Source of the DNA: Planctomycetota bacterium
GTDB lineage: Bacteria > Planctomycetota > Planctomycetia > Pirellulales > Pirellulaceae
Assembly: GCA_014381825.1 (NCBI GenBank)
Contig: JACNKX010000053.1
Location: 1 to 64,000 of the forward strand
Length of the DNA: 64,000 nucleotides
Reading direction: 5' to 3'
Below, one piece after another: positions 1-64,000 of this stretch. The notes below the pieces were generated by a model. It was not told where the DNA came from. It did no database searches and saw only the letters and a list, made by a program, of their open reading frames with translations. The translations under genes were made by a program, and so were the position numbers. Each line of letters opens with the position of its first letter. Within the stretch, counting starts at the first letter, position 1.

Positions 1-34
1 GACGCCGGAATGGAGCTGCAACGGTTTCGGACGT

Positions 35-69
35 TTCACTTTCATACGAAGTGAAGTAGCGGGTATACT
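35..69 (+). promoter_or_regulatory. Possible promoter with overlapping 7-bp inverted repeat
   Basis: A TATACT hexamer at 64-69 resembles a sigma-70 -10 box. Just upstream, TTCACTT (35-41) and AAGTGAA (49-55) form a perfect inverted repeat with a 7-nt spacer, which covers the place where a -35 box would lie. The -35 itself (TTCATA or TTTCAT) is poor. It could drive the zinc-ribbon gene at 247. Equally it could be the end of a gene left of the window. Confidence 0.25.
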
Positions 70-246
70 GCATCCCGTGACGATTGTTGTCGCTCACCCC
101 GACCCGTGCGAGGACAAACGCCGCCCTATCGGCTCCCATGAGGAAGACCTTGGACGATTGAAGAATAATTTGCTCGCAGCCGCCTCGAAGATGAGCGTTA
201 CCGTTTCACAAATCTTCTTGTTCTCGAACAACGGAAACCGCCTATC

Positions 247-594
247 ATGCTATGGGATATGATTCAGCAGTCGCAGATTCACGACGCTCAGTCTTCGGCG
301 GCGGATGCCTATCGTCGCGCTGATCAAGTGCGACGCGATGTCGATCAATCGCAAACGACAATTGATGCACTGGCGCTTTCGTGTGCGGCCATGTGGGAAC
401 TGCTGAGCGAGAAGCTTGGCGTCACGGAAGAAGAACTGATGTCGAAGATCGAAGAGATCGATCTGCGGGACGGCAAACTCGACGGAAAGATCTCGGGCGC
501 GAAACTAGCTTGCTCTAGTTGCGGACGCTCCAACAATGCCAAGCGAGGGCGATGTCTGTATTGCGGGACTGCTCTGCCTCGCTCGCCCTTCTAA
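247..594 (+). CDS. Small zinc-ribbon protein, function unknown
   Basis: A 115-residue protein. Residues 1-80 are hydrophilic and look helical, with many charged residues and a possible short coiled coil. The C-terminus carries C-S-S-C, ten residues, then C-L-Y-C, a zinc-ribbon spacing. There is no signal peptide or membrane segment, so it is probably cytoplasmic. The ATG at 247 is used; ATG 259 is a possible alternative. The gene converges on the ATPase-like gene and their stop codons share bases (CTAA at 591-594 holds TAG for one and TAA for the other). The zinc ribbon suggests nucleic-acid or protein contact, but no function can be assigned. Confidence 0.7.
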   Translation: MLWDMIQQSQIHDAQSSAADAYRRADQVRRDVDQSQTTIDALALSCAAMWELLSEKLGVTEEELMSKIEEIDLRDGKLDGKISGAKLACSSCGRSNNAKRGRCLYCGTALPRSPF

Positions 595-1784
595 GCGGCG
601 GCTCGATTTGCTTGCGAGCTTCCAAAGTTCTCAGCGATTCCAACTGCTTTTACGCCGCAGTCGCGAAACGCGCTCGCCACGGTCAGTGTCTCTTCTTCCG
701 ATGTGCTGCGGATGTCGCGAACGACCATCGCCGCATCGAGAGTTTTCACATTGTTGCCGAGATCCGCGGTACCGGCGTCGATAATCAACAAGTCGCAACT
801 GGTTGCCGCGGCTCGAAAGAGTTGTCCGACACGATCGTCTTCGAGCGACGTGACATCAGCAACGGGAGCGCCCGCGGACGGAAACAAAGTAATCCCTTCT
901 TCTAGTCCAGAAATGGCGGCTTCAGAGAGCGGTTGCTCGAATGCGGCGGCGCTTTGCCAACCACTGGCGAAATCGACGCCCAACTTCTCGCCGAGTTCTG
1001 AATGCACGAAACTTCCGTCGAGTAGCCCAACTTTGGCTCCAGCACTTGCAGCGGCTCGCGCGAGGCATAGTGCGAGTGTCGTGCTGCCTTCCCTCGAGCG
1101 AGTTGATGTGATCGCAAGAATCTTCAGGCCTTCGCGACTTGCGGCGACCAGCTTCTTTCCTGCATAGTCGAAGTATTCTGATTGTGCTTTGAAAAGCTGT
1201 TCGATATCCTCCGGCCAACTGAATCGGTCGACTTCCCATACAGGTGCGAATGTCTCCGTGGACTCGGCAGCGGGTAGCATTGCGCTAGTCGCTGGCACCT
1301 CGATCTCAGCAACCGTTTGTTGCTCCGGCGTGTCGGTTTCCTCTGAGTCAGTTGCGACTACCGCAGGTTGCGTCGCGGAAGGAGCGACGAGCTCTGAAGC
1401 GTCGTCCGCTTCACTTGGTTCTTCCACCTGGGCGGCCAACTCAAGGCTGGGTTCTTCAGTGAACTCCGGTTGAACGGCGATTGGCAGTGGTGCCCAAGCG
1501 GCTCCGACATCGATGACGTTCGTGTCGATAGTGTCCCAGCCCGTCGCGGCATTTTCGGCGGGGGGCGCGACGCTGCGCATATCGAAGTGAGGGCCTCGCA
1601 ACACGCGGCGTCGAGCGGCTGCATCGAAACGATAGGATCGCTTCTGTTGATCCGTGTCGTCGACCCGCGATTCTGCGCGGCTTGGCTCCGCTGCTTGTCG
1701 AGTTGGTTGGGCGTAGGTCGCTTCCAACTCGTCGCTTAGTTCAAGGCCATACGCGTCGATGAAAGTATTGTCTTGTGCGCTCAT
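591..1784 (-). CDS. CpsD/BY-kinase-like ATPase domain protein with degenerate P-loop
   Basis: 397 residues. Residues 1-190 are low-complexity and acidic (Glu, Ala, Pro, Thr). From about 220 a MinD/CpsD-type Rossmann domain follows. It aligns well with the Wzc protein at 58161-60488: I-T-S-T-R-S-R-E-G-S-T-T (225-236) matches the Wzc P-loop, but the key Lys is Ser234. The Walker A' D-C-D of Wzc is D-G-S here (256-258), and Walker B reads L-L-I-I-D-A-G. It therefore probably cannot bind ATP normally. It ends N-R-A-A-A and has no Tyr cluster. It overlaps its upstream neighbour by 4 bp (1781-1784), so the two are probably translationally coupled. Inference: a structural pseudo-ATPase linked to polysaccharide or envelope regulation. 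Confidence 0.75.
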   Translation of the reverse strand: MSAQDNTFIDAYGLELSDELEATYAQPTRQAAEPSRAESRVDDTDQQKRSYRFDAAARRRVLRGPHFDMRSVAPPAENAATGWDTIDTNVIDVGAAWAPLPIAVQPEFTEEPSLELAAQVEEPSEADDASELVAPSATQPAVVATDSEETDTPEQQTVAEIEVPATSAMLPAAESTETFAPVWEVDRFSWPEDIEQLFKAQSEYFDYAGKKLVAASREGLKILAITSTRSREGSTTLALCLARAAASAGAKVGLLDGSFVHSELGEKLGVDFASGWQSAAAFEQPLSEAAISGLEEGITLFPSAGAPVADVTSLEDDRVGQLFRAAATSCDLLIIDAGTADLGNNVKTLDAAMVVRDIRSTSEEETLTVASAFRDCGVKAVGIAENFGSSQANRAAA

Positions 1785-2722
1785 CGTATTTTTCTTGTAT
1801 CAGGGATTGAGATGTTTCCGTCCAGGATGTTGCTGCCGGAATCGCCCTGTGTAGTCGAGGGACGATTCGGATCGCGCATGCCCATGCGGTAGGACTCAGT
1901 TTCAGAGGGGTAAATGCTTGAACTGTAGTCGGCTTGACCAGACGATCCCGTCGTTGGGTACCGATACCCACGTTGTTCAAGGTTCAGGCCCGTTTCGGGC
2001 TCTGGCGTAGACAGCGTTGATGAGCCGGACGACGGCGGTCCCATCGTTTCGGCTGAGGGCCATGCAGATGCGGGTTCTGGATTCGTTGATCCGGCGAGTG
2101 GATCGGGAGCCGATAGTGCGAACGATTCGTCGTTGTATGGAAGACCGACCGGAGCTTGCTCCGATTCGCCGCCAGCCAACTGTGCCGTCTCGGCACCCGG
2201 GGCTTCGTATGCAAAGCCGGGATAGAGCGGAGGCGTGTCGGTCCCCGTTGGGATCGAAATCTCAGGATCCTGCACGAGCAAATCGGGCTCGCCGTCCTCG
2301 CTTGCCCACCCATCTTGCTCTGCCAGCGGTTCTGGCCCACCAGCGTTGAGCGCGAACAGAATCACAACGAGCAGAATTCCGCCAACAACTCCACCTAGCA
2401 CTAGCTTGTTGTTAATGGTTGATTGCTCAAAGGTCTTCTTACTAGTCCTGGAAGAATCTTCGCTCGACAGCTTTCGCTTGCCACCGCTCGAACGATCAAT
2501 TCGGTGACGTTTCTTTTTAGTCGCAGCGGGAGGCGTCTCAGCAGAAGCGACATCATGTAAATTTGGCAATCGAATCAAGACGGGCAATTCATCGCTGTCG
2601 TATCGTATTCCGCTCGGTGCGCTGACTTGGGGCGCGTTGCGACGTGGTGCGACTTTGCCTTCGGGGGACGGATTAGCTCGGCGCGGACCGATTCGGGGTG
2701 GCTCGTGCGCAGCGGTACTCAT
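1781..2722 (-). CDS. Single-pass membrane protein, Pro/Ser-rich, unknown function
   Basis: 313 residues. Residues 1-105 are basic and Pro-rich with several Lys/Arg clusters. One membrane helix runs from about 106 to 126 (L-V-L-G-G-V-V-G-G-I-L-L-V-V). A 185-residue Pro/Ser/Gly-rich tail follows with no recognisable domain. By the positive-inside rule the N-terminal part should be cytoplasmic and the tail periplasmic. It is the first gene of a two-gene unit with the degenerate ATPase and overlaps it by 4 bp, which recalls the membrane-protein/ATPase pairing of Wzc systems. I do not recognise the family. Confidence 0.7.
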   Translation of the reverse strand: MSTAAHEPPRIGPRRANPSPEGKVAPRRNAPQVSAPSGIRYDSDELPVLIRLPNLHDVASAETPPAATKKKRHRIDRSSGGKRKLSSEDSSRTSKKTFEQSTINNKLVLGGVVGGILLVVILFALNAGGPEPLAEQDGWASEDGEPDLLVQDPEISIPTGTDTPPLYPGFAYEAPGAETAQLAGGESEQAPVGLPYNDESFALSAPDPLAGSTNPEPASAWPSAETMGPPSSGSSTLSTPEPETGLNLEQRGYRYPTTGSSGQADYSSSIYPSETESYRMGMRDPNRPSTTQGDSGSNILDGNISIPDTRKIR

Positions 2723-2975
2723 GGCAGGATCCCGTGGGACTGTGGTATCGAAAGTATCTCCGTTATCGGTACTGGTCGTAACGATCTTTAGTCTCAGGCA
2801 AACTTTAACGGTTAGTTAAGCCAGAAAGACGTGATCCCGAATCGAACCAAGGTGGTCCGCTTGTACAGGTCGTGATATTGCGGCAAACTCGGCTATTTGG
2901 GATATTCGAGTCGCTCGTCGATCGCGGCCCTTGGCCTCGGTGACGCTGGGCCATTGCCATCTCTTAAGGATATTC
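2723..2975. other. Divergent intergenic region before metH
   Basis: This 253-bp stretch separates the minus-strand membrane-protein gene from metH. It holds TTAAC/GTTAA (about 2806-2820), a short inverted repeat, and a weak TTGCGG-17-GATATT pair (2878-2906) facing metH. I see no convincing cobalamin or SAM riboswitch. Confidence 0.3.
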
Positions 2976-5900
2976 ATGTCGCTAGCAACTCAGGTGATTG
3001 TTCGCCACCAACTTGAAGAGCTACTCGCCGAACGCATCCTCATTCTTGACGGTGCGATGGGAACGATGATTTTCTCGCTCGGGATCGACGAAGTGACGAT
3101 GCGCGGCGAGCGTTTTGCCAATCACCACAAGGATTTGAAGAATTTTGTCGACATCGTCGCCCTGACGCATCCCGACAAATTAACCGAAGTCCATCGAATG
3201 TATCTTGAGGCGGGGGCAGACATTATCGAGACGAATACCTTCGGCGCAAGTCCCATTGGGATGGAGGAGTTTGGCCTGCCACCGGAGCTTGTGCGCGAGA
3301 TCAATTTGGCCGCGTGTGCTTGCGCTCGCCGGGCCGCCGACGAGTTCACCAAACTCACGCCCGACAAGCCACGGCTGGTTGCTGGCTCGATCGGCCCGAC
3401 GGCCAAAACAACTTCGATGTCGCCCAAAGTTGAAGATCCAGGTTATCGCGCCGTCACGTTTGATCAGCATGTTGACTCGTATTACGAACAGATCGCGGCT
3501 TTGGTCGAGGGCGGTGTCGATTTTCTCCTGCCAGAAACCACGTTCGACACGTTAAACCTTAAAGCATGTCTCTTCGCGATTTCGAAGTACTTTAATGAAC
3601 ACGATGTCGAGCTGCCAGTCATCGCGTCGGTAACGATCACGGACGACGCGGGACGAACGCTTTCTGGACAAACGATTGAAGCGTTTTGGAATTCGGTCTC
3701 GCACTTCCATCTTGCCGGAGTCGGTATCAACTGTGCCCTCGGTCCGGAGAAGATGCGGGCATACGTCGAAGAGTTGTCGCGGATCGCGCCCGTCTATACT
3801 GCGTGCCATCCAAACGCCGGTTTGCCAAACGAAATGGGAGGGTTCGATCAAACTCCCGAGATCATGGCAGAAACGCTTCACGAGTTCGTTGAAAGCGGTT
3901 GGTTGAACGTACTCGGTGGTTGCTGTGGCACGACGCCAGAACATATTCGGGCTTTCGCCAAAATGGTCGAAGGCGTCACACCACGCCGGCGACCTGCAGT
4001 CGAAGAACGCACGCGACTGAGCGGTCAGGAAGCTTTGACGCTTCGTCCCGAAACAAACTTCATCATGATCGGCGAGCGCACGAATGTCACCGGCTCTAAA
4101 CGATTCGAGCGATTGATCAATGATGACAAATACGACGAAGCACTCGACGTTGCTCGGAATCAGGTGATCGGTGGTGCCAGCATCATCGACATTAATATGG
4201 ATGCCGATTTGCTCGACGGCATCGAAGCGATGACGCGATTCCTGAACTTGATCGCGGCCGAACCAGACATCTGTCGCGTTCCGATCATGATCGATAGCTC
4301 GAAGTGGGAGATCATCGAGGCGGGATTGAAGTGCGTTCAGGGAAAGGCGATCGTCAACTCGATCAGTTTAAAAGACGGCGAAGCCGAGTTCCTGCGTCGC
4401 GCTCGGTTGGTTCGCCGTTACGGCGCGGCGACGGTCGTGATGGCGTTTGACGAGCAGGGACAAGCGACCGATACCGACGAGAAACTTCGTATTTGTAAAC
4501 GCGCTTACGATTTGCTGACTCGCGAAGTTGGCTTTCCGCCAGACGATATCATCTTCGACCCGAACATCCTGACGGTTGCCACGGGGATCGAAGAGCATAA
4601 CAACTATGCCGTTAACTTCATCGAAGCGACAGCGTTGATAAAGAAGGAGTGCCCCGGTGCCAAAGTCTCCGGCGGCGTGAGCAATATCTCCTTCTCGTTC
4701 CGCGGCAACGATATGGTTCGCGAGGCGATGCACTCGGCGTTCCTGTACCACGCGATTCGCGCTGGTATGGATATGGGAATCGTTAACGCTGGCCAGTTGG
4801 AAGTCTATGAAGAGATTAACAAAGAACTGCTCGAACGCGTTGAAGACGTCTTGCTCAATCGCCGCGATGATGCGACCGAACGATTGGTCGACTTTGCCGA
4901 GACCGTAAAAGGGAAGGGCGGCAAGAAGGCGAAAGAGGCCGACCTCACCTGGCGCGAGGGGTCATTCGAGGATCGACTGAAGCATGCGCTCGTAAAGGGA
5001 ATCGACAAGTTCATCGAGGAGGATACCGAAGAGGCTCGACAGCACTTCGATCGCTGCTTGCAAATCATCGAAGGGCCATTGATGGCGGGTATGTCAGTCG
5101 TTGGTGACCTGTTTGGTGCGGGCAAAATGTTTCTGCCGCAAGTCGTAAAGTCCGCGCGTGTCATGAAGAAGGCCGTCGCGTACCTGCTGCCGTTTATGGA
5201 AGAAGAGAAGATCGCGGCAGGAACTCAAGCCCAGTCGGCACGCGGCAAGATCTTGATGGCGACTGTCAAAGGCGACGTTCATGACATCGGCAAGAATATC
5301 GTCGGAGTCGTCTTGGGTTGTAATAACTACGAAGTGATCGATCTTGGTGTAATGGTATCGTGCGAAAAGATTCTGCAAACCGCAGTCGAGCACGGCGTCG
5401 ACATTATTGGCTTGTCCGGACTGATCACCCCAAGCCTCGACGAGATGGTTCACAACGCTCGTGAAATGCAGCGTCAGGGTTTCTCGGTGCCGCTGCTGAT
5501 TGGCGGTGCGACTACCAGCGCGAAGCACACCGCTGTCAGAATTGCGCCGCAGTACACGAATCCGACCGTGCACGTCCTCGATGCATCGCGATGCGTTGGC
5601 GTTGTCGATACTTTGCTCAGCAAGGAACGTCGCGACGCGTTTATATCCGATAACGTCTCGTTACATCAGAAGCTTGTCGACTCGTACGAGAAGCGACAAG
5701 TGAAGCTAGTGCCGTATGAGAAGGCTTGCGAAAACCGATTCAAAACGGACTGGTCGCTGGTTCAAATTGATAAGCCGTCATTTATCGGGACACGTGACTT
5801 GCAAGACTTCTCGCTCGCTGAGATCGCAAAGTATATCGATTGGTCTCCCTTCTTTATAACGTGGGAGTTGAAGGGCAAGTATCCGCAGATCTTAGATGAT

Positions 5901-6689
5901 GAAGTCGTTGGCGAGGTGGCTCGCGAGTTGTTTGATAACGCCAAGACGTTACTCGCTGAGATTATTGAAGGCAGCCAATTGACGGCAAATGCTGTCTACG
6001 GCTTTTGGCCGGCCGCGTCCGATGGTGACGACATCATTCTCTACACCGACGAACAACGCGGCGAGGAATTGGCTCGCTTCCACATGTTGCGGCAGCAATG
6101 GGAACGCAAAGGGCAACGCGACTTCCGCTGTCTTGCGGACTATGTCGCACCAGTCGATTCAGGCCGCGACGACTACATTGGTGCATTTTGCGTAACGGCT
6201 GGTCTAGGAACGAATGAACTGTGTGCCAAGTACGAGGCAGATCACGACGATTACAATTCGATCATGGTCAAGGCGTTGGCCGATCGTTTGGCGGAAGCGT
6301 TTGCCGAGCTTCTGCACCAGAAGGCTCGCTGCGCTTGGGGCTACGGTGCGAACGAGTCATTAACCAGTGACGACATGATCGCCGAGAAATACCGAGGTAT
6401 TCGACCTGCACCTGGCTACCCCGCGTGTCCAGACCACACAGAGAAACGCACAATCTTCGATCTGCTCGACACTGAAGCGTCGACTGGCATGTCGTTGACC
6501 GAGCATTACGCGATGCTACCCGCGGCGAGCGTCAGCGGCCTGTACTTCGCACATCCCGACGCACGTTACTTTGCCGTTGATCGCATCACGAAGGATCAAG
6601 CGGAGGGTTACGCTCAGCGAAAGGGAATGTCTCTCGAGGAAGTCGAGCGATGGCTCTCGTCGAATCTGAGTTACGATCCAAGTAATTGA
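2976..6689 (+). CDS. metH: Cobalamin-dependent methionine synthase
   Basis: Transfers a methyl group from methyltetrahydrofolate to homocysteine through methylcobalamin. With the ATG at 2976 the protein has 1237 residues, close to the usual 1227 of E. coli MetH. This start has AAGGA five bases upstream; an upstream in-frame start at 2931 lacks one. Domains in order: homocysteine/zinc domain (1-340) with Cys253 and Cys316-Cys317 in G-G-C-C-G-T-T; pterin domain (about 360-640) opening with [10 protein letters not shown]12 cap (about 660-750); cobalamin domain with D-V-H-D-I-G (His769 as lower cobalt ligand); C-terminal reactivation domain with the AdoMet motif [10 protein letters not shown]. 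All key residues are present. It stands alone with no metF nearby. Confidence 0.97.
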
Positions 6690-6774
6690 ATGCGTTGGCA
6701 GTGTCTGGTGATGAGATATTTTCGATGCGTGGCGATCGCCGCGGAACTGCGGTGGAGATTTACCCACACAATTA

Positions 6775-6864
6775 GGCCCAGCGGGCCGGTCCCATGTCAG
6801 CCCAGGCCAACGGCCTGGGAACAGGTAGTCAATAGCCGTGCTTAGTCCCGACGGGGCGGCCCTA
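6775..6864. repeat. Left REP-like arm of the transposase element
   Basis: Contains two tight hairpins: GGCCC-AGC-GGGCC at its outer end, and CCCAGGCC-AAC-GGCCTGGG at 6801-6819, an 8-bp perfect stem. The inner edge lies 16 bp before the transposase ATG, so the arm may also form part of its mRNA leader. Confidence 0.7.
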
Positions 6865-6880
6865 CACCGAAGTCGTACGC

Positions 6881-7339
6881 ATGCCGCAATCCATCGCAAG
6901 AGTTGCCCTTCACATCGTGTATTCAACGAAGCATCGGAGACCATGGCTCAAGGACAGGCAGCTGTGCGAAGAATTGTACGCATACAAAGCCACGATCCTG
7001 CGCGACAACGTCGACTCTCCCGCGATCATCATCAATGGTGTAGAAGATCACATTCATGCCTTGTGTTTGTTGAGCCGCAAGTTTCCCATTATGAAGGTGG
7101 TCGAGGAAGCAAAAACCGAAACGAGCAAGTGGCTCAAGAAGCAATCTCAAGACACGAGTGATTTTGCATGGCAAGGCGGATACGGAGCGTTTTCGGTAAG
7201 CGAGTCGAATGTTCCGCAAGTCAAGAAGTACATCCAGGACCAACAAGAACACCACCGTCGGATGACGTTTCAAGATGAGTTTCGTGAGTTGTGTAAGCGC
7301 CATGGAGTTGAGTTGGATGAACGATACGCGTGGGAGTAG
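6881..7339 (+). CDS. REP-associated tyrosine transposase (Y1, IS200-like)
   Basis: 152 residues, the usual size for the Y1 HUH family. The metal-binding H-I-H (in D-H-I-H-A-L) lies near residue 58. The catalytic Tyr is probably in V-K-K-Y-I-Q near residue 116. These enzymes cut and join single-stranded DNA at REP hairpins. The gene appears intact. Its TAG stop codon is formed by the first three bases of the right arm (7337-7339), so the coding region ends exactly at the repeat. There is no accessory TnpB. Confidence 0.88.
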   Translation: MPQSIARVALHIVYSTKHRRPWLKDRQLCEELYAYKATILRDNVDSPAIIINGVEDHIHALCLLSRKFPIMKVVEEAKTETSKWLKKQSQDTSDFAWQGGYGAFSVSESNVPQVKKYIQDQQEHHRRMTFQDEFRELCKRHGVELDERYAWE

Positions 7340-7424
7340 GGCCGCCCCGTTAGGGCTCAGCGGATCTGATTTCTGTTCACCCAGGCCGTTGGCCTGGGCT
7401 GACATAGGGCTGGCCCTTTGGGCC
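7337..7424. repeat. Right REP-like arm, inverted relative to the left arm
   Basis: Reverse complement of the left arm with scattered changes and a 2-nt length difference. It holds the same CCCAGGCC-GTT-GGCCTGGG hairpin and a GGCCC-TTT-GGGCC hairpin at its outer end. It overlaps the transposase stop codon. Confidence 0.7.
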
Positions 7425-7495
7425 GATCGCGCCTTTGCGGTTACCACGTGCAGGGCTAGGGCCGCCTCCTGGACCCTCTTCGGGAATGACCCCTC

Positions 7496-8992
7496 ATGAT
7501 TCATGATCCCATCAAGGCGCAATCGCCTCGTGCGTCGAACATGCCCGATCAGCCAAACGTGCTGTTGATCACGACCGATCATTGGCCAGCATCTTTGCTT
7601 GGCGTGGCCGGCCATTCAGCGGTTCAAACTCCGACCTTGGATCAACTGGCGCGAAACGGCACTCGGTTCACGAATGCCTACTCCGAATGCCCCGTCTGTA
7701 TTCCTGCTCGCCGCTCGCTGTTAACCGGAACCTCACCAAGAACTCACGGCGATCGCAGTTTTCAAACGGACTTGCGTCTGCCAGAAGTTCCGACGATAGC
7801 GGAGACTTTCCGTGGTGCAGGATACCAAACCTATGCGGTTGGGAAGCTTCATGTCTATCCGCCTCGCGCAAGAGCCGGGTTTGACGATGTGATTCTGTGT
7901 GAGGAGGGGCGTCCGCAGTACGGTCCGACCGACGACTATGAGATCTATCTAGGCGAACAAGGGCTTGTCGGACAGCAGTTCCTGCATGGCATGAGCAACA
8001 ACGATTACGTTTCTCGACCATGGCATTTGGCCGAAGAGCATCACGTCACGAATTGGACGTCGCGGGAGATGTCGCGCACGATTCAACGGCGCGATCCTAC
8101 GCGGCCTGGATTCTGGTACCTGTCGTACACGCATCCACATCCACCAATCGCTCCGCTACAGTGCTATCTCGACATGTACCGAGATATTGATCCGGGTGAA
8201 CCAATCATTGGCAATTGGAGGGCTAAACCTCACGAGATGCCTGCTCGGATGAACAATCGGCTGATTGACAGTGATCGCTATGACGCGCGGTTTATCCAAA
8301 CAGCTCGCCGGGCGTTCTATGCACTATGCACTCACATCGATCATCAGCTGCGAGTTGTTATCGGAACTTTGCGCGAAGAGGGTGTTCTCGATAACACGAT
8401 CATTCTGTTTACAGCGGACCATGGTGATATGCTCGGTGATCACGGCATGTGGGCGAAACGTCTATTCTACGAAGGTTCGGCGGGCATTCCGATGTTGTTG
8501 GTTGGACCTGATGGGGATGAGCGGGTGGGTTTTCAGAGAACCGACGATCGCCTTGTCGGCATTCAAGATATCATGCCGACATTGCTCGACTTGGCAGGCG
8601 TGGAGTGCCCCGACACGATGGACGGCCTGTCGATGGTCGGTGACCAGGGGCGCGACTACTTGTACGGTGAGTATGGCGAGGATGCAGAAGCGACTCGTAT
8701 GATTCATGCGGGACAGTACAAATTGATTTATTACTCGTACGGCAATCGGATGCAATTGTTTGATCTCCGGGCGGACCCTCATGAGCAGACAGATCTAAGC
8801 GAGTCGACTTCCCATACTGATGTCCGCGAGCGACTAACGAAACGGCTCATTTCCGAACTGTACGGAGACGATTTGGCATGGCTGACGGACGGTCGCTTCG
8901 TCGGACTGCCTGAAGATTCTGAAACAGGCTCGCCGGATCGGACTCTTTCGCTGCAACGCGGCCGGCATTGGCCCGTGCCGCCACAGAGTTAG
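7496..8992 (+). CDS. Sulfatase (arylsulfatase/choline-sulfatase type)
   Basis: 498 residues, a single sulfatase domain. It hydrolyses a sulfate ester through a formylglycine made from Cys68 in C-I-P-A-R (68-72), a complete C-x-P-x-R motif. The first metal Asp sits in T-T-D-H (26-29). A second metal site is visible in T-A-D-H-G-D-M-L-G-D-H-G. There is no clear signal peptide, so it may be cytoplasmic or use another export route. The true start may be ATG 7541 (M16, just before P-D-Q-P-N-V-L-L-I-T-T-D), since neither ATG has a good ribosome site. Planctomycetes are known for large sulfatase sets. The substrate cannot be told from sequence alone. The gene ends 10 bp before the next one. Confidence 0.92.
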   Translation: MIHDPIKAQSPRASNMPDQPNVLLITTDHWPASLLGVAGHSAVQTPTLDQLARNGTRFTNAYSECPVCIPARRSLLTGTSPRTHGDRSFQTDLRLPEVPTIAETFRGAGYQTYAVGKLHVYPPRARAGFDDVILCEEGRPQYGPTDDYEIYLGEQGLVGQQFLHGMSNNDYVSRPWHLAEEHHVTNWTSREMSRTIQRRDPTRPGFWYLSYTHPHPPIAPLQCYLDMYRDIDPGEPIIGNWRAKPHEMPARMNNRLIDSDRYDARFIQTARRAFYALCTHIDHQLRVVIGTLREEGVLDNTIILFTADHGDMLGDHGMWAKRLFYEGSAGIPMLLVGPDGDERVGFQRTDDRLVGIQDIMPTLLDLAGVECPDTMDGLSMVGDQGRDYLYGEYGEDAEATRMIHAGQYKLIYYSYGNRMQLFDLRADPHEQTDLSESTSHTDVRERLTKRLISELYGDDLAWLTDGRFVGLPEDSETGSPDRTLSLQRGRHWPVPPQS

Positions 8993-9002
8993 GCACGGTT
9001 CG

Positions 9003-10670
9003 ATGAATGAACTGTCTGCCCCTCGCACGTCGTCGCTGCGAGACCATTGGCAGTTGTTGCCGCTACTCGGCCTCGCGACGTTGTTGCGCCTGTGGCAGAT
9101 CAACGAATCGCTCTGGCTCGACGAATTGCATTCTGCTTGGGTTGTCTCGGCTGGGGTGGGTGACGTTCTCGAGCGTGCTCAGATGGGAAATCAAAGTCCG
9201 TTGTATTTCTACCTTCCTTGGGCAACGACTGCGTTGTTAGGGATGAGCGAGTGGTCTCTGCGTTTGCCTTCGTTAGTGGCTGGCGTCGGGCTTGTCGCGA
9301 TGGCCTATGGATTGGCTTATCAATTCACGCGTTCACGGATCGCAGCCGGTGCGTGCGCCACGCTCGTCGCTCTGGATCATAACTTTCTGTTCTACGCCAC
9401 CGAGACGAGGCCTTATGCTTGCGTTCAGCTAGTCGCGGCATTTCAACTTCTTGTCTTTTGGCGACTGCAGGATGCGACTTCAGTTCGTCGCCGCGCGATC
9501 TTTGTGGCGTCAACTGTCCTTCTCTTCTATTTGCACTACACGGCGATCTTGCTGGTTGCAGGTGAGACTTTGTTTCTACTTACGCGGAGTTTTATTTGTC
9601 GTCAGCAATCATCCAGTACCGAGTACAAGTGCCGCCAGCATGTGATCGATTTGATATGCATTGCGGCGCTGACGATTCCAACGGCTGCGCATCTTCTGGA
9701 CATCGGATCGCGGCGGGATACATGGACAACCTTTATCAACGATACATCGTTATTGCTTCCGATATATTGGTTCTCGTTCGTCAGTTATGTCGCCGTTCCG
9801 GTGTTCGCTGTTTTGGGAACGATAGTAGCCATCACGCGCCGTCGTGATGAGCCCTTGAATCGCAGCGTCCTTAGATTGGGCTCATCACGACGGAGCGTGA
9901 TGGCTACGTTGTTACTGGCTTGTTGGTTGGGCGTACCGTTGGTGATCGTTTGGCTTCTGACCGTGACTCGCATCGCTCCGCTGTATCTGGGACGCTACGT
10001 CATCGGGGCCGCGCTGGCTCCTGTCGGCTTTGCAAGCTTGTGTGTTGGCTTTCAGCAGAGTACGAGGTCACAGCTGACTACGGCCGCTCTAATCATCACT
10101 TACGCCTTTCTCGCGAGCGGCATGATCGAGCAGCTGCGATACGATGGCCGCTTGTTTGGAGATCGTACAGAGAACTGGCGCGACGCGGTGCGTTACGTGA
10201 ACGAGGGCAGCGATTTGGCACGAGACTCGCCGGTCTTCGTTCGTAGCGGTTTGCTGGAAGCCGATCGACTCATAGGGGACGATAGCGAAGCTCTGCGCCG
10301 GTACTGTGTTTCGCCCGTAACATCGATCTACCGAATCGAACGCCTGGACAACGAGATTCGGCCTCTTACGACCCGTGACGCGGGAAAGCTCACTGACGAA
10401 AACCTAAACCAAATCGAGGCATCTGGATCGGCGTGGTTCATCATAAATGGCACGACGGGTACTCGGAAACGCTGCAGCGAGCAAGTCGTGAACTCGTTGG
10501 AGAAGGAGATTGACAGGGCGACTTATACGGCGATCCAGCGCGGACTTGTATTGTACGAGGAACAATTCGGACATGTCGGCGTCTTCTACGTCGAACTCTG
10601 GGAAATCGATGATCAAGTAACGCCTCTCGACGATCAGCCAACGTCGCCCAGTTCCATCGCGCCACCATAG
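9003..10670 (+). CDS. GT-C membrane glycosyltransferase (ArnT/PMT-like) carrying an in-frame palindromic insertion
   Basis: 555 residues with about 10-12 membrane helices in the first 400, then a soluble tail of about 150. The first loop carries L-W-L-D-E-L-H-S, the D-E motif of the dolichyl-phosphate-mannose/ArnT-like GT-C fold, so it probably uses a polyprenyl-phosphate sugar on the periplasmic side. Residues of about 274-302 (V-A-I-T-R-R-R-D-E-P and onward to S-S-R-R-S-V-M-A-T) are encoded by an 83-nt palindrome and form an Arg-rich loop between two helices. It follows the sulfatase by 10 bp and overlaps recG tail-to-tail by 37 bp. Donor and acceptor are unknown. Confidence 0.82.
   Translation: MNELSAPRTSSLRDHWQLLPLLGLATLLRLWQINESLWLDELHSAWVVSAGVGDVLERAQMGNQSPLYFYLPWATTALLGMSEWSLRLPSLVAGVGLVAMAYGLAYQFTRSRIAAGACATLVALDHNFLFYATETRPYACVQLVAAFQLLVFWRLQDATSVRRRAIFVASTVLLFYLHYTAILLVAGETLFLLTRSFICRQQSSSTEYKCRQHVIDLICIAALTIPTAAHLLDIGSRRDTWTTFINDTSLLLPIYWFSFVSYVAVPVFAVLGTIVAITRRRDEPLNRSVLRLGSSRRSVMATLLLACWLGVPLVIVWLLTVTRIAPLYLGRYVIGAALAPVGFASLCVGFQQSTRSQLTTAALIITYAFLASGMIEQLRYDGRLFGDRTENWRDAVRYVNEGSDLARDSPVFVRSGLLEADRLIGDDSEALRRYCVSPVTSIYRIERLDNEIRPLTTRDAGKLTDENLNQIEASGSAWFIINGTTGTRKRCSEQVVNSLEKEIDRATYTAIQRGLVLYEEQFGHVGVFYVELWEIDDQVTPLDDQPTSPSSIAPP
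9825..9907. repeat. 83-nt palindromic element inside a coding region
   Basis: Arm 9825-9854 (starting GTAGCCATCACG) and arm 9878-9907 are reverse complements over 30 bp with a single mismatch. The loop of 23 nt (9855-9877) can itself pair AATC with GATT. The reading frame of the glycosyltransferase stays open through the element. Confidence 0.85.
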
Positions 10671-12727
10671 CGAAGAAGCACGCGTTGTTTGATTAACGCG
10701 AACTCCTCCGCATCCAGGTTCGGTGCAGCTTCGAGCAGTCGCTTTGCGTCGGTCCGTGCTTCTTCCACGATGTCAGCGTCACGCGTGAGATCGGCGATAC
10801 GAAAGGGCGGCAGGCCATGCTGTTTCAGGCTAAACAAGTCGCCGGGGCCTCGCATCTGGAAATCGGATTCGGCAAGTTCAAAGCCATCGGTCGTGCGCGA
10901 GAATGCCTGCAATCGTTGTTGAGCTTCCTCTGAGTTCGCCGATGCGTAGACGCAAACGTATCCCGGATGCGATCCGCGACTGACGCGTCCGCGAAGTTGA
11001 TGGAGTTGCGCGAGGCCGAATCGTTGCCCGCCTTCGATCGTCATCAGCGTTGCGTTCGGGACATCGATGCCAACTTCCACGACTGATGTCGCGACCAACG
11101 TTTGTAACTCTCCCGAATTGAACGCCTGCATGATCGCTTCTTTCTCTTCAGTACTCTGGCGACCGTGGAGGACGCCGAGGCGAAATGCTTCTAACTCTCC
11201 GTTGGCAAGATTTTCGTAAGCCGACTCGACGCTCTCGACTTCGAGATCAGGTGATTCGTTTACCAGAGGAGCGATGATATAGCCTTGTCGTCCTTCGCGG
11301 AGCTTCTTGCGAAAGAAGTCCCACCACTTCGCTCGTTGATCTTCTTCTCCGAGGTAGGTGTGAACGGGCTGGCGTCCGGGTGGCGTCTGCTTGAGCGTCG
11401 AGACGTCGAGATCGCCGAACAGCGTCATCGAAATCGTCCTTGGGATCGGTGTAGCAGTCATCACTAAGTAGTGCGGATCCAGTCCCGCTTGTCGCAACGC
11501 AGCACGTTGGTTCACGCCGAATCGATGCTGCTCGTCGATGATTACCAATCCAAGTTGTTTGAACTTCACATCTGGCTGAACGATCGCGTGTGTCCCAATG
11601 ATCAAGTCGATCTCGCCCGCCGCGATCTGTTCGAGTGTCGTTCGGCGTTCGGCCGCTGAAAGCGATCCCGTCAACAGTGCAATGCGAACGCGGCTCTCTC
11701 GTAGGTCTCTCGCCAGGGTTCGCACATGTTGGCGAGCCAACAACTCAGTCGGAGCCATCAAGGCGGCTTGGTGCTGATGAGCGACGGCGAGCAACATCGA
11801 GTACTCCGCCACGACCGTCTTGCCGCTGCCAACATCGCCTTGCAGCAAGCGGTTCATGGGGTACTCGCGCTCCATGTCGTGAGAGATGTCGGCGATTGCT
11901 CGTTGTTGGTCCTCGGTCAACTCAAAAGGAAATAAGCGACGGATTCGCGCATCGATCTTGGCGTTGGTGGGCAGTGAAGGAGAACGTTGCTCGAGTTGAA
12001 GTTTGCTGCGCCGTAGACCGATCGCTAACTGCATCAGCAGTAATTCTTGATAGATGAAGCGATGGCGAGCCTGCTCCATTTGTTCGTTGTTGTCGGGCGC
12101 GTGGATCTGACGTAACGCGTCCGCGATTGGCAGCAGCTTTTTGTCGGCGAGAAACGATTCGGGAAAGACTTCTTCAACCGCCTCAGCGTAAGAGTTGGCG
12201 ATACTCCCGACGATGCGTCGCATGGCGGGTTGTGTGATGCCTTCGGTCAGCGAGTACATCGGCAAGATGCGACCGCTTGGCGGATCTTCGCCTGCGGCTA
12301 GAACCTCAACGCGCGGATGAGTCATTTCCCAACGCAAGCCATTTAGTTTGGGCTTGCCTGAAAGCAGAACGCGCCCCCCGACCTCAAACTTCTGTCGCAT
12401 ATGCGGTTGATTGAACCAGAGGGCGCGGAGAAATTGTGACTCGTGGCGAATCAACACTCCCAGCATCGATCGCCCCGGGCCCGTGTTTCGCAGGTCGATC
12501 TCTTCGACCTCACCGCAGACGCTGACGGGAATATTTGCTTCCAACTGCGGGATCGTCCGTAGCTCGCTCATGTCTTGATAGCTACGAGGAAAGAAAAACA
12601 GCAGGTCAGCCGCTCGCCGCAACCCCAGTCGCTCAAGAAGCTCCGCGCGCTGCGGACCGAGACCCTTGAGGTATTGCACCGGAGTGAGTAATTGCTCGGC
12701 AGGAGTTTTCTCGGAAGCCGCGTTCAT
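10634..12727 (-). CDS. recG: ATP-dependent DNA helicase RecG
   Basis: Unwinds and reverses stalled forks and branched DNA. 697 residues, normal for RecG. An N-terminal wedge/OB domain (about 1-250) is followed by helicase motifs: G-D-V-G-S-G-K-T (Walker A), I-I-D-E-Q-H-R-F-G (the DEQH box usual in RecG), M-T-A-T-P-I-P-R-T, and the C-terminal R-G-R-V-S-R-G motif VI. The start ATG is at 12727, 26 bp after rnhA, so it is likely the last gene of the minus-strand run priA, sensor kinase, rnhA, recG. It overlaps the GT-C gene by 37 bp at its 3' end. Confidence 0.97.
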   Translation of the reverse strand: MNAASEKTPAEQLLTPVQYLKGLGPQRAELLERLGLRRAADLLFFFPRSYQDMSELRTIPQLEANIPVSVCGEVEEIDLRNTGPGRSMLGVLIRHESQFLRALWFNQPHMRQKFEVGGRVLLSGKPKLNGLRWEMTHPRVEVLAAGEDPPSGRILPMYSLTEGITQPAMRRIVGSIANSYAEAVEEVFPESFLADKKLLPIADALRQIHAPDNNEQMEQARHRFIYQELLLMQLAIGLRRSKLQLEQRSPSLPTNAKIDARIRRLFPFELTEDQQRAIADISHDMEREYPMNRLLQGDVGSGKTVVAEYSMLLAVAHQHQAALMAPTELLARQHVRTLARDLRESRVRIALLTGSLSAAERRTTLEQIAAGEIDLIIGTHAIVQPDVKFKQLGLVIIDEQHRFGVNQRAALRQAGLDPHYLVMTATPIPRTISMTLFGDLDVSTLKQTPPGRQPVHTYLGEEDQRAKWWDFFRKKLREGRQGYIIAPLVNESPDLEVESVESAYENLANGELEAFRLGVLHGRQSTEEKEAIMQAFNSGELQTLVATSVVEVGIDVPNATLMTIEGGQRFGLAQLHQLRGRVSRGSHPGYVCVYASANSEEAQQRLQAFSRTTDGFELAESDFQMRGPGDLFSLKQHGLPPFRIADLTRDADIVEEARTDAKRLLEAAPNLDAEEFALIKQRVLLRYGGAMELGDVG

Positions 12728-12753
12728 GCCAGAATTCTAACGCGGACCTCAGC

Positions 12754-13224
12754 CTACAGATACTTCTGGTAGGCGGCGACGGCCAGTTCGTCGCAGCGAT
12801 CGTTCTCTGGATGACCGCTGTGGCCCGCGACTCGCGTATAGACGAGTTCATGCTTGGCCGCCAATTCATCAAGCTGTCGCCAGAGTTCTTCGTTCTTTAC
12901 GGGTTTCCACGACTTGCCCTCGCGTCGACGCCACCCGTTTGCTTTCCATTTAGGCATCCACTCGGTGAGACCTTTGCCGACGTAGACGCTGTCGGTGAAA
13001 ATCTCAACGTGGCAGCGGGTCTTGAGCGTCGTAAGGCCGTGGACGACAGCAGTTAATTCCATGGCGTTATTTGTCGACTCGCGTTCGCAACCGGACTGTT
13101 CCATCTCTTTTCCGGAAGCGAGATGACGCAGGATGAATCCCCAACCGCCCGGCCCTGGATTACCGCTGCATCCGCCGTCGGTGAACAGGTGAACGCGAGG
13201 GAGTGGCTTCGTGGTGTCGGTCAT
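12754..13224 (-). CDS. rnhA: Ribonuclease HI
   Basis: Cuts the RNA strand of RNA-DNA hybrids. Starting from ATG 13224 the protein has 156 residues, against 155 in E. coli. A longer in-frame reading back to 13491 would run into the sensor-kinase gene and has no homologous sequence. The catalytic set is complete: Asp16 (F-T-D-G-G-C-S-G-N-P-G), Glu56 (N-N-A-M-E-L), Asp78 (I-F-T-D-S), His135 (G-H-S-G-H-P-E-N) and Asp145 (R-C-D-E-L-A). It sits just upstream of recG, a sensible pairing because both enzymes act on R-loops. Confidence 0.96.
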   Translation of the reverse strand: MTDTTKPLPRVHLFTDGGCSGNPGPGGWGFILRHLASGKEMEQSGCERESTNNAMELTAVVHGLTTLKTRCHVEIFTDSVYVGKGLTEWMPKWKANGWRRREGKSWKPVKNEELWRQLDELAAKHELVYTRVAGHSGHPENDRCDELAVAAYQKYL

Positions 13225-13288
13225 TGGCGGTGGTTTGGCTTGGTATGAGTAACTGCAACCCGTAACAGAAGCTCTTGTGCGGACCCGG

Positions 13289-15109
13289 TTATGCCACGGG
13301 TCGAACTGCGTTCGCCCGAAGTTCGGCGGCGTCTGGCTTGACCATCTCGTCGAGCTTCTCCGAGATCTCGGAGCTGAAGGCCGGCTTGTCGGCCAGATTC
13401 CAGGGAAGGATCGTCTTGAACGTACTTCCTTGCCCAAGTTCGCTCTCGAACGAGATGTCGCCGCCGAGGAGTTTACACAACTCGCGAACAATCGAAAGTC
13501 CCAAGCCCGTACCGGAATGTTCGCGGGTTAAGCCATCATTGTCCAGTACGACGCTACTCTGCCGGAACTTCTCGAAGATGACTTCGCGATCTTCATCTGC
13601 GATGCCAATGCCGGTGTCAGCCACTGTCAACTCAAACTTGTCACCCGGCAAGTGCCGAGCCGAGACGGTGATACGTCCTCCTTCCGGAGTAAACTTGATG
13701 GCATTCGAGAGCAGATTGGTGAGGATCTGCTGGATTTTGCTTTGGTCTTGATAGACCGGTGGATCGTCTTCGCTGACGATTAAGTTCAAGTCGATATTCT
13801 TTTCGTCGGTCAACGATCGGACCATGTCGCACTGAGCGCTCAATATAAAGTCCAGGCGGAATTCAGTCGGTTTGACTTCCATCTTCCCAGCTTCGAGCTT
13901 CGCCAAGTCGAGGATGTCGTTGATCATCTCTAGTAAAACGCGTCCTGATTTCTGGATGTTCTCAGCGTATCGTCGTTGCTTATCGTCCAGCGAAGTGATT
14001 CCTTGCAGCACGTCCGAGAAGCCGATAATACTGTTCAACGGCGTCCGCAACTCATGGCTCATATTAGCCAAGAAGTCACCCTTCAAGCGGTTCATGTCAT
14101 ACAACCGCATATTCAACTGAGCCAACTCGTCGACCTTGGCGTCGAGATTGACGTTGACGTCACGAAGCTCGTCTTGCGCCTCGGTCATGTGCCGTAACAT
14201 ACGGTTGAACGAATGAGCGAGTTCCTCGAATTCGTCGTTCGTGCTGATGTCCGCTCGCAGATCGGTATTGCCGAGGCTAATTTCTTCACTAACGTCACGT
14301 AGGTGCTTTAGAGGTTTTACTATGACATAGCGAACGATGACATAGAGTGCGACCATCGCGAGGAATACTGTGAGAATGCCGACGCCTATCAACAGCGATC
14401 GCGTGCGAGTGATCGCTTTACTTGTTGCTTCGTGTGGCATGATGACCTTGACGACACGAAACGGCGGTTCCGAAGAGTGTGTCGAGGTTGCGAGGTCTGA
14501 AGCAGCAAGTGCATCGTTCGTAGTGCTGTGACACTTTAGACAAGAGTCTTTCCAATAGACAGGCTGATAGTAGTAGTACTCTTTCTTCGACGAATCAGAG
14601 AGGTCATCGGATACTGGCAAGACGGAAGGGTCCGAGACGTCTTGCAGTTCTTCGATGATGTCGCCATCGCGAGTTTGGTCAGTCGCAGTCGGCTGCGCCT
14701 GACGTAGTTGCTCCATCCATTCCGTTCGAAGATTGGCAATAAGTTCACGCTCTTGGAGCGACTCGGGCACTTTAGGGTCTGGCAGGAAGATCCAAGACCC
14801 TGTATCAGCGCTAGTACCAAGAATCTCCCATCGATAGTCTTCCGTGAGCAGATCTTTCTCAAACTCGATGACTTGTTCACGGAAGTCTTGGTTATTCTCC
14901 AACGCGTGCCAATGCAAGCGGTATAGCGAGATGTTGGCCCAATCGTGTCCCATTTGGTTAATCGTCCCACGCACGAGACGCTCGCCGATGACGTCAACTC
15001 GCCAAAACGTCAGGCTGATGAGAAGTGCCAAGCACAGCCCAAACAGAATGCGACATTTCCGTTCGAGGTTGGTTTCGCCGAGGGCGCGTTTGATGCTGCG
15101 GTAGCCCAT
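13289..15109 (-). CDS. Membrane histidine kinase with periplasmic c-type heme motif (Tll0287/DUF3365-like sensor)
   Basis: 606 residues. TM1 at about 20-36; a periplasmic domain to about 237 containing C-L-K-C-H (190-194), a covalent heme-c site; TM2 at about 238-264; HAMP at about 265-315; a short coiled coil; HisKA with the phospho-acceptor His352 in N-M-S-H-E-L-R-T-P-L; and an HATPase domain with D-T-G-I-G and G-T-G-L-G-L-S boxes. Inference: it senses redox state or a small gas through heme. No response regulator lies beside it, so its partner is elsewhere. It lies 162 bp after priA and 64 bp before rnhA. Confidence 0.88.
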   Translation of the reverse strand: MGYRSIKRALGETNLERKCRILFGLCLALLISLTFWRVDVIGERLVRGTINQMGHDWANISLYRLHWHALENNQDFREQVIEFEKDLLTEDYRWEILGTSADTGSWIFLPDPKVPESLQERELIANLRTEWMEQLRQAQPTATDQTRDGDIIEELQDVSDPSVLPVSDDLSDSSKKEYYYYQPVYWKDSCLKCHSTTNDALAASDLATSTHSSEPPFRVVKVIMPHEATSKAITRTRSLLIGVGILTVFLAMVALYVIVRYVIVKPLKHLRDVSEEISLGNTDLRADISTNDEFEELAHSFNRMLRHMTEAQDELRDVNVNLDAKVDELAQLNMRLYDMNRLKGDFLANMSHELRTPLNSIIGFSDVLQGITSLDDKQRRYAENIQKSGRVLLEMINDILDLAKLEAGKMEVKPTEFRLDFILSAQCDMVRSLTDEKNIDLNLIVSEDDPPVYQDQSKIQQILTNLLSNAIKFTPEGGRITVSARHLPGDKFELTVADTGIGIADEDREVIFEKFRQSSVVLDNDGLTREHSGTGLGLSIVRELCKLLGGDISFESELGQGSTFKTILPWNLADKPAFSSEISEKLDEMVKPDAAELRANAVRPVA

Positions 15110-15212
15110 GACTTTGGCTTGTGGATGCTACGAGTGAGAAAGCGACTTGCGTTGGCATTCTACGTAGTTTGAGATGCTCGAACCAGGGCATTCCGAATTC
15201 GTAAACGTGGGA

Positions 15213-15256
15213 TAGGCTGCCAGCCTGTCGTGATCTGCAACGGCAGGCCGGAAGCC
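15213..15256. repeat. REP-like imperfect palindrome downstream of priA
   Basis: Arms 15213-15229 and 15240-15256 pair over 17 bp with three mismatches around a 10-nt loop. The sequence (AGGCTTCC-type read on the minus strand) differs from the transposase arms. It begins about 16 bp past the priA stop and lies in the leader of the sensor-kinase gene. No U-run follows, so it is a REP-like hairpin more than a classic terminator. Confidence 0.5.
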
Positions 15257-15271
15257 TTACGCCGCAAGAAG

Positions 15272-17563
15272 CTACAGCATGTCGAGCGAGTCGACGTCGA
15301 GCACCCATTGTACGTCTTCGGGCGGCTTCGCGGTTGCGGTCGTTTCGCGAACGATGTTTCGCAGCGTTTCGACGTTCTGTCCAAACAACAAGAAGTGAAT
15401 GCGGAACTTGCCACGTAACTTGCTGATCGGGGCAGGGGAGGGGCCGAGCAGTCGGGCGTCCGGGTATTGCTCGTCGAGCCCGCGTTGAATTTCTTCGCAT
15501 AGATGTTCAGCGAAGGTCTCTGTCATTCGCTCGCTGGGGCCGCGGATGATGCCGCGCATCATGGATGAGGCGGGTGGATATCCATACTCGTCTCGGATGG
15601 GGAGTTCCTGATCGGCGAACATTCGATAGTCGTGTTTTGTAGCGGCGATAATCGCGGGGTGCTCGGGGCTGAAGGTTTGTACGAGTACGTGGCCGCCACG
15701 CTCTCCGCGTCCAGTGCGACCGGCGACTTGCGTGACGAGCTGGAACGTTCGTTCTGATGCTCGGAAGTCGGGAAAATGCAATGCGGTATCCGCGTTGATG
15801 ACGCCTACGAGCGTTACGTTGGGAAAATCGAGGCCTTTGGCGATCATCTGCGTACCCACAAGGATATCGATCTCGCCCGCGCGGAATTTCGCGAAGGCTT
15901 GCTCGTGGCTGCCCGGTTTCTGCATCGTGTCGCTGTCCATTCGCAGGACGCGAGCCTCGCCAAAGCGAGCCCGAACTTCGGCTTCGAGTCGCTGCGTGCC
16001 GAGTCCTGCATAGCGAATTCCCTCGAATTGACAGCTGGGGCAGACCGGCGGCGCGATAATCTGAAAATCGCAGTAATGGCAGACGGCCTTCTCGCCCTCG
16101 CGATGATGCGTCAAAGCGATGTCACAGTCCGGGCACTTCACGACTTCGCCGCACGAAGGGCACTGGATACTCGTCGAGAATCCTCGCCGATTCAGAAGCA
16201 AGATAATTTGCCCTTGATCCTTCAACGCAGCAGTCATGGACTGATGCAAAGGACGGCTGATCGCTCCTCGCGATTTGCGACTTTGGTACTCGGTTCGCAA
16301 ATCGATCGTGCCGACATGTGGTAGCGGCCGATCGAGGATGCGGTTTTCGAGTTCGACCAGCTGGAACTCGCCATGCTTCGCGCGACTCCAACTCTCTAAC
16401 GAGGGAGTCGCTGATCCGAGTACGACTGGTACGCTCTCCATCTTGGCTCGTTGCAATGCGACATCGCGGGCATGATAGCGAGGTAGGCTGTCTTGCTTGA
16501 ACGACGAGTCATGTTCTTCATCGATGACGATCAAGCCAAGATGCGGCGTGGGAGCGAAGATCGCGCTGCGCGCTCCGACGACGACTTGTACGCGACCGCT
16601 GGCGATCTCGCGCCATTGAGCGTTTCGCTCGACATTGCTGAGATGGCTATGCAACACGGCGACGCGATCAAACCTTGAACGAAAGCGAGAGACCGTTTGT
16701 GGTGTGAGGCTGATCTCGGGGACCAGCACGATCGCCTGTCGACCGAACGATACCACTTCGTCGATGGCTTGCATGTAGACCTCGGTCTTTCCGCTGCCGG
16801 TCACACCGAAGATTAGAATCGTCTCGGCTCTTTGTGAATTCAACGCGTCGAGTGTCTTTGATAACGCAATCTGCTGTTCGGCGTTCAGCTGTAAGCTTTG
16901 GTCACGCTCGACGGTTGGTTTATTGCCAAAGTCTTTCAGCTCGCGACACGTGTCGGATCGAACCAGGGCTTTACGCTGCAGCTCCTTAATCGGAGCTGCG
17001 GTGCACTTGGCGGCTTTCGATAACTCGGCGACCGTCAACGGGCGAGCCGAGGCAGCCAGCATTCGTAACGCTTCAGCTTGCTTGCGTGGTAGTTTGAGTT
17101 GCGTGAGTCGAGCGGCGACATTTGTGGGCACGCTCAGGTAAGTGACTTCACGTGTTCCGGCTTGGTGCCGGACTCCGGCGGGAACGACGGCTTCCAGGAC
17201 TTGTCCCCACGGACAGAGATAATACTCGGACATCCACTCGGTCAGCCGCAACATCGACGTCGCCAGTAGCGGTGCATGGTCGACCAGCGATTGGACGTCT
17301 TTCAGGCGATGCGACCGCGATTCACTCGGAACTTGATTTGCGACGCGTACACAGTATCCAATGACGGTGCGATTGCTGCGACCGAGCGGCACGCGAACTC
17401 GCATCGCTGGCCCGAGGCTCGATCGCAAGGCTTCTGGCACGGCGTAGTCAAAGGGGCCGAACGGAGCTTCGGGCAAAACGATCGTCGCGATCAAGCGATC
17501 ATCGCCCTCGTCCAGTTCCCACGGAGCCGGTTCGCTGTCGAATAGTTCCTGTTGCTTGGCCAT
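15272..17563 (-). CDS. priA: Primosomal replication-restart helicase PriA
   Basis: Reloads the replisome at collapsed forks. 763 residues. An N-terminal DNA-binding domain (about 1-200) is followed by F-G-V-T-G-S-G-K-T-E (Walker A) and D-E-E-H-D-S-S-F-K-Q (DEEH box). The zinc module has eight Cys in four pairs (C-P-S-C, C-P-D-C, C-H-Y-C, C-P-S-C), then the C-terminal helicase lobe with G-T-Q-M-I-A-K-G-L-D-F. All parts are intact. The start ATG at 17563 faces nadD across a 106-bp region with heptamer repeats. Confidence 0.97.
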   Translation of the reverse strand: MAKQQELFDSEPAPWELDEGDDRLIATIVLPEAPFGPFDYAVPEALRSSLGPAMRVRVPLGRSNRTVIGYCVRVANQVPSESRSHRLKDVQSLVDHAPLLATSMLRLTEWMSEYYLCPWGQVLEAVVPAGVRHQAGTREVTYLSVPTNVAARLTQLKLPRKQAEALRMLAASARPLTVAELSKAAKCTAAPIKELQRKALVRSDTCRELKDFGNKPTVERDQSLQLNAEQQIALSKTLDALNSQRAETILIFGVTGSGKTEVYMQAIDEVVSFGRQAIVLVPEISLTPQTVSRFRSRFDRVAVLHSHLSNVERNAQWREIASGRVQVVVGARSAIFAPTPHLGLIVIDEEHDSSFKQDSLPRYHARDVALQRAKMESVPVVLGSATPSLESWSRAKHGEFQLVELENRILDRPLPHVGTIDLRTEYQSRKSRGAISRPLHQSMTAALKDQGQIILLLNRRGFSTSIQCPSCGEVVKCPDCDIALTHHREGEKAVCHYCDFQIIAPPVCPSCQFEGIRYAGLGTQRLEAEVRARFGEARVLRMDSDTMQKPGSHEQAFAKFRAGEIDILVGTQMIAKGLDFPNVTLVGVINADTALHFPDFRASERTFQLVTQVAGRTGRGERGGHVLVQTFSPEHPAIIAATKHDYRMFADQELPIRDEYGYPPASSMMRGIIRGPSERMTETFAEHLCEEIQRGLDEQYPDARLLGPSPAPISKLRGKFRIHFLLFGQNVETLRNIVRETTATAKPPEDVQWVLDVDSLDML

Positions 17564-17573
17564 TGGCGATCAG

Positions 17574-17622
17574 TCACTTGTCACTTGTCACTTGTCACTT
17601 GTCACTTGTCATTTGTCACTGG
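17574..17622. repeat. Heptanucleotide tandem repeat TCACTTG, seven units
   Basis: Five perfect TCACTTG units (17574-17608) and two units with one change each (TCATTTG, TCACTGG). It lies in the priA-nadD divergent region, directly upstream of the priA start. Such short tandem heptamers are known in cyanobacteria as STRR sequences; similar arrays here could vary in copy number by slippage. Confidence 0.9.
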
Positions 17623-17653
17623 TATGGTAACGGGCGATGTTTCTGCTGCCTAC

Positions 17654-17681
17654 CAATGACCGATGACCAATGACCCATGAC
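17654..17681. repeat. Second heptamer array (consensus CNATGAC, four units) containing the nadD start codon
   Basis: Units CAATGAC, CGATGAC, CAATGAC, CCATGAC run without gaps. Every unit holds an ATG, but because 7 is not a multiple of 3 only the third (17670) is in frame with nadD. Confidence 0.85.
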
Positions 17682-18296
17682 AAACTAGGGATCTTCGGTG
17701 GTTCCTTTGATCCAATTCACTATGGCCATCTGCTGCTGGCGGAGACCTGCCGCGAGCAATGCCGGTTAGATCGAGTATTGCTCGTTCCTGCCGCCGTACC
17801 GCCTCATAAGCAATCCCGATCGATGACTTCGGCGCGTGATCGCGTTGAGATGGTTCGCTTGGCTATCGGAGGTCACGAACAGCTTGACGTCTCGACGATC
17901 GAGATCGATCGCGGCGGTGTCAGCTATACCGTCGATACCCTCACCGCTCTTGTGGAGCAACAGCCGGGAAGCTCGATGTTCTTTCTGATGGGAGCTGATT
18001 CGCTGAAGGATTTGCCTACGTGGCGAGAGCCGGAACGACTCTGTGAGTTGGCCGTTCCGCTGGTCGTCCGCCGGGCCGACTCGCCTGAGCCGGACTTTAC
18101 CGCCATCCGTCATCTTGTCACATTGGCGCGACTGGATGAGATTCGCGAGCATCAAGTCGAGATGCCGATTATTGAATTGAGCAGTACAGAGATTCGTCGT
18201 CGGGTGTCGGCCGACCAAAGCGTTCGTTACCGAACTCCTCGAGCGGTTGAGAAGTTCATCGAGACCCATGGGCTGTATCGGAGCGATCAACCATGA
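17670..18296 (+). CDS. nadD: Nicotinate-nucleotide adenylyltransferase
   Basis: Makes deamido-NAD from nicotinate mononucleotide and ATP. 208 residues, normal length. It shows G-I-F-G-G-S-F-D-P-I-H-Y-G-H near the N-terminus (the nucleotidyl-transferase G-x-F-x-P-x-H-x-G-H motif) and the C-terminal S-S-T-E-I-R-R-R motif. The start ATG lies in the third unit of a heptamer repeat, and no other in-frame start precedes the G-I-F-G-G motif. The stop overlaps the next gene by 4 bp (18293-18296), so the two are coupled. Confidence 0.95.
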   Translation: MTHDKLGIFGGSFDPIHYGHLLLAETCREQCRLDRVLLVPAAVPPHKQSRSMTSARDRVEMVRLAIGGHEQLDVSTIEIDRGGVSYTVDTLTALVEQQPGSSMFFLMGADSLKDLPTWREPERLCELAVPLVVRRADSPEPDFTAIRHLVTLARLDEIREHQVEMPIIELSSTEIRRRVSADQSVRYRTPRAVEKFIETHGLYRSDQP

Positions 18297-18562
18297 TTCA
18301 GTTTCGCGATTTCGTTCCAGAGATGCTTGCTGCGCCAAAGTTGTTCAAGGCGGGCGAATACGAATCGATGGAAGCGGCGCTCGCGGCTGCTAACTCGTGG
18401 ATCAAAGAGTACGACATCAGAATTGTGAGTGTCGAGACCGTCGTCCTGCCTAACATTTGGAGCCGGTACGAAGAAGGAACGTCTGATGTTGCGCTAGGGA
18501 CGAGCGGCGAGATGCCCAGCCATTGGCATCAATTTGTTCGCGTCTGGTATCAGACGGGTTGA
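18293..18562 (+). CDS. Small conserved-looking hypothetical protein coupled to nadD
   Basis: 89 residues, soluble, no signal peptide or Cys pairs. The start ATG overlaps the nadD stop (ATGA). The sequence has a compact alpha/beta look, with a helix in S-M-E-A-A-L-A-A-A-N-S-W and a conserved-looking S-H-W-H-Q-F-V-R-V-W-Y ending. I do not recognise the family and infer only that it is co-expressed with nadD. Confidence 0.65.
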   Translation: MIQFRDFVPEMLAAPKLFKAGEYESMEAALAAANSWIKEYDIRIVSVETVVLPNIWSRYEEGTSDVALGTSGEMPSHWHQFVRVWYQTG

Positions 18563-18611
18563 ACAGCCGAATGGCGGAGTACCCGGCTACGACATGGGCA
18601 TACCGCTTGCC

Positions 18612-18872
18612 TCACGCGGCCCGCTTAATGCCCAGATGTCGTGAGAGCGAGCTACCGATCTGGCAGAGATGAAGCCCTGGATCTTGTTGTAAGGCTTCGG
18701 TGATCTGTTCGAGTTGCTCGTCGGCGTTCAACGCGAGATCGATGAAGATCCATTTGCGACCGCCGAACTCGCACACGCCGCCACCACTTCCGCCAAGCCA
18801 TTCGTGCCGGATCTGATAGCCGAGCTGCCCAGCTACGTCGCTACATTCTTCAGTCAGTTCTACTGTGCGCAT
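18612..18872 (-). CDS. Small hypothetical protein ending K-R-A-A
   Basis: 86 residues, no signal peptide. The middle has G-G-S-G-G-G-V-C-E-F-G-G-R-K-W-I-F-I-D-L, probably a Gly-rich turn followed by a beta strand, and a short helix follows (E-Q-L-E-Q-I-T-E-A-L). It converges with the gene at 18293-18562. The C-terminus K-R-A-A is one of twelve Ala-Ala tails in this window. Function unknown. Confidence 0.6.
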   Translation of the reverse strand: MRTVELTEECSDVAGQLGYQIRHEWLGGSGGGVCEFGGRKWIFIDLALNADEQLEQITEALQQDPGLHLCQIGSSLSRHLGIKRAA

Positions 18873-19129
18873 CCTAGCTTGTCCATTTAGCCAAGTCCGT
18901 GGCGATTCAATACGTGCCGAGGATTATATCGCGAACGGTTTCAGTTGCCCAGCTCGAATCGACGATACGTCAAAAGTACCTAAGTGATAACAGAGTAATG
19001 ATTTAAGGTATTCGTGTCGCGTAAGACAGGCAGAACAATGTGACGCGGTAAACGAGTGAAACTACCTACGACTGTGCATGCTACCTCTGACGTCCCTAAT
19101 CGCCCCCCACCGCACCCGCCCTGAGAAAC

Positions 19130-19945
19130 ATGAGCGAAACCCATCCGGACCTCGAGCAACAGATTGCAATTCTCAAGCAGCAGTTGGCCCAAGCGCAGAA
19201 GATGACCGCGCTCGGTGAACTCGTCAGCACGACGACGCATGAGTTTAACAATGTGCTCATGACGATCATCAACTATGCCAAGCTGGGATTGCGTTATAAG
19301 GACGATGCCTCGCGAGCAAAGGCCTTTGAAAAGATCCTGGCCGCTGGCCAACGAGCTTCGAAAATTACGAACTCGGTCCTCGGCGTGGCACGTAACCGAT
19401 CTGATGCTTTCGAGCCGACCGATCTGTGCAGCTTGGTCGAGGAGTCGATGGTCTTGATGGAGCGAGAATTCAGCAAGTACCGCATTCAGGTCGACAAGCA
19501 GCTCAATAAAGTCCCGGAAGTGGTTGCCAACGGGAATCAGATTCAGCAAGTGTTGTTGAATCTGTTGATCAACGCTCGTCAAGCCGTGCAGGAACGAGGG
19601 CAAGTCTTGATCAAAGTCGAACATGATGAGACGAGCAATACCGTTGATCTGGTTGTTCGAGATAATGGGGCCGGGATCGCTGCCGAGAAGCTCCGCCGCA
19701 TCTTCGATCCTTTCTTCAGCACGAAGTCCGGTCCAGATGAGACTGGCAAGGGGGGCACGGGCCTCGGGTTGTCATCGTGTCGTGACATTATCGACGCGCA
19801 TCGAGGCAAGATTCGCGTTGAGAGCAGCGTCGGCAAGGGCACATGTTTCACGATTAAGTTGCCCGTCGCAAAGAAGACCCCTCGGCGAGCGCCGATCAGT
19901 AGCAATAGCTCGGAGATTACCGCAGCGTCGGTGGTGTCGCAATAA
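19130..19945 (+). CDS. Soluble NtrB-like histidine kinase
   Basis: 271 residues, no membrane helices. A short coiled coil (about 7-25) leads into a HisKA domain with His37 in T-T-H-E-F-N-N, an N-box (L-L-I-N-A-R-Q-A), D-N-G-A-G-I and G-G-T-G-L-G-L-S. The N-terminal sensory part is missing; the kinase may take its signal through the coiled coil or a partner protein. No response regulator is adjacent. A 257-bp region before it contains no clear promoter. Phospho-relay role is inferred from family. Confidence 0.85.
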   Translation: MSETHPDLEQQIAILKQQLAQAQKMTALGELVSTTTHEFNNVLMTIINYAKLGLRYKDDASRAKAFEKILAAGQRASKITNSVLGVARNRSDAFEPTDLCSLVEESMVLMEREFSKYRIQVDKQLNKVPEVVANGNQIQQVLLNLLINARQAVQERGQVLIKVEHDETSNTVDLVVRDNGAGIAAEKLRRIFDPFFSTKSGPDETGKGGTGLGLSSCRDIIDAHRGKIRVESSVGKGTCFTIKLPVAKKTPRRAPISSNSSEITAASVVSQ

Positions 19946-19961
19946 CGCCAGAGGTGCCGCG

Positions 19962-20636
19962 CTAGGGCAACGTGATCTGCGTGGGCAAGCCACCGCTCGG
20001 GGTTGACGCGAACGGTGACTGGATGGCGAGGCGACTCTGGATGTTGGCGAGTATCTCTTGTTCTAATGTCGGGTCACGCCCTAGTGCGATCCAGCCAAGT
20101 GTTACGGGTATTTCTTCTCGTTCATCCTCGCCGCGCACTAATGAACCATCATGTCGATGTATGGCTTCGCCAACGGTTGAGTGCTCCGGCCGATCGACGT
20201 CTTCCAACTCCTTGAAGACAGAGACTTCGATCGAGTATCCCGAGGCCGCTGGCATGACGCGAACCGAGGCTCGTCGCCGAACCGATTGGAGCGTCGCATG
20301 TAGCTTTTCGTAGCCTCTGGTTGAATCTCGACGCCAAGGCTCGAACATCGTCGCTCCGGCACGCGGAACCGTCTCGATTCTTCCTTCGGTAATGACTCCG
20401 CCGACGATTCGGACTCGTTCCTCTCGCTCGATCTGAAAGTAGTCGTCGATCGTGTCGACAACTTGACTCCAAACGAATTCGTGATCGTCGATCGGCACGA
20501 AGATAGGGTTTTCGACGCGATAAGCCGCACCAACTGGCACCGACGAGCGAGGGCCGTGAAGTGATGGCAGGATGTGCTGTGAGCAACCCGTAGCCGCAAC
20601 GAACGTTAGCAAAATGCAAGCGTAACGAATTGCCAT
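19962..20636 (-). CDS. Hypothetical lipoprotein
   Basis: From ATG 20636 the protein has 224 residues and starts with a lipoprotein signal: M-A-I-R-Y-A, a hydrophobic core, and A-A-T-G-C-S as lipobox. An upstream in-frame ATG (20681) would add 15 polar residues ahead of the signal and is less likely. The mature part is a mixed alpha/beta domain of about 200 residues with no family I recognise, probably facing the periplasm. It ends close to the histidine-kinase gene, transcribed towards it. Confidence 0.7.
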   Translation of the reverse strand: MAIRYACILLTFVAATGCSQHILPSLHGPRSSVPVGAAYRVENPIFVPIDDHEFVWSQVVDTIDDYFQIEREERVRIVGGVITEGRIETVPRAGATMFEPWRRDSTRGYEKLHATLQSVRRRASVRVMPAASGYSIEVSVFKELEDVDRPEHSTVGEAIHRHDGSLVRGEDEREEIPVTLGWIALGRDPTLEQEILANIQSRLAIQSPFASTPSGGLPTQITLP

Positions 20637-20738
20637 GCGCGCGTCCGTGCGTTCAATGAAAGGTTGAGAATGCCGAGCCAAGAAAAGGTGGCACAGTCTC
20701 CAAGATCACTACCCGCTCTGCAAGACCAACTCACCAGC

Positions 20739-21290
20739 CTACGCCGCTCGACGCGTGCTAGCACTGCCAGATGCAAGCGACTCGACTTGTTCAGGAGTCA
20801 GCGAAAGAAATCGAGGTTGAGCGCCGGACATGTCTTCGATCAGGACCAGCGACTTGTCGTGCAACATTCGAGGTACATAAAACCAAGCATTTGTCAGCGA
20901 CCCTTCGTCTTGATCAGCCGCAATCACTAGCAGGTCGGTGCTTTGCAATCCGTTTGCGGATCGAGCGAGGGCCGACAACGGATCACCAGGGATCACCCGT
21001 ATGTTGGCACCGGTCGCTTTGAGCCGTCTGTGTGCTTCCTTGAGTGGCAGGCTCGTACCGCTCTCGTTGCGTGCTTCAAACAGATCGATTCCGGTATAGC
21101 GAATCTGCTCTTCGCGGCGATAGCGGCCAGCCGCAGAGATCATCCGACTTGCACGAGTTCCCAATCCCACCCCGACTTCGACGATCGATCGCGGAGCCGA
21201 CCGGCGGATCGCTTGGTAAAGGGCCCGCTCATGGGCAGGCTTTGACAGTAAAGTAAGATAAGCAAACTTGAAAAAGCTTGTGTCGTTCAC
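20739..21290 (-). CDS. Class I SAM-dependent methyltransferase-like protein
   Basis: 183 residues. Motif I is I-V-E-V-G-V-G-L-G-T-R-A (about 36-47), the SAM-binding Gly loop, and Y-T-G-I-D-L-F follows as the motif II acidic strand. Later motifs are weak (L-L-V-I-A-A-D-Q-D-E), so catalysis is uncertain. It ends S-T-R-R-A-A. It stands alone, 102 bp upstream of the lipoprotein gene on the same strand. Substrate unknown. Confidence 0.65.
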   Translation of the reverse strand: MNDTSFFKFAYLTLLSKPAHERALYQAIRRSAPRSIVEVGVGLGTRASRMISAAGRYRREEQIRYTGIDLFEARNESGTSLPLKEAHRRLKATGANIRVIPGDPLSALARSANGLQSTDLLVIAADQDEGSLTNAWFYVPRMLHDKSLVLIEDMSGAQPRFLSLTPEQVESLASGSASTRRAA

Positions 21291-21717
21291 GGTTGCATTT
21301 CCTTGCGATTTATCTGACCTGGGATAGCACCAACTGTCTAGCCTCTCTCTTCAATGTCGGATCGAGCTCGCTACTGAGTCGAGACAAACTGGTCGATCTT
21401 TGACGGCGGCTCGGCCTCAGACGACGCGGCTCTGCGATTCCCTATGTCAACGCACGTTGCGAATTGTCTACATCGGCCAGTTGCTGTTTAAGAACCTGCG
21501 GAAGAATCGGCCATCGGGTTACCAGTTTTTCGACCCCGATGTGATCCGAAGTTTATTGCTGACCTATATTTTCGAGTGTTGGCACCAGGACGCGTGCCAG
21601 TTCATCGCTCTCCTCCCCACTAGCCCAAGTCTGGGCGACCGACGCCGACAGTTCGCTGCCGGTCTGGTCGACATGTGTTCCACGACCTGGGTTCAACAAC
21701 CCTGACGAGATATTCCC
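21291..21717. other. Intergenic region upstream of the left subtilase
   Basis: 427 bp with no convincing gene on either strand. A TATATT at 21565-21570 could be a -10 box for the subtilase but lacks a good -35. It must also hold the promoter of the minus-strand methyltransferase-like gene. Confidence 0.4.
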
Positions 21718-24618
21718 ATGCGTCCAGCCGATCGGTCTCGCGCGCTCCAGCGTCGCTCGCGTTACGAAACGTTTGAAGAGCGTCTTGCGCTGACGGCCCA
21801 GCCAATTGGCGAATCGTCTCTCGGCACGGAGCAACAACTCCAGCAGCATTACAGCGAATTGGCTCCGTCTGAAGTCGTGAGCCCGATTGGCGACTTTCAA
21901 CTTGAAACAATTGCCGACGAGCGAGTCTCGACTCACGCGAACACGATTAATGGAACGTCCGGAGACGTCCACGATTTGACGGGTGTGAGTTACGTCTTCA
22001 ATAACTACGGGTTAACCGGCACCGGCCAAACAGTCGCCGTTATCGATAGTGGGATCGCCTGGGACCATGTTGCGCTGGGCGGAGGTTTGGGCAGCAATTA
22101 TCGCGTCGTCGGCGGCTATGATTTCGCTGAGGGTGATGACGATCCTTACGACGACGGGCCTTCTGGTTTCCACGGCACGCATGTCGCGGGGATTCTGGGA
22201 AGTTCGGACGGAGACCATCGTGGCGTCGCTTCGGGCGTCGACTTGGTGGGGCTGCGAGTGTTCGATGACGATGGTGCGGGGTACTTCAGCTGGGTCGAAG
22301 ATGCGTTGCAGTGGGTGCATGATCATCGCGGCGACTTCGAGAATCCGATCACTACGGTCAATCTGTCGCTTGGTACGACTTGGAATGCCGAGGACGCGCC
22401 GATTTGGTCCACGCTCGAAGACGAATTCGCACAGCTCAAGGCGGATGGCATTTTCATCGCCGTGTCTGCAGGCAACTCGTTCAGCGAGTACGACGCAGCG
22501 GGCTTAAGTTATCCGGCCGCAAGCCCCTATGTCGTCCCCGTGGCCAGTGCCGACATCGACGGAACGATCAGCGATTTCAGTCAACGGAGTGCCCGTGTGC
22601 TTGCCGCGCCGGGAAGCTATATCACGAGTACCGTACCGGATCACGTCTTTGGAGCTGACGGCAATCCGAATGATTTTGGTACGTCCAGCGGCACGAGTAT
22701 GGCATCGCCGTATGTTGCCGGAGCAAGTGTTTTGGTGCGGCAAGCGATGGACTTTGTGGGTATCCAGAACATCACGCAAGATACGATCTACGATCATTTG
22801 CGAGGGACGGCGGACATCGTCTACGACGCCGCGAGCCGCGCAAACTATCACCTGCTCAACGTCGAAGCTGCGATCAACGCCCTGTTGCCAAGCGATGACT
22901 TCGGCTCGACGAGCGGAACGGCGCATTCGCTCGGAATGTTGTCTGGCGCATCTTCGTTTGCGGGCATCATTGGCAATGTGACGGATGCCGACTATTTCAG
23001 CTTCACGGCAGGACAAACCGGCCAAGCGACCTTCTCCTTCGACACGACCCATGAGTTAAATCTCGCCGCGCAGAGAGTTAGCGGATCTGCTGCGTTCACG
23101 GACGGGATTTTGACGCTCGACGTTATCGCAGGCGGGACATACACATTCGCGGTCAGCACAACGGAGGGCATTGGTCGGTACGTGGCGAGCTTCAATATCA
23201 CGAATGCGAGCGGTGGCGGATCGAGCAGCGGAGGCGAAGCTGCGGTCGATCCGATCGCTGGCGCAGCATACGAACTTGATCAAGCCAAGGATTTGAACTT
23301 CTCTGGCCAAGACTATTTGAATTGGGGTGGAACGAACGAGAAGTGGCTGCAAGGAAACGACGGATGGTATTTCATTCGTCCCAGTGGCGAAGTCTACAAG
23401 TGGTCCGGTTCCGGAAAAGCCAACGGCGACTTGGTCGCAACACTAGACGCTGGTTACTACGCCGACTTGAGCACGCTCTACGATGCTCAACCGCCAGCAA
23501 CTTCCGCCGGTGGAGACGCCAGCACCGGAGGTGATACGGGAAGTGGCGATGCAACAGACAAGGGGAATGAGTCGACGAATGACGCCAACGGCGAAACAGG
23601 TGATGCGGGTTCGGGAGCTGAGTCAACGCTTGCCGCGAGCGCTCGCGAGCTGGATACGAGATACGGGTTCAGTACTGACGGCAAGTACTATGAAAACTGG
23701 GCGGGACACGGCGAAAAGTGGTTCCGTAGCGACGAGTTGGGCTGGGTATTCATCACACCGGACGGATCGGTCTACGACTGGAACGGCAACCAGGCCACAG
23801 CCATTAACAGCGCGAAGATCGCTCAGCTCGACACGAGTTTCCATCAAGATCCCACTTTGCTGACCGATCCGCTGGCTGACACTGGATCTGGCTCGGGGGG
23901 GCAAAGTGACTCAGGTGATGGAGCGAGTGATAGTGATGCCGAGGAATCGACCGATGCCGGTCAAGGTAACGACAAAGCCGAGGATGGCAACTCGGCGGCG
24001 AATGCTCTCGCAAAACGAGCTTTCGAACTCGACAAGCAACTCGGACTGCGCTCGACCGGCGATTATTACCATAACTGGGCAGGACTTGGCGAGAAGTGGA
24101 TGACGTCCACCGGCAGCCAATGGTACTTTATCACGCCCGACGGCAACATCTATCGCTGGAACGGCAGCCAAGCCAGTGCAGCTAGCAGCACGCTTGTTGC
24201 AAAGCTTGATTCGACTTTTCATTCAGATCCGGGCAAGCTGCACGACGCGCCTCGTGTGAACGATAATGGTTCCATCACGATCGCGAGCATGCAAGCGGCC
24301 ACGATCGAAGATGCCATCACCGTCGTCGATACACGCTCGGTTGTTACCGGCTTCTACGCCAGGCACAATTCGGCTGTCAGCAAGACGACCCGGGCTCACG
24401 ATCACTTGTTCAACTCAGAGAAATCCGGCGTTGAAACGTTGTTAATCAATTTAAACAGGCCGGCCGCGACTTTACAGGACCGGGTTGCTGGTCAGCACGG
24501 CGCTCAACATCACGATGCAGTTACCGTTTCGACAGATTCCGAGAATGATGAACTAGCAGCGTTGGACGCCTGGTTTGAACTTTTATTAAGCCATGAAGAT
24601 GCACGCGGATCGCTATGA
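21718..24618 (+). CDS. Secreted S8 subtilase with PPC domain and three novel C-terminal repeats
   Basis: 966 residues. The N-terminus carries R-Y-E-T-F-E-E-R-L-A-L-T-A, the planctomycete extracellular signature, in place of a normal signal peptide. The subtilisin domain is complete: Asp110 (A-V-I-D-S-G), His155 (H-G-T-H-V-A-G), Ser327 (G-T-S-M-A-S-P). A beta-rich pre-peptidase C-terminal-like domain spans about 395-495. Three tandem repeats of about 75-80 residues follow, with conserved G-x-x-Y-x-N-W-x-G-x-x-E-K-W and W-x-F-I-x-P-x-G, separated by Gly/Ser/Asp/Glu-rich linkers. The last 120 residues are unrecognised. It converges on the DegT gene with 7 bp between stops. Inference: surface protease that may process cell-surface or matrix proteins. 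Confidence 0.9.
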   Translation: MRPADRSRALQRRSRYETFEERLALTAQPIGESSLGTEQQLQQHYSELAPSEVVSPIGDFQLETIADERVSTHANTINGTSGDVHDLTGVSYVFNNYGLTGTGQTVAVIDSGIAWDHVALGGGLGSNYRVVGGYDFAEGDDDPYDDGPSGFHGTHVAGILGSSDGDHRGVASGVDLVGLRVFDDDGAGYFSWVEDALQWVHDHRGDFENPITTVNLSLGTTWNAEDAPIWSTLEDEFAQLKADGIFIAVSAGNSFSEYDAAGLSYPAASPYVVPVASADIDGTISDFSQRSARVLAAPGSYITSTVPDHVFGADGNPNDFGTSSGTSMASPYVAGASVLVRQAMDFVGIQNITQDTIYDHLRGTADIVYDAASRANYHLLNVEAAINALLPSDDFGSTSGTAHSLGMLSGASSFAGIIGNVTDADYFSFTAGQTGQATFSFDTTHELNLAAQRVSGSAAFTDGILTLDVIAGGTYTFAVSTTEGIGRYVASFNITNASGGGSSSGGEAAVDPIAGAAYELDQAKDLNFSGQDYLNWGGTNEKWLQGNDGWYFIRPSGEVYKWSGSGKANGDLVATLDAGYYADLSTLYDAQPPATSAGGDASTGGDTGSGDATDKGNESTNDANGETGDAGSGAESTLAASARELDTRYGFSTDGKYYENWAGHGEKWFRSDELGWVFITPDGSVYDWNGNQATAINSAKIAQLDTSFHQDPTLLTDPLADTGSGSGGQSDSGDGASDSDAEESTDAGQGNDKAEDGNSAANALAKRAFELDKQLGLRSTGDYYHNWAGLGEKWMTSTGSQWYFITPDGNIYRWNGSQASAASSTLVAKLDSTFHSDPGKLHDAPRVNDNGSITIASMQAATIEDAITVVDTRSVVTGFYARHNSAVSKTTRAHDHLFNSEKSGVETLLINLNRPAATLQDRVAGQHGAQHHDAVTVSTDSENDELAALDAWFELLLSHEDARGSL
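23260..24249 (+). repeat. Three protein-level repeats (E-K-W / W-x-F-I-x-P motif) with acidic linkers
   Basis: Units lie at about 23260-23490, 23632-23872 and 24007-24249. Each begins with A-x-E-L-D, carries x-N-W-x-G-x-x-E-K-W, then W-Y/V-F-I-x-P-x-G and x-Y-x-W-x-G, and ends in L-D-x-x-(F/Y) plus an Asp/Leu-rich turn. DNA identity between units is modest, so the duplication is old or the units are under selection. Confidence 0.8.
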
Positions 24619-24625
24619 TCTTCAA

Positions 24626-25873
24626 CTAGGCAGCTTTGGCGGGTTTGCTTGAACTTCCGGCGAAGGCATGCTGAAGAACTTTTCTTACGGCCCGGCAAGT
24701 GTCTTCCATCTCCTGTAGACCGAGTGTCGGATGGACGACGAACATGAGGCTGCTTTCACTGAGCTTCCGCGCGACGGGCAATGGCTTGAGCGGCGCGATG
24801 CCATGTTTGGAAAACGCTTTCTCGAGATAGATTTCTCCGCAAGATCCGCTCCCACAGAGAATCCCTTCGGCCTGTAACGCACGCAGGACTTGGTCACGAG
24901 TCCACTCAGGACCGAGTCTCGCGCTATCGATGAAGGCGTAGAATTTGTAGTAGCTGTGGCCAAATTCTTTGGTAGGCGATGGAACTGTGATTCCGTCAAT
25001 CTGCGACAAGCCTTGCTCGAGTAATGCCGCATTCACTCGTCGCTTTTCGACCCAACCAGGCAGACGCTGTAGTATGATCCGCCCGATTGCCGACTGCATT
25101 TCCGTAATTCGCCAATTGGTACCAAAGTCTTCATGTACGAACTTAAAGACGCTTGGACCTGGCGTGTTGTAAACGGCGTCCCAGTCCTTTCCGTGGTCCT
25201 TGAAACTCCAGCACCGATTCCACAGGTCGCGATCATTCATCACCACCATGCCACCTTCTCCTCCAGTAGTGAGAATCTTGTCCTGGCAGAAGGAGAAGCA
25301 GCCAAGCTCGCCGATGCCACCGATTGGTCTCCCTTTGTACGTTGCGCCGTGGGCTTGCGCACAGTCTTCGATCACTTTGAGGTTGTGCTGCCGCGCCAAC
25401 GCCATTATGGGATCCATATCACAAGGCCAGCCTGCGAGATGCACGGCGATGATTGCCTTTGTACGTGGCGTTAGGTGCGGGCGAATTGTCTCTGCTGTTA
25501 GATTCTGACTTCGCGAATCGATATCACAGATAACGGGCGTTGCTCCTCGCATTACAACCGCGCTGGCCGAGGCGATAAAGGTACGACTCGGTACAATTAC
25601 TTCATCGCCTTGAGCTACTCCAAGTCCCGCGAGTGCGAGTTCTAGAGCCAATGTTCCGTTCGCGACAGCGACTGCATGATTCGTCCCGACGAAGGCCGCG
25701 TATTCTCGTTCGAACTTTCGGCCTTGTTGGCCGCTCCAGTAGTTGACTTTGCCGGATCGCAAAACTTCGCTTACCGCTTCGATGAGCTCTTCGTCAAAAT
25801 AGGGCCAAGGAGCAAACTCGTCTGTTCGCGTCGGTTCTCCGCCCTCAAAGGCGAGTTTAGTGATATCGATCAT
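24626..25873 (-). CDS. DegT/DnrJ/EryC1 sugar aminotransferase
   Basis: PLP enzyme that aminates a nucleotide-linked keto-sugar. 415 residues, normal size. The catalytic Lys is in F-C-Q-D-K-I-L-T-T-G-G-E-G-G; the preceding I-E-D-C-A-Q-A-H-G provides the PLP-contacting Asp and His. It also has S-G-K-V-N-Y-W-S-G near residue 40. It is the last gene of the minus-strand polysaccharide unit, 1 bp after the HAD gene. It ends P-A-K-A-A. The exact keto-sugar is not known, and no 4,6-dehydratase lies next to it. Confidence 0.9.
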   Translation of the reverse strand: MIDITKLAFEGGEPTRTDEFAPWPYFDEELIEAVSEVLRSGKVNYWSGQQGRKFEREYAAFVGTNHAVAVANGTLALELALAGLGVAQGDEVIVPSRTFIASASAVVMRGATPVICDIDSRSQNLTAETIRPHLTPRTKAIIAVHLAGWPCDMDPIMALARQHNLKVIEDCAQAHGATYKGRPIGGIGELGCFSFCQDKILTTGGEGGMVVMNDRDLWNRCWSFKDHGKDWDAVYNTPGPSVFKFVHEDFGTNWRITEMQSAIGRIILQRLPGWVEKRRVNAALLEQGLSQIDGITVPSPTKEFGHSYYKFYAFIDSARLGPEWTRDQVLRALQAEGILCGSGSCGEIYLEKAFSKHGIAPLKPLPVARKLSESSLMFVVHPTLGLQEMEDTCRAVRKVLQHAFAGSSSKPAKAA

Positions 25874-25874
25874 G

Positions 25875-26597
25875 CTATTCCGCTATCGTGGCCGTATAGG
25901 TTGATGGTTCAAAGAGCGACTCCAAAGTCTGAGGCAGTGACCAGAGATCTCGGATCTCAACATCGGCCTTCTCTGCTTTTGTGACCTTGTGGTCTTCGTG
26001 CAAGCTTCCGGTTCTTCTAACGCGTACCGATTTCCACCCCAATTTGCGGCAGGAAAGAAAGTCCTTCGTTGGATTGTCGCCAACATAGACACACTGTTGT
26101 GGGGCGACTCCAAACTCTGCTTGGATTTCTTTGTAAGCTCGCGGATGCGGTTTCCAGTAATCAGTGCCCCACTCGCCCGTAAGCAAGACGCGGCTGCACC
26201 ACTTTGTGAGGTTTAGGGCGCGCGTTTTGTTGCGTTGAGAAGCCAGTATGCCGTCGCTAATTACGGCTAGCGTTGTATGTGCCGCGAAGTGCTGGAGCAT
26301 CGCTTGAGCATCTTCTTCTAGTGTGATTTGTGGTGTGTGTTGACGATATGTCTCGACCAAGTCTGCGATTACATTTACATCGTCTTGAATTCCACATGCA
26401 CGGAGTGCCAAATTGAAGGTGTCGCCTCGTACGCCCGCGTCAAACAAATTGCCACACGCGGCGGCGAAGCTAGGCTGCCCAAATCTCTCTCGTATATGAC
26501 TCCCGACGGCTTCGAACCCGCTGAAGATGTAATCTCGCTCGAGGTAAAGCGTGTCGTCGATATCGAACACCAGAACAGAGAGTCCGGTTAGGCGCAT
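25875..26597 (-). CDS. HAD-superfamily phosphatase
   Basis: 240 residues. Motif I is F-D-I-D-D-T-L-Y (D-x-D-x-T, about 11-17), motif II is in A-V-I-S-D-G, and motif IV is V-Y-V-G-D-N-P-T-K-D-F. A cap domain lies between motifs I and II. It probably removes a phosphate from a sugar or sugar-acid intermediate. It overlaps the ATP-grasp gene by 10 bp and precedes the DegT gene by 1 bp, so the three are tightly coupled. Confidence 0.85.
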   Translation of the reverse strand: MRLTGLSVLVFDIDDTLYLERDYIFSGFEAVGSHIRERFGQPSFAAACGNLFDAGVRGDTFNLALRACGIQDDVNVIADLVETYRQHTPQITLEEDAQAMLQHFAAHTTLAVISDGILASQRNKTRALNLTKWCSRVLLTGEWGTDYWKPHPRAYKEIQAEFGVAPQQCVYVGDNPTKDFLSCRKLGWKSVRVRRTGSLHEDHKVTKAEKADVEIRDLWSLPQTLESLFEPSTYTATIAE

Positions 26598-27559
26598 AAT
26601 CCAACTTCCTGTGCAGTGGTGAACACCGCGTCATCCCAACGCGTCATCACAATACCTCCCTGCCAGTGGAGTGGACCCTCTTGCAGCGGCAACCCTGAGC
26701 CGATGCGGAGCAACGGACTTACGAAATCCGCGCCGGCATAATGAGCTATCGGGTATCCACCACCAAAGCGTGCATTGAGCTCAATAATACGAACGGTACC
26801 GATGTCGTCAATGAAGGCTTGATAGCAAAGCGGCCCCCAAGCATCCGGGAGATGTTTGCAGAGTTCTTGCGCAATTTGCATGAGACGTGGTTCTTTAACG
26901 GTGACACATTTCGAGACTTCCCCACCTCGCGTTTCTACACGAAGATGTGGAACCTCCGCCAGGCAACCGCCCTTGCCATCCGCAAAGAAGTTGACCGTGT
27001 ATTCCTTGCCTGGTGCGAGTGATTGCAGCACTGGCAGCTCGACTCGTTTTCGATAAAAAGTACATGCCTCAGCATCTTCCAGAATATGTACGCCCGCAGA
27101 GGCACTCCCGAACCGCGGCTTAATGATTAGTGGGTAAGGAAGATCCTCAGCTGTCGACGCGACGTCGAAGTGTTCGATGACGGGCAAGCCGAGACTCTTG
27201 AGAAACTCATGTGTCGCAATTTTGTCGGCTGCAATTTTAATAGTGGCGGGCCCAGAGACAGCCACATGAACGCCAGCGTCCGAAAAGAACTCGCGATGTT
27301 GTGATAGAATTGCCAGTTCCGTATCAATGGTCGGAATGATCAACTTGACATCATGGTCGTGTGCATAGCTCCGAAGATGCTTGCAGAAAGAGTTGTCGGT
27401 ACATCGGGGAACCTGTCCCCAGCCGTCGGCGAGTCGGCAAGCGGAAGACCATCGACCGGCATCAACGGCAAAAACTTTGCCACCAACGTTTGCGATCGAC
27501 TCTTTGATGATCCGGACGAGAGCTCCTCGCCTTCCCGCACTCGAAATGAGTACATTCAT
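26588..27559 (-). CDS. ATP-grasp ligase (carbamoyl-phosphate-synthase large-chain-like)
   Basis: 323 residues. An N-terminal Rossmann-like part opens M-N-V-L-I-S-S-A-G-R-R-G. The ATP-grasp core has P-L-I-I-K-P-R-F-G-S-A-S-A-G (Gly-rich nucleotide loop) and the metal-binding I-I-E-L-N-A-R-F-G-G-G-Y-P. Relatives form a carboxyl-to-amine bond through an acyl phosphate. In a polysaccharide locus with an aminotransferase, it may attach an amino acid or other acid to an amino sugar. Start ATG overlaps the methyltransferase stop by 4 bp. Confidence 0.85.
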   Translation of the reverse strand: MNVLISSAGRRGALVRIIKESIANVGGKVFAVDAGRWSSACRLADGWGQVPRCTDNSFCKHLRSYAHDHDVKLIIPTIDTELAILSQHREFFSDAGVHVAVSGPATIKIAADKIATHEFLKSLGLPVIEHFDVASTAEDLPYPLIIKPRFGSASAGVHILEDAEACTFYRKRVELPVLQSLAPGKEYTVNFFADGKGGCLAEVPHLRVETRGGEVSKCVTVKEPRLMQIAQELCKHLPDAWGPLCYQAFIDDIGTVRIIELNARFGGGYPIAHYAGADFVSPLLRIGSGLPLQEGPLHWQGGIVMTRWDDAVFTTAQEVGLCA

Positions 27560-28557
27560 TGCGCAGCTCCATTTTGTGTTATTGCTGGTTTCGCGATTAG
27601 TTCAAGTCCGCCGATATGAATCGCGGTTGTGAGACGCAACAACTTCACGGTCGCGAAGGCAGTTTGCTTGACCATGCGTCGAAGTAAATTGCCATGTGAG
27701 AACGGCCTGCCGATGTCGACTCGCAGCGTCGAGAATCCAGCGCTATCTAGTAGGTTTGTTAGTGTCGTCGGTGTGAACTGGAATAGGTGCTCCTGCGGAC
27801 TCAGATTACTCCACTTGCCCGTCCGAAGGTACGACAAGAAACCAGCATCCTTAAGCCGCAAATAGTTGAAATTAGGGACGTAGATGGCGAGCGTCCCATC
27901 GGGCTTAAGTAAACGCCGTACATTGCGTAATGTGCCGATCGGATCATGGAGGTGCTCTAGCACACCGAGCATACAGATCACGTCGAAAGAGTTCTTATCA
28001 AAACCCGCATCCTCGAGGAAGCAGGCATCGACTCTACAATTTGCATATCGTTGCGCCTGTTCGGCAGTCGATTCATTTGGCTCGATTCCAATCACATCCC
28101 ACTGCGCGGCCTTCTTGGCTTCCTTAAGTAAGTGTCCGCCCCCGCAACCTACATCGAGCAAGAGCCCGGGTTTTGCCAGTTGTGTTAGTCGATCCAACAA
28201 AGGAGCAAATCTCGAAGCACTGTTACTGCCATCCCAGCAATAGTTATTACTGATCGTGTGCTCCGAGTCATGCTGATAGACTAGCTGTGTTGAAGCAGGC
28301 GTCAGCCTTGGAGAGACATACACGAGATCGCAAGAAAGGCATCGGTTGATTCCCAGATCCACCGTCGCGTTGAGTAGTTGGTATTTCTCGGTAGCCAGCC
28401 GTTTGTAAGATGTCGCCCCACACAGGTTACACGGGACTTCTTCAGTAACGATCGAAGGGGAGTTGCGGTTTCTACTTTTCGCGCAGTTCTGTTGTGTTTG
28501 AATTTTGCTCACGGTACGCGTCCTTGACGCTTGATGGTCAACATCGTCGAGGGCCAC
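27556..28557 (-). CDS. SAM methyltransferase with N-terminal zinc-binding Cys pairs
   Basis: 333 residues. After a polar stretch of about 40 residues come C-N-L-C and C-L-S-C, a zinc-ribbon module found in several sugar methyltransferases. The methyltransferase core has L-L-D-V-G-C-G-G-G-H-L-L and a motif IV in V-I-C-M-L-G-V-L-E-H-L-H-D-P. It probably methylates a sugar or a lipid-linked glycan. The true start could be further inside than ATG 28557, because the first 35 residues show no conserved feature. It is followed by the ATP-grasp gene with a 4-bp overlap. Confidence 0.82.
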   Translation of the reverse strand: MALDDVDHQASRTRTVSKIQTQQNCAKSRNRNSPSIVTEEVPCNLCGATSYKRLATEKYQLLNATVDLGINRCLSCDLVYVSPRLTPASTQLVYQHDSEHTISNNYCWDGSNSASRFAPLLDRLTQLAKPGLLLDVGCGGGHLLKEAKKAAQWDVIGIEPNESTAEQAQRYANCRVDACFLEDAGFDKNSFDVICMLGVLEHLHDPIGTLRNVRRLLKPDGTLAIYVPNFNYLRLKDAGFLSYLRTGKWSNLSPQEHLFQFTPTTLTNLLDSAGFSTLRVDIGRPFSHGNLLRRMVKQTAFATVKLLRLTTAIHIGGLELIAKPAITQNGAAQ

Positions 28558-28649
28558 ACGGCGCGCGAGAAACTAGCAAAACACGAGAACGCGGTCCAGG
28601 GCAATCGACGACCGTACCGGTCCCGGTCCGGCCGGGCGGGCTGGCTGAC

Positions 28650-29285
28650 TTAGGCCGCTCGCCGCCCTTCTTCACGCGAAGTTGTTCCCCAGAACTCGGG
28701 CATCGTTGCGTGTCCCGGAGATGTCACGTCGGACCGTCGGATCACTTTTAGAGCCGTCAGGAATAGAATCCGCAAGTCGAGCACCAAGCCGACGCGGTCG
28801 ACATACCAAACGTCCATGTCGAATCTTTCTTCCCAAGTCACTGCATTTCGTCCGTTAACTTGCGCCCATCCGGTGAGACCAGGTTTGACATCATGACGTC
28901 GCGATTGTTCGCGTGAATATCGGTTCAGGTAACGTACAAGAAGCGGGCGTGGGCCCACCATACTCATGTCCCCCAAAATGACGTTAAATACTCCCGGTAT
29001 TTCGTCGAGGCTGGTACTCCGCATGAACTTGCCAAAAGCCGTCAGACGCTCTGCATCGTCAAGCAAATTGCCCGCTACATCTCGTTCGTTTGTCATCGTG
29101 CGGAGCTTGAACATCATAAAGGATTGTCCGTTCTGTCCCGTACGAGGCTGCCGGAAGACGATTGGACGCCCGAGTTTCAATCGAACGAGTAACGCGAGGA
29201 TTGCGAAAGCGGGGGCGAACGCCACGGCGAGGAGTGTCGCCGCCACGACGTCGAATACTCGTTTCAGGTACCAGGCGTAGAGCAT
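28650..29285 (-). CDS. Monotopic phosphoglycosyl transferase (PglC/WcaJ-type, short form)
   Basis: Transfers a sugar phosphate from a nucleotide sugar to undecaprenyl phosphate, starting the repeat unit. 211 residues, the short PglC-like form. A membrane-embedded helix lies at about 12-36, then R-x-G-x-x-G, F-x-x-x-K-L-R-T-M, the catalytic Asp-Glu in S-L-D-E-I-P, G-x-x-S-x-V-G-P-R-P and K-P-G-L-T-G-W-A-Q-V-N-G-R. AGGAAG lies 3 bases before the ATG, in the 11-bp gap after the GT4 gene. It ends G-R-R-A-A, past the family's usual end. Confidence 0.93.
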   Translation of the reverse strand: MLYAWYLKRVFDVVAATLLAVAFAPAFAILALLVRLKLGRPIVFRQPRTGQNGQSFMMFKLRTMTNERDVAGNLLDDAERLTAFGKFMRSTSLDEIPGVFNVILGDMSMVGPRPLLVRYLNRYSREQSRRHDVKPGLTGWAQVNGRNAVTWEERFDMDVWYVDRVGLVLDLRILFLTALKVIRRSDVTSPGHATMPEFWGTTSREEGRRAA

Positions 29286-29296
29286 TTGCTTCCTGT

Positions 29297-30526
29297 TCAG
29301 GCCGCGGCGCGGTGTGAGACTCGCGTCATGAGTTCGTCTAGCATTTGGGCGTGGTGACTTCGGTCAAAGTACTTTGCGACGTAGCTCTTTCCCGATTCGC
29401 CGAGATTGTTGGCGAGATCTGAGTCGTCCGCGAGACGTTTGACTGCATCTGCTAACGCCGAGTCGTCACCAGGTGTGATGAAAAGCCCTCCGCCCGCCGC
29501 CTCGACGACGCCTCGGATTACGCCATCGATTCCTAGAACGATTGGTCGTCCGGCGGCCATGTAGTCAAATACTTTGTTTGGGTATGTTGTTCGAAACATT
29601 GGAATGTCCTGTAAAGTAGCAATGCAGATGTTCGCGTGGGCCAGGATGTCAGGGATTTCCGTTTTTGGTTGGACTCCTGCGAATGTCACGTTCGAAAGTT
29701 GCAGCACCTTTGCAAGGTCCTCGAGTCGCGTTCGATCCTTACCATCTCCTACCAATAGAAAGTGAATGCGACTGTCACCTTTCAATCTCTCTGCCGCTCG
29801 CAAGATCGTCTGGATGTCGTTTGCGGTTCCGAGCGCGCCAGTGTAGACGGCGATTATCTTGTCCTGCAGTCCCAGCGATGTGCGAAGCGATCCTGACGAG
29901 GTGGGCTCGTCGAACATTTGCGGGTCAACACCGTTTGCAATAAACGAAATCTTGTTCGCTGTGACCCCCTTGCTCACCAAGTAGTCTTGAAATGCGGGCG
30001 AGTTAACGACGATGTGTGTTGCGCGGGCGTATAGGAATTGCTCGAGCCACCGCGCCAGAAAGATTAGCGAACGGCTCTTGAGGATGCCCATGTCGACGGC
30101 GAATTCGGGCCAAAGATCACGAATCTCTAGAACAAACGGCCGCCACCGTATTACGCTCAGACACCATGCTGAAAGTGCCTGAAAGAGTGATGGGCTCGTA
30201 CCAATGACGACGTCGACTTTGCCAGCACAATAGCCGGCATAGATGGATGTCAGCATAAAGGAGAAAAAAGAAAGTAGTCGCCCAGCGAAGCTGCGATGTA
30301 GTGACGGAAATGTGTAAGCGCGTAGGAGTCTTATCCCATCTAATTCCTGTTCCGTAACCAATCTGACACTCGCAACGTTGCGAACGCCTGATAGATAACT
30401 GATGTCGCTTCCGACGATAGTGAATTGATGGCCTCGATCCACCAGCCGAGTTGCCAATTCGTAGTGGCGAGTACCGCCGGCATCTTGCGGCGAAACGAAG
30501 CCTTGGTGGATTAGCACGACATGCAT
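29297..30526 (-). CDS. GT4-family glycosyltransferase (WbuB-like)
   Basis: 409 residues, GT-B fold. The N-terminal part has H-Q-G-F and G-G-T-R-H-Y-E-L-A-T-R-L; the middle has L-E-I-R-D-L-W-P-E-F, typical of WbuB-like GT4 enzymes; the C-terminal nucleotide-sugar half has A-V-Y-T-G-A-L-G and the Y-M-A-A-G-R-P-I-V helix. It likely adds the second or a later sugar to the lipid-linked unit. It overlaps the heparinase-like gene by 16 bp and ends S-H-R-A-A-A. Confidence 0.9.
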   Translation of the reverse strand: MHVVLIHQGFVSPQDAGGTRHYELATRLVDRGHQFTIVGSDISYLSGVRNVASVRLVTEQELDGIRLLRAYTFPSLHRSFAGRLLSFFSFMLTSIYAGYCAGKVDVVIGTSPSLFQALSAWCLSVIRWRPFVLEIRDLWPEFAVDMGILKSRSLIFLARWLEQFLYARATHIVVNSPAFQDYLVSKGVTANKISFIANGVDPQMFDEPTSSGSLRTSLGLQDKIIAVYTGALGTANDIQTILRAAERLKGDSRIHFLLVGDGKDRTRLEDLAKVLQLSNVTFAGVQPKTEIPDILAHANICIATLQDIPMFRTTYPNKVFDYMAAGRPIVLGIDGVIRGVVEAAGGGLFITPGDDSALADAVKRLADDSDLANNLGESGKSYVAKYFDRSHHAQMLDELMTRVSHRAAA

Positions 30527-32700
30527 GTATTGAACTCCATGCTATCTTCGAGTGTTCCCTGCAAGCTTAGTTGCGAAACGAGCTGCTCCGAAGCATTTGG
30601 CTCACTTCGGATCACGACATGTGCCTCCCAGCGTTCCGTCACTACCTTTAAGCTTCCGGATTCCCAATCGAGCTTATGTGCGTCGGGGCCGAGAAGCGTC
30701 CAAAAGTGGACAGAGTTGGCGCGAGCTATGCTCGCAAATGAAGTGGCTGGTTCTTTCGCCATGTAGGACGGGGCGTGCCATCCCCGCGGACTCTTAGCGT
30801 CGGCTTGTACGACGGAGAAATCAACCGGCGCGACTGAACTTGCGACCACGGTAGAAAACGGTCCACGTTCCGTTTGCAGTGTTAGGCGTCCCACGCGATC
30901 GTCAAACACGAACGGTACGCCCACATGGAGCCAATGCAAGCGGAATGTGTGTTGAATGCGTCCCGCAAGGTAATCAAGAACTAGCCAGTGTTCGTCGCCT
31001 AGCCGCAGTATCGCGCGTCGATGCGTGACCGGATCCTTCAACCGCTTGTATCCGTCGTGTTTGCCCTCCCAATACGCCAGTAAGCCCTTCGCAGAACGAC
31101 GCACCGCAGAACCTTCCGCAGAAAGCCACGGGAGCCAAAGAAACCGGCTGGCCCGATCCATTTGGTCGGAACCGTCGACTGTTACTGTATTGTGATACTC
31201 AGTGCGTGAGAGTGGGTTATCCCACGGTTCCGTGGAGTTGTAGCTGTACGTTCCGGCATCGACAGCGATATTTTGACCTCGCCACCAAATGTCAGTGTGC
31301 AAGCAATCAGCTTGCGAGGGGCGGTGACGAAACTTCGCAGCTCGCACGAATGTAAAGCCGTTACTCCCACGTAAGGTGAAGTAGCCGCTGTCCTTGGCTG
31401 CGAGGTCGTTTTGTTCGGTGGGGCGGCAAGAGGCATCCACGGCATCCCGACCAAACAACCAGAGTATATCCTCGTCCCACGGACCGCGATCGTATTCGTG
31501 AGTTCGCCGAGTCAACTGGGCGGCAGCTTGAACCACGGGACGAAAGTCTCGAGGCTTGCAATTGTTTAGCGGTAAGATGAGTGCTCCGTCGTTTTGGCCG
31601 TAGCAGGGCACTTCACCGCTCGCTTTATCTTGAAGTTGAAGGAGAAGTTTGCCAGCGTTATCGATGCGGTCGTACAACTCAGAGGAGAAACGCTCGCTGT
31701 GTAGCTCGCCAAGACGTAAGCTCCAGATGTAGTTTTGCAGCATTACTCGATGGTAGTTCAGTGAATGCTGCGAGAAGCCACCATCGTCATAGATGAGTTG
31801 CCGGCCCAGACGTTCGAGCAGCTTTCGTCCGGTCCGCTTCCAGTGATTTGCGTCGCGAAATTCTGGGAACAGGAGGCCGATCGTAAAGAGGCCTGTTGCC
31901 TCGCCAATTCCGTGATTGTTCTGCTGGCTCAAGGCGTAGCTCAAGTTCCCGTGGATGCGTTTGCCCGAAACCGCGATCATCTGCGCCAATAAACTGAGTC
32001 GATGAGCGGTTGTCGCCGGACTGTCGGCGAATCCGAAGAAACCAAAGCACCACGCCATTACACGCAGCGCGACTTCCTGTCCACACTTCCAGTTTGGGCC
32101 GTATTGAGGCGGATTGTTCTCTCGCCAGTCCTCGACGAGTTGCCAAAACATCTCGGCAAAGGAATCATCACCGGTTCGCCAGTACATACGCACCAGCGCA
32201 TACGTGAATGCGAAGCGACTCGGTTCCCAAACAACTTTTATGTCGCCGGAACCGAAATCGCGAATATCACTCCAGTGACGATCACTTGGCAACTTCTTCC
32301 CCGTCAAGCCATTGCTATTCCAGGCTGGAGGATTGCCGGTGCGAACAGACAAGTGTTCGAAGTATCGAGTCACGCCACGTTCAAGGTCGCCCGCGATGTT
32401 GTTTGGATGTATTTCTCCGACATCCCACTCGGCGAAGAACGTTGAATGAGTTTTCCGCTGGTCGCGATGGAAGAAAAAGGGAATGTCTGTGCCAAGCCGA
32501 TATGCTTGATATCGACTTGGATCTGCGAAAGTGTCGTTGGACACGTATCGATCCAGCGGGTCTTTGCACCATTCAGTGGCCGGTAGCTTCAACCGCAACA
32601 GCCCGGCGCGTTGCCGGGCTGCATAGCAAGCGCGGAAGCCCAACCACCGCGGCCCAAGATGATTCAGTAACTGTGAGAATTGTCTAACCGTGGATGTCAC
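30511..32700 (-). CDS. Heparinase II/III-family protein
   Basis: 729 residues with a GTG start. An N-terminal (alpha/alpha) toroid domain to about residue 380 includes Q-N-N-H-G-I-G and H-S-L-N-Y-H, the Asn/His/Tyr region used by this lyase family. A C-terminal beta-sandwich follows with H-T-D-I-W-W-R-G and R-T-E-Y-H-N-T. No signal peptide is seen. Family members in exopolysaccharide loci often act on uronic-acid-containing chains. It may trim or release the polymer made here. It overlaps the GT4 gene by 16 bp; a perfect 8-bp hairpin (32600-32620) lies early in the coding region. Confidence 0.88.
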   Translation of the reverse strand: MTSTVRQFSQLLNHLGPRWLGFRACYAARQRAGLLRLKLPATEWCKDPLDRYVSNDTFADPSRYQAYRLGTDIPFFFHRDQRKTHSTFFAEWDVGEIHPNNIAGDLERGVTRYFEHLSVRTGNPPAWNSNGLTGKKLPSDRHWSDIRDFGSGDIKVVWEPSRFAFTYALVRMYWRTGDDSFAEMFWQLVEDWRENNPPQYGPNWKCGQEVALRVMAWCFGFFGFADSPATTAHRLSLLAQMIAVSGKRIHGNLSYALSQQNNHGIGEATGLFTIGLLFPEFRDANHWKRTGRKLLERLGRQLIYDDGGFSQHSLNYHRVMLQNYIWSLRLGELHSERFSSELYDRIDNAGKLLLQLQDKASGEVPCYGQNDGALILPLNNCKPRDFRPVVQAAAQLTRRTHEYDRGPWDEDILWLFGRDAVDASCRPTEQNDLAAKDSGYFTLRGSNGFTFVRAAKFRHRPSQADCLHTDIWWRGQNIAVDAGTYSYNSTEPWDNPLSRTEYHNTVTVDGSDQMDRASRFLWLPWLSAEGSAVRRSAKGLLAYWEGKHDGYKRLKDPVTHRRAILRLGDEHWLVLDYLAGRIQHTFRLHWLHVGVPFVFDDRVGRLTLQTERGPFSTVVASSVAPVDFSVVQADAKSPRGWHAPSYMAKEPATSFASIARANSVHFWTLLGPDAHKLDWESGSLKVVTERWEAHVVIRSEPNASEQLVSQLSLQGTLEDSMEFNTCMSC

Positions 32701-32830
32701 GACGATTTGATTCTACGAAGTGGGATGCGAAATGCGTGCGTGCGTTCGGAGTTCGAGTGAGTCATGCTGTAGCCAACCTATAGCTTCGATCCAATTGACT
32801 TTGCAAGCAAAGGGGCAAGAGAAGTCCCCA

Positions 32831-34429
32831 TCACGCGGCGCGACGAAGGAATTGCTTCGTCGCCTGTAACTCGCCGTTTGGTGCCTCTTCCGCGACGGAC
32901 TCATTCGCTAGCACTCGGAGTACGTCACCTTCCATCTGTTTAAGGTTGCTATAGATGGGGTTGCTCCAATCCGTAATTCGTTGAGCTCGAACGGCATCTA
33001 CAATTTCGCGAATGCCCTCTTCGAGACTAACTTCGGCACGGTATCCAAGTACGTTTTGGATCTTATCGAAACATACTCGGTAGTTGCGAGGGTCTTCGTC
33101 ATTGCGGATGTGCAACGCTCTTGTCCCTGGTACCGACGCTGCGACGATTTCACCGAGTTCTCGGAGTGTGAAATTTTGGGTGTTATCACCGACGTTGAAG
33201 ATTTCGCCGCCAACCCGATCTAGCGGAGCTTCTAGAGTCATGACAATCGCCCGGGCAATGTCGCGTGTGTTGACAAATGGTCGCCATTGTTCGCCATTGA
33301 AAATACTTATCTCACCATCCGTGACGGCTTTGGCGCTGAGCAAGTTCGCAACGAGATCGAATCGGGGTCGATGCGACCAACCATACGCAGTCGCGAGGCG
33401 GAGGATTGTGGGTTGAAAGACGTCGTCGACGGCGTCCAAGAGGGCGCGTTCGGCGTCGATTTTTGTCGTCGCGTAAAGGGACACCGGGTTCAAGCTGGAT
33501 GTCTCATCAATTGTGTCATCGCTTGCGCCGTAGACGCTGCAAGTGGACGCGAACACGAATCGGGAGATCCCATACGCCCTTGCAAGCTGTGCAATCATTT
33601 TGGCAGCGCCGTAGTTGACAGCGATTGTGGCGTCTTCATGCACAGCGCAAGCTGGATCTCCAACGATGGCCGCCAAATGCACGATCGCATCGACCCCACG
33701 CATTGCTTGAACCACGTCCTCCACATTGCGAAAATCACCCCTTAACACCTGCAGTCGTGAGTGTGCAATGATATCGTTTAGAGATTCCGTTCCGAACAGT
33801 TGAAGATCAAGAATTCGGACGCGGTAGCCGGCTGCGAGTAGTTGCCGTGTCAGTACAGACCCAATGTAGCCCGCCCCACCAACCACGAGTACATCTTCGA
33901 TTCGCGTCCCCTTCGCTTTAGTTCGTGGAGTCAGGTGGAACCTTGACGTGAAATAGATTCGAAGAAGCCGCGTAGACGATGCGGCTAGACAAAGGGCACC
34001 CCATGCTGGCACCACGACCCCACGAGATGGGGCTCCGCTGAACAGCACGATGCTTCCGAGGTGACATAGCGATCCTGCGATGCACGCGACCGCGATATGT
34101 GCGATTCGCTGCCGAACTCGTGCACCTGGCAACGGACGATATAGCTGTAAGCCAAAAAATAAGGAAGTCGCAAGGACTGCAAACGGAACCGCATTCGCGG
34201 CGTACATCTGAGAGACGGCTCCAAGCATCTCTCCGATGGACATTTCAAGCGATAGATGGCCTACATACGTTTCTCGGGTAAGGACGCCAATTAGCAATGC
34301 GCCACTCATCAATAAGAGATCGACGCCAATACGCCAGCAGACTTGTCGACGAGAAGAGGCTCCAAATAGAAAAGCATAGGAGGTTGTGAGCAACTTTGAA
34401 CCTAGAACTAGGGAGTTAGCAGCGGTCAT
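32831..34429 (-). CDS. Membrane-anchored NAD-dependent sugar epimerase/dehydratase (fusion)
   Basis: 532 residues. Residues 1-160 hold four or five membrane helices; a soluble SDR domain starts at about 178 with V-V-G-G-A-G-Y-I-G-S (NAD-binding Gly motif) and has the S...Y-x-x-x-K triad (S-T-C-S, S-L-Y-A-T-T-K). The layout recalls WbpM/PglF 4,6-dehydratases. However, the soluble part looks like a GalE/UDP-glucose-4-epimerase-type SDR with Y-A-T-T-K, unlike the Met-x-x-x-Lys variant of membrane dehydratases. It is the first gene of the minus-strand unit and ends L-R-R-A-A. Substrate unknown. Confidence 0.85.
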   Translation of the reverse strand: MTAANSLVLGSKLLTTSYAFLFGASSRRQVCWRIGVDLLLMSGALLIGVLTRETYVGHLSLEMSIGEMLGAVSQMYAANAVPFAVLATSLFFGLQLYRPLPGARVRQRIAHIAVACIAGSLCHLGSIVLFSGAPSRGVVVPAWGALCLAASSTRLLRIYFTSRFHLTPRTKAKGTRIEDVLVVGGAGYIGSVLTRQLLAAGYRVRILDLQLFGTESLNDIIAHSRLQVLRGDFRNVEDVVQAMRGVDAIVHLAAIVGDPACAVHEDATIAVNYGAAKMIAQLARAYGISRFVFASTCSVYGASDDTIDETSSLNPVSLYATTKIDAERALLDAVDDVFQPTILRLATAYGWSHRPRFDLVANLLSAKAVTDGEISIFNGEQWRPFVNTRDIARAIVMTLEAPLDRVGGEIFNVGDNTQNFTLRELGEIVAASVPGTRALHIRNDEDPRNYRVCFDKIQNVLGYRAEVSLEEGIREIVDAVRAQRITDWSNPIYSNLKQMEGDVLRVLANESVAEEAPNGELQATKQFLRRAA

Positions 34430-34524
34430 AGAATTCTACCCAGCGAGTTTAAAACGTCTGGCTTTTCGTGAGCCGAGGAGTGGGCATTGAATTGCAGTAC
34501 CCACGAACGGGGTGATTGCTGAAT

Positions 34525-34551
34525 CCTCGCGATTGTGGCCCAACCGCGAGG
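34525..34551. promoter_or_regulatory. Hairpin in the divergent promoter region (possible operator)
   Basis: CCTCGCG (34525-34531) and CGCGAGG (34545-34551) form a perfect 7-bp stem; inside it TTG and CAA pair again after one mismatch. It sits near the middle of the gap between the two polysaccharide units, a good site for a shared regulator or an RNA hairpin in a leader. Confidence 0.4.
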
Positions 34552-34656
34552 GCGGAAGATTAGCGAAACATTGCAGCTCGTGACAGGCCATTTTTTGGCA
34601 GGGGCACGCCAGTATTAGTGATCTCTAGCGTGATTCTGCTAGCCCCGATACTGACC

Positions 34657-34685
34657 TTGCTCGCGCCGAGCTACTTTCGTATTAC
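34657..34685 (+). promoter_or_regulatory. Candidate sigma-70 promoter of the plus-strand polysaccharide unit
   Basis: TTGCTC (34657-34662), a 17-bp spacer and TATTAC (34680-34685) lie 58 bp before the wecB GTG start. The 314-bp gap 34430-34743 also must hold the opposite promoter, for which I see no clear -35/-10 pair. Confidence 0.5.
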
Positions 34686-34743
34686 TCCCCGATCAGTGCC
34701 GTACTCATCCACGGTCGAACATCAAGCCAAAGGGAATTAGCTG

Positions 34744-35895
34744 GTGTCTGGAATCCGCCCTCTGTTGATCTTGGGAACACGACCGGAAGCTATAAAAATG
34801 GCCCCGGTGATTCAAGAATGCCATCGTCGACCAGGCGTTGAGCCGATTGTTTGCTTTACCGGGCAGCATCGCGAAATGGTCGCACAAGTTGCTGCCTACT
34901 TTGGGATCGAGCCTGATCTCGATTTAGACTTGATGGTACCAAACCAAACCTTGGGAAGTCTGACTTCGCGATGTTTGGATCTACTCGACCAGACAGTTCG
35001 CAAATACTCACCCGATTGCATTATTGCGCAGGGTGACACGACAACCGTCATGGTGGCATCGATGGCCGCGTTCTATCACCGAGTCCCATTTGTTCATGTC
35101 GAAGCAGGTCTGCGGACCGGCGATTTGTATTCTCCGTGGCCTGAAGAGTTCAACCGTCGCGTGGCCGGCTTAGTCGCGAATCTACATTGTGCTCCAACGA
35201 ATCGCGCCGCCGAAAACCTACTTAATGAAGGCGTTGCTGCTGAGCAGGTTTATGTTACGGGAAACACGGTAATTGATGCATTGCTTTGGACGATTGATCG
35301 GGAGCGCACTTCCGGCGAGCAATGGATAGAAAAATACTCAACCTTGACTCGACCGAAAATGGTCCTTATCACCGGTCATCGTCGCGAGAATTTCGGAGCG
35401 GGTTTTTCCCAGATTTGTGACGCGGTCGGTCTGTTGGCGAAAAAGTTCAGTGAAACGGACTTTGTCTATCCGGTGCATTTAAATCCCAACGTACAAGAGC
35501 CCGTTCGTGAAGCTCTTGGCGACATTGAAAATGTCCATCTAGTACCACCCGCTTCCTACCCTGAGTTTGTATGGCTAATGGATCGTGCATACTTGGTTCT
35601 GACGGATTCCGGAGGTGTACAAGAGGAAGCTCCTTCGCTACGCAAGCCCGTACTTGTCATGCGCGACACGACTGAGCGTCCGGAGGCTGTGGACGCCGGG
35701 GGCGTGGAACTGGTCGGAGCCTCTTGTGTGAACATCGTGCGTGCCGCCTCCCATCTGCTTCAAGATCCGGTGGAGTACTCTCGGCGGCAGATCGATTCCA
35801 ACCCATATGGTGATGGTAATTCGGCTCGTCGCATTATGGAGCTGGTGGAGAGCCGCGGTTGGGAGTCGCAGACCTCAGTTCGGATCGCTGCCTAA
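34744..35895 (+). CDS. wecB: UDP-N-acetylglucosamine 2-epimerase (non-hydrolysing)
   Basis: Interconverts UDP-GlcNAc and UDP-ManNAc. 383 residues. It starts with GTG, preceded by AAGGGA about eight bases upstream. Key motifs: G-T-R-P-E-A-I-K-M-A-P near the N-terminus, Q-G-D-T-T-T-V, H-V-E-A-G-L-R-T-G, P-E-E-F-N-R-R and the C-terminal D-S-G-G-V-Q-E-E-A. These are diagnostic for the non-hydrolysing enzyme. It precedes wecC by 24 bp, so the pair makes UDP-ManNAc and then UDP-ManNAcA. It ends V-R-I-A-A. Confidence 0.95.
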   Translation: MSGIRPLLILGTRPEAIKMAPVIQECHRRPGVEPIVCFTGQHREMVAQVAAYFGIEPDLDLDLMVPNQTLGSLTSRCLDLLDQTVRKYSPDCIIAQGDTTTVMVASMAAFYHRVPFVHVEAGLRTGDLYSPWPEEFNRRVAGLVANLHCAPTNRAAENLLNEGVAAEQVYVTGNTVIDALLWTIDRERTSGEQWIEKYSTLTRPKMVLITGHRRENFGAGFSQICDAVGLLAKKFSETDFVYPVHLNPNVQEPVREALGDIENVHLVPPASYPEFVWLMDRAYLVLTDSGGVQEEAPSLRKPVLVMRDTTERPEAVDAGGVELVGASCVNIVRAASHLLQDPVEYSRRQIDSNPYGDGNSARRIMELVESRGWESQTSVRIAA

Positions 35896-35919
35896 CGAAT
35901 TCATCGACACCAGGAGAAT

Positions 35920-37224
35920 ATGCGCGTGACTTGTGAAAACAATGAAGATGGCGGGATTAACGTGGGGTACAAGAAGGTTTGCATCATGGGGTTGGGCTAC
36001 ATTGGTCTGCCGACCGCGGCTGTTTTGGCCAAGCAAGGACACGACGTTATTGGGGTCGATGTAAGGTCTCATGTTGTAGAAACGATTAATCGTGGTGAAA
36101 TCCACATCCACGAGCCTGGCTTAGGGGAACTGGTAAACGAGGTTGTGAAGGCTGGGAAATTGAAGGCTTCATTGCAACCCGAGGAAGCCGATATCTTTTT
36201 CATCTGCGTTCCTACTCCGATCAATGAGGACAAATCACCAGACTTGTCCTACGTTCGTACAGCGTCTCAGGCGATCCGTCCCTACGTCAGAAAAGGTTGC
36301 CTAATCATCTTAGAGTCGACGAGCCCTCCGAAAACAACAGCCGACGTCGTCGTGAGTCATGCAGTGAATGAAGAGTGGCAGGTCGGCGAGGACATTTTCG
36401 TCTCGCACTGCCCCGAACGCGTGTTACCAGGGAAAATCCTTAGAGAGGTGGTCGAAAACGACAGAATTATAGGCGGTGTTACTCCACGCTGTACGGATTT
36501 GACTGCCGCGTTCTACGAGGGGTTTGTGACCGGTGCCGTCTACCGCACGACGGCGATTACTGCGGAAATGACGAAGTTAGTCGAGAATGCATATAGAGAT
36601 GTAAACATTGCATTTGCAAATGAGTTATCCATGCTTGCCGCCGGATTTGGAGCAGATGCACACGAGGTTATTAAACTCGCCAATCGTCATCCTCGCGTCG
36701 ATATCTTGACACCAGGTCCGGGTGTAGGCGGGCACTGCATCAGTGTGGATCCGTGGTTCCTCGTGCATGCGTCACCCAAGGATACCCCGCTCATTCACTG
36801 CGCCCGGATGGTAAATGACTCAAAGCCAGAGTTTGTAGTTGACCAAGTCTTAGCCTACGCATCTCAATTGGATTATCCAAAGGTGGGCTGCCTAGGATTG
36901 ACCTATAAGGCGGATGTGGATGATCTCCGCGAGAGCCCGAGCTATTGTATCGTGCGCGCGCTCATTGAAGCTGATGTGGCAGAGGTCGTCGCATGCGATC
37001 CATACGTCAAGCCCGCAGAAGTTCCGGGAGTGACACTCGTTGGGTTGTCTGAAGCAACGCATGATTGCGACATTGTGGTATTGCTAACCGATCATGAAAT
37101 CTTCCGAAATCTGCCCGTCGCGATGCTTCTGGGGAAGAAGGTCGTCGACACTCGCGGAATCTGGCGAGATCAGATGGCTGGGGCCGCTGCGCCGATCGAT
37201 CGGTATGCGGCGCGAGCCGCCTAG
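35920..37224 (+). CDS. wecC: UDP-N-acetyl-D-mannosamine dehydrogenase
   Basis: Oxidises UDP-ManNAc to UDP-ManNAcA with NAD in two steps. 434 residues. NAD loop M-G-L-G-Y-I-G-L-P; catalytic Cys273 in G-G-H-C-I-S-V-D-P-W-F; Asn/Lys-type substrate loop E-M-T-K-L-V-E-N-A-Y. The first 15 residues precede the conserved core and the start could be slightly later. An AGGAG lies just before the ATG (spacing 3). It ends A-A-R-A-A. The preference for ManNAc over glucose is inferred from the neighbouring wecB. Confidence 0.9.
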   Translation: MRVTCENNEDGGINVGYKKVCIMGLGYIGLPTAAVLAKQGHDVIGVDVRSHVVETINRGEIHIHEPGLGELVNEVVKAGKLKASLQPEEADIFFICVPTPINEDKSPDLSYVRTASQAIRPYVRKGCLIILESTSPPKTTADVVVSHAVNEEWQVGEDIFVSHCPERVLPGKILREVVENDRIIGGVTPRCTDLTAAFYEGFVTGAVYRTTAITAEMTKLVENAYRDVNIAFANELSMLAAGFGADAHEVIKLANRHPRVDILTPGPGVGGHCISVDPWFLVHASPKDTPLIHCARMVNDSKPEFVVDQVLAYASQLDYPKVGCLGLTYKADVDDLRESPSYCIVRALIEADVAEVVACDPYVKPAEVPGVTLVGLSEATHDCDIVVLLTDHEIFRNLPVAMLLGKKVVDTRGIWRDQMAGAAAPIDRYAARAA

Positions 37225-37622
37225 TCTAACTTGCTCCGAACGCCGCATTCGATGCCTCGCGGAGTTCGTTGTCTGCCCCCGGTTGATGCATGCTGTCGAA
37301 ATTGAGCGCGAGCGCGTACGCAGTACACAAGCGGAGTCTGCGATTTGGCACTGCTGATTGTGGGTCGGTCAGTAACACAAGGAACGAAGTTAGCTTGAGG
37401 GCGTCGTTGCCACATGAGCGAAATAATGAGATTGACGGCATTTCATACTCTCGGGTAACGTCCGCGCACTACCAATCTGGCGGATGCCGAGCTTTGGCCC
37501 ATTCGCGACGCAACCTACGGTGTGGATGTTGGGAGTTGGCGGCTGAGAGTGCCGTTCCGGTGATCAACCGTGAAAACTTTAGTGACGCAACTGACCTAAA
37601 GAGTTGAGGTGGGGATAGACTC
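37225..37622. other. Intergenic region between wecC and neuB
   Basis: 398 bp with no credible gene. It shows no coding frame with family signals and no strong terminator. A good ribosome site (GAGGTGGGGA, about 37608-37617) lies at its end for neuB. It may mark a junction between two gene blocks. Confidence 0.4.
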
Positions 37623-38687
37623 GTGAACACGAAATGCTCGGAGACGACGATAGAGATTCTTGGGCGGTCCATCGGCCGACGGCAGCCTGTTTTCGTGATT
37701 GCTGAGGTTGGCCTTTCTCATGAAGGCAGCTTGGGAATGGCAAAGGCCTTTGTTGAGGCACTCTCATGCACCGGTGTAGACGCTGTTAAGTTTCAAACGC
37801 ACATTCCCGAAGCTGAGAGTACGGATCGCGAGGCATTTCGTGTCAAAGTATTCCCGCAAGATGCGACACGGTCCGACTACTGGCGTCGTACAGGATTTCA
37901 GGCCAGTGAGTGGATGGAACTCGCTGACTATTCTCGTCGCAAGGGACTCGAATTCCTAAGTTCACCCTTTAGCGAGGCGGCAATCGATCTTTTATTAGAT
38001 TGTCGAGTTCCGGCATGGAAAGTTGCCTCGGGAGAGATCTGCAATACTCCGCTACTCGAAAAAATGGCAGAAACCAACTTGCCAGTGTTGTTGTCCAGCG
38101 GTATGAGCTCTTGGATTGAGTTGGATGCAGCGACTCGGCTCTTACGTCAAACGAATACACCATTTGGTATTCTTCAGTGCACTTCGGCATACCCTTGTCC
38201 GCCCGAATCGTGGGGGCTCAATATCGTGCCGGAGATGGAAAGCCGGTATCAGTGTCCGGTCGGGCTAAGCGATCACTCTGGAACCGTTGCGCCAAGTCTC
38301 GCGTCGATCACTCTCGGCGCGAGCATATTGGAGTTTCATGTTACGTTCCACCCGCAAATGTTCGGGCCCGATGTGTTGGCGAGCTTGACGATTGAGGAAA
38401 CGAAGTCACTAGTAAGCATGGTACGCAAGCTGGAACTGGCGTTTGCCAATCCTGTCGACAAGGACGACGTAGCGGCAAACTCAAGTACTATGAGACGATT
38501 GTTCAGCAAGAGCATTGTTGCTGCTCAATCCATTCCGGCGGGGACGATTCTCAATCGTAGCCATCTTGCCTTCAAGAAGCCTGGCGACGGAATTCCTGCC
38601 GGCAACTACTCGATGGTACTTGGCAGGACGGCGAAGTCCGATCTCGTAGCAGATCAGCGAATACTGGATTCAGATTTACACAAATGA
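37623..38687 (+). CDS. neuB: N-acetylneuraminate/nonulosonate synthase
   Basis: Condenses phosphoenolpyruvate with ManNAc or a 6-deoxy relative to make a nine-carbon sialic or legionaminic acid. 354 residues, GTG start with a strong ribosome site. The TIM-barrel opens I-A-E-V-G-L-S-H-E-G-S, where the usual N-H-N-G reads S-H-E-G. G-L-S-D-H-S and L-E-F-H carry the two metal His residues. A C-terminal SAF domain (about 290-350) has S-I-V-A-A-Q-S-I-P-A-G and K-P-G-D-G-I. The stop overlaps neuC by 4 bp. Pseudaminate synthase is a less likely reading, because NeuC follows. Confidence 0.88.
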   Translation: MNTKCSETTIEILGRSIGRRQPVFVIAEVGLSHEGSLGMAKAFVEALSCTGVDAVKFQTHIPEAESTDREAFRVKVFPQDATRSDYWRRTGFQASEWMELADYSRRKGLEFLSSPFSEAAIDLLLDCRVPAWKVASGEICNTPLLEKMAETNLPVLLSSGMSSWIELDAATRLLRQTNTPFGILQCTSAYPCPPESWGLNIVPEMESRYQCPVGLSDHSGTVAPSLASITLGASILEFHVTFHPQMFGPDVLASLTIEETKSLVSMVRKLELAFANPVDKDDVAANSSTMRRLFSKSIVAAQSIPAGTILNRSHLAFKKPGDGIPAGNYSMVLGRTAKSDLVADQRILDSDLHK

Positions 38688-39847
38688 CCGAGGCGAAACG
38701 CAAAATCTGCGTCGTGATAACGGCGCGTCCGAGCTATAGCCGCATCAAAACTGCGCTTGAGGCGATACGTGATGATCAAGCGTTGGAGTTGCAACTGGTG
38801 GTGGCCGCATCGGCTGTATTGACGCGTTATGGAAACGTGATGGAACAGATCGTAGATGACGGTTTCGAGATCACCGAGAAGGTATTTATGGTCTTGGAAG
38901 GTCAGAACCCAACCTCGATGGCAAAGACGACGGGAATTGGTTTGTTGGAGCTTGCCACGACGTTCTCCAATTTGAAGCCCGATATCGTTGTAACAATCGC
39001 TGATCGTTACGAGACTATTGCGACAGCGATTGCTGGTGCCTATATGAACATTCCGGTCGCGCATGTTCAGGGCGGAGAGGTTACTGGATCGATTGACGAA
39101 AAGGTCAGGCACGCCGTCACAAAGCTTTCCGACATCCACTTAGTTGCATCCGAAGCCGCTCGCGAACGCGTCATCCGAATGGGAGAAAACCCAGCGGCGG
39201 TATTCTGTACTGGTTGCCCATCCGTCGATCTTGCCGCTCAAGTAATGTCTCGCCCGAAGCTGGCCTTCGATCCGATGCAAAAATACACCGGCGTCGGGCC
39301 GAAACTTGACTTGTCTGAGGGGTACGTCGTGGTCATGCAGCACCCAGTAACAACGGAGTATGAGCAATCCCTGCGACATGTTTGGCAGACGCTAGAGGCC
39401 ATGGATAAGCAGAAACTTCCCGTGCTTTGGTTCTGGCCGAATTCAGACGCAGGCTCTGACGGTACGTCATCGGGTATCCGACAATTCCGCGAGCAGGGCC
39501 GCGACTCTCGATTTCACTTCTACAAAAATATGTCCCCACACGACTTCCTGCGGCTGCTCTTGGATAGCCGGTGTCTAGTCGGCAACAGTAGCGTTGGTGT
39601 ACGAGAATGTGCGTTCCTTGGAGTCCCGGTCGTCAACATCGGAACGCGCCAGGTTGGTCGTGATCGCGGAAAGAACGTCATTGACGCAGACTATGACGTC
39701 GAAGCGATCTCAATCGCCGTTGCAGAACAATCCGAGATTGGGCGGTACGAGTCCGACTCGATCTACGGCAGTGGCAACGCCGGCGTTCAGATCGCCAAAA
39801 TCCTGAGAGAGATTCCCATAACTAATCAGAAACGGCTTCAATTCTAA
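38684..39847 (+). CDS. neuC: UDP-N-acetylglucosamine 2-epimerase (hydrolysing), NeuC/LegG type
   Basis: Converts UDP-GlcNAc (or a diacetamido relative) to ManNAc plus UDP. 387 residues. Diagnostic motifs: V-I-T-A-R-P-S-Y-S-R, I-A-D-R-Y-E-T-I-A-T-A-I-A, A-H-V-Q-G-G-E-V-T-G-S-I-D-E, and a C-terminal V-G-N-S-S-V-G-V-R-E-C. It is distinct from the WecB gene upstream. It overlaps neuB by 4 bp and neuA by 1 bp (TAATG), so the three genes are translationally coupled in the order synthase, epimerase, cytidylyltransferase. Confidence 0.93.
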   Translation: MTEAKRKICVVITARPSYSRIKTALEAIRDDQALELQLVVAASAVLTRYGNVMEQIVDDGFEITEKVFMVLEGQNPTSMAKTTGIGLLELATTFSNLKPDIVVTIADRYETIATAIAGAYMNIPVAHVQGGEVTGSIDEKVRHAVTKLSDIHLVASEAARERVIRMGENPAAVFCTGCPSVDLAAQVMSRPKLAFDPMQKYTGVGPKLDLSEGYVVVMQHPVTTEYEQSLRHVWQTLEAMDKQKLPVLWFWPNSDAGSDGTSSGIRQFREQGRDSRFHFYKNMSPHDFLRLLLDSRCLVGNSSVGVRECAFLGVPVVNIGTRQVGRDRGKNVIDADYDVEAISIAVAEQSEIGRYESDSIYGSGNAGVQIAKILREIPITNQKRLQF

Positions 39848-40542
39848 TGCTTGTACTTGGCATAATTCCGGCGCGCGGTGGCTCCAAAGGTGTGCCACGA
39901 AAGAACATTCGCAATCTCGGCGGGAAGCCACTGATCGAGTACACCATCGACGAGTGCAAACGGACAGGGTCGCTCACGCACTTTGTCCTGTCAACGGAAG
40001 ATGACGAGATCGCTTCGGTGGCGCAAAACGCGTCTTGTCGTGTCGTTCGTCGTCCGGCGGAATTAGCTCAAGACGATACGCCGTCGCTGCCGGTTGTTCA
40101 GCACGCTCTTTATACCGCAGAACAGGATCGCGGCATCATTTATGATGCGGTTTGTCTCCTTCAACCAACGACACCGTTTCGCAAGGCCAAGGAAATTGAC
40201 GAAGCTGTTAAAATGCTCGCGGAATCTGGTGCTGATTCTGTCGTTTCCGTGTCGCAAGTGCCAGACAAGTATCATCCGAACTGGGCGTTTATGCGTGACG
40301 AAAGTGGCAACCTTGTTCGTTTTCTAGACGGAAAGTTGGAGTCTCGGCGGCAATCGTTGACCCCAGCGTATCACCGCAACGGGCTAATCTACTTGACGCG
40401 ACGCGAGACGCTTGTCGAGAACGACTCGCTCTATGGCGATCGAATTTGCAGTTTGGTGATGGACGGAGGCGGATGCATCAACATCGACACGCCGGATGAT
40501 TGGTTGTGTGCAATTCGTGCGATTCAGCAAGCGGCGGCTTAA
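39847..40542 (+). CDS. neuA: CMP-N-acylneuraminate (nonulosonate) cytidylyltransferase
   Basis: Activates the nine-carbon acid with CTP. 231 residues. The nucleotide loop is I-I-P-A-R-G-G-S-K-G-V-P-R-K-N near the N-terminus; L-L-Q-P-T-T-P-F-R and the C-terminal I-N-I-D-T-P-D-D region follow the family. The start codon overlaps the neuC stop. It ends I-Q-Q-A-A-A. There is no esterase-like extension. Confidence 0.93.
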   Translation: MLVLGIIPARGGSKGVPRKNIRNLGGKPLIEYTIDECKRTGSLTHFVLSTEDDEIASVAQNASCRVVRRPAELAQDDTPSLPVVQHALYTAEQDRGIIYDAVCLLQPTTPFRKAKEIDEAVKMLAESGADSVVSVSQVPDKYHPNWAFMRDESGNLVRFLDGKLESRRQSLTPAYHRNGLIYLTRRETLVENDSLYGDRICSLVMDGGGCINIDTPDDWLCAIRAIQQAAA

Positions 40543-40706
40543 GAGGACGGGGCGATTGATTTAGCGAGAAGTCGTCGCTCAACGAACGGAGATGAAGAGC
40601 GAGTTGTTCATGAAACTTCTGGCCTCAATGTGTCAGCGCAAGTTCCGTTAACGGTCGAAGTTCAAGATTAATCAAATCGAGCTCAGCAAGAACAAGGGGA
40701 GAACGA

Positions 40707-42194
40707 TTGAACTTCAATAGCAGCGCGTCCCCCAGTAGTACTTCCTCTACTGTCGCCGTACCACCAACTGGATTGTTTCGAGAATCTCAGTCCGAGTCGG
40801 TGAGTCAAAATCGCCCGTTAGTACTATTCTCCATTACCATGGGGTGGGGAATTCGGAACTTTGTACATACCGGCGTTTTTGACGAAATTTCTAGATTTGC
40901 CGATGTCGCAGTCGCCGCTTCCACGGATCTCGTCCCGTATTTCGAGTCGCTTAGGGAGGCGGGGAGGATTGCGTGGATTGTTGAGTTGTCTTCGACCGAA
41001 AAGAGACTCTCTCGTTTGGCCCGGCAGGCGAGAAAGGCCGTGTTGCAAGGAGCTTTCGGCATTAGTACGGCGCGCATTAAGTGGCAAGAGAAGGCGCGTG
41101 GTTCACTTGGGCTCGCTTGGCGGTCTGCCAAGTGGAAAACGCTTTGTGCGATATCGTCACCTTGGCAATTGAACGCGCTGGAACGGTTTGAGGACCGAGT
41201 TGATACCAGTCAACAGGGCCCCATGCCGCAACGGCCTAGCGTTCTCGTTAACTGCTCGCCGTTTGATCCGCGAGATAGGCAACTTCAACGCTGGCTCCAG
41301 CACGACGCGGTACCATCAATAGCTGTTATTCCAAGTTGGGATAACCCATCCACAAAAGGTTGTATATCGACGGGGGTCAATAGAGTACTCGCTTGGGGCA
41401 GTTTTCAGAAACGCGAGCTAGAACGCTATTATCCAACGATCGACTCTGATCGTATTCGCCTCGCCGGAATCCCGCAATTCGATCTCTACAACCAAGATCT
41501 TTCAGCGGCGTTCGATCGTCAGCAGTTCTTCGATCGCTACTCAATTCCCGCCGCCAGTCGGGTCATTTTGTATGCGACCTGTAGTGAACGGCTATTTCCT
41601 CGCGAACCTGAGGTCGTTGCGCACATTGCAGCCGCGACCGAGCAAGGCCGCTTTGGCGAAAGTGCGCATGTCCTGATCCGTTGTCATCCAGCGGATAGGG
41701 CGGATCGCTACCGAGAGTTCTGTGGCAACGGTCGAGTTTCCATTTTCCCTTCGTCGGTGAAGTCTTCACAGAGTCTGCAAAGTTGGACGCCACCAAATCT
41801 GGAAACAACCATCCTTGCTGCCACCCTCAAGCACTGTGACGTATGCATTAACACGGCGTCGACGATGACACTTGACGCACTTGCGTGCGGTAAGCCCGTG
41901 GTCAACGTTGCCTATGACGGGGACGCATCTCTTCGATATTTGCAGTCGGTGAGACGCTACTACGACTTCTGTCACTACCGTCCGATCACCGATTCGGGAG
42001 CTGTGTCGATTGCGCACTCGCGGCAGCAATTGCTAGATTCGATAGAAGAGTCAATGCGGCATCCCGAGCGATTTGAGCGGCAACGCCAGGCCCTGTTAAA
42101 CTCGCATTGCCATCGTCCTCCTACCGGGAGCGTTGACTTCATTGTGAAAGAAGTCAAACGCGTTCTTGCAGAGTCGGCAGTTAGCGTGAGCTAA
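40707..42194 (+). CDS. Probable GT-B glycosyltransferase, possibly nonulosonyl transferase
   Basis: 495 residues from a TTG start at 40707, supported by AAGGGGAG 5 bases upstream. No signal peptide. A central I-P-S-W-D-N-P-S-T-K-G and a C-terminal C-I-N-T-A-S-T-M-T-L-D-A-L-A-C-G-K-P-V resemble the nucleotide-sugar half of GT-B enzymes of the CDP-glycerol/capsule transferase type. The place directly after neuBCA suggests that it uses the CMP-nonulosonate. This is inference; the family is not one I can name with certainty. A 164-bp gap separates it from neuA. Confidence 0.65.
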   Translation: MNFNSSASPSSTSSTVAVPPTGLFRESQSESVSQNRPLVLFSITMGWGIRNFVHTGVFDEISRFADVAVAASTDLVPYFESLREAGRIAWIVELSSTEKRLSRLARQARKAVLQGAFGISTARIKWQEKARGSLGLAWRSAKWKTLCAISSPWQLNALERFEDRVDTSQQGPMPQRPSVLVNCSPFDPRDRQLQRWLQHDAVPSIAVIPSWDNPSTKGCISTGVNRVLAWGSFQKRELERYYPTIDSDRIRLAGIPQFDLYNQDLSAAFDRQQFFDRYSIPAASRVILYATCSERLFPREPEVVAHIAAATEQGRFGESAHVLIRCHPADRADRYREFCGNGRVSIFPSSVKSSQSLQSWTPPNLETTILAATLKHCDVCINTASTMTLDALACGKPVVNVAYDGDASLRYLQSVRRYYDFCHYRPITDSGAVSIAHSRQQLLDSIEESMRHPERFERQRQALLNSHCHRPPTGSVDFIVKEVKRVLAESAVSVS

Positions 42195-42222
42195 AGCGTG
42201 TAGCGTAAAGGACGGAAGGCAA

Positions 42223-43731
42223 ATGAATATGAGTGCAAGTCGCGTCCGCTCAGTCAGACAGTTGTCTCCGCCGCTCCATCGACAAAGATCCTGGAACGAT
42301 GGCAGCGCGCTGGTGGGCGAGCTAATCTATGAAGTAGCACCGCGCGCATCGTTTGCCTTGATAGGCGGCGCGCTGATTGGGGGTGTTCTCGCGGCACTTG
42401 GTCTGTCCAACCTCGGAATGATCGAAACTTTTGTTGCGGCATCTTTTTGGACCGCGGCCTTGATGACCGCCACGTTTCGCGGAAATGTTGGTCGAATGCT
42501 CTTCTGGGTACTCTTGATCGATGCGAGCCTACTAATCTATCAGGTGAGCATCCATCAATTCGTATTAGACGAGTACAAGATCGTGCGACTTGGTCCGCCC
42601 GTACTGGCTGCCGGACTCTTGCTACTCACTGGCAGCAGTCGAACGACGGGACATCGCTTCGTATACATTACTTGGATCTTATGCAATCTTCCTGCATTAT
42701 TTTCCGGATTGACTAACGAGTACCTGTCACTAGCAGACACGATTGTCGTGGTCGCTTTTAACACACTCTACCCTCTAGCGATCTACTATGCCGTCCAGTG
42801 CGAAACTCATGCTGATGAGCGAGCGTTTGATCGCATTTCGTTATCGGCAATCGTTCTTTGTATTGCTCCAACCGCACTCATGCCTGTTGAGCTGGCGGCC
42901 CGAGATAGTAGCAGTTTTGCGTCATTACAATTTGGCGGGCGAGCCTACTCCGTAATTGGTGCACTCTATTTGTTATGGCCGATCCTCGTTACTCGCCTGA
43001 CTGTGTGGCGGCCAAAGTTGCGCGCATTGTCCATAGGTGCAATTCTGTTAGTTTTTGCGACATCTTTTTCACGTGGTGCGATGTTGAGCTTGTTCTTGAT
43101 GCTTACGGGAACCGTGATCTTCGCGGGAAAATCACGGGGAAAGCTTGTATCGGGCGTTTTGGCAACAGGACTTGTGCTTCTTGGGATTGGGAGCGTGTTG
43201 TTTCAGGAGCGGCTAGGTGAAGGCGTATGGTTCTGGCTGCTGCGGATGAATGTCGCATCGAACTTGTCAAACCACATGATCTTCGACGTTCAAGAGTTTC
43301 TACTAACGGATCGAGATTCGATTTGGCAACTCGCAGTCACTTTCTTTGGATGGAGCCCTCTGTGGGGGCATGGCATCGGATCCACGCCAGTGCTCCTCGA
43401 TACCGTGACTTCAGGACGAATCGCATTTAGTGGAATGCATAATTTTTTCCTTACTGTGCTGGTTGAACGCGGTTTAATCGGTTTCGCGGGTCTTCTCTTG
43501 CTGTGTGGGCGCATCGCATTGTTGACATGGATGGGGCCACCCGAATCGCGATTCTTCGTTGGATACTCTTTCTTCGTGTTCCTGTTATTCGCCAATAGCA
43601 CGGGGGTCGAGCTGTTTTTGAACAGCTCCAAATCGTTCAATGTGACCATAACAGTCTATTTGTTTATGCTTCTCGCTTGGCTCGAGCGGAGAGCGGTGGG
43701 GCATCCTTCTTACCAACTGGCCAAGAAATGA
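42223..43731 (+). CDS. O-antigen polymerase/ligase-like membrane protein (Wzy type)
   Basis: 502 residues with about 11-12 membrane helices. The Wzy_C-like region has S-F-S-R-G-A-M-L-S and, after a large periplasmic loop, G-H-G-I-G-S and H-N-F-F-L-T-V-L-V-E-R-G-L-I-G, the family's signature. It likely polymerises the lipid-linked repeat unit. GGACGGAAGG lies before the ATG. The last ATGA overlaps the flippase gene start, so Wzy and Wzx are coupled. Confidence 0.88.
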   Translation: MNMSASRVRSVRQLSPPLHRQRSWNDGSALVGELIYEVAPRASFALIGGALIGGVLAALGLSNLGMIETFVAASFWTAALMTATFRGNVGRMLFWVLLIDASLLIYQVSIHQFVLDEYKIVRLGPPVLAAGLLLLTGSSRTTGHRFVYITWILCNLPALFSGLTNEYLSLADTIVVVAFNTLYPLAIYYAVQCETHADERAFDRISLSAIVLCIAPTALMPVELAARDSSSFASLQFGGRAYSVIGALYLLWPILVTRLTVWRPKLRALSIGAILLVFATSFSRGAMLSLFLMLTGTVIFAGKSRGKLVSGVLATGLVLLGIGSVLFQERLGEGVWFWLLRMNVASNLSNHMIFDVQEFLLTDRDSIWQLAVTFFGWSPLWGHGIGSTPVLLDTVTSGRIAFSGMHNFFLTVLVERGLIGFAGLLLLCGRIALLTWMGPPESRFFVGYSFFVFLLFANSTGVELFLNSSKSFNVTITVYLFMLLAWLERRAVGHPSYQLAKK

Positions 43732-45053
43732 GATTCTTAGAACAGACAAGCTTGCTGTTTGCCAATCGTCTTGCTGCCGCTGGGCTAGCGATCGTCATTG
43801 GTGCCTTAAGCGCACGAATCTTGACCCCGGCAGAATTAGGCGCAATGGTCGCAGTCGTTGCAAGCGTTGCCCTGCTGATGCGTATGGCATCCCTAGGGCT
43901 CGGTCAGTCGGCGCAGTATTTTGGAGCACGCGAACGCTCGGATGAGACATCGTTTGGGAATTCCTTGCTTGTCTGCGCGCTTCCTCTGGCCATCGTGCCC
44001 GCAGTCGTTCTCACATTGGCTGAACGGTTTGCAGGAAGTTGGGTCGTCGGGGCAGACAGCAATGCACGAGTGATTTTCGCAATCTTGATGTATGGCATTC
44101 CTCTGTCCATGATCCACTTCATCGCATCGCTCTATTCCTTGGGGCGTCGTGAAATGAGGGATTATATGCTTCTTTCACTGCTTCCGATGTTTGCCTCAGT
44201 CTTCGTACTCGGATATGCAAAGCTGATGAACCTTGGGCTGCAAGCCGTGATCTGGGCCTGGATGACGCAGTACGTAGTCTCTTTTGCGATTGGCTTGATG
44301 GTCTTGAGTAAGAAAGGCGTGCACACGCCTGTTCGCCCGCTGGCCGCCGCGAAACGACTGTATGGCTACGGTGGTCGATCGTATCTAGTTGCGCTGGCCG
44401 CTTTCGCTGCGACGCGTTTGGGGTTAGTGATCGGAGTATGGTACACAAGCGATGCCGAAATGGGGTATTTCGCTGTGAGCCGTAATTTTGCCGATGTTCT
44501 ATTGTTGCTCTACGGCGCGGTCGGTCCTCTGGTGTTCTCTTACGTAAGCGGAATGACAACTCCTGATGAATACCATCCGTTTATCGGGCGCGTCTGTCGA
44601 GTTTCGATACTTGCGTTCTCCGGGATCGCACTTTTGATTGGATGTGCGGCGCCTCTTGGAGTGCCGTTTGTGTTTGGAGCGGACTATGCCGGACAGCATG
44701 TCATCGTCTGGTTGCTCTTGCCTGGGCTAGTTGTCAGCGCGATTCAGAGAAGCCTAGAGAATTATCTATACGGTCGAAATAAACAGTCCTGGCTGGCCTA
44801 CAGCCACGCTCTTAGCATTGTGTTACTGTGCGCCTTTGTGGCACTGCTGGCACCGCGTTGGGGAGCGCGCGGCTTAGCGCTGTCCACGACGCTAAGTTGC
44901 TTGGGATCTTTTGCGTTTACGGCCATTGTCGCGTTCGTTACCGACGGGCTGAATCCCGTTAGCCTTGTCTGGCCTCGAATGAGCGATTTCCGGCTAGTAT
45001 CTCATCGTATTCAATGTCTTGGTACACGAGTTTATGGACGACAAACTGATTGA
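43728..45053 (+). CDS. Polysaccharide flippase (Wzx/MATE-like)
   Basis: 441 residues from ATG 43728, which overlaps the Wzy stop as ATGA. An upstream in-frame ATG would add residues from within the Wzy reading. About 12 membrane helices with the opening R-F-L-E-Q-T-S-L-L-F-A-N-R-L and L-S-A-R-I-L-T-P-A-E-L-G, typical of the oligosaccharide-flippase family. It moves the undecaprenyl-linked unit to the periplasmic face. It overlaps the next gene by 20 bp. Confidence 0.9.
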   Translation: MRFLEQTSLLFANRLAAAGLAIVIGALSARILTPAELGAMVAVVASVALLMRMASLGLGQSAQYFGARERSDETSFGNSLLVCALPLAIVPAVVLTLAERFAGSWVVGADSNARVIFAILMYGIPLSMIHFIASLYSLGRREMRDYMLLSLLPMFASVFVLGYAKLMNLGLQAVIWAWMTQYVVSFAIGLMVLSKKGVHTPVRPLAAAKRLYGYGGRSYLVALAAFAATRLGLVIGVWYTSDAEMGYFAVSRNFADVLLLLYGAVGPLVFSYVSGMTTPDEYHPFIGRVCRVSILAFSGIALLIGCAAPLGVPFVFGADYAGQHVIVWLLLPGLVVSAIQRSLENYLYGRNKQSWLAYSHALSIVLLCAFVALLAPRWGARGLALSTTLSCLGSFAFTAIVAFVTDGLNPVSLVWPRMSDFRLVSHRIQCLGTRVYGRQTD

Positions 45054-45993
45054 TCGGCTCTGCTGCCCATCTTGCCGGGCACAGGTGGAGTTTCAGGGGG
45101 ATGCGTTGTCCTGCGCCGAGTGCGAGTGCAGCTATCCCTGCATTGGTGGTCGTCCTTTGCTCGTTCCTTTTCTCGAAGACAAGGCGCGATTTGAGGCCTT
45201 ATTGGAAGCCGCGAGTTCGTTACCACCTCGGCCTTCTAGCGATACGTCGCCAGAAGGCCTTGATGGAGACATCGAAGGCTTTTTCTTCCGAACGCTATTT
45301 CGTCAATTTGATCGTCGCGATCCACAGTGGGCTTTTTTAGGACGAAAAATTACTGAGATGGTCGCGAGAGTTGGCGAGGGTTTATCGGTGCTGGACATAG
45401 GTGCTGGGGAATGCAAGTACGCGACCCTCTTAGGTCACGCTGATTACGTGAGTACGGATCTGGTTTTTTCATCGGATCGCCATGACTTCTCTCTGATCGA
45501 TGTCGTTGCGGATGCATCAGCAATACCCTTTCGCGACGCTGAATTCGATGTGGCCCTCAACCTCGTCGTCCTTGAACATGTACCGGACCCGTGGTTAGCG
45601 GTCGATGAAATGGCCCGGGTGCTGAAGCCCGGTGGTATCGCCTTTGCAATGATTCCCCTCGTTCGCCCTGAACACCTTGCACCTTTCGATTTTCACCGAT
45701 TCACGCGTTACGGCATTCAGCGGATGTTTGAAAACAGCGGTTTTCGAGTCGATTCAATCGAGGGCAGCAACGGCACCTTTTGGACGGCGGTCCATTACGC
45801 TCGAATGATTTCCAAGACCGAGCCGCTAAAACGCTATGGTCGGCGGAGTATTCGCGGGATGTTTTTGAATCGGCTCTGGCACTTGCTGCTCTGGCCACTT
45901 GTGTTTTATGCGCGTCGAAGTGACAAGTCTTATGGTGACGAGTTTCCAATGTACTTCTGGGTTCAAGCGACACGAGAGCCAAGTGGCGACTAA
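45034..45993 (+). CDS. SAM methyltransferase with Trm112-like zinc ribbon
   Basis: 319 residues from ATG 45034. The first 45 residues hold C-C-P-S-C and C-A-E-C, a Trm112-like zinc ribbon, then a class I methyltransferase core with V-L-D-I-G-A-G-E-C-K and a motif IV in N-L-V-V-L-E-H-V-P-D-P-W. The upstream TTG 45019 is possible but less likely. It overlaps the flippase by 20 bp and the next glycosyltransferase by 11 bp. It may methylate the growing glycan or its lipid carrier. Confidence 0.8.
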   Translation: MDDKLIDRLCCPSCRAQVEFQGDALSCAECECSYPCIGGRPLLVPFLEDKARFEALLEAASSLPPRPSSDTSPEGLDGDIEGFFFRTLFRQFDRRDPQWAFLGRKITEMVARVGEGLSVLDIGAGECKYATLLGHADYVSTDLVFSSDRHDFSLIDVVADASAIPFRDAEFDVALNLVVLEHVPDPWLAVDEMARVLKPGGIAFAMIPLVRPEHLAPFDFHRFTRYGIQRMFENSGFRVDSIEGSNGTFWTAVHYARMISKTEPLKRYGRRSIRGMFLNRLWHLLLWPLVFYARRSDKSYGDEFPMYFWVQATREPSGD

Positions 45994-47092
45994 GAAAGAA
46001 CGTAGCGTCTGCATCGTCGGGCCATTGCCGGAACCGATTGGCGGTGTTTCAAGCCATATCGCGAGACTGGCTGCCTTCTTAGTTGCCCACAAGATGCGCT
46101 GCTCGATTATCGACGCCTATCCATCGGGTAAAAAAGTCGCCGTCCGTGGAGTGGAGCATCACGTGACCGACTCGCTAGGAAGTCCATTGGGAATCCCGAG
46201 ATTTCTATATGCACTATCTAGAATGCGATGCGATGTCGTCCACTTTCACTATTCAAGAATCTCAGGTTGGTTTCTGCTCGTTCTCCTGATGTTGAAACAA
46301 GAACGAGCGTTCGTGCTCACACTACACCACGGCGACCAAGCTGGCGTATTCGAAAACGCACGTTGGCCAACTCGATTCTTGGCGGCTCGTGCACTTCGTC
46401 GAATGGACATCATTGTTACGTTGTCTGAAGAGCAAGCGGCTTTTTATCGCACTCTTGGCGTCGCCCCGGGTCGTCTAAGTCGTTGGAGTGTGGCACTTCC
46501 GCTCAACATCAGCCCCGATGCTTCGCTGCTACCCGAGTCGCTGCAAGAACTTCGAGCGTTTGAAGACGGCGGTGACGAGACACTTCTTATGACGTCCGGG
46601 TATCCTACCGAATCGTATCGATATGAATATTGTTTGGAACTGCTGGACTCTCTTTCTTCAACGTCCTCTTGCCGGTTGATTGTGAGTCTATATGGGAAGG
46701 CATCCAATGCGGGTTACGCTGATGCGTTGCGACGGCGCCTCGCAGAGCATCCGAGAGTGATCCTTGTAGACCCGTTACCGGCAGCAGCTTTTTTGGCGCT
46801 TCTCGCCAAGGCGAGCCTCTATTTGCGTCCATCCACAATAGATAGTTATGGCCTCGTTATCACCGATGCAATTGACGTCGGAACTCCTTGCCTTGCATCG
46901 GATATTTGCGATCGCGATCCTCGCTGCGACACTTTCCCCGTCGCGAACAAACAAAGCTTCATGTCGCAGGCCCTGGAGTTCGTTGCTTACGGACGCCGAG
47001 AGAGAAGTTGCACTGCGGGTGGGGAATTCGATTCCTCCGCATCCGAGGAAATTGTTCGTTGTTATCAAAGACATCCAGCAACGAGCCTGTGA
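45983..47092 (+). CDS. GT4-family glycosyltransferase
   Basis: About 369 residues from a GTG at 45983, which starts just before V-C-I-V-G-P-L-P-E-P-I-G-G-V-S. Upstream in-frame ATGs exist (45899, 45932) but lie inside the preceding gene and add no conserved residues. The N-terminal Rossmann half has G-G-V-S-S-H-I-A-R-L; the C-terminal half has L-L-M-T-S-G-Y and S-T-I-D-S-Y-G-L-V-I-T-D-A-I, the nucleotide-sugar-binding helix. The last 40 residues look less typical. Donor unknown. Confidence 0.8.
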   Translation: MATKKERSVCIVGPLPEPIGGVSSHIARLAAFLVAHKMRCSIIDAYPSGKKVAVRGVEHHVTDSLGSPLGIPRFLYALSRMRCDVVHFHYSRISGWFLLVLLMLKQERAFVLTLHHGDQAGVFENARWPTRFLAARALRRMDIIVTLSEEQAAFYRTLGVAPGRLSRWSVALPLNISPDASLLPESLQELRAFEDGGDETLLMTSGYPTESYRYEYCLELLDSLSSTSSCRLIVSLYGKASNAGYADALRRRLAEHPRVILVDPLPAAAFLALLAKASLYLRPSTIDSYGLVITDAIDVGTPCLASDICDRDPRCDTFPVANKQSFMSQALEFVAYGRRERSCTAGGEFDSSASEEIVRCYQRHPATSL

Positions 47093-47495
47093 TTCCTGTC
47101 CTTAACTCACGGCGTTCGGTAATGAAGCCGTGGATGTGTTGGTGATTCAGTGTGGCATCGGTCCGGCCCGAATTGCCAGCGAGACGTTACAGCTGTGGAG
47201 CAACTAGATTGTCGACCTCTTTCTAATAACGCTTCTTCACGTTCTCGCAGGACTTCCGCACGACGCAACGCTGCTAGCGGCATGGATTTCCGGGGTTGAT
47301 CTAAATGCTCTGGTGGCGGGCATATCTAGAAGTGTTTGCTATCGCCATTGTGACGATTTGCATATTCGAGAGTAGTTCCTTTATCTACGTTCAATTCTAG
47401 ATGCACCGTGCTGCCGAATTCGGCTGGTAACCGAGACTTCTTCAGGCTAGAGTATCGGCCTTCTTTTTGAATCCTTTCGTCAACCTGAGCTACCC
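47093..47495. other. Intergenic region before the bi-domain oxidoreductase
   Basis: 403 bp without a credible gene and without a clear -35/-10 pair or terminator hairpin. Part of it could be a decayed end of the preceding glycosyltransferase. Confidence 0.4.
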
Positions 47496-49685
47496 ATGAG
47501 ACAAGTGACCCAGAATGTCCGTAACGGAAGCCTCTCTCTAGACAATGTTCCCGCACCAGCGGTTCGGACTGGGCATGTGCTGATTGCCAATAGTTATTCG
47601 CTGATATCAGCCGGCACTGAAAAGATGGCGCGCGGACTCGCGCAGAAGTCATTGCTGGCGAAAGCGAAAGAGCGTCCAGATCATGTCAAGCGAGTCATGG
47701 AAAAGCTTCGCAACGAGGGCGTTTGGAACACCATACAGCAGGTTCGGGAAAAGCTAAGCGAGCCGATGTCCATGGGCTATTGTTCTGCCGGGGTGGTTGT
47801 CAGCACCGGCTTCGGCGTGAGTGACTTCCAACCAGGCGACTTGGTCGCATCCAATGGTGGGCATGCAGAGATGGTGTGTGTTCCCAAGCATCTTTGTGCG
47901 AAGGTACCGAATAACGTCTCACTTGATCAAGCGGCGTTCGCAGTGCTCGGAGCCATTGCGATGAACGGGGTGCGACTATCGAAAGGAACCATCGGGGAAT
48001 CTGCCCTCGTCATTGGTTTGGGACTGGTCGGACAAATCAGCGTTGGGTTGCTTAAGGCAGCCGGGCTCCGAGTCATCGGCACGGATCTGGATCCATCTAA
48101 GTGCAGCCTGGCGGAAAAGATGGGAGCCGACTTTACCGTTCCATCGATTTCAGCCTCAACAGTATCCGCCCTGACTGGCGGAATTGGCGCTGACGTAGTG
48201 CTTATCGCAGCCTCAACGAGTTCGGATGCACCCGTCGAACTGGCGGGCGAAGCGGTGCGACAAAAGGGGAGAGTCGTCGCCTTGGGGGCTGTCGGGATGA
48301 ACTTGCCCCGACGCCCCTACTACTTCAAGGAAGCCGAGTTTGTAGTGTCGTGTTCGTATGGGCCAGGACGATACGATCCGAAGTATGAGGAAGGTGGCGT
48401 GGATTACCCATCTGCGCATGTACGTTGGACGGAGCAACGAAATATGGAGTCGGTCTTGGGGCAAATATCTGCGAAGCGTCTGGATCTTGCCCCGCTCATT
48501 TCACACCGATTTGCGATCAATGAAGTTAAGAGAGCCTATGACTTAATAGAATCAAATGACGAGTCGTATGTTGGCATCGTGTTGGAGTACCCGGAGTACA
48601 GTCTGAATGTCCAAGTTCCAACGCAAAGACTCCGATCGCAACCCAGTAAGAACTCCACGATCGGCATCGGATGTTTGGGAGCTGGAAACTTCGCCCGGGC
48701 CGTGCTTCTGCCTGCGTTGTCTACCTATTCTGACCTTCGCCAGGAAATTGTATGTTCGGCCGGCGGAGCGACCGCAGCATTTTCGGGCAATAGATTTGGG
48801 TTCGCTGTTGCGACTAGCGATGAGCGGGAGGTAATCGAAAATTCAAATGTTGACGCGTTAATTATTGCGACCCAGCACCAGCATCATGCGAGTCAAGTAT
48901 TGGCGGGGCTTCGTGCAGGGAAGCATGTCTTTGTCGAGAAGCCGCTATGCCTGACCGTTGACGAGTTGAGTGAGATCGAGGCGGAGATCTTGCGAGCGGA
49001 TACGACATCGAGTCCAATCGCAATGGTGGGCTTCAATCGAAGATTTTCACCGGCAGCAGTCGCCGTCCGCGAGTACTTTCAAGATACGGTCGAACCGCTT
49101 ACCGTTTCGATTCGATTTAACGCTGGCGTGATCCCTGAAGATCACTGGACACAAGACGAAATGCAGGGTGGCGGGAGGATTATTGGAGAAGCCTGCCATG
49201 CAATTGATCTGGCAACCTATTTGGTTGGCGCGCCGGTTGCGAGAATCTTTGCGGAATGTGTCGGCGGCCCAACTAGGCCTAGGGTTACACACGACCAGTG
49301 CTTCCTGACGCTGCGGCATACGAATGGATCTTTGTCGAGCGTGGCCTATTTGGCGGGTGGTGACAAGTCGTTTCCAAAGGAGAGAATTGAAGTGATGGGA
49401 GGGGGCAAGGTTGCTGTGATCGACGACTTTCGAAGAGTAGAGACGTGGTCCAAAGGAAAACGCCGAAAGTTGTGGGCCGGAAGCCAGGACAAAGGGCACA
49501 ACGCCGGACTGCAATCTTTCATTGAAGCAATTCGCAAAGGCGGTGAGACTCCGATTTCTTGGCAAGAAATCCAGTCGACGACATTGGCGTCGATTCTTGC
49601 AGTTCGCAGCTTGCGCGAAGGAACTGCTCAAAGAGTCGAGCGGGTCTCAACTTCTGGTGCTGACGTTATCCGCATCGCGGGATAG
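47496..49685 (+). CDS. Bi-domain oxidoreductase (medium-chain dehydrogenase-like plus Gfo/Idh/MocA)
   Basis: 729 residues. Residues 1-360 form an alcohol-dehydrogenase-like MDR domain with A-L-V-I-G-L-G-L-V-G-Q-I as NAD(P) loop; residues 390-729 form a Gfo/Idh/MocA domain with I-G-C-L-G-A-G-N-F-A and V-E-K-P-L-C-L-T. This fusion is seen in exopolysaccharide loci that also encode a heparinase II/III protein, which is present here at 30511-32700. It may oxidise or epimerise a uronic or amino sugar. Substrate not known. Confidence 0.88.
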   Translation: MRQVTQNVRNGSLSLDNVPAPAVRTGHVLIANSYSLISAGTEKMARGLAQKSLLAKAKERPDHVKRVMEKLRNEGVWNTIQQVREKLSEPMSMGYCSAGVVVSTGFGVSDFQPGDLVASNGGHAEMVCVPKHLCAKVPNNVSLDQAAFAVLGAIAMNGVRLSKGTIGESALVIGLGLVGQISVGLLKAAGLRVIGTDLDPSKCSLAEKMGADFTVPSISASTVSALTGGIGADVVLIAASTSSDAPVELAGEAVRQKGRVVALGAVGMNLPRRPYYFKEAEFVVSCSYGPGRYDPKYEEGGVDYPSAHVRWTEQRNMESVLGQISAKRLDLAPLISHRFAINEVKRAYDLIESNDESYVGIVLEYPEYSLNVQVPTQRLRSQPSKNSTIGIGCLGAGNFARAVLLPALSTYSDLRQEIVCSAGGATAAFSGNRFGFAVATSDEREVIENSNVDALIIATQHQHHASQVLAGLRAGKHVFVEKPLCLTVDELSEIEAEILRADTTSSPIAMVGFNRRFSPAAVAVREYFQDTVEPLTVSIRFNAGVIPEDHWTQDEMQGGGRIIGEACHAIDLATYLVGAPVARIFAECVGGPTRPRVTHDQCFLTLRHTNGSLSSVAYLAGGDKSFPKERIEVMGGGKVAVIDDFRRVETWSKGKRRKLWAGSQDKGHNAGLQSFIEAIRKGGETPISWQEIQSTTLASILAVRSLREGTAQRVERVSTSGADVIRIAG

Positions 49686-50373
49686 CTCTGCGAATCGCAT
49701 GAGTGGAATGTGGCTCACCACTCGAATCGAGACTTTGCATCGAAACGCTCTCATCGGCCTTTTCTGGCGGAATAGTTGTTGTCGTACTCTAACCCTTTGA
49801 ACCAGCATGGTCCTCGTGCCGCATGCTTCCTGGGAAATAAATGGAATCAAAAACTTCCGAAGTATCGAGTTCTCTCGTGGAAACCATGACATTCGTCCTT
49901 CTTCCGTCTGCTCCCCGTAGGGTACAAATCTTTGCGATGTTGACCTGTACCCAGAGGTCGGAGTCTGGGTGTTCCGGTCTGCGCCCAGCCCCGAACGAAT
50001 GGAAAGATGCTGAACCAACAATTCGATTTGCAACCGAAGGCGTTACGCCACCGCGCCAGTTTTATCTGCCACCGATGCCACTCCAAGACCGTCTTCCGCT
50101 CGTCAGCCTTTGCTTGATTCGAGGCTAGCATCTCATCCCTGCTGCGTCCGTTGAAACGAATCAGACGCAATCGCTGATGACTGTGGCCGTTTAGCGATAC
50201 TTTTAGAAGTACCGGCAACCAAAGACCACCTCCAGCCTGTGACGAAATTCGTTCTTTCAGGGTGCGGGAGCATTTGATCCAATGATGACTTGAGTCGAAT
50301 GTTTACCTTGTCGCGTAATGGGGTTGTTTTTATAATCCCGCGGTCGACTAACGAACAGAGCAAGGAGAGAGAC
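49686..50373. other. Intergenic region between oxidoreductase and methyltransferase
   Basis: 688 bp. No frame shows a recognisable family. Its right end holds a strong promoter (50308-50336) and a ribosome site. The rest may be decayed sequence. Confidence 0.45.
50308..50336 (+). promoter_or_regulatory. Strong sigma-70-like promoter
   Basis: TTGTCG (50308-50313), a 17-bp spacer and a perfect TATAAT (50331-50336). It sets transcription to start near 50343 and so rules out an upstream ATG at 50290 as the start of the methyltransferase gene. Confidence 0.7.
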
Positions 50374-51126
50374 TTGAGTACCTTAACATCATGGATGGAT
50401 CGAACGTTCTACGCCGCGTACGTCGATTCGTGGGATAACCGAAAATTCCGCGAAACAGTGTTGGAAACTATCAATCTCCAACACCGTGTGCTGGATTTAG
50501 GTGCGGGTCGGGGTTGTCTGGCGACAATGAATTTCCGAGACAACTGTACTCACTATGCTGGCGTTGATCCTGACGAGGCAGTTTTTCAAAACCGCTTCCT
50601 TCACGAGGCTAAGATTCTCGCTCCACCTGAATACAAGATCCCGTACGAAGACAACTCATTTGACATTGTTGTGAGTAACAATGTGATTGAGCACGTGCAA
50701 GATGCGAACTTCTACTTCAGCGAAGTAAATCGTGTGCTTCGTCCTGGAGGACATTTCTTTGCGAAGACGCCCAATAAATATCACTATGTGGCTCTCTTTG
50801 CAAGTTGTACTCCACACTGGTTTCACGAGTTCTACAACAACTTTCGCGGTAGGGAAACACGCGATACGTTTCCAACGGTTTACGCATGTAACACGCGTCG
50901 AGCGATCCGTCGACAGGCTGAAAACCATGGGATGATCACCGAGCAGATCGAAGTTCTTGAGGGGCGACCAGAGTACTTACGTATTTCACTGCCAACGTAC
51001 CTATGTGGTTTAGCCTACGAGAGGCTCGTAAACATGTCTTCATTATTTGAACCGATGCGGTGTGTCATTTTGATGCATCTGCAAAAGAAAGAGACCGAAG
51101 AATTGGGGTCCGTCAAGGCGGCTTGA
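50374..51126 (+). CDS. SAM-dependent methyltransferase
   Basis: 250 residues from a TTG start. AAGGAG (50362-50367) lies six bases upstream, an ideal ribosome site, and the promoter at 50308-50336 precedes it. Motif I is V-L-D-L-G-A-G-R-G-C, motif II G-V-D-P-D, motif IV I-V-V-S-N-N-V-I-E-H-V-Q-D, and the following R-V-L-R-P-G-G-H-F-F is standard. It ends G-S-V-K-A-A. It has its own promoter although it belongs to the polysaccharide region. Confidence 0.88.
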   Translation: MSTLTSWMDRTFYAAYVDSWDNRKFRETVLETINLQHRVLDLGAGRGCLATMNFRDNCTHYAGVDPDEAVFQNRFLHEAKILAPPEYKIPYEDNSFDIVVSNNVIEHVQDANFYFSEVNRVLRPGGHFFAKTPNKYHYVALFASCTPHWFHEFYNNFRGRETRDTFPTVYACNTRRAIRRQAENHGMITEQIEVLEGRPEYLRISLPTYLCGLAYERLVNMSSLFEPMRCVILMHLQKKETEELGSVKAA

Positions 51127-51300
51127 ACGCGCATAAGGGGGAATCGTTGGAGGAGGGCTGAAGGTTCCTAACTTTTGGGAGAGGGCAATGTGTAGATGCG
51201 TTGGACGATTGTCTCGGGCGCTGCCCGCTTGCCTTTAGGAGCCTTGAGGACGCGTCGTCTAGCGGGCCAAAGATGCAAATCGCGACGTCGAACGCATGGC

Positions 51301-54300
51301 CTATTCGCCGAACTGGTTGAAGAGGTGATCGACCGACGCAATTTCCAGGCCTGCTTCTGTGGCGATGTTTCCGTTTGCAGAAAGACGCTTGCTCTCAACT
51401 TCGAGTTCTTCGTAAACTTGCGTGTTTTCGAATCCTTGTCCGAATCGAAGCTGACCGTTGCCGAGGAGTTGTGACCAATCTAGCCCCGCTGAAAACTCGT
51501 CGGTACTGGCCCGATAGAAGTATGCATGATCAGCACTGCCGCCTGCTTCGGCATATGCGAAATTGTACTCGAATCCACGTGCTTCGTTAAAGAATCCGAC
51601 TCCGAACATCTGAGTCCACTGTGAAGTTGTTACATACTCATCATTTCCAGCTGAGTCGTAAAAATATGCACGATCTCCGGTGCCATAGTTTGCGTAGGCG
51701 TAGTTTTTGTCAAAGCCGTTCGCGTAGTTGAAGAAACCTGCTCCCGTCATTCGCACCCAATTGGGTCGCGCAACGAACTCGTCACTCCCACCAGAGTCGT
51801 AGAAGTAGGCACGATCGTTGGTGCCATAGTCGGCATACGCGTAGTTGTAATCAAAGCCGTTTGCGTAATTGGAAAATCCAGGACCGTTCATTCGCACCCA
51901 ATTCGGTCGCGCGACGAACTCGTCGCTTCCACCAGAGTCGTAGAAGTACGCGCGATCCCCCGCCCCATGGTCGGCATATGCATAGCTGTAATCAAAGCCG
52001 TTTGCGTAGTGTGAAAATCCGGCCCCCGACATTCGCACCCAGTTTGGCCTTGCGACGAACTCATCATTTCCGGCCGAGTCATAAAAGTAAGCGCGGTCTC
52101 CAGCTCCTAGGCTGGCGTACGCATAGTTGTAGTCAAATCCATGGGCCGTGTGGGCGAACCCAACACCTACCATCTGCGCGGTGTTCTCTCGACCGTAGAA
52201 GCTATCGTTCCCTACCGAATCGTGGAAGTGTGCTCGGTCACCAGCCCCACCTCGTCCATACACATCGCCGACCTCGACACCCGTCGCGAGGACCGTTGTC
52301 GTGCCATTGCCGACTTCTACGCTATCGGAGTGAAAAACGACGGTCTCGTTGGCATCCGTCCCAAGTATCGTTAGCGAGTCAACACCACCTTGAGTATCGA
52401 TGTTTATCGTAGATGCACCGACCGAGTAGGCTACGCCATTGACTGTTATCGAACTGCTTTCCAAATCTAAGGTGATGCTGTCGTCTGAATCTGTACCGAA
52501 GACATCGAATGCTTCATTGGTACTTGAAACAAGATTCGCAAGCCGAAGATTGAACTCGTCATTCGTGCCGATGACACATATGTAGTACGTCGTACTCGAC
52601 GAGACTTGAGTGTCGAGTCGCTCCGACTCGACTAGGGAATCGCTAGCGCCAAGAAGCTGCATGTCGGAGCTATATGCCTCCAAGGTGATCTCACCATTGC
52701 CTCGCTCAAAGAAAGCTTCAACCGTAAGTAGACCAGATCGCGATGATTTGATCGCATACCAGGCCTCGCCGCTCACTTTTTGGTTGGTGAGCTGCGTGAG
52801 TTCTATGGTTCCTGCGTCGATTGGCGAAAACGCTTCATCCAAGGAGATCGCAGTTGAGTAATATCCAATACCTTCAGAAGAAGCGAGCGACAATGTATAC
52901 GAATTTCCGGCGACGACGTCGAACGTCAGGACATTGTTCTCGAACGATCCCTCTCCATCGATCAACTGGGCATCGAGAACGAGAGAAAAGGTTGTGTCAG
53001 TTGTAAAGCTGATCGACCCGGTGGCCCCCGCCGTGAAGGTAAAGACATCTTGGTCCTCCGTCGTCCCGATCAGCCCATTGAACGTATTTTCTCCGCTCAG
53101 TATCCCCAGGTCGTGTGCGTCAATCGCGACCGATCCATAGTCATCGACTGGCATTAATCCGTCGAGCGCCGCTTGGACGTTCAGGCGGTGGTAGCTGGCG
53201 CTGGTGGTGGCGTCGTAGAAGATGTCGGCCGTGCTGCGAATGTGGTCGTAGATAGTGTCTTGGGTGATGTTCTGAATGCCGACAAATTCCATGGCCTGGC
53301 GGACGAGGACGGATGCCCCGGCGACGTATGGTGAGGCCATGCTCGTTCCAGAGGCGGTGCCGAAGTCGTTTGGGCTGCCGTCGGCGCCGAATACATAGTC
53401 CGGAACCGTGCTGGTAATCGAATTGCCTGGAGCAGCGACGACTCGATCATGACGCTGACTGAAACTGCTAAAGATTCCATCGTTGGTGATGCTGGAAACG
53501 GGCACGACGTACGGGCTGGCCGCCGGATAGCTGAGCCCTGGCGTGTTGTATTCTGCAAAGGAGTTGCCCGCGGACACAGCGATGAAGATTCCGTCTTGTT
53601 CGAGTTGAGATAACTCATCTTCGATTGTCGTCCAACTGGGAATCGAATCGGAGTTCCAGTCCGTTCCCAATGACATGTTGACCGTCGTAATCGGATTGGC
53701 AAAGTCATTGCGATGATCGTGTACCCACTGCAATGCGTCTTCGACCCAACTGAAATATCCGGCTCCGTCGTCGTCGAAGACTCGCAGGCCAACAAGATCA
53801 ACATCCGAAGCTACGCCTTGATAGGTAGAGTTATCGCTGCCGATGATTCCAGCGACGTGCGTTCCGTGAAACCCAGATGGCCCGTCGTCATAGGGGTCGG
53901 CATCGTTCTCCGCAAAGTCCCACCCGCCCACCACTCGATAACCGGTCCCGAGACCAGCGCCCAGCGCGAGGTGGTCCCACGCGATACCACTGTCGATCAC
54001 TGCAACCGTTTGGCCTGCCCCCGTCAGACCGTACGTGTTATGGACGTAGCTCACGCCCGTTGTATCGTGAACATCCGCTAAGTGTTGTTCGATTTCGCCT
54101 GTGTGATGCGTAATCTCGCCGGATTGGCCGCTCTCGAGTTCCTGCAGTTCGCCGAGGTGCTGTTCGATTTGTTCCAAGTGCGTTTCGATTCGCTGTTCCA
54201 CTTGCGAAGTCAAGTAGAAGTCAGCGACTGGCTGTGCCGAGAGAGCCAAACGCTCCTCGAACGATTCAAAACGTGTTTGGCGCAACAAAGACGAGCGACG

Positions 54301-54315
54301 AGTTCGAGAGGTCAT
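51301..54315 (-). CDS. Secreted S8 subtilase with 47-residue tandem repeats
   Basis: 1004 residues from ATG 54315; a longer reading to 54468 would add a polar stretch ahead of the extracellular signature R-F-E-S-F-E-E-R-L-A-L-S-A, which normally lies near the N-terminus. A Glu/His-rich segment (about 38-80) precedes the protease domain: Asp108, His153, Ser325 (G-T-S-M-A-S-P). It is a close paralogue of the protein at 21718-24618 up to about residue 440. Two beta domains follow, then six to seven tandem repeats of 47 residues rich in Tyr, Asp and Gly (A-Y-F-Y-D-S, W-V-R-M, A-N-G-F-D-Y). The tail differs fully from its paralogue. Probably cell-surface or matrix located. Confidence 0.9.
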   Translation of the reverse strand: MTSRTRRSSLLRQTRFESFEERLALSAQPVADFYLTSQVEQRIETHLEQIEQHLGELQELESGQSGEITHHTGEIEQHLADVHDTTGVSYVHNTYGLTGAGQTVAVIDSGIAWDHLALGAGLGTGYRVVGGWDFAENDADPYDDGPSGFHGTHVAGIIGSDNSTYQGVASDVDLVGLRVFDDDGAGYFSWVEDALQWVHDHRNDFANPITTVNMSLGTDWNSDSIPSWTTIEDELSQLEQDGIFIAVSAGNSFAEYNTPGLSYPAASPYVVPVSSITNDGIFSSFSQRHDRVVAAPGNSITSTVPDYVFGADGSPNDFGTASGTSMASPYVAGASVLVRQAMEFVGIQNITQDTIYDHIRSTADIFYDATTSASYHRLNVQAALDGLMPVDDYGSVAIDAHDLGILSGENTFNGLIGTTEDQDVFTFTAGATGSISFTTDTTFSLVLDAQLIDGEGSFENNVLTFDVVAGNSYTLSLASSEGIGYYSTAISLDEAFSPIDAGTIELTQLTNQKVSGEAWYAIKSSRSGLLTVEAFFERGNGEITLEAYSSDMQLLGASDSLVESERLDTQVSSSTTYYICVIGTNDEFNLRLANLVSSTNEAFDVFGTDSDDSITLDLESSSITVNGVAYSVGASTINIDTQGGVDSLTILGTDANETVVFHSDSVEVGNGTTTVLATGVEVGDVYGRGGAGDRAHFHDSVGNDSFYGRENTAQMVGVGFAHTAHGFDYNYAYASLGAGDRAYFYDSAGNDEFVARPNWVRMSGAGFSHYANGFDYSYAYADHGAGDRAYFYDSGGSDEFVARPNWVRMNGPGFSNYANGFDYNYAYADYGTNDRAYFYDSGGSDEFVARPNWVRMTGAGFFNYANGFDKNYAYANYGTGDRAYFYDSAGNDEYVTTSQWTQMFGVGFFNEARGFEYNFAYAEAGGSADHAYFYRASTDEFSAGLDWSQLLGNGQLRFGQGFENTQVYEELEVESKRLSANGNIATEAGLEIASVDHLFNQFGE
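51477..52260 (-). repeat. 141-bp tandem repeats in the right subtilase gene
   Basis: The same landmark (CGATC/CGGTC) recurs at 51671, 51812, 51953, 52094 and 52235, exactly 141 bp apart; one more unit follows at 51527 with a 3-bp insertion. Central units are nearly identical in DNA, so the expansion is recent or kept uniform by gene conversion. Confidence 0.9.
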
Positions 54316-54642
54316 GGTGAAAGCTCGCGAATTGAATTTGTCGGAACGTCTGTTCCGTAAATCGAAGCTTCCTGCCCGCCGTCTATCCTCCTGCGTCAAG
54401 GCACGCGGTCGAGCGAATGCTCGCAAGATCAAGGGAAATGAGGCGGATCTAGCCGCGCGCCTATACAACTATAGGTCACGAATCAGAGCGACGAACCATC
54501 CTTACGAGCGATTGTCGCAAGATGCGCGCGAGCCGTCTTGGCGTCGGGTCCTGAGTGCGAGGATGGGTGGCGACGCCTATGCAGATTATGACTTGCGCGA
54601 CGTGAGATACGCGAGCTTTGCGACGCTAGAGGAGTCAGCGCA
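54316..54642. other. Leader region of the right subtilase
   Basis: 327 bp between the subtilase start and the end of the TPR polymerase gene. It holds CCTATA-CAAC-TATAGG (54460-54475), a perfect inverted repeat about 145 bp before the subtilase start, as a possible operator or -10-like site. The open frame on the plus strand here shows no recognisable feature. Confidence 0.35.
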
Positions 54643-57315
54643 TCATTGTCGAAACGGCGTGCGAGACGCTGACGATTTCGACGCGTTGGCTTGTCGCAGA
54701 ATTGCTCCACGTTTTGCGATCAATAGCAACGTTAGAGTTTCCGCGTGATCTGGCTGCCGACGGACGCACCACTGCAGTTCAGCCTCTGCTTCCGCGAATT
54801 GACCCGCTTTAACAAAGAGGCGACCAAGCCGTAGCTTCAGTTCGAAGTCGATGGGAGCAAGTCGGGAGGCTTCGCGCGCTAGACGAATCGCTTCATCGGG
54901 AGCGTCGAGATATTCATGTAGAGCCGAAAGTTTCCTTAGCGTTCTTAGCTGGTCTTGCTCCGCTTCCGAATGAAACTGCTCAGCTAAAAAGTGTGTGTAG
55001 TACGTAGCGACGATCTTCGCACTATCAACGTCACTCATACGCTGATAGTGGCCGAACAATGCCTCGAGGCCGCGTTGGTTCGGAGCCAGGGCATTGAGTA
55101 GATCGTTCGCAGGAATGACTGCCGTTAGTTCCCGAATCAACTCGTTTTGAACTTCGGCGTCCCCGTGGAAGGCACGCTTCCAATGAGCGAACGCGCCCTC
55201 CACATTCCCTGCCAAAAGCGACTCCTGTCCGGCGACGAATTGTACGCGGCTATGAAACGGTCGTACTTGAAGCGCTTGTTGAATGTACGAGCGTTTTCGT
55301 TCTGGATTTGGTCCTTCGAGAAATGCGACGCGGGCAAGGAGTGCATACGCTTCGCCCTGAAGAGGGCACAGCCGCACACTTTGAAGTGCGTGCTCCAACG
55401 CCGAATCAAACAAGGCCCGATTTTCTCCCACCGCTCGGTCAAGCCAATCGTCGAGCTGCTGCTTGGAGGCGAACCGTGAGGCGAGTGCAGCGTCGCGAAT
55501 CTGCGATAGCGGCATTGGGTTTTGCGAGTCCCGTTGAGCGAGGTCGAACTGTTGGAGGTACAGTCCGGCGAGTTGGACCCGCATTCGTGCGTCGTTTGGG
55601 TTCGCCAGGACAGCTGCCTCGACATGCGAGGCGAGTGTTGCAAGATCATTGTACTTTGGAGCTTCCCAACTGGCTTCGTTCGTCACTCTTGTAAGTCGCC
55701 GATATTTGTACCAACTCGGTGCTGCCTTCGCTGCCCCAAACTGCGTGTAGGTGATTAGCGTAAACATAACTAAGCAAACCACGGATGTGCCGAGCCAAGC
55801 CAGACGTGGTACGATGATTGAATGTGAGTCTTCGTTCGAGCCTTGCGGGTTTGACGCATGACGGGGCGCGACCGACGAGTGAAATAGATAGCAAGCGGCT
55901 GCGAGCAATAACACGGTTGTTGTCATGCACGCGGGAATGTACCAAACAAAATCACCGAGCGAATGAACGACGCTGGCAATGAGTCCTGGGATGATCGCTA
56001 TCGTGCAACCCACCTCCTTTCGATCGTTGGATCGCAAGAGAGGAACGATTGCCCACCGAAATGCGATAAGGAGCCCAGCGAGAAACAAGACCGTTCCAAG
56101 GAGTCCAGTTTCGAGCATGATTTGCAAGTATCCACTCTCGCCGTGTGTAAACTCAACGTCGAAATGCTCCGCAAGATATGTAGGGTAGATATCTCGATGC
56201 GTTCCAACACCTGACCCGAGTACCCAGAAGTCAGGTATTGCTTGGAAATGGGCGTTCCATAGCGCCCACCGTCCGTGTGACAACTCATCGATCGATTGCG
56301 AATCGCGAAGCGTACCAAGCTTGCGGGCCAAGCGGTCGTACCCGTGGATTGAGAGCGATACGACCATCAGACACGCGATGACGAAGATCACAGAGAACGC
56401 TCTTCGAGTGAACATTCGCTTCCACGACAACAGTGCCACGGCGGTGGTCACCGACAGCAGTGTTGAAATGACACCTCCTCGAGAGAAGGTTAGAAGCGCG
56501 GTGAAGGTGACCGTTCCTATCGCGATCCAAAGTATCTTTGACTGAATGGAAGGATCTTGGAGAAAACGACGGGAACTGCTGGGACGTCGATTGTCGCCGC
56601 CTGTTTGAAGTGTGGCGAGCCACCAGAGAAGTGGTCCGATTCCTAGCGCAAGCAAGTGTGCGAGATGATTCTGATTCTGAAACGGTCCCTTCGTTACTTC
56701 GGTGGTGTCACGCGATACGTGTTCGAAAACCCAAAGGAACTTTCCGTTGCCGAAAAGTAGCTGTGCCAGGGCCAGAACCGCCATCAAGCACGTCGCCACA
56801 GCAATTAGACGGAGCAAAGGCTTGACATCTTTCAGTTCATTCAAGCGTTGGAAAGTGACTAGAAACAGCATCACATAGGCGATGTAAGTCGTGAGACCGC
56901 TCTGTGTTGCCATCGGGTTGAGTGAGACTTGGTTCCAAGTTCCAAGTTGGACCGCGTTGTCGGCAGAAGTTGTCCACAGTGGTAACAACTCGGCAAGGTG
57001 CGGCGAAAACAGTGTGAGCAGCGTCTGTGGTAGCGGCACGAGTTGCAGGACGAGTACACCCAGTCCAGCGAGCAATAGCCATTCGACGCCTGACTTTCGC
57101 CACATCGCTCTCGTACTGACACACTGCCTAGCACACCACAGCATTGCGGTAATAGCCACGCACAAAACCAAGACAAATCGGCCGACCGGTCCTCGGCCTC
57201 CCATAAACAGTGGTGCCACCAATACGGTTGAAGCGATGCCCAAGTCGACGGCAACGGTAAGTCGTGCATGCAATGCATTGTTTTCGGGTGAAACGGAACG
57301 GAGCGCGGTCGGCAT
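54643..57315 (-). CDS. O-antigen ligase-type membrane protein with C-terminal TPRs
   Basis: 890 residues. About 12-13 membrane helices to residue 500, with L-T-F-S-R-G-G-V-I-S and G-S-G-V-G-T plus H-G-E-S-G-Y-L-Q-I-M-L-E-T-G-L-L-G, the Wzy_C/WaaL signature. The last 350 residues carry several tetratricopeptide-like helix pairs (A-L-Q-V-R-P, A-S-R-L-A-P-I-D, R-L-G-R-L-F-V-K-A-G-Q-F-A-E-A). It may ligate or polymerise the glycan, with the TPRs binding other envelope proteins. It diverges from the small periplasmic gene at 57694. Confidence 0.88.
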   Translation of the reverse strand: MPTALRSVSPENNALHARLTVAVDLGIASTVLVAPLFMGGRGPVGRFVLVLCVAITAMLWCARQCVSTRAMWRKSGVEWLLLAGLGVLVLQLVPLPQTLLTLFSPHLAELLPLWTTSADNAVQLGTWNQVSLNPMATQSGLTTYIAYVMLFLVTFQRLNELKDVKPLLRLIAVATCLMAVLALAQLLFGNGKFLWVFEHVSRDTTEVTKGPFQNQNHLAHLLALGIGPLLWWLATLQTGGDNRRPSSSRRFLQDPSIQSKILWIAIGTVTFTALLTFSRGGVISTLLSVTTAVALLSWKRMFTRRAFSVIFVIACLMVVSLSIHGYDRLARKLGTLRDSQSIDELSHGRWALWNAHFQAIPDFWVLGSGVGTHRDIYPTYLAEHFDVEFTHGESGYLQIMLETGLLGTVLFLAGLLIAFRWAIVPLLRSNDRKEVGCTIAIIPGLIASVVHSLGDFVWYIPACMTTTVLLLAAACYLFHSSVAPRHASNPQGSNEDSHSIIVPRLAWLGTSVVCLVMFTLITYTQFGAAKAAPSWYKYRRLTRVTNEASWEAPKYNDLATLASHVEAAVLANPNDARMRVQLAGLYLQQFDLAQRDSQNPMPLSQIRDAALASRFASKQQLDDWLDRAVGENRALFDSALEHALQSVRLCPLQGEAYALLARVAFLEGPNPERKRSYIQQALQVRPFHSRVQFVAGQESLLAGNVEGAFAHWKRAFHGDAEVQNELIRELTAVIPANDLLNALAPNQRGLEALFGHYQRMSDVDSAKIVATYYTHFLAEQFHSEAEQDQLRTLRKLSALHEYLDAPDEAIRLAREASRLAPIDFELKLRLGRLFVKAGQFAEAEAELQWCVRRQPDHAETLTLLLIAKRGAILRQANASKSSASRTPFRQ

Positions 57316-57496
57316 GGGTACACCTCTTCAGATCAATGGGGCGAAGCCCAATTGCGATTATCAGTCCAACGATTCGCGCGCGATCGTAGTTGAATCGCGA
57401 AGCCGGACAAAGCCCAATCAGGTTGCGACATTAGCATCTGCTCCGACGGCCAGACGACACGTCAGAATCCGCGCGGGATAATTCTGAAGAAAATGC

Positions 57497-57525
57497 TTGC
57501 AAACGTGTTTCGAGACCAGTAAGAT
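57497..57525 (+). promoter_or_regulatory. Candidate sigma-70 promoter
   Basis: TTGCAA (57497-57502), 17-bp spacer, TAAGAT (57520-57525), about 170 bp before the ATG at 57694. Confidence 0.5.
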
Positions 57526-57613
57526 CGCTCTCGATCCGACCGGAGGGGTATCTGGCAATTTTGCTAGCTGGCAGCACTCCCGACGGTGCTTAGTGCGGCT
57601 AAAAAGGGCTTTC

Positions 57614-57637
57614 AAGGCGCGACAAGAAGCGCGCTTT
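57614..57637 (+). promoter_or_regulatory. Leader hairpin
   Basis: AAGGCGCG and CGCGCTTT form an 8-bp stem with one G-U pair around an 8-nt loop, about 60 nt before the start codon. It lies between promoter and ribosome site and could affect translation or mRNA stability. Confidence 0.35.
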
Positions 57638-57693
57638 CAACTTTGTGGCAGGAGGCATGGGTAACTTTTCTTTTTTGAAGGAGGGGATGACTG

Positions 57694-58065
57694 ATGAAAA
57701 CAGTTTTCCGAAATTTGGTTGTTGCAGTGACGATCGTTGGAGCGGGATCTGCGGTGTGGCTGGCCGGCACGATCGCACAAGAGGCAGTACCGCAGCGCGT
57801 GGGCGATGACGAGGCTGGGCGGTTGCCGCCAGGCTACACGGTCGTCGTAACGAAGGCGCAAAGGGTTAAGATCTACGAGATACAGGAGAAGCATGAGTCA
57901 CAACTCCGCGAATTGAAAAAGCAGATCGCGGAGATTGAGGGCAAACGCGACAACGAAATCGAAGGCTTGCTTGACGCTGAGCAGAAGACGATTCTCTCGT
58001 ACGTCCTTAAAGTTCGAGAACGCGATCGAAAGAAGGACTCACCGAACGCGGTGGGCGGCAGCTAA
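57694..58065 (+). CDS. Small periplasmic helical protein, unknown function
   Basis: 123 residues. A signal peptide (M-K-T-V-F-R-N then a hydrophobic core) probably ends after A-G-T-I-A-Q. The mature part is almost entirely helical and highly charged (K-I-Y-E-I-Q-E-K-H, E-L-K-K-Q-I-A-E-I-E-G-K-R), with a layout like Spy/CpxP-type or planctomycete small helical proteins. A very strong ribosome site precedes the ATG, so expression is probably high. It converges on wzc across a perfect hairpin. Confidence 0.75.
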   Translation: MKTVFRNLVVAVTIVGAGSAVWLAGTIAQEAVPQRVGDDEAGRLPPGYTVVVTKAQRVKIYEIQEKHESQLRELKKQIAEIEGKRDNEIEGLLDAEQKTILSYVLKVRERDRKKDSPNAVGGS

Positions 58066-58089
58066 TTCGATTTGAAGGGACGCCATGAT

Positions 58090-58122
58090 CAACGGCTCGC
58101 ACTTGTTCAGTGCGAGCCGTTG
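58090..58122. terminator. Bidirectional hairpin terminator
   Basis: CAACGGCTCGCACT (58090-58103) and its exact complement (58109-58122) form a 14-bp stem with a TGTTC loop. It lies between the converging small periplasmic gene and wzc. No long U-run follows on either strand, so it may need help from Rho or may mainly protect 3' ends. Confidence 0.7.
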
Positions 58123-58160
58123 GCGTTCAAAATCAAACTGATATTGAGACGAGGGCGGAA

Positions 58161-60488
58161 TTACGCAGCCCGCCGTGGTTCGATCGGATCAGTCGTTGGC
58201 TCGAACGAGTCTTCGCCGATTTGGTCGTCATCGGGATCGTCGATCCCGTATCCTTCGCCGTAACCATAACCGTACCCGTAGCCGTACCCACCGATATCTT
58301 CACCGACGCGATTGGCCACCGAACCGATCAGGTTGACTTGCATCGAGAGCAGGTACTCGGCGGCTCGTAAAACGAGTCGGCGGTGGTTCTTATCTGGTTG
58401 AACAACGAGCATCATCCCGTCCACCAGACGCCCTACGATGGCAGCATCGCTTGCTGCCATTACTGGCGGACAGTCGACCAACACTTGATCGTAGTTGACC
58501 TCGGCCCATGCAATCAGGTCCATAAACCGATCACCGCTCAGCAACTCGACCGGATTCGACGGCTTCGGTCCACTGGCGAGTATTTCAAGTCCATCGACCC
58601 CGGTTTGTTGTGTGTACTCACTTGCCAACGCGGCAACATCATCTTCACTACGCAGAACGTTTGAGACGCCTGTCGTTCCACGAAGTTGGAACAACTTTGT
58701 GAGGCCGGGGCGACGAAGGTCGCAGTCGATCAGTAGTGTGCGTTTGCCTGCTTGTGCGTAGGATGTACCGAGGTTCGCAAGCACCGTCGTTTTGCCATCG
58801 CTCGGCTCGGAACTTGTAATGGCGACGCGCTGTAGTTCCTGGCCCGAGAACGCGAGTGTCGTCCGCAAGGTTCGAAACGCTTCGCTCTCGACGGCGCTTG
58901 ATGCCACATGGACTTGTAGTGAATCGGCACCCGCGTCGTCGAACTCAGTTAGTTGACGGATCATCGCCAGCACAGGGATTCCAATCTGTTCTTTCAACTC
59001 ATCCGGCGAACGGAATCGGTCATCAAGTAAATCGAGGACATAGGCTAGCGCAATCCCAATACCTCCGCCACTCATCAGGCAGAGTATCCCCACCATGGAG
59101 AGACGGGGTGAGACTGGGACGCCGCTGGATGAAGCGTCGCTAACGATCGCAACTCGTACGTTGCCACCTTCTGTATTGAGATCAATATCCGCGATGCGAT
59201 CGAGGAGAACGTCGTGTTGCTTGCTAGTTCTTCGCACATGGTTTTCGACGATTTGCAACTCGGCAAGACGGTCGTTCATCTGAATGGCTACCGTCTCGGC
59301 CGCTTTGTACTCTTCAATCAACTGCTTCTCATGTCCTAGCGTTTCGTTCAGTTTCTGCTCGACCATGCCCAAAAGGGTGCTTCCCAGTTGTTGTCCTTCA
59401 ACTTGGTTCATCCGGGCGTTGAGCGTCTCTTGGTAGGTGGCAATGTGTCGTTCGGCGTTGGAAATGGCCCGGAATAGCTCTTGTATTTCTGGATGGGTCG
59501 GCCCGTAGTGTTCGCGAAGCGTTGCCAGCTTTGCTCGATCGTCTAGAAGCTTTCGCTCCATGCTGTTGACCAACCCGATGGCTTGAGGGCTAAGCCCCAT
59601 CGCGTTCATGATCAACTCACGCCCAACGATTGGATCGACAGTAAGGAGGTGTTGTCGTAGGTCGCCACCTGTCCGCATCGCAGCCTGAATAGCCGCTCGC
59701 GAGGCCTCCAATTGTAGACGCTCTTTCTGCACATCGACCAATGTGTCATTTAGCTTCACGACGCGCTGAACGATTGGATGGACAACCGTACTTCCCTCAC
59801 GCAGCCCCAGATCTCCTGCAAGTTTCTTAAGTTCAAGCAGTCGTTTCTGTAGTAGGTGAAGCTCGTTCTCCTTTTCCTTTCGCTCCTTCTGAAGAATCGA
59901 AACGATCTCCACGGAAACATCTCGATGGTTTTTCTCCATGAATTCGAGATATGAATCAACAATCGCCTCAACGACCGATTCCGCGGCGATCGGTGATTGA
60001 GATCGATACCCTAGTTCGATGATATTCGTACGACGAACAACACTTGCCGAGAGGTTGCTCCGCAACACGTCAGCCCATTTTTCGCGTGGAAGCGTATTTA
60101 AGTCGATCCGAGACTCCGGTGCTAACATAGCGAGTCGCTGTACTGCGCCGTCAAGCACAACTGCACTTGCGAACAGTCGTTCGTATGTCAGGATCAGTGA
60201 ATCTTGCTGCGCGCCTGTTGACATCGACGTCTTCCAGACATCGGGACCGGACTGTGTGATGAGCAGTTGTGCACTCGCTTTATAGATCTTAGTCGCTGTG
60301 AAGTAATAGAGGCATCCCAGCAATGAAGCCACCACAAGCGAAGTTATTACGTATGTCTTGCGGTAGCGAAGAACGCGCAAGAATCGTAGTACCGCTTGCA
60401 CGGCGTCAGCTGCACCGTCCGGCGAGCCGTGCGTTGCCGTGTGATCGGCGGTAGAGAGTGTCGTCCTGGGATCGTTCTGTTCATTCAT
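58161..60488 (-). CDS. Wzc-type polysaccharide co-polymerase with BY-kinase domain
   Basis: 775 residues from ATG 60488; an in-frame upstream start would add 33 residues without features. TM1 at about 46-64, a long coiled-coil periplasmic domain, TM2 at about 464-486, then the cytoplasmic kinase: Walker A D-G-K-T-T (564-568), Walker A' D-C-D (588-590), Walker B in Q-V-L-V-D-C-P-P. A tail with a run of Y-G repeats then D-D-P-D-D-D gives the autophosphorylated Tyr cluster. It controls chain length and export with Wza, whose gene ends 34 bp upstream. It ends P-R-R-A-A. Confidence 0.93.
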   Translation of the reverse strand: MNEQNDPRTTLSTADHTATHGSPDGAADAVQAVLRFLRVLRYRKTYVITSLVVASLLGCLYYFTATKIYKASAQLLITQSGPDVWKTSMSTGAQQDSLILTYERLFASAVVLDGAVQRLAMLAPESRIDLNTLPREKWADVLRSNLSASVVRRTNIIELGYRSQSPIAAESVVEAIVDSYLEFMEKNHRDVSVEIVSILQKERKEKENELHLLQKRLLELKKLAGDLGLREGSTVVHPIVQRVVKLNDTLVDVQKERLQLEASRAAIQAAMRTGGDLRQHLLTVDPIVGRELIMNAMGLSPQAIGLVNSMERKLLDDRAKLATLREHYGPTHPEIQELFRAISNAERHIATYQETLNARMNQVEGQQLGSTLLGMVEQKLNETLGHEKQLIEEYKAAETVAIQMNDRLAELQIVENHVRRTSKQHDVLLDRIADIDLNTEGGNVRVAIVSDASSSGVPVSPRLSMVGILCLMSGGGIGIALAYVLDLLDDRFRSPDELKEQIGIPVLAMIRQLTEFDDAGADSLQVHVASSAVESEAFRTLRTTLAFSGQELQRVAITSSEPSDGKTTVLANLGTSYAQAGKRTLLIDCDLRRPGLTKLFQLRGTTGVSNVLRSEDDVAALASEYTQQTGVDGLEILASGPKPSNPVELLSGDRFMDLIAWAEVNYDQVLVDCPPVMAASDAAIVGRLVDGMMLVVQPDKNHRRLVLRAAEYLLSMQVNLIGSVANRVGEDIGGYGYGYGYGYGEGYGIDDPDDDQIGEDSFEPTTDPIEPRRAA

Positions 60489-60522
60489 ACTGAGCGAATG
60501 CCGTGTAAGGCACAATGTTGAA

Positions 60523-61722
60523 CTAGAAGCCGGGAATGGCACTGGAGAATCCAAAGCGGACAAAGTCGCGTATTGTCCCCACGACAAACGTCGTAGGAGT
60601 TTCTTCTACGCTAACAACATCGCCAGAAGTGAGCCGGATGTTGGATGTTGTGTCAGCCTTCGCTGCGCGAACAGATGCTTCGATGACGACGGGATCGGAG
60701 CGGTCGGGGAGTTGGCGGATGACGTGTACTTTGTCGGCGATTGACAATTTCCGCCCGCCGGCCATTGCCAAGGCGTCCAGGAGACGGGGTTCCTCGATCT
60801 CTTCAGGGATCTCAAATTGGTCGGATTTGTTCACCAAGCCCATCACGTGAATGAATCGTTTGGGACGTTCCATGACCATGACAGTGGCTCCGTCGGGCAA
60901 GGAATAGTCGCCGAAATCTGAGTTCGTTGCCTCGGTTAGATCGACCTGAAGAGTTCTAGGTGGAGTGCGAACGAGGCGACGTCTTCCACGGGTGCTTGCC
61001 AAATCAGTTGAATATCCGTCGCCACCGTTAGAAATCGGAGCTTCGGCGAGCCCGGGTGGATGACGGATCTCAATAATCGTTCCCGCATTTTCTGATAGGC
61101 CACCAGCCTGAATAACCGCGGTCAGCAGATCGCTACTTGATGCAGGTAACTCGTAGGTGTTCGGTTCTTCAACGGCCCCAAGGACTGCCACCCTGTTTGT
61201 GCGGCGTTGTGTCAATGTCAGGGCGACGTTAGGCGAGACGTACTTGCCGCGCCGAATGCTCTCGGCGCGGATCAATTGCTCGGCTTGTATCATTTCCATG
61301 CCGGCGACTTGAACTGTTCCGACTAGTGGTATGGTGATCGAGCCGTCTTCCGCAACGCGTCCTTTCCAAGCAGGAGGAGCCTTGTCCTCAACTCCGGTTG
61401 CGATGGTGATTTCGACTTCGTCACCTGTGTATAGCACTTGGCTGTTACTGATCGTTCGTGCTAAACGGGAAAGATCGACATTCTGAAGTGTCGCATGCCG
61501 TGGAGCCATTAACTCCGGGGGCAAGCTTGATGCCTGATAAAGGTTTGCTCGCGTGCATCCGAGTAGCGTTGATGCGGCAACCAAGGACAGTAACAACGTC
61601 ATCAATCGTGACGAATAACTATGCCGCAATTCCAAGACCGAATTCATGCCAGATCCGAGAGGAGTCTCAATGTCGTCGCAACTCAGTTGCCGAAACAAAG
61701 TGGTGTCCAGGTTAACTGGCAT
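60523..61722 (-). CDS. Polysaccharide export outer-membrane lipoprotein (Wza type)
   Basis: Up to 399 residues. A lipoprotein signal peptide ends in S-T-L-L-G-C, so the more likely start is an internal ATG (61647 or 61602), although ATG 61722 overlaps the upstream gene by 11 bp and could be translationally coupled. After the lipid Cys comes the polysaccharide-export domain (Y-T-G-D-E-V-E-I-T and I-P-L-V-G-T-V-Q-V-A-G), then two SLBB-type domains (V-A-V-L-G-A-V and I-H-V-M-G-L-V). It forms the outer-membrane exit for the polymer, next to Wzc. Confidence 0.92.
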   Translation of the reverse strand: MPVNLDTTLFRQLSCDDIETPLGSGMNSVLELRHSYSSRLMTLLLSLVAASTLLGCTRANLYQASSLPPELMAPRHATLQNVDLSRLARTISNSQVLYTGDEVEITIATGVEDKAPPAWKGRVAEDGSITIPLVGTVQVAGMEMIQAEQLIRAESIRRGKYVSPNVALTLTQRRTNRVAVLGAVEEPNTYELPASSSDLLTAVIQAGGLSENAGTIIEIRHPPGLAEAPISNGGDGYSTDLASTRGRRRLVRTPPRTLQVDLTEATNSDFGDYSLPDGATVMVMERPKRFIHVMGLVNKSDQFEIPEEIEEPRLLDALAMAGGRKLSIADKVHVIRQLPDRSDPVVIEASVRAAKADTTSNIRLTSGDVVSVEETPTTFVVGTIRDFVRFGFSSAIPGF

Positions 61723-62251
61723 CCTTTTGTGAATTGTGAATCGCGATGGGAATCGCTACGGCTGCCGCAATGATCAATCCAATCAAGACGGGACCAGTTA
61801 AAAGATCGGCGATCGGGCGTTGCCCGCGCTCAACCGTTTGGCCCGCAGTTAGCAACAGTTCTTTAACCGCAACGGGTGGTCCTGTACTCGGGCTCCAAAG
61901 GCGACATGCAACTACCTGATCGCCCGTCTCGATGCGACAGATTCCAGCACGCAGGCCACGAAGTCGAAACCGGCCTTCGTGGTCGGTGCGCGTTCCGACT
62001 GCCTCACGATCGGACTGTTGACTGACGATCGCTTGTCCGACCACTGGTTGGCCCGCACTGTCGACGACTTGCCCTGAAAGCATACCGCCAAGCGTAAGTT
62101 CAACATCGTTGATGGTTCGTTGTATCGGTGAGCGAACAGGCGGTTGAACATTGCGGTTTGAATCCTCCGCTGCCAGATCTCGTACGGGTGTGACAGCGGT
62201 CACCAATGTGAGAGACAAGACCAGCCAACACGTTCGTGCGTTTACTTTCAT
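61712..62251 (-). CDS. Secreted carboxypeptidase-regulatory-like protein with C-terminal anchor ending D-A-S
   Basis: 179 residues from ATG 62251, with GGAG seven bases upstream; the longer reading to 62419 lacks a ribosome site and a signal peptide at its start. Signal peptide about 1-28. A beta-sandwich domain follows (L-G-G-M-L-S-G-Q-V-V-D-S-A-G-Q-P-V and E-G-R-F-R-L-R-G-L-R-A-G), typical of carboxypeptidase-regulatory-like folds. A C-terminal hydrophobic helix (L-I-G-L-I-I-A-A-A-V-A-I-P-I-A-I) ends in N-S-Q-K-D-A-S. It precedes wza with an 11-bp overlap if the long Wza start is used. Confidence 0.82.
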   Translation of the reverse strand: MKVNARTCWLVLSLTLVTAVTPVRDLAAEDSNRNVQPPVRSPIQRTINDVELTLGGMLSGQVVDSAGQPVVGQAIVSQQSDREAVGTRTDHEGRFRLRGLRAGICRIETGDQVVACRLWSPSTGPPVAVKELLLTAGQTVERGQRPIADLLTGPVLIGLIIAAAVAIPIAIHNSQKDAS

Positions 62252-62424
62252 GAACCCGCTCCATCGTAGTGCCAATGTCCGTTTGCGGCGGGAATAGCCG
62301 CGATGAGTACGGACTTGCGTCTTTGCAAAGCTGTGTGCGGCGGGATCGTAGCGAAAAGCGGACTTCAGAAAAAGAGCAACTGCAGCAATTATTGAAGGCG
62401 AATTGCGAGCTTCCGACAAGAAAC

Positions 62425-62456
62425 GAAAAAAGGCCTCGCCGCAATGGCAAGGCCTT
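62425..62456 (-). terminator. Intrinsic terminator after the middle D-A-S gene
   Basis: On the minus strand AAGGCCTTGCC pairs with GGCGAGGCCTT through one G-U pair around a 5-nt loop, followed by a run of six T. It ends the transcript of the gene at 62485-62979, so the 61712-62251/wza/wzc unit needs its own promoter. Confidence 0.85.
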
Positions 62457-62484
62457 GTCTCTTCAGATATCTAATGTGGCTTGT

Positions 62485-62979
62485 CTAGCTTGCGTCATCG
62501 TCAACGGCCAGCGGAATCGCGATGGCTAAGGCGACAATCGCCGCTAGTACCCAAGGATTCGCGAGCCATCCGAAATGTCCGCCACCTTGGTGCAGACCAC
62601 GAACGACGCGACTATCTTGTACTAGCATGACGCCTTGTTCCGCAACTGGTGGCGCAGTTCGCGGAGCCCAAGCGCGGTAGGCACCGCCACCTTGAGCGAG
62701 GTGCAGTTCGTAGACTCCTGGTTCGAGACCGGTCAATACGAAGCGACCTTCCTTGTCTGTTTCCGTCACCGTTAGTGGTTTGCCCTTATAGACGACAGCA
62801 ACTTTAGCTTGCCCCTGCGCTACCGCTTGTTCGTTGAGGACTTGCCCGTTCAGCACACCGCCAGGCTGTAACGCAACATCTCGAATGATTGGGCTCGCTG
62901 CTTGTGCCATTTGCCCCGCAAGGAGCCCGATACATGCTAGCGTTACCGCGAATGCCTTGAGAGATTTTACCAGTTTCAT
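62485..62979 (-). CDS. Secreted carboxypeptidase-regulatory-like protein, D-A-S tail, second copy
   Basis: 164 residues. Signal peptide about 1-27 (ending A-Q-A-A). Beta domain with P-G-G-V-L-N-G-Q-V-L and D-K-E-G-R-F-V-L-T-G-L-E-P-G-V-Y, then R-A-W-A-P-R-T-A-P-P-V, a Gly-rich patch, and a C-terminal hydrophobic helix ending A-V-D-D-D-A-S. It is a monocistronic gene closed by the terminator at 62425. Homologous to its two neighbours across all parts. Confidence 0.85.
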   Translation of the reverse strand: MKLVKSLKAFAVTLACIGLLAGQMAQAASPIIRDVALQPGGVLNGQVLNEQAVAQGQAKVAVVYKGKPLTVTETDKEGRFVLTGLEPGVYELHLAQGGGAYRAWAPRTAPPVAEQGVMLVQDSRVVRGLHQGGGHFGWLANPWVLAAIVALAIAIPLAVDDDAS

Positions 62980-63192
62980 TTCAAAATACCCTGTTCTGAA
63001 GAGATACGTCGGTTTGCATTCTTAGCATGAACATCATCGGATGGTTTCTTGCCTGGACTGAAGTTTTGTCGGAAAAGAAATCGAATATGCTCTGGCAAAT
63101 ATGTCGCCGATCCATTTCGGGGAAACTAGGGAATAGAGGCAGGTTGTATCCGTTCCCCCGACACACCTTTCACTCGGTGGATTTGCAGATTT

Positions 63193-63741
63193 CTAGCTGG
63201 CGTCGTCAAGGGTAACGGCGACGATCGTACCGATCAGGCCAAGTACGAGGAGGCCACCCAAGCCGATCTGGCCGAGGCTTAGACCACCCAGGTTGTGGTT
63301 GTGAATCAAGTCATGCAAATTGCCTTGCCCGCGGACTGTGAGATCGTTTGGAACCAAGAGGATGCCTTGTGATGCGGCGGGCGGTGCTGTTCGGTGCGCC
63401 CAAGCTCGCACGACACCGGTTGCCTTACCAGATGTAATGCCGTAGACCCCACCCGTCATTCCGGCGACTGCGAACCCGCCCTTCTCATCGGCCTTCACCA
63501 TCGTGATCGTTTCGCCGTCTTGAATTACTGAAACTGTTGCGCCAGCGTCCGGCACGCCATCTTTGTTGATGGCTTGTCCTTTCAGAACGCCCCCTGCACC
63601 AAGGGCCAGATCTCGCACGGTCTCCAATTGGCGCTTCGCGTTCGATTTCTCACCGGCATTTGTAATAGCAGGATGAGGTAGCAAGATCCCGAATGTTGCG
63701 GCTGCGACTGCAAACCCTCTCAGACATTTGATCAACTTCAT
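63193..63741 (-). CDS. Secreted carboxypeptidase-regulatory-like protein, D-A-S tail, third copy
   Basis: 182 residues from ATG 63741; an upstream in-frame ATG (63786) adds 15 polar residues before the signal and is unlikely. Signal peptide about 1-29. Beta domain with A-G-G-V-L-K-G-Q-A-I and D-E-K-G-G-F-A-V-A-G-M, R-A-W-A-H-R-T-A-P-P-A, a V-R-G-Q motif, a His/Asn-rich linker, and a Gly-rich C-terminal helix ending T-L-D-D-A-S. Order of parts is identical to the other two copies. Confidence 0.85.
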   Translation of the reverse strand: MKLIKCLRGFAVAAATFGILLPHPAITNAGEKSNAKRQLETVRDLALGAGGVLKGQAINKDGVPDAGATVSVIQDGETITMVKADEKGGFAVAGMTGGVYGITSGKATGVVRAWAHRTAPPAASQGILLVPNDLTVRGQGNLHDLIHNHNLGGLSLGQIGLGGLLVLGLIGTIVAVTLDDAS

Positions 63742-63954
63742 TACTAGAATCCTGTGTGCGTATGGGGCGTGGCGTAAGTCCGACACGACGGCGCATCTGC
63801 TCCGCGAGCGTACCTACAATCCGATCGACCTGTCACGACCCGTTTCATTAGAACGGCAGGACTATGTGGTAGAGTTGCCCTCGGTGCCCTATCTTCCCAA
63901 CACACATCGAAGGTGCTGCTAGGAGTGATGTTCGGCAGCTCTCAAGAAACGGAA

Positions 63955-63985
63955 AGCCCCACAGCTTTTTACAAACTGCGGGGCT
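63955..63985 (-). terminator. Probable terminator of a minus-strand gene beyond the window
   Basis: AGCCCCACAG (63955-63964) and CTGCGGGGCT (63976-63985) pair with one mismatch around an 11-nt loop. On the minus strand a T-rich stretch (TTCCGTTTC) follows. No coding region of its own is visible in the last 250 bp. Confidence 0.5.
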
Positions 63986-64000
63986 GCTTCGTAATTTCGA

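Follow-up and report, generated by a model that had tools for sequence, protein, structure and literature searches.

REPINs are short non-autonomous elements thought to be spread by RAYT transposases (TnpA-REP, of the HUH/Y1 kind). The available text of PMC3733652 divides REPs into GTAG and CGTC superfamilies, finds GTAG REPs among PVC bacteria, naming R. baltica, and describes REPs inside genes that encode 20-30 residues, are likely neutral in loops and count DnaE2 among their hosts; it also equates the intragenic R. conorii elements RPE-4 and RPE-6 with CGTC-headed REPs. In the portion of PMC6006769 consulted, REPs lie in frame inside tnpA-REP genes of subclass 2.4. In-gene REPs, DnaE2 hosts and planctomycete GTAG REPs are therefore already published, as far as the available text of PMC3733652 goes, and the statement in an earlier note on the DNA analyzed here, that in-frame palindromic insertions of this sort were not known in planctomycetes, was mistaken.

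The window analyzed here is a 64-kb stretch of DNA (64,000 nucleotides) of a member of the Pirellulaceae (GCA_014381825.1, contig JACNKX010000053.1), whose genome (G000) comprises 9.69 Mb in 238 contigs and was compared with those of two sister species of the same genus (G001 and G002). The earlier note had described two 30-nt arms with a single mismatch at 9825-9907, and an inverted-repeat search agreed, returning arms at 9825-9854 and 9878-9907 (30 nt each, 97% complementary, one mismatch, 23 nt apart). Three inverted repeats (≥16 nt, within 150 nt) were listed for the window, and this one ranks first in both length and pairing. The single-stranded DNA of 9825-9907 folds at -39.7 kcal/mol, compared with -12.2 (sd 2.1) in 200 shuffles (z -12.9; 0/200 equal). 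The palindrome is real and not a product of chance. Its host is a forward-strand gene at 9003-10670 for a 555-aa membrane glycosyltransferase of the PMT_2 / GT-C type (35.9 bits against PMT_2, cut-off 26.1), the frame of which stays open through the element, so that the 83 nt encode residues 275-302 (VAITRRRDEPLNRSVLRLGSSRRSVMAT). By simple Kyte-Doolittle hydropathy these residues lie between hydrophobic segments at 259-277 and 303-321; the encoded peptide is Arg-rich (TRRRDEP...SSRRS), with seven K/R and two D/E in loop 278-302, in keeping with the earlier description of an Arg-rich loop between two membrane helices. A solved-structure search for the glycosyltransferase and a PADLOC run each gave no match.

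Searching G000 with the 83-nt query returned about 40 further clusters, and copies of the arms are numerous across the genome, inside and outside genes. The right arm is identical to the left unit of locus L021 and the right unit of L020, and the left arm to the right unit of L022. Register alignment of the units gave the consensus GTAGCC[AG]TCAC[GT]CTCCG..GTGA[CT]GAGCCC, a GTAG head followed by an imperfect palindrome with a bulged A. In the 9-pair stem, 90.5% of cells are paired, against 85.1% in shuffles (0/500 as high), and 26 stem cells are altered on both sides where 13.6 were expected, a count that exceeds all 500 shuffles and in which inherited changes are counted repeatedly; the number of stem pairs with a double change (3) was reached by 167/500 shuffles and is not unusual. 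Across 79 G000 sources, consisting of the window and 78 loci chosen for similarity to the REPIN, 177 units were found, and 72 of the 84 neighbouring close pairs are convergent with GTAG outward. The spacers of these 72 pairs measure 51-61 nt in 36 cases, and 13 pairs overlap by 4 nt. Convergent doublets with GTAG outward are the anatomy of REPINs, and the element at 9825-9907 is a REPIN made of two inverted GTAG-headed REP units, not a Rickettsia-type element. Both units have the 30-nt form with the GTAG head outward: the left one at 9825-9854 on the forward strand (45.7 bits against a covariance model of the unit), the right one at 9878-9907 on the reverse strand (50.5 bits), with a 23-nt spacer at 9855-9877.

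The same observations weigh on two other readings of the palindrome. That it belongs to the Rickettsia palindromic element families, the name used in the earlier note, deserves next to no credence. The behaviour that suggested the name was correctly recognized, as the element is palindromic, in frame in one of many unrelated genes with such copies, repeated within and outside genes, and absent from most homologues; the name itself fails, since the heads are GTAG and not CGTC and a RAYT partner is present in the sister species. The phylum also differs, and the available text of PMC3733652 assigns RPE-4 and RPE-6 to the CGTC superfamily, RPEs being set apart here by description rather than by sequence comparison. 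The second reading holds that the palindrome is no mobile repeat but arose by chance or was made by the host, to serve its gene as terminator, attenuator or RNA switch. The very stable DNA fold fits it, as do RNA-level roles proposed for REPs elsewhere in the part of PMC3733652 available; near-identical units genome-wide, a position deep within a conserved open frame and an Rfam scan of the window in which no family reached gathering score make it highly improbable.

As a REPIN, the element resembles described GTAG REPs and REPINs with RAYT in its head, its imperfect palindrome of ~30 nt, its convergent doublets, its high copy number, the RAYT gene beside the same repeats and a head TAG that is often a stop codon. 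It differs in having its own consensus, and was typed by head and anatomy, not by consensus match to the 24 published GTAG families. Open frames reaching a REP end at the TAG of the head in 16 cases, compared with 3 and 9 in the other frames (84 units), an excess that agrees with the available text of PMC3733652. REP ends were also considered as portable start codons (ATGGCTAC, with GGAG upstream), and this idea was rejected, as outward long frames numbered 17 against 12 and 11 for the two remaining frames (84 units), no convincing excess.

The covariance model was run on 40 genomes (own included), with the best 150 candidates scored per genome. Matches at E ≤ 0.01 number at least 149, 127 and at least 149 within the genus (three genomes; G000 itself at least 149); outside it, there are 111 in G018 (same family, other genus), one to five in four genomes, and none in 32. 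A search of G000 for the Y1 transposase domain gave five matches, one of which is a RAYT-like fragment inside a dense REP cluster. When a full RAYT protein was compared with the 238 contigs of G000, only residues 123-216 were matched, with a TAG stop, and no full-length copy of that type was found; as assembled at present, the REP population of G000 thus seems to lack an intact cognate RAYT, although an assembly gap may hide one. The remnant (L144 / L059, contig C45, 43.6-46.2 kb) sits amid many REPs of mixed orientation, and a neighbouring gene runs through REPs in the part for the predicted N-terminus of its protein. The 3.1-kb locus fetched around another RAYT-like gene of G000, which has an open frame (C220:43544, 51.6 bits), is free of these REPs.

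Both sister species have full-length RAYT genes next to REPs of this family. The one in G002 (L091) has them on both sides, and the RAYT copies of G001 (L092 and L093, the latter beginning at a contig edge) have them on one side each; the intact relatives in G001 and G002 are about 214 aa long. Against NCBIfam REP_Tyr_transpos (NF047646) the candidates score 56.4 and 61.8 bits, under the cut-off of 80, and we therefore call them RAYT-type, a name not certified by the model. The three aligned RAYT-type proteins contain PNH[VI]H, FWQQ and YIADNP, corresponding to the HuH, conserved W-Q and Y...NP motifs of class 2 as given in Table 1 of PMC6006769, in the portion available. The best solved structure was E. 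coli TnpA-REP (4er8), at an E-value of only 0.063. In named genomes, 39 loci, mostly from Planctomycetota with a few other bins, encode RAYT relatives, and a GTAG- or GTGG-headed doublet lies at most 400 nt away in 23 of the 39 loci, compared with 0/195 shuffled loci; many of the 23 doublets have the loop CGCTCCGCG in common.

Matches to the host protein were found in 25 of the 40 genomes (own included), and twelve of its relatives were aligned across the loop. The orthologue of G001 carries a REPIN at the same site and in frame, with a 59-nt spacer in place of 23 nt, making it 36 nt (12 codons) longer, and at the right-hand junction the two species agree down to the codon (SVMAT/SLTAT before the next helix). 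For G002 and ten further genera, together 11 of the 12 aligned homologues, the fetched DNA contains no REP, and loop lengths vary among them. The earlier note had proposed looking for the loop in relatives and would have given up the insertion had all orthologues shared that loop without palindromic DNA and no other copies existed; the many copies and the 11 REP-free homologues point the other way. The gene metH lies directly upstream of the glycosyltransferase in G001 and G002, and recG just downstream in G001, which identifies the glycosyltransferases of these two species as orthologues. Between a shared Pro and the next helix G002 has 28 residues, Arg-rich, while the window protein without its REPIN would have 10; insertion alone is insufficient to account for this, and some native loop must also have been lost. 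Judged by these aligned sequences, the REPIN peptide replaces native loop sequence.

In the window, an IS200-like Y1 transposase gene (6881-7339, forward strand; PF01797, 72 bits; NF033573, 49 bits, under the cut-off of 55) and a sulfatase-like gene (7496-8992) sit between metH and the glycosyltransferase, and neither is present there in the compared loci of G001 and G002. The interval from metH to the glycosyltransferase in G001 contains a different inverted repeat (TGGGATAGGCTTCTAGCCTGTCA...; L062:2330-2400).

We favour, at a probability of roughly 0.9, the explanation that the element is a REPIN gained in the common ancestor of G000 and G001 and kept in a length-variable loop between two helices. 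The shared site, the right-hand junction and synteny suggest that the REPIN entered the gene in that ancestor, where insertion, presumably performed by a RAYT, would have used the only left-arm frame free of stops. We propose that the REPIN was retained because the loop that joins the two membrane helices at this site is variable in length. Its Arg-rich peptide now occupies the place of the native Arg-rich loop seen in G002, the loop being probably cytoplasmic and the enzyme probably still functional, and the G000 spacer is 36 nt shorter than that of G001 with the frame preserved. The competing account, that G000 and G001 each gained a REPIN separately in the same tolerant loop, draws on the arms of G000, which match other G000 copies perfectly and those of G001 at only 26/30 and 24/30, and on G002, which is about as close and has no REPIN. 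It would have to reproduce the right-hand junction to the codon, the same frame and orientation, and the loss of the native loop in G000 and G001 alike, and three other in-gene REPs are also common to species; we consider it unlikely.

When the units of G000 were grouped into 93 elements, with a supported gene defined by a Pfam match or, for L122, by a homologue, most REPs proved to lie outside genes: 82 of the 93 elements were not counted as wholly inside a supported gene, and 11 are wholly in frame inside one, some as REPINs and others as single units or divergent pairs. The hosts are the glycosyltransferase of the window (9003-10670), a DnaE2-type polymerase (L028), a sulfotransferase with four REPs (L029), a Mur-ligase-like protein (L117), the homologue-supported protein of L122, three DUF1549/DUF1553 proteins (L133, L141 and L143) and three Hint-domain proteins (L032, L139 and L140). 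In the last three (PT-HINT), a divergent REP pair stands at a similar position. REPs near a predicted N-terminus (L040, L047:3876, L144:5134) and those in long frames without a Pfam match (L052, L137, L112, L106, L049, L037, L120) were left out of the 11. These insertions resemble the intragenic REPs described for Opitutus terrae, R. conorii and others in the available text of PMC3733652, in that REPs or doublets lie in frame, encode 20-30 residues and include a DnaE2 host, and they resemble the subclass 2.4 tnpA-REP genes of PMC6006769, in the part consulted, in that a REP is inserted with the frame unbroken, although the hosts here are unrelated genes.

Three of the 11 in-gene REPs, DnaE2 included, are common to G000 and G002. 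The DnaE2 insertion is absent from both other-genus homologues aligned across the site (G006 and G021), the comparison being made without G001, where the contig ends before the site. The L141 insertion is absent from G018, G006 and G009 (3/3); G018 lacks it in its L141 orthologue despite its 111 REP matches. The L117 insertion is present in G000 and G002 and decayed in G001, and the G002 match has an internal TAG and is missing residues 805-1127, so the gene may be broken there. Elsewhere, L143 shows a gap at the insertion in four distant homologues (34-39% identity, orthology uncertain), the G002 homologue of L122 has another long insert at the site, and the insertion site of L133 is a length-variable linker. 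Further open frames run through REPs in loci of G001 and G002. In one G001 frame (L249:716-1567) a stretch encoded by a REPIN immediately precedes a hydrophobic segment (GSSRRSVTATFLATVAALLAF...), an arrangement that recalls the glycosyltransferase, and another G001 frame, of 766 codons (L252:3-2300), contains a REPIN in frame.

Compared between species, the glycosyltransferase arms of G000 and G001 are identical at 50 of 60 nucleotides, against 64.5% elsewhere in the gene, and the DnaE2 arms of G000 and G002 at 54 of 59, against 78.8%. Third positions are unchanged at 13/20 in the glycosyltransferase, 17/18 in DnaE2 and 13/18 in L141 (43/56 in total). A silent-site test against windows from the same genes, covering these three genes with L117 left out, gave a joint P of 0.0005 that rests mainly on DnaE2 (0.0001; glycosyltransferase, 0.077; L141, 0.157). 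Silent sites of the in-gene arms change slowly. Between the glycosyltransferase arms of G000 and G001, two pairs were altered at both positions and still pair, and one mismatch is paired in G001; three of the 30 pairs became mismatches in G001 and two became G-T, which argues against perfect hairpin upkeep.

Both in the left unit of DnaE2 and in L117, the stem pair that adjoins the loop reads T-A in G000 and G-C in G002. No form is more frequent in G000 than T-A (98/158 classified units), which was found in 0/53 units of G002 and 0/59 of G001; since the classified G002 and G001 units are those ranked highest by the covariance model, a ranking that favours T-A, sampling bias opposes the claim of genome-typical variants. 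This offers a lead, from two sites only, that in-gene REPs resemble the variant of their own genome. Such variants could be explained by gene conversion, hairpin template switching, structural selection or re-insertion. That the in-gene REPs were rewritten after the species split, both hairpin sides together and in frame, to the dominant variant of their genome is a tentative reading, with the balance tilted somewhat against it; rewriting might proceed via gene conversion from other copies, hairpin template switching or renewed RAYT action.

Relative to the available text of PMC3733652, what is added here is a comparison of species, and with it shared sites, an in-frame length change and a genome-typical in-gene variant. 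A literature search outside subscription papers found no comparison of in-gene REPs across species of planctomycetes, and the one made here may be new.

In these planctomycetes a non-autonomous hairpin repeat has turned into protein sequence and been retained across species, even in an error-prone DNA polymerase. With orthologous in-gene copies in three congeners, such retention becomes testable in terms of loop tolerance, hairpin upkeep and concerted evolution with the REP population; were concerted rewriting true, peptides within unrelated enzymes would change in concert. A REPIN-derived Arg-rich segment that replaces the loop of a membrane protein would be an example of selfish DNA supplying a usable topological signal, if the loop faces the side that we propose.
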